NCBI GenBank assembly: GCA_023489135.1
Contig: JAMDCE010000451.1
Coordinates: 1 to 23,407, forward strand
Direction: 5' to 3'
Source of the DNA: Chloroflexota bacterium
GTDB taxonomy: Bacteria > Chloroflexota > Chloroflexia > JAMDCE01
DNA: 23,407 nucleotides
A model generated the notes under the pieces. It was not told the DNA's origin. It was given only the letters and a program-made list of their open reading frames with translations, and did not search any database. Each line of letters starts with the position of its first letter. Positions within the stretch are counted from its first letter, which is position 1. Shown piece after piece: positions 1 through 23,407 of this stretch. The position numbers and the translations under genes were made by a program.

Positions 1-868
1 CGGCGACCCTGGCCATTCCTTGCGGTCCAAGGGCCGCCAGCGATGATTGGTGAGCTTGGGCGGCGTGAGCCTTCCCGACTCGGTATCCGATCAGCCCCTC
101 GGCGGGCACCGAAGCCAGAACCCGTTTGCAGGCCGTTATGCACTTGCCGCAATTCAGGCAGGAGCCGGGGAGATCCTTCCTCCGCGGGTCGATGCGCATG
201 AAGCATACAGCTTTGCATTCGCTGCAGCGCACGCATTCCCTGGCCCGACCGGTAGCAAAGGCCACACGCACCGCCCCCGGGCCGCCAAATAGACGCTGCC
301 ACCAACCGAATACGCACATCCATTCGCAAAAAGTGTGTCGCAGCAGGCCTACATCCACCAGCACCAGGAGGCTGGCCACCGTGATCCCTTTGAGCAGGCT
401 GGTAGTGAATTCGCCGCTCAGCGCTCGCAGGAGAGTCTGAGGAGAGACCAACACGCTTACCAGGGCCAATCCGGCCGAAAGCGCAATCGCCAACGCTAGA
501 ACGCCGATCACAGCGGTGAGCACCGCACGGTACGCAGTCCCGCGCCCTCGGCTATCGACCAGCATCTTCTGAGCGCGGCCGGCGAGCTCGCACAGCGCGG
601 TCTGAGGGCAGAGCCAGCCACAGAAGGCTCGACCGAATACCAGGGACAGGCCGGCCAGAAACACAAATGGGATAGCCAAACCGAGGAGGATGATGCCGGT
701 CTCGTGAGTCCAAATGCGATTCCCGAAGAACCTGAGGCTTTGGGCATCCAGGTCCAGGCCAAATTGACCGCCGAGTAACAGAAACATCACGACCAAGATG
801 CTGGACAATTGAGTGATACGACGCAGCGGAGCTATGTTGTTTTCCACAAAAGACTTGGCCGTGCTCAT
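1..868 (-). CDS. Membrane-bound 4Fe-4S polyferredoxin of NapH/NosR/CcoG type (3' end cut by window edge)
   Basis: Reading frame open from ATG at 868 to the window edge (289 codons, no stop), with an AGAGGA ribosome site just upstream. The visible protein has several hydrophobic segments (about residues 20-36, 57-78, 113-142, 160-176). Cytoplasmic-type motifs are FCGWLCPQT (C83, C87) and FCEWMC (C181, C185), followed by two CxxCxxCxxxC clusters (C212/215/218/222 and C237/240/243/247) that would hold two 4Fe-4S centres. Two CxxxC motifs plus two ferredoxin clusters fit NapH or the C-terminal part of NosR; the CPQT form also occurs in CcoG/RdxA. These families pass electrons across the membrane or serve copper/haem-enzyme maturation. 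It lies downstream of the oxidase-like gene on the same strand, so a role in maturing or feeding that complex is inferred. The family is secure; the subfamily is not. Confidence 0.8.
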   Translation of the reverse strand, partial: MSTAKSFVENNIAPLRRITQLSSILVVMFLLLGGQFGLDLDAQSLRFFGNRIWTHETGIILLGLAIPFVFLAGLSLVFGRAFCGWLCPQTALCELAGRAQKMLVDSRGRGTAYRAVLTAVIGVLALAIALSAGLALVSVLVSPQTLLRALSGEFTTSLLKGITVASLLVLVDVGLLRHTFCEWMCVFGWWQRLFGGPGAVRVAFATGRARECVRCSECKAVCFMRIDPRRKDLPGSCLNCGKCITACKRVLASVPAEGLIGYRVGKAHAAQAHQSSLAALGPQGMARVA

Positions 869-892
869 CTTTTCCTCTCGCCATCGAGATGG

Positions 893-925
893 TCTTGGAG
901 AATGCGCGACTCGCCGTCTCCAAGA
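893..925 (-). other. Intercistronic stem-loop (9-bp stem)
   Basis: Arms at 893-901 and 917-925 are perfectly complementary, with a 15-nt loop. It sits in the gap between the oxidase-like gene and the polyferredoxin gene, next to a larger hairpin at 944-980. No U-tract follows, so it is more likely an mRNA processing or stability element than a terminator. Confidence 0.4.
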
Positions 926-943
926 TCGCCGGTTCATTCCATA

Positions 944-980
944 GCTAGGGTTACACCGCTTAAGGCGGTGTAACCCTAGC
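944..980 (-). other. Perfect 16-bp intercistronic hairpin
   Basis: Arms 944-959 and 965-980 match perfectly around a 5-nt loop. The hairpin starts about 10 bases after the stop of the oxidase-like gene. Neither strand has a T-run after it, so a classical intrinsic terminator is unlikely. It could uncouple expression of the upstream respiratory genes from the polyferredoxin gene, or protect the 3' end of the upstream message. Confidence 0.55.
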
Positions 981-990
981 CGGGAAACGG

Positions 991-2379
991 TTAGATGCGC
1001 TGTTGACCAATTGCCGCTCGGCCAGATACTCGTTCCTCGGCAGGCTGCCGCACCGCGGCAACTACGTTGTACAGGAAGAGTATCGAAGCGCTCGCGATGG
1101 CGATGCCGCCCAGGATGCGAACCAGGAAGAAGGGCTGAAGAGCCTCGCGCGCGGCGTAGTATCCCTGGCCGGAGGCCAGCAGGCTTCCCTGAATCAACCC
1201 GCCAATGGACAGGGCTCCCCACATCAGCAGCAAGCCGATGGCCGCGAGCCAGAGCTGAGCGTTTGCCGCGCCCTCGCTGCGAATGTCCCTTCCCGTAAGT
1301 CGGGGCAGGAGGAAGTACAGGATACCAAAGGTTCCTATCGAAATCCAGCCGAACAGCGCCAGATGCGCGTGCCCGATCGTCCACTGGCTGCCGTGGGTGA
1401 TGTCGTTGATGGCTCGAATCGATTGTACGGCGCCCTGCAGGCAGTTCAGGAAGTAGAAGCCCATAGTAACGGCCATGAACTTCAGCGGGAGGGTGAACCC
1501 TTTGCGGCTGTTTCGGATGTAGGAATAGACGATGTAGGTCCATATTACGGTCGGGACCAGCATCCCCACGCTCGTCCACTGGCCAACTTCCTTCCAGAAT
1601 TCGCTCACCGGGATCACCTTGTAGAGCAGGTGGTGGAGCACCGAGGGAGGAATAAACACCATAAGCGACCAGAAGTGAATCGGCGTTAGCTTGGTGTTGT
1701 ACGGAGGATCGTCCTCGAGGCCCGTCAGCTTGGGAAGCGCGTAGTACATCAGGCCCATAAGACCGACCATGAACCAGCCGTTAACCTCGTTGTGGGCAAA
1801 GGTCCAGACGGCTATCGCATCCGGCAACCCGCGCAGCGGGATCATCCCGACCAGGTAGTTGACGCCCAGATACAGGATCGAGGCAGTGATGAAAAGGGCG
1901 CTGTAAGGGATCTTCTTCGCCCCGCTGGTCAGAACGGTGCCGAGAATGTTGCCGACGAAGATCAGCCAGATCACCACCACGGCCACGTCGATAGGCAGGA
2001 TAGGCTCCAGATACTCGCGCCCCTCGCTGAAGCCGAGCAACAGCGTGATGACCACCAGGACGATTCCGACCCACTGCAAGACAAAGTGCAGGTTGCCCAG
2101 CGTCTTGCTAAACAGGTCTCGACCACAGATGCGGGGCACGGCGTAGTACATCGCCCCCATTAGAGCCATCGATAGCCAGGCAAAGATGACAGCCTGGAGG
2201 TGCAGGCCTCTAAGGTTCAGGAAGAACATAGAGAAGCCGGCGCCAAAGTTGGTCATCTGCAGAGACATGATGAAGCCCAGCAGGACCACGACAATCAACC
2301 CGAGAGCTGAACCAACAACGAACTTGAGCGCCACGCTATCCGCGCTTCGATACTTAACGTCTTCGGCCAGAGCAGCCAT
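991..2379 (-). CDS. Heme-copper oxidase superfamily subunit I, cbb3/NorB-like
   Basis: Integral membrane catalytic subunit of 462 residues with about 12 helices, the usual length for CcoN or NorB. Visible ligands are H60 (low-spin haem, in LRGLHLQAVIFAW), H196 (CuB/FeB, in FAHNEVNGWF), H249-H250 (second and third CuB/FeB ligands, in SVLHHLLY), and H337/H339 (high- and low-spin haem, in IGHAHLALFGW). In cbb3 oxidases the catalytic cross-linked tyrosine sits six residues before the HH pair. Here that place is I243, and no other tyrosine lies nearby in the helix. E198, two residues after H196, adds an acidic group near the metal site. These changes resemble nitric-oxide reductases more than oxygen reductases. 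It follows the mono-haem cytochrome gene by about 50 bases. Subunit identity is firm; the substrate (NO or O2) is inferred. Confidence 0.88.
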   Translation of the reverse strand: MAALAEDVKYRSADSVALKFVVGSALGLIVVVLLGFIMSLQMTNFGAGFSMFFLNLRGLHLQAVIFAWLSMALMGAMYYAVPRICGRDLFSKTLGNLHFVLQWVGIVLVVITLLLGFSEGREYLEPILPIDVAVVVIWLIFVGNILGTVLTSGAKKIPYSALFITASILYLGVNYLVGMIPLRGLPDAIAVWTFAHNEVNGWFMVGLMGLMYYALPKLTGLEDDPPYNTKLTPIHFWSLMVFIPPSVLHHLLYKVIPVSEFWKEVGQWTSVGMLVPTVIWTYIVYSYIRNSRKGFTLPLKFMAVTMGFYFLNCLQGAVQSIRAINDITHGSQWTIGHAHLALFGWISIGTFGILYFLLPRLTGRDIRSEGAANAQLWLAAIGLLLMWGALSIGGLIQGSLLASGQGYYAAREALQPFFLVRILGGIAIASASILFLYNVVAAVRQPAEERVSGRAAIGQQRI

Positions 2380-2428
2380 CAGTTACCTCCTCGTAAACAT
2401 TGGGGAGAAATCAGCGTAGTAACGGTGT

Positions 2429-2851
2429 TCACTTAAGAGTCTCCAGGTACCTTGCTATCTTATCGATCTCTTCGTCAGACTGCCTGGTGAAGGCGGGCAT
2501 CATCGTGTTCGGGAAAATGGACCTGGGATTCCGCACCAGCTGTTTGATCTGGTCCGCCTTCCAGCGCTTCCCCACGTAAGTGAGGTCCGGCCCGGCCGAT
2601 TGGCCCTGCTGGCCCAGTATGCTGTGGCACTGGGCGCATCCGGCGCTCTGGAACTGGGACCAGCCCTCTTTGGCCACCTGCGTTTCGGCAAACCAGAGGC
2701 CGTTTTCCCCCGAGGTGTAGCCGACGTTGTAGGTGGTCAGATAGGCGACGATCCAGCCCACCATAATCACCGCGGCTACGACGGAAGCCAATAGATAGTT
2801 CTTCACGTGCTCTCCTTGCTCCTTTCGAGTAAACTCCCGCGTGTCGGGCAT
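2429..2851 (-). CDS. Membrane-anchored mono-haem cytochrome c, NorC/CcoO-like
   Basis: Small electron-carrier subunit: one N-terminal transmembrane helix (around LLASVVAAVIMVGWIVAYL), then one cytochrome c domain with haem motif CAQCH followed by SILGQQGQSAGPDL, and an axial methionine in MMPAF. About 140 residues is close to NorC (about 146) and well short of CcoO (about 200). It is first in the cluster and followed by the oxidase-like subunit, the order of norCB. The frame is open to a GTG at 2926, but that start has no convincing ribosome site. ATG at 2851 has AAGGG at good spacing and is used here. A GTG at 2806 behind GGAGCAAGGAGAG is an equally good alternative and would begin right at the membrane anchor. 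The family is firm, the start is not. Confidence 0.82.
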   Translation of the reverse strand: MPDTREFTRKEQGEHVKNYLLASVVAAVIMVGWIVAYLTTYNVGYTSGENGLWFAETQVAKEGWSQFQSAGCAQCHSILGQQGQSAGPDLTYVGKRWKADQIKQLVRNPRSIFPNTMMPAFTRQSDEEIDKIARYLETLK

Positions 2852-2929
2852 CTCCACACCCTTGGTCGCCCGCACGCCGATGAACCTGAATGGGTCGCGG
2901 GGGTCGAATACCGGCCGGTAAAACACCGG

Positions 2930-2962
2930 CTAAAGAATCCTCACAGCTTTGCTTATAATCAT
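2930..2962 (-). promoter_or_regulatory. Strong Shine-Dalgarno with possible 10-codon leader ORF before the cytochrome gene
   Basis: On the minus strand AGGAGGTG abuts an ATG at 2962 that opens a ten-codon frame (MIISKAVRIL) ending in TAG at 2930, just before the cytochrome frame. The ribosome site is the best one in this intergenic region yet serves no long ORF. It could be a leader peptide or a remnant. The spacing to the ATG is abnormally short, so confidence is low. Confidence 0.22.
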
Positions 2963-3076
2963 CACCTCCTCTCCCTGCCTTACGCGTACTGTCGAGTCTA
3001 TTTTATGGTTCAACGAGAGGAGAGTATGTGACTATTGTCGCAAAACCAGGCCGTTTTGATCACTCGTCAGTTTGCG

Positions 3077-3106
3077 TTGACACTTCGCCAAGGGGTGGGC
3101 TATAAT
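3077..3106 (+). promoter_or_regulatory. Consensus sigma-70-type promoter for tRNA-Arg
   Basis: TTGACA at 3077-3082 and TATAAT at 3101-3106 with an 18-bp spacer. Predicted transcription starts about 30 bases before the tRNA. Confidence 0.88.
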
Positions 3107-3144
3107 TACCTTCGGAGCAAGCGCGACTTGTCCCGCCTAGAAAC

Positions 3145-3221
3145 GCGCCTGTAGCTCAGTGGATTAGAGCACTGGTCTTCGGAACCAGGTGTCGGGGGTT
3201 CGAATCCCTCCAGGCGTACCA
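3145..3221 (+). tRNA. tRNA-Arg (anticodon TCG)
   Basis: A full cloverleaf can be drawn: acceptor 3145-3151 with 3211-3217, D arm from 3154, anticodon stem 3172-3176 with 3184-3188 and loop CTTCGGA giving anticodon TCG, T arm containing GGTTCGAAT. Discriminator A at 3218 and an encoded CCA at 3219-3221. Confidence 0.95.
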
Positions 3222-3226
3222 TTCAG

Positions 3227-3254
3227 TCCGGCGCAAGAACGGCCGGATTTCTTT
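3227..3254 (+). terminator. Possible weak terminator after tRNA-Arg
   Basis: Stem TCCGGC (3227-3232) with GCCGGA (3242-3247), 9-nt loop, followed by TTTCTTT. The stem is short but the position right after the tRNA fits. Confidence 0.45.
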
Positions 3255-3327
3255 GTGCGCCAAGCGGCATCTCAGCACGTGATGCAAAGACAGCCACAGG
3301 CCCATTATGTCAAGCACCTTACCGTCC

Positions 3328-3357
3328 TTGACAGTCTGGGAGCCTAATAGCTATAAT
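3328..3357 (+). promoter_or_regulatory. Consensus sigma-70-type promoter for tRNA-Lys
   Basis: TTGACA at 3328-3333, TATAAT at 3352-3357, 18-bp spacer. An ATAGCTAT palindrome at 3347-3354 overlaps the -10 element, probably by chance. Confidence 0.87.
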
Positions 3358-3381
3358 AGGTTCAGTCGCTTGACATTTATC

Positions 3382-3454
3382 GGGCCGCTAGCTCAACTGG
3401 CAGAGCAATTGACTCTTAATCAATCGGTTCAGGGTTCGAGTCCCTGGCGGCTCA
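3382..3454 (+). tRNA. tRNA-Lys (anticodon CTT)
   Basis: Acceptor 3382-3388 pairs with 3447-3453 (one G-T pair). The anticodon stem ATTGA/TCAAT flanks the loop CTCTTAA, giving anticodon CTT. The T arm contains GGTTCGAGT. The 3' CCA is not encoded (CCC follows the discriminator), unlike the neighbouring tRNA-Arg. Confidence 0.94.
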
Positions 3455-3466
3455 CCCACAGAGACA

Positions 3467-3504
3467 GGAAACACCCCTCAATTGAGGGGTGTTTCCCTAT
3501 TTTG
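3467..3504 (+). terminator. Strong intrinsic terminator after tRNA-Lys
   Basis: A perfect 30-nt palindrome at 3467-3496 (arms from GGAAACACCCCTC) is followed by CTATTTT. It lies just after the tRNA and, being symmetric, may also stop transcription from the zinc-ribbon gene on the other strand. Confidence 0.8.
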
Positions 3505-3653
3505 ACGCTCATATTCGCCCTGGACTAGGGACTGGCATCTGCCGACAATCAGCCTCGTAGAACCGGTCAGCATCTTTGGTAGCAGGTGGCTTGGCTGATT
3601 GTAGCACGTTTGCTTTCGAGGCTCAAGGCTTGCGACTGTGCTGCTATCGGGCC

Positions 3654-3830
3654 TCAGGCGCTCAGAGACTCGGGACGGGAATGCGCTTTCACCGGCGTGA
3701 CAACCGAGGCTTGAGGATCGTACTTCGCGCAACCGCAGGTCACGCAATACCAGACCAAGACCCCTGTTTCATAGTCTTGCTCGTCGTGAAGCGCTCCACC
3801 GCATCGCGGGCAGCCCCCCAGAATCAACAT
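3654..3830 (-). CDS. Small zinc-ribbon protein
   Basis: 58-residue protein carrying two CxxC-type pairs, CPRCGG near the N-terminus and CVTCGC about 24 residues later, which would bind one zinc ion. The central part between them (DEQDYETGVLVWY) is the beta-hairpin typical of short zinc ribbons. The frame is open to 3908, but ATG at 3830 has an AGGAG site eight bases upstream and places the zinc knuckle at the very start, so it is preferred. Function is unknown; such ribbons often bind nucleic acid or a protein partner. It stands alone, converging on the tRNA-Lys terminator. Confidence 0.6.
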   Translation of the reverse strand: MLILGGCPRCGGALHDEQDYETGVLVWYCVTCGCAKYDPQASVVTPVKAHSRPESLSA

Positions 3831-4066
3831 CTGTTCATCTCCTGCTGTTCTTGCCGAGCTAGATTCGCTTACTCGCGACCCAATTGCTTCGAGTGGCATT
3901 GCTGACATTTATATAATCGTCAGGCTCTCGAAATTCCGAAGGGTTTTGGGCGCCCCGATGATCGATTTCTCAAGCGAAGGTTGCCATCTTCAGCTCGAAC
4001 CGGAGTCCCATGAACTTGTGGTATGATTAGATTGAAGACCGTGGGGGTTACAAGGGGGATGCCTCG

Positions 4067-4993
4067 ATGCTGAGATCAACTTTCTTGGCGTTATCTACCA
4101 ATGAGCCGGTGCGGCAACTGATGACGCACAACGACCTAGGCTGGCGCGTGGCCTCCAGATTCGTCGCAGGGGAAACCATCCGCGAGGCCATCGCCGCGGC
4201 CGAAGAGCTCAACCGGCGGGGAGCGACCGTCGAGCTGGACAATCTGGGAGAGCACGTGGCGGATAGAGGGAAGGCCTCCCAGGCCCTGGACAACTATCTG
4301 GACATGCTGGACCAGATAGCCATCTCCGGCATAGAGGCCCATGTTTCTATCAAGCCGTCACAAATGGGACAGGAAGTGGACGACGAGCTTTGCTTCAATA
4401 ATATTTTGTCGGTGTTGGAGCGGGCCGGTAAGTACGGCAACTTCGTGTGGATCGATATGGAGGGTTCCGATTCCACCGAGCGCACCATTCGCTTGTACAC
4501 GCGATTGCGTTCCAGTCACGAACACGTGGGTCTGGCGCTCCAGGCATACCTCTACCGGTGCAAGTCAGACCTGGAGACAATTGTCTCTATGGGAGGCACC
4601 GTGCGCCTGGTCAAAGGCGCCTACGACGAGCCGGCTCACATAGCCTTTCCCCATAAGAGCGACGTCGACCGCAACTTCAAGCTCCTGACGGAGATGCTGC
4701 TGTCGTGCGGCCGCTGGCACGCCATCGCCACCCACGACGAGAAGATGATCGAGCACGCCACCGAATTCGCTCGGGCCAATGGCATAAGCAATCAAAACTT
4801 CGAATTCCAGATGCTTTACGGGATACGTCGAGACCTGCAGGCACGACTGCTGCGCGATGGCTATCGCGTTCGCATTTACGTGCCCTACGGGGAACAATGG
4901 TACCCTTACTTCATGCGACGCCTGGCCGAACGCCCGGCCAACGTGCTGTTTCTCATTAAGAACCTGATTACCGAGATACGCACCGGGGAATAG
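4067..4993 (+). CDS. Proline dehydrogenase (monofunctional, FAD-dependent)
   Basis: Oxidises L-proline to delta-1-pyrroline-5-carboxylate, passing electrons to FAD and then to the respiratory chain. 308 residues matches stand-alone bacterial PRODH. Conserved barrel motifs are visible in order: VSIKPSQMG (93-101), QAYLYR (159-164), RLVKGAY (180-186), EFQMLYGIR (246-254), and the C-terminal substrate-binding YVPYG...WYPYFMRRLAERPAN (271-292). The ATG follows AAGGGGG at usable spacing; a TATGAT at 4022-4027 may be its -10. The partner P5C dehydrogenase (pruA) is not adjacent, so proline use must rely on a gene elsewhere. The identification is firm. Confidence 0.93.
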   Translation: MLRSTFLALSTNEPVRQLMTHNDLGWRVASRFVAGETIREAIAAAEELNRRGATVELDNLGEHVADRGKASQALDNYLDMLDQIAISGIEAHVSIKPSQMGQEVDDELCFNNILSVLERAGKYGNFVWIDMEGSDSTERTIRLYTRLRSSHEHVGLALQAYLYRCKSDLETIVSMGGTVRLVKGAYDEPAHIAFPHKSDVDRNFKLLTEMLLSCGRWHAIATHDEKMIEHATEFARANGISNQNFEFQMLYGIRRDLQARLLRDGYRVRIYVPYGEQWYPYFMRRLAERPANVLFLIKNLITEIRTGE

Positions 4994-5007
4994 CTCAGGT
5001 ATAGCCC

Positions 5008-5190
5008 CTAACCCTTGCTCTGCTCCTTGCTGCCAATCTCGACCAGTTGCACCTGGACTTGGTATTTCTTGCATTCTATCTCGACTTTGCCCTGGCCAAA
5101 GTATCCCCGCGATCCACTTGCAAAGGTCTTCTCGTCGGCTACAAGCCGCCCTACCGTCTCGCCTTCGTCGTTCTTGATCAGCACAATCAC
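5008..5190 (-). CDS. Conserved-looking 60-residue protein of unknown function
   Basis: The frame extends to 5424, but the upstream part looks non-coding, and the best ribosome site in the region (AGGAGGTG, seven bases away) points to GTG at 5190. The resulting 60-residue product starts VIVLIKNDEGETVGRLV and is rich in beta-strand-forming and charged residues, ending with GSKEQSKG. It has no cysteine pair typical of zinc ribbons, no signal peptide and no membrane segment. A promoter-like pair lies directly upstream (5216-5244), leaving a leader of about 20 bases. It converges on proline dehydrogenase with a 14-base gap. I do not recognise the family. Confidence 0.6.
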   Translation of the reverse strand: MIVLIKNDEGETVGRLVADEKTFASGSRGYFGQGKVEIECKKYQVQVQLVEIGSKEQSKG

Positions 5191-5215
5191 TTTGTGACAC
5201 CTCCTGATGACAATG

Positions 5216-5244
5216 ATATTACCATACGTCGGCCAACATACCAA
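5216..5244 (-). promoter_or_regulatory. Promoter of the 60-residue protein
   Basis: Minus-strand TTGGTA (5239-5244) and TAATAT (5216-5221) with a 17-bp spacer, about 26 bases before the GTG start at 5190. Confidence 0.5.
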
Positions 5245-5449
5245 CTCCTTCGTCGCTTCGTTGCGGCTTGTTTCGGTCCCGCTCCCCTGGCCCAATTGCG
5301 CCCTACCGGAGTTCAGGGACACGGCGCCAGCGCATTCTGTTTCGCCACCTCCAGCACACCTTTTTCCGAACGGGGCGGGACCGATAGTCGCCGAGGTGAG
5401 TCCAGCCATGGAGAACGCGCACATCCTGATCGGCTCGCTAATTCGCCTC

Positions 5450-5477
5450 TTGTAATATTGATTTCAGTATGCATAAT
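5450..5477 (+). promoter_or_regulatory. Candidate promoter of the sensor kinase
   Basis: TTGTAA (5450-5455) and CATAAT (5472-5477) with a 16-bp spacer in an AT-rich island just before the kinase gene. The rest of the 5245-5530 gap shows nothing else recognisable. Confidence 0.35.
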
Positions 5478-5530
5478 AAGGGTATAGGCCGCCTCAGATC
5501 ACATTAGGAGTTGAGGACAAGCTGGGGCGA

Positions 5531-7558
5531 ATGAACTCCACAACAGCGGCTCAAACAAGGTTCTTCTTCCCCGCTGCAGTAGTGGCCGTCGTAGCGGCTT
5601 TGCTGGTCCTGGTATCTCTGGTGCTTCAAAGCGAACGGCCTGACCTGGGTCTGAGCACAAACCTGCTTGATGATGGCTCGCGGCGAGTAACCTCGGTACT
5701 GCCCAACAGCTACGCCTGGGATGCCGGCCTGCGAATTGGGGACAGTATACGCATTATCCCGGTACCCGCCCATTCTCCGGCCTTTGCAGCCCTTGAGGTG
5801 CTGAACGCCAATGGTTCCCGCCGCATCCTTCTCATCGAACGCGCATGGCCGAAAGCTATCGACTTTATCCTGATCCTTTTGAGCCTGGAGTTCCTTGCCA
5901 CCGGCTTGCTCGTCTACTTCAAGTCTTTGGATCGCCCGGTCGCCAATCGCTTCCTCTTCCTTTGCGGAGTGATATCGGTAGCACTGGTGACCACTCCCAT
6001 CACGGCTGCCTCAGGCCAGCCCTGGGCCGTGTATCTCAATGGGATTAGCACCAAGGCGGCGGCAGCCGCCTTTGCCTGCTTTTTTTGCAAGGTTCCCGTT
6101 CCACGGTGGGGCATCCCCCAGCGTGTGCTCGTCTGGGCAGTTGTTCCGGTCGGCATCTGGTACACCGTGGCGGTCCTGATAGATACACGCCTCTTTGACC
6201 CCCTGGAGCCAATCAGCCTGGCCTACATTTCGGCGTGCCTGTCAATGGGCGTGCTGGCCCTGTTTTGGCCTTTCTTCTCCGGCGCTTCAAAGCTGGGCCG
6301 GAAACTGTGGCCGGTGACTCTAGGCAGCGGCTTCGCCGCGGTAGTGTTTATCGGCGCCAGCATGCTGCCAAAGATTAGCTTTCAGCACTACCTCATCCGC
6401 CCGGAAATCACCATCACTGCCTGGGCGCTCCTGCCACTCGGCCTGGTATGGGCCATATTTCGCTACCACTTGCTGGGCGTGAATCTCGGCCCCTGGGCCG
6501 TGCTGGAGACCATCTTCGAGACCAGCACGGACTCCATTTTCGTGATCCGTCAAGATAAGCATCTGGCCACGGCCAGCCGATCGGCGCTTGCACTCCTGGG
6601 AATGGCCCGGGTCAAGGACGCTAACAGGCCCTTCGAAGAGATGCTCAAACGCGAAGACATGTCCGGCGTAGCCGGCGAAACCGGAAAACAATCCCTAGTT
6701 GACCGCGTGTTGGGCGGAGAGACCGTTCGGGACGCCGAGGAATGCATTAGGCTTCCCGATGGCACAACCGCCTTTGTCAGCGTGGCGGGGATGCCCGTGC
6801 ACAACGAACAAGGTCAGGTGGATCTGGGGGTTCTGGTTTACCGCGACGTTACGGCTCGAGTCGAAATGCAGCGCCTGCGCGATGAGCATCTCTCCCTGCT
6901 CGCCCACGACCTGCGATCTCCTCTCACCATCCTGAAGGCGCAGGCAGATATCCTCCTGCGCTCGCAGGATGTCATCAACCATCCTAATCCCGAGCTTCAT
7001 CGCGGTATCCAACGACTCGCCGGCAGCACCGCGCAACTCAACGCGCTGCTCACCGAATTGCTGGACGTAACGCGGCTCGAAGCCGGACTGGTCACGCCTC
7101 GCGTGAAGCTGACTGATCTGGCAGTTCTACTGCAGGGCATCGCCAACAGGATGAGCAGCGCCAGTAATCCGGAGCGCATTCAGGTTTCAATCCCCCCAAA
7201 TCTACCACCGGTTCGCGGCGATGGCACCCTGCTGGACCGAGCCTTGACTAACATCGTCGCCAACGCTCTACGGTACACTCAGCCGGACAGCCAGGTCCAT
7301 ATGAAGGCCTATCCCGGACGAGATCGCATCAACATCGACGTGATCGACAACGGACCGGGCATTGCAGAGGAAGACCTTCCACACATTTTCAAACGCCGCT
7401 ACCGGGGCAGAAGCAGCCAGGGCACCGATGGGACGGGGCTGGGCCTCTACATCGCGCACCTCATCGTGACACTCCACGACGGCACCATCACAGCCAAGAG
7501 CACTCCGGGTCGAGGAACCACCTTTCACATCTCCCTGCCCCTGTACACCACCTGTTGA
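5531..7558 (+). CDS. Orphan membrane sensor histidine kinase with PDZ-like and PAS domains
   Basis: 675-residue two-component sensor. Order of parts: one N-terminal membrane helix (12-33); an extracytoplasmic PDZ-like segment (about 40-103, with VTSVLPNSYAWDAGLRIGD); a multi-helix membrane region (about 109-315); a PAS domain (about 323-445); HisKA with the phospho-acceptor H459 in LLAHDLRSP; and an ATPase domain with N box NIVANALRYT (574-583), G1 box DNGPGI (606-611), F box near 620 and G2 box GTGLGLY (634-640). All catalytic boxes are intact. A PDZ-like loop before a bundle of helices recalls ComP-type kinases. No response regulator lies on either side, so its partner is unknown. It ends 11 bases from the convergent lipid-kinase gene. 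Confidence 0.9.
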   Translation: MNSTTAAQTRFFFPAAVVAVVAALLVLVSLVLQSERPDLGLSTNLLDDGSRRVTSVLPNSYAWDAGLRIGDSIRIIPVPAHSPAFAALEVLNANGSRRILLIERAWPKAIDFILILLSLEFLATGLLVYFKSLDRPVANRFLFLCGVISVALVTTPITAASGQPWAVYLNGISTKAAAAAFACFFCKVPVPRWGIPQRVLVWAVVPVGIWYTVAVLIDTRLFDPLEPISLAYISACLSMGVLALFWPFFSGASKLGRKLWPVTLGSGFAAVVFIGASMLPKISFQHYLIRPEITITAWALLPLGLVWAIFRYHLLGVNLGPWAVLETIFETSTDSIFVIRQDKHLATASRSALALLGMARVKDANRPFEEMLKREDMSGVAGETGKQSLVDRVLGGETVRDAEECIRLPDGTTAFVSVAGMPVHNEQGQVDLGVLVYRDVTARVEMQRLRDEHLSLLAHDLRSPLTILKAQADILLRSQDVINHPNPELHRGIQRLAGSTAQLNALLTELLDVTRLEAGLVTPRVKLTDLAVLLQGIANRMSSASNPERIQVSIPPNLPPVRGDGTLLDRALTNIVANALRYTQPDSQVHMKAYPGRDRINIDVIDNGPGIAEEDLPHIFKRRYRGRSSQGTDGTGLGLYIAHLIVTLHDGTITAKSTPGRGTTFHISLPLYTTC

Positions 7559-7569
7559 AGTCCCAGCTC

Positions 7570-8154
7570 TCACAGCGCCAGAGCCATTACCACGGCCACG
7601 ACGATCGGAATCGTGAGGTTATCATCCAGCCGCACAGGCACCAATTCGGCAAGAGCTCCGGCCGCCGCCCCGAGGGCCACCGCCAACCAGTTGAGCCGCA
7701 TTCCGGCCAGCAGAAGGATGAGCCCCACGATAAGGACCGAGGCAAAGAACGCACCCGTCCCCTCCAGGCTCTTCTCGCCCAGCCTTCGTCGTCCGAAGCG
7801 CTCTCCCACGCTCGCGGCCGCCGGGTCTCCCACCGCCGCGTAGAAGAGCGCGGCGATCGCGACGTCCCTCGGGAAGAAAAGAAACACCAGGAACGCCGCG
7901 ACCAGGAAGTAGGTCGAGCCGATAGGCCTGGTCGCCTCCCGCTCTTTGAAGGCGGTGGAAGCCCGGGAGAAGAAGCCCATCAGACTTGCATTCAAGGAGG
8001 GCAGCAAAATCCGAAGAGACTCGATTGTGACGAAGATGGCCGCCAGGCCCCCCAGGAAAAGCAGCAGCCACTCCCTGGGGAGCACAAACCCCAGCAGCGG
8101 TGGGATGCTGCCCGCCAAGACGTGGAATAGACGGCGCGCGACCTTGCCCTTCAT
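7570..8154 (-). CDS. DGK1/SEC59/VTE5-type lipid kinase or CTP-transferase-like membrane protein
   Basis: Polytopic membrane protein of about 194 residues. The hallmark of the CTP-dependent diacylglycerol/dolichol/phytol kinase family is visible: GDPAAASVGERFGRRRLGEKSLEG, an acidic nucleotide-metal site followed by basic residues, and RRLFHVLAG at the N-terminus. The family phosphorylates a lipid alcohol with CTP or UTP; the substrate here cannot be read from sequence. ATG at 8154 follows GGAAAG and is preferred. A TTG at 8202 that overlaps the stop of the upstream gene would add 16 residues. Together with the PlsY-like gene it forms a two-gene operon in phospholipid or prenyl-alcohol metabolism. 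Confidence 0.78.
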   Translation of the reverse strand: MKGKVARRLFHVLAGSIPPLLGFVLPREWLLLFLGGLAAIFVTIESLRILLPSLNASLMGFFSRASTAFKEREATRPIGSTYFLVAAFLVFLFFPRDVAIAALFYAAVGDPAAASVGERFGRRRLGEKSLEGTGAFFASVLIVGLILLLAGMRLNWLAVALGAAAGALAELVPVRLDDNLTIPIVVAVVMALAL

Positions 8155-8198
8155 CCGCGACTTTCCACTGTGGTCTTCACGCAACAGCTCTCCGCAAC

Positions 8199-8804
8199 TC
8201 AATGACTCTTCGCCCCGCGGACGCCATCGTCAATAATCTTCCTAATCTGCACCCAGTAGACCCTGGCCGCCACCAGCGCGCCGACGACGACCGGCAGGAC
8301 AATCAGATGCAACGGCTCTCCGAGCCACCACGAAAGGAACAGCATGGGGATCAGGAGCAGAGCGGCAGTCGGCCCCAAGCCCCACTTACGCCCCAGGGTC
8401 AGCTCCAACAGGACAAAGGGGATAAGTATGATCGCGGCCTCCCTGGGCAGGGCCGCCAGTAGCACGCCGAGGGCGGTAGCGAATCCAGCCCCTCCCCTAA
8501 ACTGAAGAAAAGCGGGCCAGATGTGGCCGGCGATGACCGCCACGGCCACGAGTACGACGACGGCATCCGGCACCAGCAGCGCTCTGGCCAGCAGCATGGC
8601 CAGAGCGCCCTTGGCCACATCGCCAACCGCGGTGGCAACCCCCGCGGCTATGCCCACTTCCTGGAAGACGTTCTTGGCCCCCGTGTAGCGACCGCCTACC
8701 TCCCTAATGTCCACCCCTTTCAGCCATTTGGCCAGGACATACCCGGTGGGGAACGCCCCCAGGAAATAGGCGACGATAATCGCCAGGGCTGAACTTACGA
8801 TCAC
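8199..8804 (-). CDS. Divergent PlsY-family glycerol-3-phosphate acyltransferase paralogue
   Basis: 201 residues and five or more membrane helices, the usual PlsY size. PlsY transfers an acyl group from acyl-phosphate to glycerol-3-phosphate. The PlsY frame is clear: FLGAFPTGYVLAKW at the start, then TGAKNVF, and GHIWPAFLQFRGGAGFATALG in the middle. However, motifs that are nearly invariant in PlsY are altered. GSGNxGATN is GGRYTGAKN (38-45), GGKG is GGAG (104-107), and the third, C-terminal HxxN-type motif reads YWVQIRK. This suggests a paralogue with altered substrate rather than the housekeeping enzyme. The start is GTG with a weak ribosome site. The next gene begins at or just after its stop. 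Confidence 0.8.
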   Translation of the reverse strand: MIVSSALAIIVAYFLGAFPTGYVLAKWLKGVDIREVGGRYTGAKNVFQEVGIAAGVATAVGDVAKGALAMLLARALLVPDAVVVLVAVAVIAGHIWPAFLQFRGGAGFATALGVLLAALPREAAIILIPFVLLELTLGRKWGLGPTAALLLIPMLFLSWWLGEPLHLIVLPVVVGALVAARVYWVQIRKIIDDGVRGAKSH

Positions 8805-8994
8805 GGCAACTCACACCATTCCACCTGCCCGGGCAGGCCCCAGATTCAGGTTACTGCGTAAAAAGATCTTCGCTAAAGGTGCATGCACTACTCTCCATCA
8901 TAAGCGGTCGCCACCTCACGTTCAAGTGCCGCGCCGTGGCAAGACCCCTCTGAAGCCCTTTCCCGTCACTCTTTTCGCTAAACGGCCTAGCCTT

Positions 8995-9026
8995 GGCCGA
9001 CTCGGGTCTTCGAGACCGAGTCGGCC
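8995..9026. repeat. Intergenic inverted repeat with short loop
   Basis: GGCCGACTCGGGTCT and its complement AGACCGAGTCGGCC pair around a 3-base loop with one bulged G. No T-run follows. The 8805-9241 gap (437 bp) holds this hairpin, a decayed dispersed repeat at 9056-9080, and no convincing gene. Confidence 0.55.
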
Positions 9027-9055
9027 TGAACACCGAGATGCACATCGTCTTGTTG

Positions 9056-9080
9056 GTAGAGAGGCAGCGAGCTGCATCTC
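9056..9080. repeat. Decayed copy of a GTAGAGAnGCAGC...GCTGC palindromic repeat
   Basis: Aligns base for base with 23283-23307 apart from five substitutions. The palindromic core is partly degraded here. Both copies lie in intergenic DNA. Confidence 0.55.
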
Positions 9081-9241
9081 AAACGCCCGATAGCTGTATG
9101 TTACCTGAATGGTGAACCATCCGACCAGCGCAAACGCCGGGCACGCCTTGTGCACAGGTATATAGTGACCTATCCAGACTCTGGTGTTGGCGAAGCTAAC
9201 ACTGTCCACAGGTTGGAAGGGAATCGGGAGGGGAGAACACG

Positions 9242-9823
9242 ATGTTTTCTTTCGAAACCGCCTACCAGGGCACGCCACCCTGGGACATTGGCCGTCCGCA
9301 AAAGGAGTTCGTGCGCCTGGCTCAGGCGGGAGAAATCAGGGGGGCCGTGCTAGACGTAGGCTGCGGCACGGGCGAAAACGCCCTGTACCTTGCCCGGCTC
9401 GGCCACGAAGTCTGGGGGATAGACAGCGCCCCCAGCGCCATCGCCAGAGCGCGCGAAAAAGCAAAGCAACGTGGCATAGTCGCCACTTTCCGGGTAGGCG
9501 ATGTTCTGGATCTTCAACGTCTTGATCGCACCTTCGATACAGTCATCGATTCGGGATTATTCCATGCCCTCTCCGACGAGGAACGCGCCATCTTTGCCCG
9601 CGGCCTGGCCGCGGTCGTGCGTCCGGGAGGCACGTACTACATGCTCTGCTTCAGCGAACACGAACCCGGCTCCGAAGGGCCCCGACGAGTGAAGCAAGAC
9701 GAGATCCGCGCCACGTTTACAGATGGATGGAAGGTGAATTATGTCCGGGCAGCGCAACTGGAGAGCAACCTGCACCCCCGGGGCATTCGCGCCTGGCTCG
9801 CCTCCATCACGCGTTCGGACTGA
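9242..9823 (+). CDS. Class I SAM-dependent methyltransferase (small-molecule type)
   Basis: 193 residues, a compact Rossmann-fold methyltransferase. Motif I VLDVGCGTGEN (36-46) binds S-adenosylmethionine and GID (59-61) supplies the acidic residue for the ribose. The opening PPWDIGRPQ, typical of TehB/thiopurine-methyltransferase-like enzymes, closes over the cofactor. VVRPGG marks the strand after motif III. The substrate is unknown; relatives methylate small nucleophiles such as thiols or metalloid oxyanions. The ATG follows GGGAGGGGAG. It is monocistronic, with 260 bases before the next operon. Confidence 0.85.
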   Translation: MFSFETAYQGTPPWDIGRPQKEFVRLAQAGEIRGAVLDVGCGTGENALYLARLGHEVWGIDSAPSAIARAREKAKQRGIVATFRVGDVLDLQRLDRTFDTVIDSGLFHALSDEERAIFARGLAAVVRPGGTYYMLCFSEHEPGSEGPRRVKQDEIRATFTDGWKVNYVRAAQLESNLHPRGIRAWLASITRSD

Positions 9824-10082
9824 ATTGTGCGATTCCAACAATAACTCGGCCTTCGCCCACCATCAATCTATATGCGCCTTCCCTTGAACCTCGGCGCTCA
9901 CCGCACCAGATACGGCCCCTCGGTGACCTCTCGCGTCTGGAATTCCCTACCGCGCCCCTGGACCAATTTGCGCTAAATGTGACTTTTGTCGCGGTGAACT
10001 GCCCCGCGGTTGCACTACACTAACACTAACACAAGAGGAACCACGAATCCGTAGAGACGGACACGAAAGCAGGAGATTGGAC
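9824..10082. other. Intergenic region before the DUF59 operon
   Basis: 259 bases with no credible gene. It should contain the promoter of the operon starting at 10083, but no good -35/-10 pair is visible. The only local structures are a CGCGG/CCGCG 5-bp stem near 9990-10010 and an AGGAG ribosome site at 10071-10075. An activator-dependent promoter would be consistent, but that is inference. Confidence 0.4.
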
Positions 10083-10367
10083 ATGGCAGCGATAAGCGAA
10101 CAGCAGGTCATCGATAAGCTACGGCAAGTTATGGACCCCCATACGGGGAGCAACGTTTACGATATGGGGCTCATCAAGGATCTGGTGGTCGAACCAGACC
10201 ATCTTTCATTGACATTTGAGCTCACGAGCAACTTCTGCCCGATTGGAATGCAGCTGGGGCTCGCCCTGAAGCGCAAGCTTCGCGAGCTGCCGATGAAGAA
10301 CATCGACGTCAAGATCGCCAACTACTTACGGGCAGCAGAGCTGGAAAGCATGCTGGCAGGCATCTAA
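10083..10367 (+). CDS. DUF59/MIP18-family metal-sulfur cluster assembly factor (SufT/PaaD-like)
   Basis: 94-residue stand-alone DUF59 protein. Family features are the opening helix (VIDKLRQVMDPHTGSNVYDMGLI), the central strand region, and the conserved cysteine C52 in TSNFCPIGMQLG, which in relatives helps carry or insert Fe-S clusters. ATG at 10083 sits seven bases after AGGAG; a TTG six bases upstream is rejected. It opens a three-gene operon: the membrane protein gene starts 12 bases after its stop. In this setting it may deliver or repair a metal centre for the other two products. DUF59, DUF1858 and DUF2249 proteins recur next to nitric-oxide-related genes, which points to that role without proving it. 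Confidence 0.85.
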   Translation: MAAISEQQVIDKLRQVMDPHTGSNVYDMGLIKDLVVEPDHLSLTFELTSNFCPIGMQLGLALKRKLRELPMKNIDVKIANYLRAAELESMLAGI

Positions 10368-10379
10368 GGAGGTAGCCGT

Positions 10380-11651
10380 ATGGAGATTGTACCCACTACC
10401 CTGGTGCGCATCAGCCGCTACTACATGGTCGCGGCCATCGCGTACCTCCTGCTGACCCTCGCCATCGGAGTCTATAGGGTACTGGTACCTGTTTCCAACG
10501 ATCTGGTTCACTGGGCCCCGGCCGTGTTAGGCTGGGTGAGCTTCCCGATCATGGGCGCTTACTACCAGTTCTTCCCCACGCTTCAGGGCCGAGACCTGCG
10601 CTGGGACAGCCTGACCATACCCCAGTTCGTGCTGATGAACCTGGGCGTCCTCGGCCTGATGGGAGCCGCTTTGGCCGGGAATGCGGCCTCATTGTCGATC
10701 AGCGCGGCCATTTACACCGTCGGGGCGCTGCTTTTTGCAGCCATAATTATCCTGGCAAACGTGGATTTCACCAAGATAGGCCTGACGTTGCGCTTCTACC
10801 TGGCATCGTTAGCCTATTTCGTCGTCGCCATCCTGCTTTTCTTCGCCCAGACGGTTGGCATCGCCCCTTCCTGGGCCGACCGGCCTCTGATGCTCCACGT
10901 CCTGGTCTTTGGCTGGGCCATCGTGGCGATAATGGGAGCCGAATACAGCATGGTTCCGATGCTTCAGCTGAAGAAGCTGCGCCATCCCCGGCTGGCCGAC
11001 GCCCAGTTTTACTTTGTCAATGCCGGCTTCTGGGGACTGGCGGCTTCGATAGCTTTTGGCACCTCCTCATTGCTGGTCGCGGCGTTTGGCGCCATCGTTC
11101 TAGCCGCCATCCTGACCTTCGCCTATATCATCGCGGCCAGTTTGCGGCACGGGCCGTCGCGACTGCCGCACATGGACATATCCGTCAAGTACTTCCTGGT
11201 GGGCATCGCCTACCTGGTCGCCACGTCTATCGTCGGCATCTTCATCGGCGCCTTTGGCTGGCGCAGCGCTATACCCATACACGTGCATCTGGGTCTGATC
11301 GGCGCGGTGACGATGACCATCGTCGGGGCTATGTACCACGTCGTTCCGTTCGTAGTCTGGTGGGAGGTGTACGCCCCCAGGTTAGGCTACGAAGACGTGC
11401 CGCTTCTTAAGCAGCTATTCAACGAGCGCTGCGCCTTGCTCCAGCTCTACGGTCTGAACGCCGGACTGCTTCTCATGATCGCCGGATTTACTCTGAGAAC
11501 CAATATCCCGCTGGCGCTCGGGGGCGCGATCCTGTTGGTTACTGCTCTGGCTTTCGCCTGGGCGATGGTGAAGGTGGTCGGTCACAGGCGGAATCTGCGC
11601 AAACCGATCGGACGGCAAACGAAAGAGAAGACTAGTGAGGGAACATTATGA
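10380..11651 (+). CDS. Heme-copper-oxidase-subunit-I-like / NnrS-like 12-helix membrane protein without CuB site
   Basis: 423 residues, about 12 membrane helices. Three stretches repeat the pattern of oxidase subunit I: H44 with GAYYQFFP (59-66), H173 with GAEYSMVP (186-193), and H301/H303 with GAMYHVVP (316-323). The last stretch matches the haem-ligand helix (HVHLGLIG). There is no HH pair for CuB and no HxxxE or HNxV motif, so it probably binds haem but lacks a full binuclear centre. NnrS-type and other cbb3-like orphans are the nearest families. The ribosome site AGGAGGT is six bases from the ATG. Its stop overlaps the next start (ATGA), implying translational coupling. A role in haem-based sensing, electron transfer or NO handling is inferred. 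Confidence 0.75.
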   Translation: MEIVPTTLVRISRYYMVAAIAYLLLTLAIGVYRVLVPVSNDLVHWAPAVLGWVSFPIMGAYYQFFPTLQGRDLRWDSLTIPQFVLMNLGVLGLMGAALAGNAASLSISAAIYTVGALLFAAIIILANVDFTKIGLTLRFYLASLAYFVVAILLFFAQTVGIAPSWADRPLMLHVLVFGWAIVAIMGAEYSMVPMLQLKKLRHPRLADAQFYFVNAGFWGLAASIAFGTSSLLVAAFGAIVLAAILTFAYIIAASLRHGPSRLPHMDISVKYFLVGIAYLVATSIVGIFIGAFGWRSAIPIHVHLGLIGAVTMTIVGAMYHVVPFVVWWEVYAPRLGYEDVPLLKQLFNERCALLQLYGLNAGLLLMIAGFTLRTNIPLALGGAILLVTALAFAWAMVKVVGHRRNLRKPIGRQTKEKTSEGTL

Positions 11652-12499
11652 GCGCGACCGGAACAACCACCGCAAGACCAATAACCATTAACACCAAGAT
11701 CGGCGAGGCCCTGAAGGAGCACCCGGAGCTGCTGGATGTGCTCCTGCGCCAGAGCCCACACTTCTCGCGGCTGAAGAACCCCATCTTGCGCCGCATCCAC
11801 GGCCGGCTCGTAACAGTGGGACAGGCGGCAGCAGTGGCTGGGATTGACCCGGCGGCGCTGGTGCGGAAGCTCAACGCCGCGATCGGCCAGGATCTGCCGG
11901 AAGAGACGCAGTTCACCCTGCCGTCGATGGCCGGCACGCCTGAGCCGGCCTGGATTGCCGGCGCCGGGATCGCTATCTCCCTCGACGTCCGCGAAGATCA
12001 GCGCAACCACGCCGACCCGTTCGCGCGAATAATGGCCGCGATAGCGCAAGTTCGCGACGGAGAAATCTTCTACTTGAGAAACACCTTCGAGCCTCTGCCG
12101 CTCTATGACGTGCTGGGGAAGCGAGGCTTCGTCTCGTGGGCCCGAAAGCTTTCCTCGGATGATTGGGAGATTTTCTTCCTCAAGACAGGCTCGGTGGAGA
12201 AGGCCGATGGCCCGAGACAAGCCGCAGCGGCCACGAAACGGGCAACCCGGGAAGACGGCGAAGCCGAGATGAACGATCCTACGGCCAGCGTAACCATCGA
12301 CGTCGCAGACCTCACGCCGCCGCAGCCGATGATGAAGATACTTGATGCTCTGGCCCTTCTCAAGCCCGGCGAAACCCTGCTGGTCCATCACAAGCGGCGT
12401 CCCGCTTACCTGTATCCCAAGCTCGCCGAGCTCGGTTACACCCACCAAACCATCGAGCACGGCCCCGATGACGTGGACATATACATCAGGAAAAAGTAG
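11648..12499 (+). CDS. DUF1858-DUF2249-DUF2249 protein
   Basis: 283-residue soluble protein made of three small domains: DUF1858 (about 12-80, ending RRIHGRLVTVGQAAAVAGID), a first DUF2249 (about 109-179, with DPFARIMAAIAQVRDGEIFY) and a second DUF2249 (about 215-282, with PMMKILDALALLKPGETLLV). Between them is a charged linker (185-212). These domains occur with hemerythrins, ScdA/RIC repair proteins and NO-respiration genes, and are thought to belong to NO stress or metal-centre repair. The exact chemistry is unknown. It overlaps the upstream gene by four bases. I see no cysteine at all in the protein, so Fe-S binding by thiolates is unlikely and histidines would have to serve. Confidence 0.82.
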   Translation: MSATGTTTARPITINTKIGEALKEHPELLDVLLRQSPHFSRLKNPILRRIHGRLVTVGQAAAVAGIDPAALVRKLNAAIGQDLPEETQFTLPSMAGTPEPAWIAGAGIAISLDVREDQRNHADPFARIMAAIAQVRDGEIFYLRNTFEPLPLYDVLGKRGFVSWARKLSSDDWEIFFLKTGSVEKADGPRQAAAATKRATREDGEAEMNDPTASVTIDVADLTPPQPMMKILDALALLKPGETLLVHHKRRPAYLYPKLAELGYTHQTIEHGPDDVDIYIRKK

Positions 12500-12570
12500 G
12501 GAAGATGCTGGTAGGGCCGTACATTTGACGGAACCAGCGCGGTGAACCGGGCAGAGACGAGTCTCACATC

Positions 12571-12607
12571 AAAGGGCGCAAAGACAACAAGAATCTTTGC
12601 GCCCTTT
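12571..12607. terminator. Bidirectional hairpin between convergent genes, repeat-derived
   Basis: A perfect 14-bp stem (12571-12584 with 12594-12607) with a 9-base loop lies between the DUF2249 gene and the convergent secreted-protein gene. There is no real T-run, so termination strength is doubtful. The right arm and following bases resemble the dispersed repeat at 20584-20626. Confidence 0.5.
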
Positions 12608-12630
12608 GCGGTTAATAACGTCCTCGTCGT

Positions 12631-13176
12631 TTACCAGGTGCCGAAGCGGCCCATCATGCCGCCAAAGCCTCCGGGACCTCCACTGAAACCGCTGCCGAAG
12701 CCGCCCATCATGCCGCCGAAGCCGCCTGAGCCGCCACAGCCGCCTGAGCCATAACCGGAGTCGCTGTCCCACGGGGTGTTGATCCACTTCGTAACACCAT
12801 CGATCATTTGCGCCAGCGAGGCATCGGCCTGCTCCTGGGTTATGTACTCGTACTTCACGCGCAGCTTCAACTGGTCGGCGTAAGGAGCGGTAAGGGCATC
12901 GATCAGCTGCTGCTCGGTGGCCTTGCCCGAAGCGATCTGCACCAGGGTCTTGCCTTGCTCCAACTGCGAGTAGATGTCTGTGGTCGTCACGCCCAGGAGC
13001 TTGGCCACTGACCTGAGATTGTAGCCGCCCATCATGCCGAAGCCGCGGTATCCGTAATTCGGGTTCGCCCGTGGCGCCGGGGTGGGAGGAGCGGCCATCA
13101 CCGAAGTAGCCATAATGGTGCCCAGCAGCAACACTGTCACGAGGCTCCCAACAACCTTCAAGCTCAAGATCTTCAC
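12631..13176 (-). CDS. Secreted protein with Gly/Phe/Met-rich tail (DUF2680-like helical domain)
   Basis: About 181 residues. A clear signal peptide begins KILSLKVVGSLVTVLLLG and ends near MAAPP. The middle (about 55-135) is a helical domain with the pattern AKLLGVTTTDIYSQLEQGK and LVQIASGKA, as in DUF2680-like exported proteins. The tail is about 40 residues of glycine, phenylalanine, serine and methionine, with GGFGGMMG repeated and a single cysteine (GGCGG). The frame opens with a GTG inside the ribosome site at 13188; the GTG at 13176, spaced correctly from AGGAGGTGAT, is preferred. Function is unknown; the Met-rich tail might bind copper, which is speculation. Confidence 0.75.
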   Translation of the reverse strand: MKILSLKVVGSLVTVLLLGTIMATSVMAAPPTPAPRANPNYGYRGFGMMGGYNLRSVAKLLGVTTTDIYSQLEQGKTLVQIASGKATEQQLIDALTAPYADQLKLRVKYEYITQEQADASLAQMIDGVTKWINTPWDSDSGYGSGGCGGSGGFGGMMGGFGSGFSGGPGGFGGMMGRFGTW

Positions 13177-13273
13177 TGTATCTATCACCTCCTTTCCTTC
13201 TCTCGATTCCTGTCGAATGATAGCAGCCAGATGTGAACAAGTTGTGAAGATGCTGTGGGGAGGTGATGAAGGC

Positions 13274-13615
13274 TTACGCCTCCAGGAATTCTTTCAAGGC
13301 CACGGCGGCGTTGTGTTCTTGGTCTCGAGAGCCGTAAACCAGCGTCACCGTTCCTTCTTGGCTCTTCCGCTTGAGCAGGTCGGTCATTTCCTTCTTATCC
13401 TTGAGCTCACCCCAGTATCGTCGGCGAAACTCATCCCATTTCTCCGGATCGTGGCCAAACCATTTTCGTAGCTCGGCGCTCGGCGCCACATCCTTGAGCC
13501 ATAGATCCAGCGCCGCCCGCTCCTTCGCCACGCCACGCGGCCAAAGCCTTTCGACTAGTATTCTGGTGCCATCCTCGGGCGCGGCCAGTTCGTAGGCCCT
13601 CTTCACCTTGATCAT
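13274..13615 (-). CDS. DUF488 family protein (YeaO-like)
   Basis: 113 residues matching the compact DUF488 family. Visible conserved stretches are RILVERLWPRGVAKE near the N-terminus, LWLKDVAPSAELRKWFGHD in the middle and TLVYGSRDQEHNAAVALKEFL at the end. The biochemical role of the family is not established. ATG at 13615 follows GGAGGTGGG; the frame upstream to 13675 adds a segment that does not fit the family. It is a single gene behind the secreted-protein gene, and the 85-base gap between them has only the ribosome site and an AT-rich stretch. Confidence 0.85.
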   Translation of the reverse strand: MIKVKRAYELAAPEDGTRILVERLWPRGVAKERAALDLWLKDVAPSAELRKWFGHDPEKWDEFRRRYWGELKDKKEMTDLLKRKSQEGTVTLVYGSRDQEHNAAVALKEFLEA

Positions 13616-13751
13616 ATGAACCCACCTCCGTTCTTTCTCTATCCGCGGAGCATCGGGAGACTGCCGACGGATCACTCACACCATCTTATCAGCCGGGCGT
13701 CGCCCATTCAAGCGAACTTCCCTTCGCCCACCCAATTGACACCTCACGCAA

Positions 13752-13780
13752 TTGACAGTCAGGTTGCACTCTATTATAAT
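13752..13780 (+). promoter_or_regulatory. Perfect consensus sigma-70 promoter upstream of the TPP enzyme
   Basis: TTGACA (13752-13757) and TATAAT (13775-13780) with the ideal 17-bp spacer. A second CAATTGACA lies 16 bases upstream (13733-13741), forming a direct repeat with the -35 region. It directs transcription towards the gene at 14040. Confidence 0.85.
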
Positions 13781-13786
13781 GGCCGC

Positions 13787-14039
13787 GTCATACGCTAATT
13801 CGATGGATCGTTTCTTCCTCACCGTCAACTAGATCTCGGTGCGAAAATCGCCCCGTAGTCGCGTCCCGCGCACGCCCCGATTCATTTCGTACATCTGAAC
13901 GTATCGGGGCACGGGATCCCACCAGTCGGGAGACGGCGCTATCCGCCTGGGATGGGAGTATTACAGCGCGACGATTCCGCGCCGCAAACTGATTGGACTT
14001 CCTTTCGCGCCACTACAATAAACGTCGAGGAGCATTCAT
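13787..14039 (+). other. Long structured 5' leader of the TPP-enzyme gene
   Basis: About 250 bases between the predicted start of transcription and the GTG start. It holds a two-part hairpin: TCCCG (13864-13868) with CGGGA (13912-13916) enclosing GCCCCGAT (13874-13881) with ATCGGGGC (13903-13910). It lacks a terminator U-run, the TPP-riboswitch core and a T-box sequence. It may be a cis-regulatory RNA of unknown type, or simply intergenic DNA with a small RNA. Confidence 0.35.
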
Positions 14040-15809
14040 GTGAGCAGCAACCCGCGTTCCGCAGAATATGGGTCCGACGTGGTCGTCGACTTGATGAAGG
14101 CCTACGGCATCGAATACGTCGCATGCAACCCCGGCGCGACCTTTCGCGGCATCCACGATTCTATCGTGAACTACGGTGGCAACCAATCTCCCGAGCTCAT
14201 CGAGTGTTGCCACGAAGAAATATCGGTGGCCATAGCGCACGGATACGCCAAGGCCACCGGGCGGCCCATGGCCGCGGCCGTTCACAACGTGGTCGGCCTG
14301 CAACACGCTTCGATGGCCATCTTCAACGCCTGGTGCGATAGGGTGCCGGTAATAGTGCTCGGCGGCACCGGTCCTATGGATAGCGCCCGCCGCCGGCCTT
14401 GGATCGATTGGATTCACACGGCCCTGGTGCAAGGCAATCAGGTCCGCGATTACGTCAAATGGGACGATCAGCCCTATTCGGCAGCCGCGGTGCCCGAGTC
14501 TTTTATTCGGGCCTATCGCGCGGCGGTAACGGAGCCCCGCGGACCGGTATACCTGTGCTACGATGCCGACTTGCAGGAAGACAAGCTGGCCGAACCGGTG
14601 TCTATCCCGGATATCAGCCGCTACGCTCCTCCGGCCCCCCTGGCTCCGAACCCCCAGGCGCTGCGCGCGGCCGCCGAACTACTCGTGAGCGCTCGCCATC
14701 CCGTTATCATCGCGGGAACGGTAGGACGGAATGCGCGGGCGGTGGCTTACATGGTCGAGCTGGCCGAGCTGATAGCCGCGCCTATGATCGATCGCGGTCA
14801 ACGCTTCAGCGTCCCCAACGTCCATCCCCTGGACCTTACCGGGGCTGATGCGGAAGCCATACAGAGCGCCGACGTAGTGCTGGCGCTGGACGTGCACGAT
14901 CTTTCCGGTGCGCTGGGAGGCGTCGACAAAGGAACACGCGTTTACGCCTCCAACCTTAGACCGGATGCCAAGATCGTCAACATCGCTGTGAACGACATGC
15001 TGGTTAGAAGCTGGGCCTCGGACTACCACAAGCTGCAGCCGGCCGATATCGCGATCGTGGCCGATACGGCCGTGGCTCTCCCGGAGTTGGTCGCGGCCTG
15101 CCGCAGTATGGGTGCCGGCCCGGACCGGCAGCGAGCGCGGATGGATGCCATTAAAGCCAGGCACGATGGATTGCGAGCGGAATGGAGGGCACAGGCCGCG
15201 GCGGTAGCCGACGAGGTGCCGATCTCGACCGCCATGCTGGCATCGGAAATGTGGGAGGAAGTCAAGGGCGAGGATTGGGTCCTCGTCAACGAAACCCTGG
15301 GGGGCTGGACCCGCCGACTCTGGGATTGGAAGGAACCCTACCAGTGGCTGGGCACCTCCGGCGGAGCGGGCCTGGGCTACGGCCCGGGCGCGTCGGTCGG
15401 GGCCGCTCTCGCCTACCGCAACACGGACAAGCTCTGCATCAGCGTGCAGGCCGATGGAGATTTCCTTTTCTGCTCCTCGGCGCTGTGGACGGCCGCCCAC
15501 CATCGCCTGCCGCTGTTGATGGTGATGAACAACAACCGCACGTACTACAACTCCGAGGACCATCAGCTGCAAGTCGCCAAAATCCGAGGAAGAGACACCT
15601 CCCGAAGAGGCATCGGCACCAGGCTGGAGGACCCTCCGGTCAATTTCGCCAAGCTGGCAGAATCCTACGGGCTGTATGGCGAAGGTCCCGTAGAGCGTCC
15701 GGATCAGATCGCTCCCGCCATTCGTCGGGCGATCCAGGTAATCAAAGAAAAGCGGATCGCCGCGGTAGTAGACGTGATAACCGCCCCCGGGAAGAGATCG
15801 AGGGTATAA
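14040..15809 (+). CDS. Thiamine-diphosphate-dependent enzyme, acetolactate-synthase-like
   Basis: 589 residues with the three-domain fold of the acetolactate synthase/benzoylformate decarboxylase superfamily. The N-terminal domain carries the cofactor-activating glutamate E59 in CCHEEISVAIAHGYAKATG. The C-terminal domain has the metal-diphosphate motif QADGDFLF...NNN (D471, G472, D473 to N496-N498). GTSGGAGLGYGPGASVGAA (437-455) precedes it. The reaction (decarboxylation, carboligation or C-C cleavage of a 2-oxo acid) cannot be fixed. Residues 112-135 (SARRRPWIDWIHTAL) are unlike housekeeping IlvB, and there is no small regulatory subunit gene nearby, arguing against branched-chain amino-acid synthesis. 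GTG start behind GAGGAG; an ATG two bases earlier reads ATG-TGA and is not used. Confidence 0.88.
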   Translation: MSSNPRSAEYGSDVVVDLMKAYGIEYVACNPGATFRGIHDSIVNYGGNQSPELIECCHEEISVAIAHGYAKATGRPMAAAVHNVVGLQHASMAIFNAWCDRVPVIVLGGTGPMDSARRRPWIDWIHTALVQGNQVRDYVKWDDQPYSAAAVPESFIRAYRAAVTEPRGPVYLCYDADLQEDKLAEPVSIPDISRYAPPAPLAPNPQALRAAAELLVSARHPVIIAGTVGRNARAVAYMVELAELIAAPMIDRGQRFSVPNVHPLDLTGADAEAIQSADVVLALDVHDLSGALGGVDKGTRVYASNLRPDAKIVNIAVNDMLVRSWASDYHKLQPADIAIVADTAVALPELVAACRSMGAGPDRQRARMDAIKARHDGLRAEWRAQAAAVADEVPISTAMLASEMWEEVKGEDWVLVNETLGGWTRRLWDWKEPYQWLGTSGGAGLGYGPGASVGAALAYRNTDKLCISVQADGDFLFCSSALWTAAHHRLPLLMVMNNNRTYYNSEDHQLQVAKIRGRDTSRRGIGTRLEDPPVNFAKLAESYGLYGEGPVERPDQIAPAIRRAIQVIKEKRIAAVVDVITAPGKRSRV

Positions 15810-15890
15810 CGGGCTTCCTAACAGAGCACTAGCCAATAGTCGCCTGCACGCTAGCAACTGGCCCGGCAGCCCTACGTTTGTTGACACCAC

Positions 15891-15899
15891 TGTTATACT
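15891..15899 (+). promoter_or_regulatory. Possible extended -10 promoter of the GH5 gene
   Basis: TG-T-TATACT (15891-15899) is an extended -10 element 23 bases before the GTG start. The nearby TTGACA at 15881-15886 is too close to act as its -35. Confidence 0.4.
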
Positions 15900-15921
15900 G
15901 GCTGCTGAGGTATCTGCAGGC

Positions 15922-17283
15922 GTGCTCTTTAGGAATCGTGACTTTCGCTGGTATTACATCGGTATCGTGGGCGTTATACTCGTCCTCTCCATAATCCCCT
16001 TGCGCGATACGTTTGCGGGGAGAAGCAAAGCCGTTGCCCCCGCCGCAATGGATCCGGCGGCATCGCAAGATCCGCCGCCGGGTCCGCAGGGCGCTGCTCC
16101 GGCAAAGCAATCCCCCGCTGTGCCCACTGCCACTTCCACGAACGCCACGACTCCCCCTGCCGCGAGACCGAGTTCGGCCTCGCCCACTCCGAATCCTTCA
16201 CCAACTCCAGGGCCGGCCGCTCCCAACTTCCTCCACACTCAGGGCTCCAAGATCCTGGACGCGCAGGGAAACGAGGTGCAGCTCACGGGGATCAACTGGT
16301 TTGGGATGGAGACGGGCAACCTCGCTCCCCACGGCATTTGGTCGCGCCGCTGGCAGGACATGCTGGATCTGGTGGCCGAGATGGGCTTCAACACCGTTCG
16401 TTTGCCTTACTCCAACGACATATTCAAGCCCGACAGCAAGCCAAACGGAATCGACTTTCATCAGAATCCGGACCTGCAAGGGCTAGGCGCGCTGGAACTC
16501 ATGGACAGGGTCGTCGAGGGCGCCGGCGAGCGAGGGCTCAAAGTCATCCTCGACCGCCACCGGCCCGACCAGAACGGACAGTCCAACCTCTGGTACACCG
16601 ACAAGGTCGGCGAAGCGCGATGGATCGAGGACTGGAAAGATCTGGCGCGCCGCTATCGTGGCAACGATACCGTCATCGGGGCCGACCTGCACAACGAGCC
16701 CCACGGCGAGGCCACCTGGGGAGATGGAAACCCCAAAACCGACTGGCGCCTGGCGGCGGAGAAAGCGGGCAACGCCATTCTTTCCGTGAACCCGGATTGG
16801 CTGATTTTCGTAGAGGGAATCGACACCTACAAGGGCGATGGCTACTGGTGGGGAGGCAACTTGAAAGGGGTGGTAGATGCCCCGGTGCGGCTCGAGGTGC
16901 CCAACAGGCTGGTCTACAGCGCCCACGACTACGGGCCCGGTGTTTACAATCAGTCCTGGTTCATCGACAAGTCCTTTCCCGGGAACCTGCCGGGAATCTG
17001 GGATGCGCACTGGGCCTTCATACAGAAGCAGGGAATCGCCCCGGTGCTGATGGGCGAATTCGGTGGCCGGTCCGTGGGCATCGATCCCGAAGGGGTGTGG
17101 CAGCGCGCGCTGTTCAGCTTCCTCAAAGAGCGCGGAATCCACTACACCTATTGGAGCCTCAACCCCAACTCCGGCGACACCGGAGGGGTCCTCCAGGACG
17201 ACTGGAAGACGATCAACCAGGCCAAGCTATCCCTGCTGAAGACCTACCAGCGGCCGTTGTTGGACAAACCGAAAAAGCCTTAG
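15922..17283 (+). CDS. Membrane-anchored glycoside hydrolase family 5 (cellulase-like)
   Basis: 453 residues. An N-terminal signal anchor (about 11-27) is followed by a Pro/Ser/Thr/Ala-rich spacer (about 38-100) and a GH5 (beta/alpha)8 barrel (about 103-445). The acid/base is E259 in DLHNEPHG and the nucleophile is E379 in LMGEFGG. LTGINWFGME, NTVRLPYS, ILDRHRP (with H213) and YSAHDYG (with H335) are the usual GH5 substrate-site stretches. It would cleave a beta-1,4-type glucan or mannan outside the cell, tethered to the membrane. GTG start; the ribosome site is only fair (GAGG, 11 bases away). It is the only carbohydrate gene here and overlaps the next, convergent gene by four bases. Confidence 0.9.
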   Translation: MLFRNRDFRWYYIGIVGVILVLSIIPLRDTFAGRSKAVAPAAMDPAASQDPPPGPQGAAPAKQSPAVPTATSTNATTPPAARPSSASPTPNPSPTPGPAAPNFLHTQGSKILDAQGNEVQLTGINWFGMETGNLAPHGIWSRRWQDMLDLVAEMGFNTVRLPYSNDIFKPDSKPNGIDFHQNPDLQGLGALELMDRVVEGAGERGLKVILDRHRPDQNGQSNLWYTDKVGEARWIEDWKDLARRYRGNDTVIGADLHNEPHGEATWGDGNPKTDWRLAAEKAGNAILSVNPDWLIFVEGIDTYKGDGYWWGGNLKGVVDAPVRLEVPNRLVYSAHDYGPGVYNQSWFIDKSFPGNLPGIWDAHWAFIQKQGIAPVLMGEFGGRSVGIDPEGVWQRALFSFLKERGIHYTYWSLNPNSGDTGGVLQDDWKTINQAKLSLLKTYQRPLLDKPKKP

Positions 17284-17876
17284 CGCTGCTTCTCCACCAC
17301 CCAGTCAAAACTCCAATAGTTATGCAACGTATCGAACTGGACGGTGTGGTAGCGGTCGGCCCATTCCCGCCTGAAGTCCTCGCTCGTCCACTCGTGCACG
17401 TGGGTCGGGTCCCTGCCGGCCGTCCACCTCGCGTCGGGAATGAGCAGACATAGATGCCCGCCGGGTTTCAATATTCGCAGCCATTCCGACAGCGCCTCCC
17501 GAGTATCCCCGATGTGCTCCAATACGTGGGACGCGATCACCGTGTCCATCGTTTCATCTTTGAATGGCAAGCTAGACGCCGAGCTCTTGTGGTTCGCCAC
17601 GCTCACCCGCCGACCGTATTCCACTATCCGCTCACCGTAGCCGTACCGGTCAATTCCAATGGACCCTCGGAAAGTCTTCCTGGCGCCACAGCCCACGTCC
17701 ACCACGTTTCCGGTGACGAATGGCTCGATGGCAGCCTTCTCACCTACCCTGATGTCCCGGCTCAGTCTCAGCTTCTTTCTCCAGTTCCTTATCCTTTCCC
17801 TGGTCGCCTCTCCATACCCACCCCCCACGCGGGCAAGCGTCCTCGGGCTCAACACCCAGACGTGGTATGCGGTCAT
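17280..17876 (-). CDS. Class I SAM-dependent methyltransferase (Methyltransf_11 type)
   Basis: 198 residues. Motif I VVDVGCGARK (58-67) binds S-adenosylmethionine. SSLPFKDETMDTVIASHVLEHI (101-122) is the classic Methyltransf_11 stretch and LKPGGHLCLLIPD (136-148) follows. GCGARK replaces the usual GCGxG, as in the sugar- or lipid-modifying branch often found near glycosyltransferases. The target is unknown. ATG at 17876 follows GAGGA. Its stop lies inside the stop region of the GH5 gene, so the two transcripts overlap tail to tail. Confidence 0.85.
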   Translation of the reverse strand: MTAYHVWVLSPRTLARVGGGYGEATRERIRNWRKKLRLSRDIRVGEKAAIEPFVTGNVVDVGCGARKTFRGSIGIDRYGYGERIVEYGRRVSVANHKSSASSLPFKDETMDTVIASHVLEHIGDTREALSEWLRILKPGGHLCLLIPDARWTAGRDPTHVHEWTSEDFRREWADRYHTVQFDTLHNYWSFDWVVEKQR

Positions 17877-17938
17877 TTTCTGTTGTCCTCGTGAGCAAAA
17901 TAGCCTATTGAATAATTATTTCACCTGGACGCAGGTTG

Positions 17939-18157
17939 TCAAGTACCGCCGCCGTTTTTTCGTTGACAAAGCGAGCTGCGGTTCAATATAATTGGGGCGT
18001 AAAGTGTTCTTTCCCCAGGGGGAGTGTCGGAACTGGTAGACGAGCATGACTTAGGATCATGTGCCGAAAGGCGTCGGGGTTCGAGTCCCCGCTTCCCCAC
18101 CTGGTACGTTGCTTGCAGTGGATCGTCGGCGGGATCGAAGTGCTCGCGGTGGTGCAT
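17939..18157 (-). CDS. 72-codon ORF antisense to tRNA-Leu, behind an SOS-type promoter
   Basis: Starts at ATG 18157 behind GGGAGGGGAGGAACC, an excellent ribosome site, and reads MHHREHFDPADDPLQATYQ before running antisense through the whole tRNA-Leu gene. Residues past about 20 are simply the complement of the tRNA and its promoter, so only the first part can come from a real gene. The upstream promoter overlaps a LexA-type box. Most likely this is the 5' end of a lost SOS-regulated gene, cut at the tRNA. A genuine short peptide or a regulatory antisense RNA is also possible. I do not recognise the N-terminal sequence. Confidence 0.3.
   Translation of the reverse strand: MHHREHFDPADDPLQATYQVGKRGLEPRRLSAHDPKSCSSTSSDTPPGERTLYAPIILNRSSLCQRKNGGGT
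17963..17992 (+). promoter_or_regulatory. Consensus sigma-70-type promoter for tRNA-Leu
   Basis: TTGACA (17963-17968) and TATAAT (17987-17992) with an 18-bp spacer, the same architecture as the promoters of the two other tRNAs in the window. Confidence 0.88.
18018..18099 (+). tRNA. tRNA-Leu (anticodon TAG)
   Basis: Class II tRNA with a long variable arm (TGCCGAAAGGCG). Acceptor 18018-18024 pairs with 18092-18098. The anticodon stem CATGA/TCATG flanks CTTAGGA, giving anticodon TAG. The T arm contains GGTTCGAGT. CCA is not encoded. Confidence 0.94.
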
Positions 18158-18209
18158 GGTTCCTCCCCTCCCATCTTTGCTGCGGTCCTTTCGGTGGGCC
18201 GCTTGCCCT

Positions 18210-18238
18210 ATTTTAGAACGGCTGTTCTAGCGGGTCAA
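18210..18238 (-). promoter_or_regulatory. SOS-type promoter: LexA-like box between -35 and -10
   Basis: Minus-strand TTGACC (18233-18238) and TAAAAT (18210-18215) with a 17-bp spacer. The 16-base palindrome TAGAACGGCTGTTCTA (18214-18229), which matches the Gram-positive LexA core GAAC-N4-GTTC, occupies most of the spacer, the classical repressor position. It drives transcription towards the ATG at 18157. Confidence 0.65.
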
Positions 18239-18276
18239 GTGGTTTTGGGGAAACAACCCCAGGGACGTCCCGAGAC

Positions 18277-18344
18277 GTTCCGCTCCACGGAATCCTCCCG
18301 ATGTCTTTTTCGTGTCAATGCATCGGGATTCCGCGAAGCGGAAC
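18277..18344. repeat. Long interrupted hairpin, REP/MITE-like
   Basis: Three stacked stems: GTTCCGCT (18277-18284) with AGCGGAAC (18337-18344), CGGAATC (18288-18294) with GATTCCG (18327-18333), and CCGATG (18298-18303) with CATCGG (18321-18326); the loop is 17 bases. Related TCGGGA/CCCGA palindromes continue to about 18393. The stem order looks like a mobile intergenic repeat. Confidence 0.55.
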
Positions 18345-18397
18345 TGTACCTTGGAATTGCAGAGGGATCGGGAGGATCCCGACATCATCGGGAGGGG

Positions 18398-18682
18398 TTA
18401 TAGGTTGCGGTAGGCGTCTTTGCGGTGGCAGATGTGCACTATTGTTATTTTGGCTTGCGGCTCGTCGAGGTTGAACATGACGCGATACTCGCCGGTGTCG
18501 ATCCTGTAGGCATGTGGCTCGCCGTGCAGAGGTTTGATGTCCTGCGAACGGTCGCCCTATTCGAAGGTGCGGCGGAGCCGTTGGATGGTGGCTTCGACTT
18601 GTCGGCGGATCTTTCCGTGCAGCGAGAGCAGTTCCTTGTCAGCGCGCCGGGTGCATTCCAGGGTATAGGTCTTAGGCGGCAC
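18398..18682 (-). pseudogene. RelE-family toxin interrupted by an in-frame amber codon
   Basis: Reading from GTG 18682, which overlaps the end of the antitoxin gene, gives a RelE-type mRNA-interferase fold: KTYTLECTRRADKELLSL, then RRQVEATIQRLRR, IKPLHGEPHAYRIDTGEYRV and a final ITIVHICHRKDAYRNL before TAA. At 18557-18559 a TAG interrupts the frame at codon 42. The frame continues without any shift on the far side, so one base change (for example CAG to TAG) explains it. The toxin should be truncated before its catalytic strand and inactive, unless read through. The overlap with the antitoxin is normal for such pairs. Confidence 0.75.
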
Positions 18683-18932
18683 TGTTTTTGGACTCGGCTG
18701 CTCGGATTTCGGCCCCGATCTGCTCCCACGGGACGGTGGGATCGTCCTTGGCCTCGCGGTAGGCGGCAAGGTCGTGCTCGTCTTCGAGTGCGTCGAGGCC
18801 TCGGCGTAGGAGCCGGGCAACTCCCTCTGCGGCTGGTAGCTGACGGTCGGCGGTGATCTCGCGGATGATCTCGACCAGCTCGGGGTCGTCGATGGTGATG
18901 GTTAGCTTCTGGCGTTTGCTGGCAGTGGGCAT
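18672..18932 (-). CDS. RelB/ribbon-helix-helix-type antitoxin
   Basis: 86 residues. The N-terminus (KRQKLTITIDDPELVEIIREITADRQ) reads as a ribbon-helix-helix or RelB-like DNA-binding segment. The C-terminus (DLAAYREAKDDPTVPWEQIGAEI) has the PWE motif common in RelB-type antitoxins that wrap the toxin. ATG at 18932 lies five bases after GGAGG; the GTG at 18947 is part of that ribosome site. It is followed with overlap by the broken RelE gene. The antitoxin is intact while the toxin is not, as expected for a decaying pair. Self-repression by the antitoxin at the promoter upstream is likely from family knowledge. Confidence 0.72.
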   Translation of the reverse strand: MPTASKRQKLTITIDDPELVEIIREITADRQLPAAEGVARLLRRGLDALEDEHDLAAYREAKDDPTVPWEQIGAEIRAAESKNSAA

Positions 18933-18963
18933 GGTGGCCTCCTTCACTCGGTTGGCTAGGGAT

Positions 18964-18972
18964 AGTATAGCA
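18964..18972 (-). promoter_or_regulatory. Extended -10 promoter of the antitoxin
   Basis: Minus-strand TG-C-TATACT (18964-18972) about 32 bases before the antitoxin ATG. No good -35 is seen, as usual with an extended -10. Confidence 0.45.
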
Positions 18973-19160
18973 CATTTCTTGCCGAGCCAAGCGTAGGATC
19001 AAGTGCTTTTCACTCCACAATCATCCAACGCCCGAAACGCAATAGAAAAACGACTCCCGCTCATTGGGTGATTCAGTAGAATCGCGCTGATGGTAGTAGC
19101 GTGGCACAAGTGTTGCGCGCATCATCAACGTTGCGAGTGAAGGCGAATGGAGGTGGGTTG

Positions 19161-19494
19161 ATGTTCAAACTCGCTTTTTGCGCTCACGCTGTTGCTCCTG
19201 TTGGTGGCCCTTGGATTCGCGGGACAGGGAGCCCTATCGGTATCGCTTGGCAACACGACTGATTTGCCTGGGACAGCCCAGGTTCCGACCCCTGCACCCT
19301 CCCAGCACCATCCACTGCGAAACGAAGCGGCTCTGAAGAGGGAGATCAGGGAATTCCTGGGCCCCGACATAGACTCTTACGGAATCATGGTCAAGAGGCT
19401 GGCCGTCGGCCGCGGCGTGGCCATCAACCCCGACCAGGAGTTCTACGCCGCCAGCCTATACAAGCTCTGGGTCAGGTACGAAGAATCACCATAG
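19161..19494 (+). pseudogene. Beta-lactamase-like serine hydrolase, frameshifted and truncated
   Basis: ATG at 19161, behind AATGGAGGTGGG, begins MFKLAF, but the signal-peptide core LFALTLLLLVALGFAG lies in the next frame. Removing one T from the TTTTT run at 19175-19179 would join the two parts into a perfect signal peptide. The mature part runs through LKREIREFLGPDIDSYGIMVKRL to FYAASLYKLWVRY, where SLYK matches the SxxK active-site motif of class A beta-lactamase/PBP-like hydrolases. It then stops after EESP at 19494, only about 110 residues in; the family needs 200-260 more residues. The rest of the domain is missing, and a DUF421 gene on the other strand follows at once. This is a remnant. 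Confidence 0.65.
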
Positions 19495-19511
19495 CGGGAT
19501 CGGCTTCACCT

Positions 19512-20033
19512 TCATTTTCGAACGAACCGCATTCGTCGTTGACTGCGAAAGGTTTGAGCGCTCTGAGGCACGATGCTGATTGTCCCATCGAGTTCCAGCA
19601 CCCCCAGCTTAACCTCGCTTATGTCGGACAGCCCGTGCTCGCGCAAGGCCATCTCGGCCTCATCCTGGTCCACTCCCTCTCGCCGCAGCGCTTCCGAAAG
19701 CCAGTGTCCGTTCTGTGCCACCACAGTGGGATGGCTCTCGACCAGCTGGCGGAAGGACGGCCAGCGCAAGCGAGCCCAGCCAACTACCCAGTTCAAGCCC
19801 AGCAGGACCACTACGATAATGATGCCACCCAACAGAACACCGACTACGCCGGTCATGGCCGGCTGCACGGCGTTGGCCACCAGGAGCACCAGTACCAGAT
19901 CGAACAGGGTAAACTGCCCCACCTCGCGCTTCCCGAACAGGCGGAAGCCGACGATCAGCACCAGATAGATCACGGCCGTGCGCAGCGCGATATCCCAGGG
20001 GGGAACGGCGAGGGCAATAAGGTCTGTGCCCAT
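19512..20033 (-). CDS. DUF421 (YetF-like) membrane protein
   Basis: 173 residues. Two or three N-terminal membrane helices (about 16-78, with LRTAVIYLVLIVGFRLFGKREVG and FTLFDLVLVLLVANAVQPAM) precede a cytoplasmic beta domain with VAQNGHWLSEALRREGVDQDEAEMALREHGL and SEVKLGVLELDGTISIVP. These are the signature stretches of DUF421. The family is widespread and its function is not established; some members act in stress or spore formation. ATG at 20033 follows AGGAGG at a rather long spacing. It lies 17 bases from the beta-lactamase remnant, facing it. Confidence 0.88.
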   Translation of the reverse strand: MGTDLIALAVPPWDIALRTAVIYLVLIVGFRLFGKREVGQFTLFDLVLVLLVANAVQPAMTGVVGVLLGGIIIVVVLLGLNWVVGWARLRWPSFRQLVESHPTVVAQNGHWLSEALRREGVDQDEAEMALREHGLSDISEVKLGVLELDGTISIVPQSAQTFRSQRRMRFVRK

Positions 20034-20081
20034 GCAGTAGCGGCCTCCTTCTATTCGAGTCTCATTGCTCGAACGGCTGCA

Positions 20082-20375
20082 TTAATAGGAGTTCGTGCAA
20101 AAGATTGGCTGCAGCTTGTTCAACACCTCATCCGGCACATCGGCCAGGCCGCGCTTGTTTTCGCTTAGGAACGTTTGTCGCAGGCTCTCAACTCCTACCA
20201 TACCGTTCGGCGGCCAATCTCGCTTGCTTTCGACCAGTTCAACAAATATAGGGCTGAACCACGCACATTTGGTATAACATTCAAGAATGCCTTGTTCTAA
20301 AATAGTGCCTGACGTACGCTGTAACCCCGGGCTGCGGAACCAAGGACCGAGAGCAAAGCCACGCCAAGAGAACAC
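20082..20375 (-). pseudogene. Unrecognised coding fragment downstream of the Fic remnant
   Basis: A 97-codon frame whose second half (SPIFVELVESKRDWPPN, then GLADVPDEVLNKLQPIF) has the composition of a real protein C-terminus, while the first half does not. No ribosome site precedes any start in the frame. It may be the 3' end of a gene that lost its beginning, as the Fic remnant next to it did. I do not recognise the family. Confidence 0.2.
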
Positions 20376-20378
20376 CGA

Positions 20379-20543
20379 CTACTGGAACAATTCGAGAAAC
20401 TGACGATACCTGAACAAGCGGTTGCGATAAGAGCCAGTCATCTCTTGCAGCACACCCTGCTCCGCCATGCGGTCCATCAAATTGTTGGCGGTGGGATACG
20501 AGACACTCAATGCTTCGGCGGCGCGACCAACCGTGAGAATCGG
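20379..20543 (-). pseudogene. C-terminal remnant of a Fic-family protein
   Basis: Fifty-four sense codons before TAG at 20379 read ILTVGRAAEALSVSYPTANN...GVLQEMTGSYRNRLFRYRQF, the winged-helix tail found at the C-terminus of many Fic adenylyltransferases (helix-turn-helix, then an ITGxxRNRxFxY signature). The frame is stopped by TAG directly upstream, and the catalytic HPFxxGNGR domain is absent. A dispersed repeat lies about 40 bases upstream, at the likely break point. It is too short to be functional. Confidence 0.7.
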
Positions 20544-20583
20544 CTATGGATCGTCTCGAACTGGGCATGCGCCAGCCCGCACT

Positions 20584-20626
20584 TTCTTTGGTTATCTCTG
20601 CGCTCTCTGCGCCTCTGCGGTGAATC
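20584..20626. repeat. Dispersed CTCTGCGC-type repeat (encodes RRGAESAE-like spurious peptides)
   Basis: Iterated TCTCTGCGC / TCTCTGCGCC / TCTGCGGTGAA. This sequence type is scattered through intergenic DNA of many environmental bacteria and gives false proteins containing HRRGAESAE. A related copy is part of the hairpin at 12594-12617. Confidence 0.6.
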
Positions 20627-20663
20627 ACGACCTGGTTTGCCCGTGACAGCGTTACCCCGCCAA

Positions 20664-21449
20664 TTACCACCGCCGCTTGCGAGACCGGTCGTCGGGCGGA
20701 CGATGAATCCCGATCGACGAGAAGGGCTTGCGCGCCTCGGGCGAATACCTAGTGGAGAGGGGCTGCTGGCCGGGCACGAAGCCGCCCTGGGAAAGATTGG
20801 CCAGATCGGCCACGCATTTATCCGCGTTGGAAAGAACCTGGGAACCCGAGAACAGCAGAATCTTCCATCCCTGCATCTCCAAATGCTCCTGGCGCTCGCG
20901 CCGCTCGGTCTTCCCCGACGGCCCGGTCCGCCCGTCCCATCCCATAATGTCTGCCCCCACTCGACGCTCCGGGAGGGCAAAATCGATGCGGTAGGTTAGA
21001 ATCGGATGCTGGCAGCGCAGGCGAAGCCCCTTGGCATATGAGCGGGCGAAGAACAGTCGCTGAATCGCGGATTCGCACTTAGACGCCTCGTCCCGGTCCT
21101 CAAGCGGAACACCTTTTAGCACGTCCGGAGCAGGTATTTGCTCCCCCTCGGCCAATCCCACGGCCTCCTGGACCAATCCTCCCGGCCAGCGAACGATGGT
21201 CGTGATCACCTGCTCGGATAGCATGCTCCCGACGGCGCCGCTGAGTCGGGTGCGGTTGGGCTCCCGGCCCAAGTGCTCCTGGTCCGCCGCCCACCAGCAC
21301 CCGAGCACGACCAACAGCCTCCCATCGCGGTAACGCTGCGCGGCGATGGGCCGGCAGGACCGGAAAAGGGGCAGGCCAAGGTCCGGCTGCGTATTCAGCA
21401 GCCGCTGAGTAACTGATTCCCATGACCAGATTACGTGTTGAAGCTCCAT
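20664..21449 (-). CDS. DUF559/Vsr-like PD-(D/E)XK nuclease-fold protein
   Basis: 261 residues. The C-terminal half has the DUF559-type endonuclease pattern: E126 in CESAIQRLFF, D156 in YRIDFALPERR, D167 in VGADIMGWDGR and W195-K196 in MQGWKILLFSGSQV, then SNADKCVADLA. The usual IEVDG stretch is ADIMG, so the standard glutamate is aspartate and the following aspartate is methionine; activity is uncertain. The N-terminal 110 residues (SWESVTQRLL, LFRSCRPIAA, VVLGCWWAADQEHLG) are unassigned. No ribosome site precedes the ATG, and the promoter at 21457-21486 predicts a transcript starting at or beside the ATG, so it is probably leaderless. DUF559 proteins are often horizontally acquired. Confidence 0.7.
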   Translation of the reverse strand: MELQHVIWSWESVTQRLLNTQPDLGLPLFRSCRPIAAQRYRDGRLLVVLGCWWAADQEHLGREPNRTRLSGAVGSMLSEQVITTIVRWPGGLVQEAVGLAEGEQIPAPDVLKGVPLEDRDEASKCESAIQRLFFARSYAKGLRLRCQHPILTYRIDFALPERRVGADIMGWDGRTGPSGKTERRERQEHLEMQGWKILLFSGSQVLSNADKCVADLANLSQGGFVPGQQPLSTRYSPEARKPFSSIGIHRPPDDRSRKRRW

Positions 21450-21456
21450 AGGGTTA

Positions 21457-21486
21457 ACTATCGGACAAATAGGGACCCGCTGTCAA
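21457..21486 (-). promoter_or_regulatory. Promoter of the DUF559 gene, predicting a leaderless mRNA
   Basis: Minus-strand TTGACA (21481-21486) and GATAGT (21457-21462) with an 18-bp spacer. Only seven bases separate the -10 from the ATG at 21449. Confidence 0.6.
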
Positions 21487-21558
21487 GGAAAGCGCTCGGT
21501 CTGGATAGAGCTCATCCGCTAAACGTCTTTATACCTATCCCAGCCCGGTCGATAGCTA

Positions 21559-21588
21559 TTGTAGCCAAGCCTGGCACTGTGCTATAGT
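21559..21588 (+). promoter_or_regulatory. Promoter of the FAD oxidoreductase gene
   Basis: TTGTAG (21559-21564) and TATAGT (21583-21588) with an 18-bp spacer and an extended TG at the correct place. ATAGCTAT palindromes at 21552-21559 and 21597-21604 flank it. Confidence 0.55.
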
Positions 21589-21624
21589 ACGGCCACATAG
21601 CTATTCTAAAGACGGAGGGGCTGC

Positions 21625-23139
21625 ATGCGCAGAGACTGGGACATGGAGACCGACGTGTTGGTGGCTGGCTACGGACTGGCCGGAGGTGTCGCGGCGGTGG
21701 TGGCCCGGCAAGAAGGCTCCGAGGTGCTCATCATTGAGAAGGGCCAGTACCCAGGAGGGTGCTCTATTCTCGCCGGCGGCGCCGTGAAGTGCGTCGACGA
21801 AGTGAAAGCGGCAACGCGCTATCTCACCGAGATGTCGGGAGGACGCGTTGCTCCCGACCTGATTAGCACCTTTGCGGAAGGACTGGCAGGGAACGAGGAC
21901 TTCGTCCAGAAACTCGCTGCCTTGAATAACGCCGACGTAAGAAGGCAGCCCAACTTCCCCGGGATCTACCCCTACCCCGGAAAGGACACTTTCTACACCT
22001 GCCGCGTCTACAGCATTCCGGATTTCACCGGTTTCCCCTGGCTGCGCTGCCACAACAAGATGGCCGGCGTGAACCTGATCAAGTTGATCATGGACAACGT
22101 TGAAGCCCGCGGCATCGAAGCCCGGTTCTCGACGCCGGCGCGACGTTTGGAGACCGACGATTCGGGAGCCGTCGTCGGCGTGATCGCCGAAAGCGGCGGC
22201 CGGGAGCTGGCCGTGCGGGCGCGTCGAGCCGTGATTCTGGCCACCGGAGGCTTCGAGCACAACCGGTGGCTCCAGCAACAGCACCTCCAGGGCACCCCGT
22301 TCTCCTCCATGGCACCTCTCACCCACACCGGAGACGGCATCCTGATGTCCCAAAAGGTGGGGGCTGCCCTGTGGCACATGTGGCTCCTTCACGGCTCCTA
22401 CGGATTCAAGACGCCCGATTCGCCAATCGCCTATCGCAATCCCTACGAAGGACCGCGGAACCCCAAGAGAAAGATGGGATGGATCGTGGTAGACAAGCTG
22501 GGATCGAGGTATATGAACGAGTACCCGCCGGCTCCTCAGGACACCGGTCACCGGCCTATGGAGCTCTTCGATCCCGATCTTCCCGGCTATCCGCGCATAC
22601 CCTCCTACGTCATCTTCGACCGAGACGGCCTGAATCTGGGTCCCATCGCCCATCCCATAGCCTTCCCCGGCTACGAATACCAGTGGAGCGACGACAATCA
22701 GAAAGAGATCGACAAAGGCTGGATACTCCAGGCCGGGAGCCTGTCGGAGCTGGCGTCGTCCATCAAAGAGCGCCTCCCTCAAAACGAGGCCCTGATGGAC
22801 GCCGAGCGCCTGGAGGACACGGTAAACCAGTGGAACCGGCACGTCAAATCCAGGCAGGATCCGTTGAATCGGCCGCCGGCGACCATGATGCCGATAGCCA
22901 GCCCGCCCTTCTACGCCGCCGAGGTCTGGCCCATCATCGTCAACACCCAGGGCGGGCCGGTGCACAACGCCAGGCAGCAAGTGCTCGACCCCTTCGGGCA
23001 GCCAATCCCACGGCTCTACGCCGTCGGCGAGCTAGGCTCCTTCTTCGGCCACCTCTATGAGCTGGGAGGCAACCTGGGCGAGTGCTTCACCTCCGGCAGA
23101 ATCGCCGGCCGTTTCGCGGCCGCGGAGCAACCGGCGTAA
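21625..23139 (+). CDS. FAD-dependent oxidoreductase, fumarate reductase/3-ketosteroid dehydrogenase-like
   Basis: 504-residue flavoprotein of the FAD_binding_2 family. The N-terminal dinucleotide motif VLVAGYGLAG (GxGxxG at 15-20) with the acidic E38 in LIIEKG binds FAD; PGGCSILAGG follows. ILATGGFEHN (about 206-215) and LTHTGDGILMSQKVGA are the usual cap-flanking motifs. The C-terminal end GELGSFFGHLYELGGNLGECFTSGRIAGR closes the FAD site. Relatives dehydrogenate steroids, reduce fumarate-like acids or act on aromatic and enoyl compounds; the substrate is unknown. No cytochrome or Fe-S partner is adjacent. ATG at 21625 follows GGAGG six bases away. It is monocistronic and divergent from the nuclease gene. 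Confidence 0.88.
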   Translation: MRRDWDMETDVLVAGYGLAGGVAAVVARQEGSEVLIIEKGQYPGGCSILAGGAVKCVDEVKAATRYLTEMSGGRVAPDLISTFAEGLAGNEDFVQKLAALNNADVRRQPNFPGIYPYPGKDTFYTCRVYSIPDFTGFPWLRCHNKMAGVNLIKLIMDNVEARGIEARFSTPARRLETDDSGAVVGVIAESGGRELAVRARRAVILATGGFEHNRWLQQQHLQGTPFSSMAPLTHTGDGILMSQKVGAALWHMWLLHGSYGFKTPDSPIAYRNPYEGPRNPKRKMGWIVVDKLGSRYMNEYPPAPQDTGHRPMELFDPDLPGYPRIPSYVIFDRDGLNLGPIAHPIAFPGYEYQWSDDNQKEIDKGWILQAGSLSELASSIKERLPQNEALMDAERLEDTVNQWNRHVKSRQDPLNRPPATMMPIASPPFYAAEVWPIIVNTQGGPVHNARQQVLDPFGQPIPRLYAVGELGSFFGHLYELGGNLGECFTSGRIAGRFAAAEQPA

Positions 23140-23286
23140 CACCCCGGTTCAGGCCGTCTCGGTCGAAGATGACCACATCGCCGATGGAGGTCGCCAACTA
23201 AGCACGTAGCCATAGTTCGGCGCAGCTCACCACGCTCAGTTCGCGCCGAAAGAGCGTGCCTTAATTATGGATAGGTGCTTAGGTAG

Positions 23287-23306
23287 AGACGCAGCATGCT
23301 GCGTCT
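23287..23306. repeat. Perfect 20-base intergenic palindrome (GTAGAGACGCAGC family)
   Basis: AGACGCAGCATGCTGCGTCT is fully self-complementary. With its flank it aligns with a decayed copy at 9056-9080. It lies in the 23140-23407 gap, which holds no gene. Confidence 0.6.
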
Positions 23307-23363
23307 AATATGCATCAACTTAAGAGCGTCTACGGCCAATCCAATCCGAATGGGCCGGCAAAT

Positions 23364-23397
23364 GTTCCCTCTCCCTCGCGCACGAGGGAGAGGGAAC
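23364..23397. repeat. 15-bp inverted repeat, CCCTCTCCCTCG type
   Basis: Arms 23364-23378 and 23383-23397 pair perfectly around a 4-base loop. The CCCTCTCCCTCG/CGAGGGAGAGGG palindrome is a common dispersed intergenic element in many bacteria. It could double as a terminator for the flavoprotein gene but lacks a T-run. Confidence 0.55.
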
Positions 23398-23407
23398 GTC
23401 AGGTTCG

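Follow-up and report, generated by a model that had tools for sequence, protein, structure and literature searches.

Does the gene pair near one end of this contig encode an oxygen reductase of the cbb3 type or a nitric oxide reductase (NOR)? The window – the whole stretch of DNA analysed, 23,407 nucleotides of a Chloroflexota assembly (GCA_023489135.1, contig JAMDCE010000451.1) – had been given a preliminary description in which a mono-haem cytochrome and a haem-copper subunit I form a norCB-like pair on a frame that lacks the catalytic tyrosine. The answer matters because related proteins, where a name is given in the sources, are called "cbb3-type oxidase subunit I": any genome with such a protein would then be counted as that of an O2 respirer, and a possible source of N2O would be overlooked. 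The genes are as follows.

2..868, minus strand: CcoG/NapH-like membrane polyferredoxin, third gene of the cassette, truncated by the start of the contig
944..980: inverted repeat lying between the norB-like and ccoG-like genes, with 16-base arms that pair perfectly and a loop of 5 bases
991..2379, minus strand: subunit I (NorB-like), 462 aa; COX1 (PF00115), 220.9 bits
2429..2851, minus strand: small subunit (NorC/FixO-like), 140 aa, with one hydrophobic helix and one CxxCH

The pair survives scrutiny as first described – a mono-haem cytochrome followed by a subunit I on a C-family frame – and its coordinates, gene order and residue numbering were right. The small subunit probably begins at the ATG at 2851 and not at the GTG at 2926, a preference based on the lengths of its homologues: of the eleven besides the window's own, nine have 124-143 aa, one has 111 and one 246. 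Its CxxCH is invariant in the alignment, and an invariant methionine is likely to be a haem ligand. The protein is a membrane-anchored, mono-haem, NorC-like subunit of the kind that defines cNOR, with a profile match to cNOR NorC (E 1.3e-10) that CcoO nearly equals (E 9.8e-10).

Active-site residues of subunit I

Subunit I has the 12-helix COX1 frame and the six haem and metal histidines by which the haem-copper superfamily is recognised. In a protein search that scored 7999 candidates, and of which the best 120 of 197 matches were listed, at least 33 rows, the window included, stood at 45% identity or more; the next among the matches listed stood at about 31%. These rows we call the clade. 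All but two short fragments were aligned (31 of 33 rows), and the codons in the window that bear on function are these.

1651..1653, minus strand: I243, at the site where C-family oxidases carry the cross-linked tyrosine
1780-1782, minus strand: N200, invariant, at H196+4 (the H196-N200 span is 1780..1794)
1786-1788, minus strand: E198, variable in the clade
1792-1794, minus strand: H196, a metal ligand

None of H60, H196, H249, H250, H337 and H339 varies among the 31 aligned sequences, window included, as expected of a protein said to have kept all its haem and CuB/FeB histidines. Position 243, correctly identified beforehand as the site of the cbb3 tyrosine, is isoleucine in every one of the 31, and position 200, which follows H196 by four residues without a gap, is asparagine in every one. 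Position 198 behaves differently (E in 17, Q in 8, A in 6). The proposal that E198 is a newly gained catalytic acid thus fails: 14 of 31 clade members have Q or A instead, and A also stands at this site in 11 of the 46 ordinary C-family rows.

A wider alignment of 83 rows, from which two odd rows (L078 and L116) were excluded before residues were counted, places these positions in context. At 243 all 25 clade rows have isoleucine, as do the three cNOR rows, against tyrosine in 46 of 46 C-family rows; the seven qNOR-type rows have V or I, aligned across a one-residue gap beside the HH pair. At 200 the clade has asparagine (25/25), the C-family glycine (40) or alanine (6), and cNOR (3/3) and qNOR-type rows (7/7) glutamate. 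A second-sphere glutamate at H+8, present in two of three cNOR and all seven qNOR-type rows, is methionine in the clade. No tyrosine stands beside H196 in the sequence alignment; one in that place would have counted against the original reading. The constancy of I243 throughout the clade, set against that of tyrosine in its C-family relatives, means that loss of the tyrosine is neither chance nor sequencing error. Open frames tell a similar story: of 81 from the genome scan, 77 pair tyrosine with G or A, three have the N/I combination and L078 is odd; among the 39 from the genome searches the counts are 33, five and one (L116), some genes being present in both sets.

Judged from the alignment, it would be N200, and not E198, that matters, since it aligns with the glutamate of cNOR and qNOR. 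Its place after H196 parallels that of Glu211 in the cNOR motif H-L-W-V-E, whose histidine we take to be His207. Glu211 is a ligand of FeB (PMC10256718, in the part available). According to the accessible text of PMC3475470, Glu, Gln, Asp or Asn at the H+4 site mark NORs, and in the characterised qCuANOR (now bNOR) of Bacillus azotoformans asparagine replaces tyrosine at this very site. Absence of tyrosine is nevertheless not a strict switch between O2 and NO, because NO reduction has been reported for the tyrosine-bearing cbb3 of P. stutzeri (cited in PMC12816887, as excerpted).

The two odd rows are of interest in their own right. L116:1356-2846, from Chloroflexota, encodes a C-family protein that falls outside the clade and has asparagine at H+4; its helix VII is short and without tyrosine (Ser at -6), pointing to a possible second, independent loss or to an assembly error. 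L078:9893-11467, a CcoN-like protein from Thiotrichales, has serine for the tyrosine and asparagine for the first metal histidine of helix VII, and is possibly an inactive or re-purposed oxidase.

Phylogenetic position and distribution

A central issue is whether the clade lies within the cbb3 enzymes or beside them. In a tree of 63 rows the clade and the tyrosine-bearing C-family each split off with good support (97/100 and 98/96), and the supports were 96/93 and 99/95 without the active-site columns of helices VI and VII and without qNOR. The AU test of four placements that nest the clade with parts of the C-family returned p values of 0.040, 0.045, 0.056 and 0.014; nesting is thus weakly disfavoured, one placement of the four not being rejected at 0.05. 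The clade is also separate from cNOR in four trees (with three cNOR rows and a long branch to cNOR/qNOR), from the qNOR group in three, and from nine A/B-family rows in a rooted tree.

The clade is therefore a monophyletic, separate, deep lineage outside both the sampled tyrosine-bearing C-family and cNOR/qNOR. Placement within the cbb3 rows, which would have counted against the initial reading, did not occur. The C-family frame stands; descent from cbb3 is not shown by these trees, in which the clade falls beside and not inside the tyrosine-bearing rows. When the nine A/B-family rows serve as outgroup the clade joins the C-family with a support of 48, too low to fix the order of cNOR+qNOR, clade and C-family; the clade may be sister to cbb3 or nearer the cNOR/qNOR fork. 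In the unrooted tree it lies between cNOR/qNOR and cbb3, a position useful to the dispute over whether reduction of NO or of O2 came first.

Distribution was scanned in 398 Bacilli and 400 Chloroflexota at E 1e-60 or better, with up to four candidates scored per genome. Matches occurred in at least 29 of the Bacilli and at least nine of the Chloroflexota; by motif, at least four of the matching Bacilli and at least one of the matching Chloroflexota belong to the clade, the rest being tyrosine-bearing relatives or L116. Members among the Bacillota include Calidifontibacillus erzurumensis, Effusibacillus lacus and Microaerobacter geothermalis, and there are cultured hosts in which the function of the enzyme can be tested. 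The open-licence literature searched, which left out the 2024 NOR survey (DOI 10.1073/pnas.2316422121), yielded no description of the clade as a NOR. That survey's alignment comprises 67 NOR and 865 other haem-copper oxidase sequences by the count given in PMC12569097, and the clade may be among the latter.

A separate observation concerns three loci (L057, L032 and L077) in which C-family subunit I, FixO and cytochrome c domains are fused in one frame of 900-955 aa; the hosts are Methanolobus and Methanoperedenaceae archaea and one Planctomycetota genome.

The cassette, its neighbours and its control sites

The third gene of the cassette matches TIGR02745 (CcoG) with 91.6 bits, below the cut-off of 316.7, and has Fer4_5 and Fer4_18 domains. 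A homologue adjoins the pair in a second Chloroflexota locus (L128), with the order c, B, ccoG seen in the window, and in four Bacilli loci, with the order ccoG, c, B: L123, which encodes P0021 (M. geothermalis), L124, which encodes P0020 (E. lacus), L126 (C. erzurumensis) and L127. In L125, from genome G059, a short subunit I accompanies the cytochrome c, with no CcoG-like neighbour in the stretch read. The recurrence of six same-sized contigs among the cytochrome c and subunit I matches suggests that the two genes are linked. No second haem-c gene was seen in the cassette stretches of the window, L128, L123, L124, L126 or L127, and the window's sole other CxxCH string lies in a frame 13 kb off. 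In cbb3, CcoN is encoded together with two haem subunits, CcoO and CcoP; here a single mono-haem gene adjoins subunit I.

The make-up of the cassette bears on the metal at the second site. The NorQ family (PF08406) was matched in one of six clade genomes, there on another contig, and neither NorQ nor NorD was recognised by eye beside the cassette. The available parts of two papers describe NorQD as required for loading FeB into cNOR, though not into qNOR (PMC9976466), and CcoG as a cupric reductase and copper-assembly factor of cbb3 (PMC8267372). The CcoG-like gene, together with the absence of a NorQ-family match from five of six genomes, hints that the metal may be copper rather than iron. 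The inverted repeat at 944-980 is a possible attenuator or processing site.

Two of the five Bacilli clade copies look disrupted as assembled: that at L125:7019-7849 ends early, with about 264 matched residues, and that at G002:C84 has a stop inside the match. Sets of three genes adjoin the cassette at L126:4659-7652 and L127:10526-13518; the one gene tested is of the FtsX/MacB type, and the others look by eye like parts of an ABC exporter.

Evidence of a link to NO comes from the company that the cassette keeps. In the Chloroflexota genome G001 it shares a strand with genes for a hemerythrin, for a ScdA_N protein and for an NnrS/COX1/DUF1858 protein. Of three norCB operons taken as yardsticks, L121 has NnrS, DUF1858 and a regulator of the Crp/Fnr type alongside, L129 has ytfE and L130 has DUF2249. 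In G059 the clade gene is 3.4 kb from a gene for qNOR, another haem-copper gene lying between.

The window itself contains a second operon, preceded by a palindrome shared with the cassette.

3027..3042, plus strand: CRP/FNR-type palindrome, TGTGACTATTGTCGCA, 176-191 bases upstream of the small-subunit ATG
9978..9993, plus strand: second copy of the palindrome, its 15-base core TGTGACTNTTGTCGC exact, 84 bases upstream of the gene at 10077
10077..10367, plus strand: MIP18/PaaD-like Fe-S assembly protein with a TTG start, first gene after the second palindrome; PF01883, 50.7 bits
10380..11651, plus strand: membrane protein with a weak COX1 match (PF00115, 34.6 bits, just below the cut-off of 34.8)
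11648..12499, plus strand: DUF1858 + DUF2249 protein, matching the L128 gene over the latter's DUF1858 portion

The core occurs exactly twice in the window, before the cassette and before the MIP18/COX1-like/DUF1858-DUF2249 operon, and never in 100 shuffles, a control that is too kind because the core was defined after both sites had been seen. DUF1858 and DUF2249, united in the protein at 11648..12499, each adjoin one of the norCBQD yardsticks (L121 and L130), and the gene at 10380..11651 is, by domain type and with no direct match found, a possible counterpart of the NnrS/COX1-like gene of L128. The stretch 9978-12499 looks like an NO-response unit. The first palindrome also lies 35 bases upstream of a promoter-like match for a tRNA-Arg gene on the plus strand, and since it stands between divergent genes, it may serve either of them. 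Matches to the sigma-70 promoter at 12 of 12 positions lie just upstream of tRNA-Arg (3145) and tRNA-Lys (3382), at 3077-3106 and 3328-3357 on the plus strand.

Sites of the form TGTGAN6TCACA, with 0-2 mismatches, precede the first gene in five of seven upstream regions (combined p 1.9e-5): those of the Bacilli loci L123, L124 and L126 have 0-1 mismatch, that of L127 is weak, and nothing was found upstream in L001 and L125. Eight upstream stretches showed no signal for the FNR/DNR consensus TTGATN4ATCAA, tried alongside (lowest p about 0.05). Over the whole window TGTGAN6TCACA with up to two mismatches is not enriched (four found, 5.9 expected), and the only one-mismatch site is that at the cassette. 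Locus totals of sites with at most one mismatch, some of them elsewhere than at the cassette, are three in L124 and L125 and two in L126, L127 and L128. In G001 an exact TGTGACN4GTCGCA occurs once, upstream of the NO gene run; because the reversed control occurs three times, only the placement of this site is telling.

Denitrification genes accompany the clade in Bacilli. NosZ (TIGR04246) exceeds its cut-off in four of six clade genomes, that is, in four of five Bacilli, while in the Chloroflexota genome G001 neither NosZ nor NirK gave a match above cut-off. At E 1e-100 NosZ is present in 21 of 398 sampled Bacilli and in three of the four sampled clade Bacilli (Fisher p 4.9e-4, the genomes being non-independent), or in all four if the split gene of G016, also stated in its genome paper (PMC5729459, in part), is counted (p 7.1e-6, with the same non-independence). 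Among Bacilli that have tyrosine-bearing C-family proteins only, the figure is eight of 25 (p 0.021 for the difference, again between non-independent genomes). Cytochrome-d1 matches above 200 bits, NirS-like, were found in G003 and G026. NirK matches fell below the cut-off in all six clade genomes; nirK is named in E. lacus in the accessible text of PMC5729459. Five of the six also encode qNOR, four of these proteins falling in the tree's qNOR group and the fifth, that of G059, being identified by length, start and helix-VII motif. In these five genomes the clade enzyme would thus not be the sole NOR.

Proposed function and comparison with known systems

Several lines converge: the N200/I243 code, the cassette, the NO-gene run in G001, the shared palindrome, the co-occurrence of NosZ and the nearby qNOR of G059. 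Taken together they make it likely, as far as sequence can speak, that the pair encodes an NO reductase dependent on cytochrome c, with asparagine in its active site, and that it represents a third C-type lineage, and so favour the function originally expected. Electrons would be taken up by the mono-haem cytochrome c and handed to the low-spin haem (H60 and H339) and thence to the high-spin haem (H337) beside the non-haem metal (H196, H249 and H250), ligand roles being assigned by homology. N200, in place of the FeB-binding glutamate of cNOR, may serve as a fourth ligand or as a proton relay, and I243 would occupy the site of the oxidase tyrosine that takes part in O2 reduction. The reaction that we infer is 2 NO -> N2O + water. 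The simplest account of its role would be work beside qNOR in denitrifying Bacilli and within an NO-response setting in Chloroflexota.

A bolder version, which we put forward tentatively and think rather doubtful as a whole, is that the lineage sits at or near the fork of cNOR/qNOR and cbb3, pairs haem b3-CuB with asparagine, owes its maturation to a CcoG-like cupric reductase in place of NorQD, represents a living intermediate between NO and O2 respiration, and has converged on the asparagine site of B-family NORs.

An O2 reductase that dispenses with the cross-linked tyrosine, perhaps slow or working at very low O2 and with CuB loaded by the CcoG-like partner, would accord with the nearest fold and sequence (cbb3 CcoN), with the copper-assembly role of CcoG in cbb3 (PMC8267372, in part) and with a CcoO match about equal to that of NorC. 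We judge it unlikely, since tyrosine is universal in the 46 C-family rows and wanting throughout the clade, the cassette loci reveal no second haem-c gene, and the neighbourhood in G001 is one of NO genes. That neighbourhood is of the NO-damage type, and with qNOR already in five of six genomes the protein might instead bind NO as a sensor or sink within an NO-stress regulon, devoid of NOR turnover; the invariance of six redox ligands and of the donor CxxCH renders this a very unlikely alternative. A shade less credible again is a divergent cNOR and nothing more, given the separation from cNOR in four trees (three cNOR rows), the N for E at H+4 and the absence of a NorQ-family match from five of six genomes. 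An NO dismutase (2 NO -> N2 + O2) would suit an active site altered relative to cNOR/qNOR and the co-occurrence of other NORs, but such enzymes are relatives of qNOR, whereas the clade is outside the qNOR group and keeps an electron-donor cytochrome, and we regard this as highly improbable.

How, then, does the probable NO reductase compare with what is known? By the defining features compared here it falls outside cNOR, qNOR, cbb3 and the B-family NORs (bNOR, sNOR, gNOR and nNOR). PMC11388526, in the portion available, lists cNOR and qNOR as related to the C-family and bNOR, eNOR, sNOR, gNOR and nNOR as related to the B-family, and screened Bacillota for cNOR, qNOR, bNOR and sNOR; as tested here, the clade would fit none of the NOR types in that portion.

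Subunit I is closest in fold and sequence to cbb3 CcoN, yet two hallmarks of cbb3 – the helix-VII cross-linked tyrosine and grouping inside the tyrosine-bearing C-family – are both missing, asparagine stands at H+4, and one mono-haem partner replaces CcoO and CcoP. With cNOR (NorCB) the clade shares the norC-norB order, a mono-haem donor, an aliphatic residue at the tyrosine site and a polar one at H+4; it differs in having Asn for the FeB-binding Glu and Met for the H+8 Glu, in having no NorQD seen adjoining, and in standing apart in trees. Like qNOR (NorZ) it lacks the tyrosine; unlike qNOR it is without the fused N-terminal domain (462 aa against about 760 aa), has Asn for Glu and again stands apart in trees. 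The likeness to bNOR and sNOR lies in the asparagine that replaces tyrosine at H+4 (PMC3475470 and, for sNOR, Table A4 of PMC8756737, both in part). Those enzymes, as described there, combine a B-family frame with a CuA/cupredoxin subunit II, whereas the clade sets its asparagine in a C-family frame with a cytochrome c as partner.
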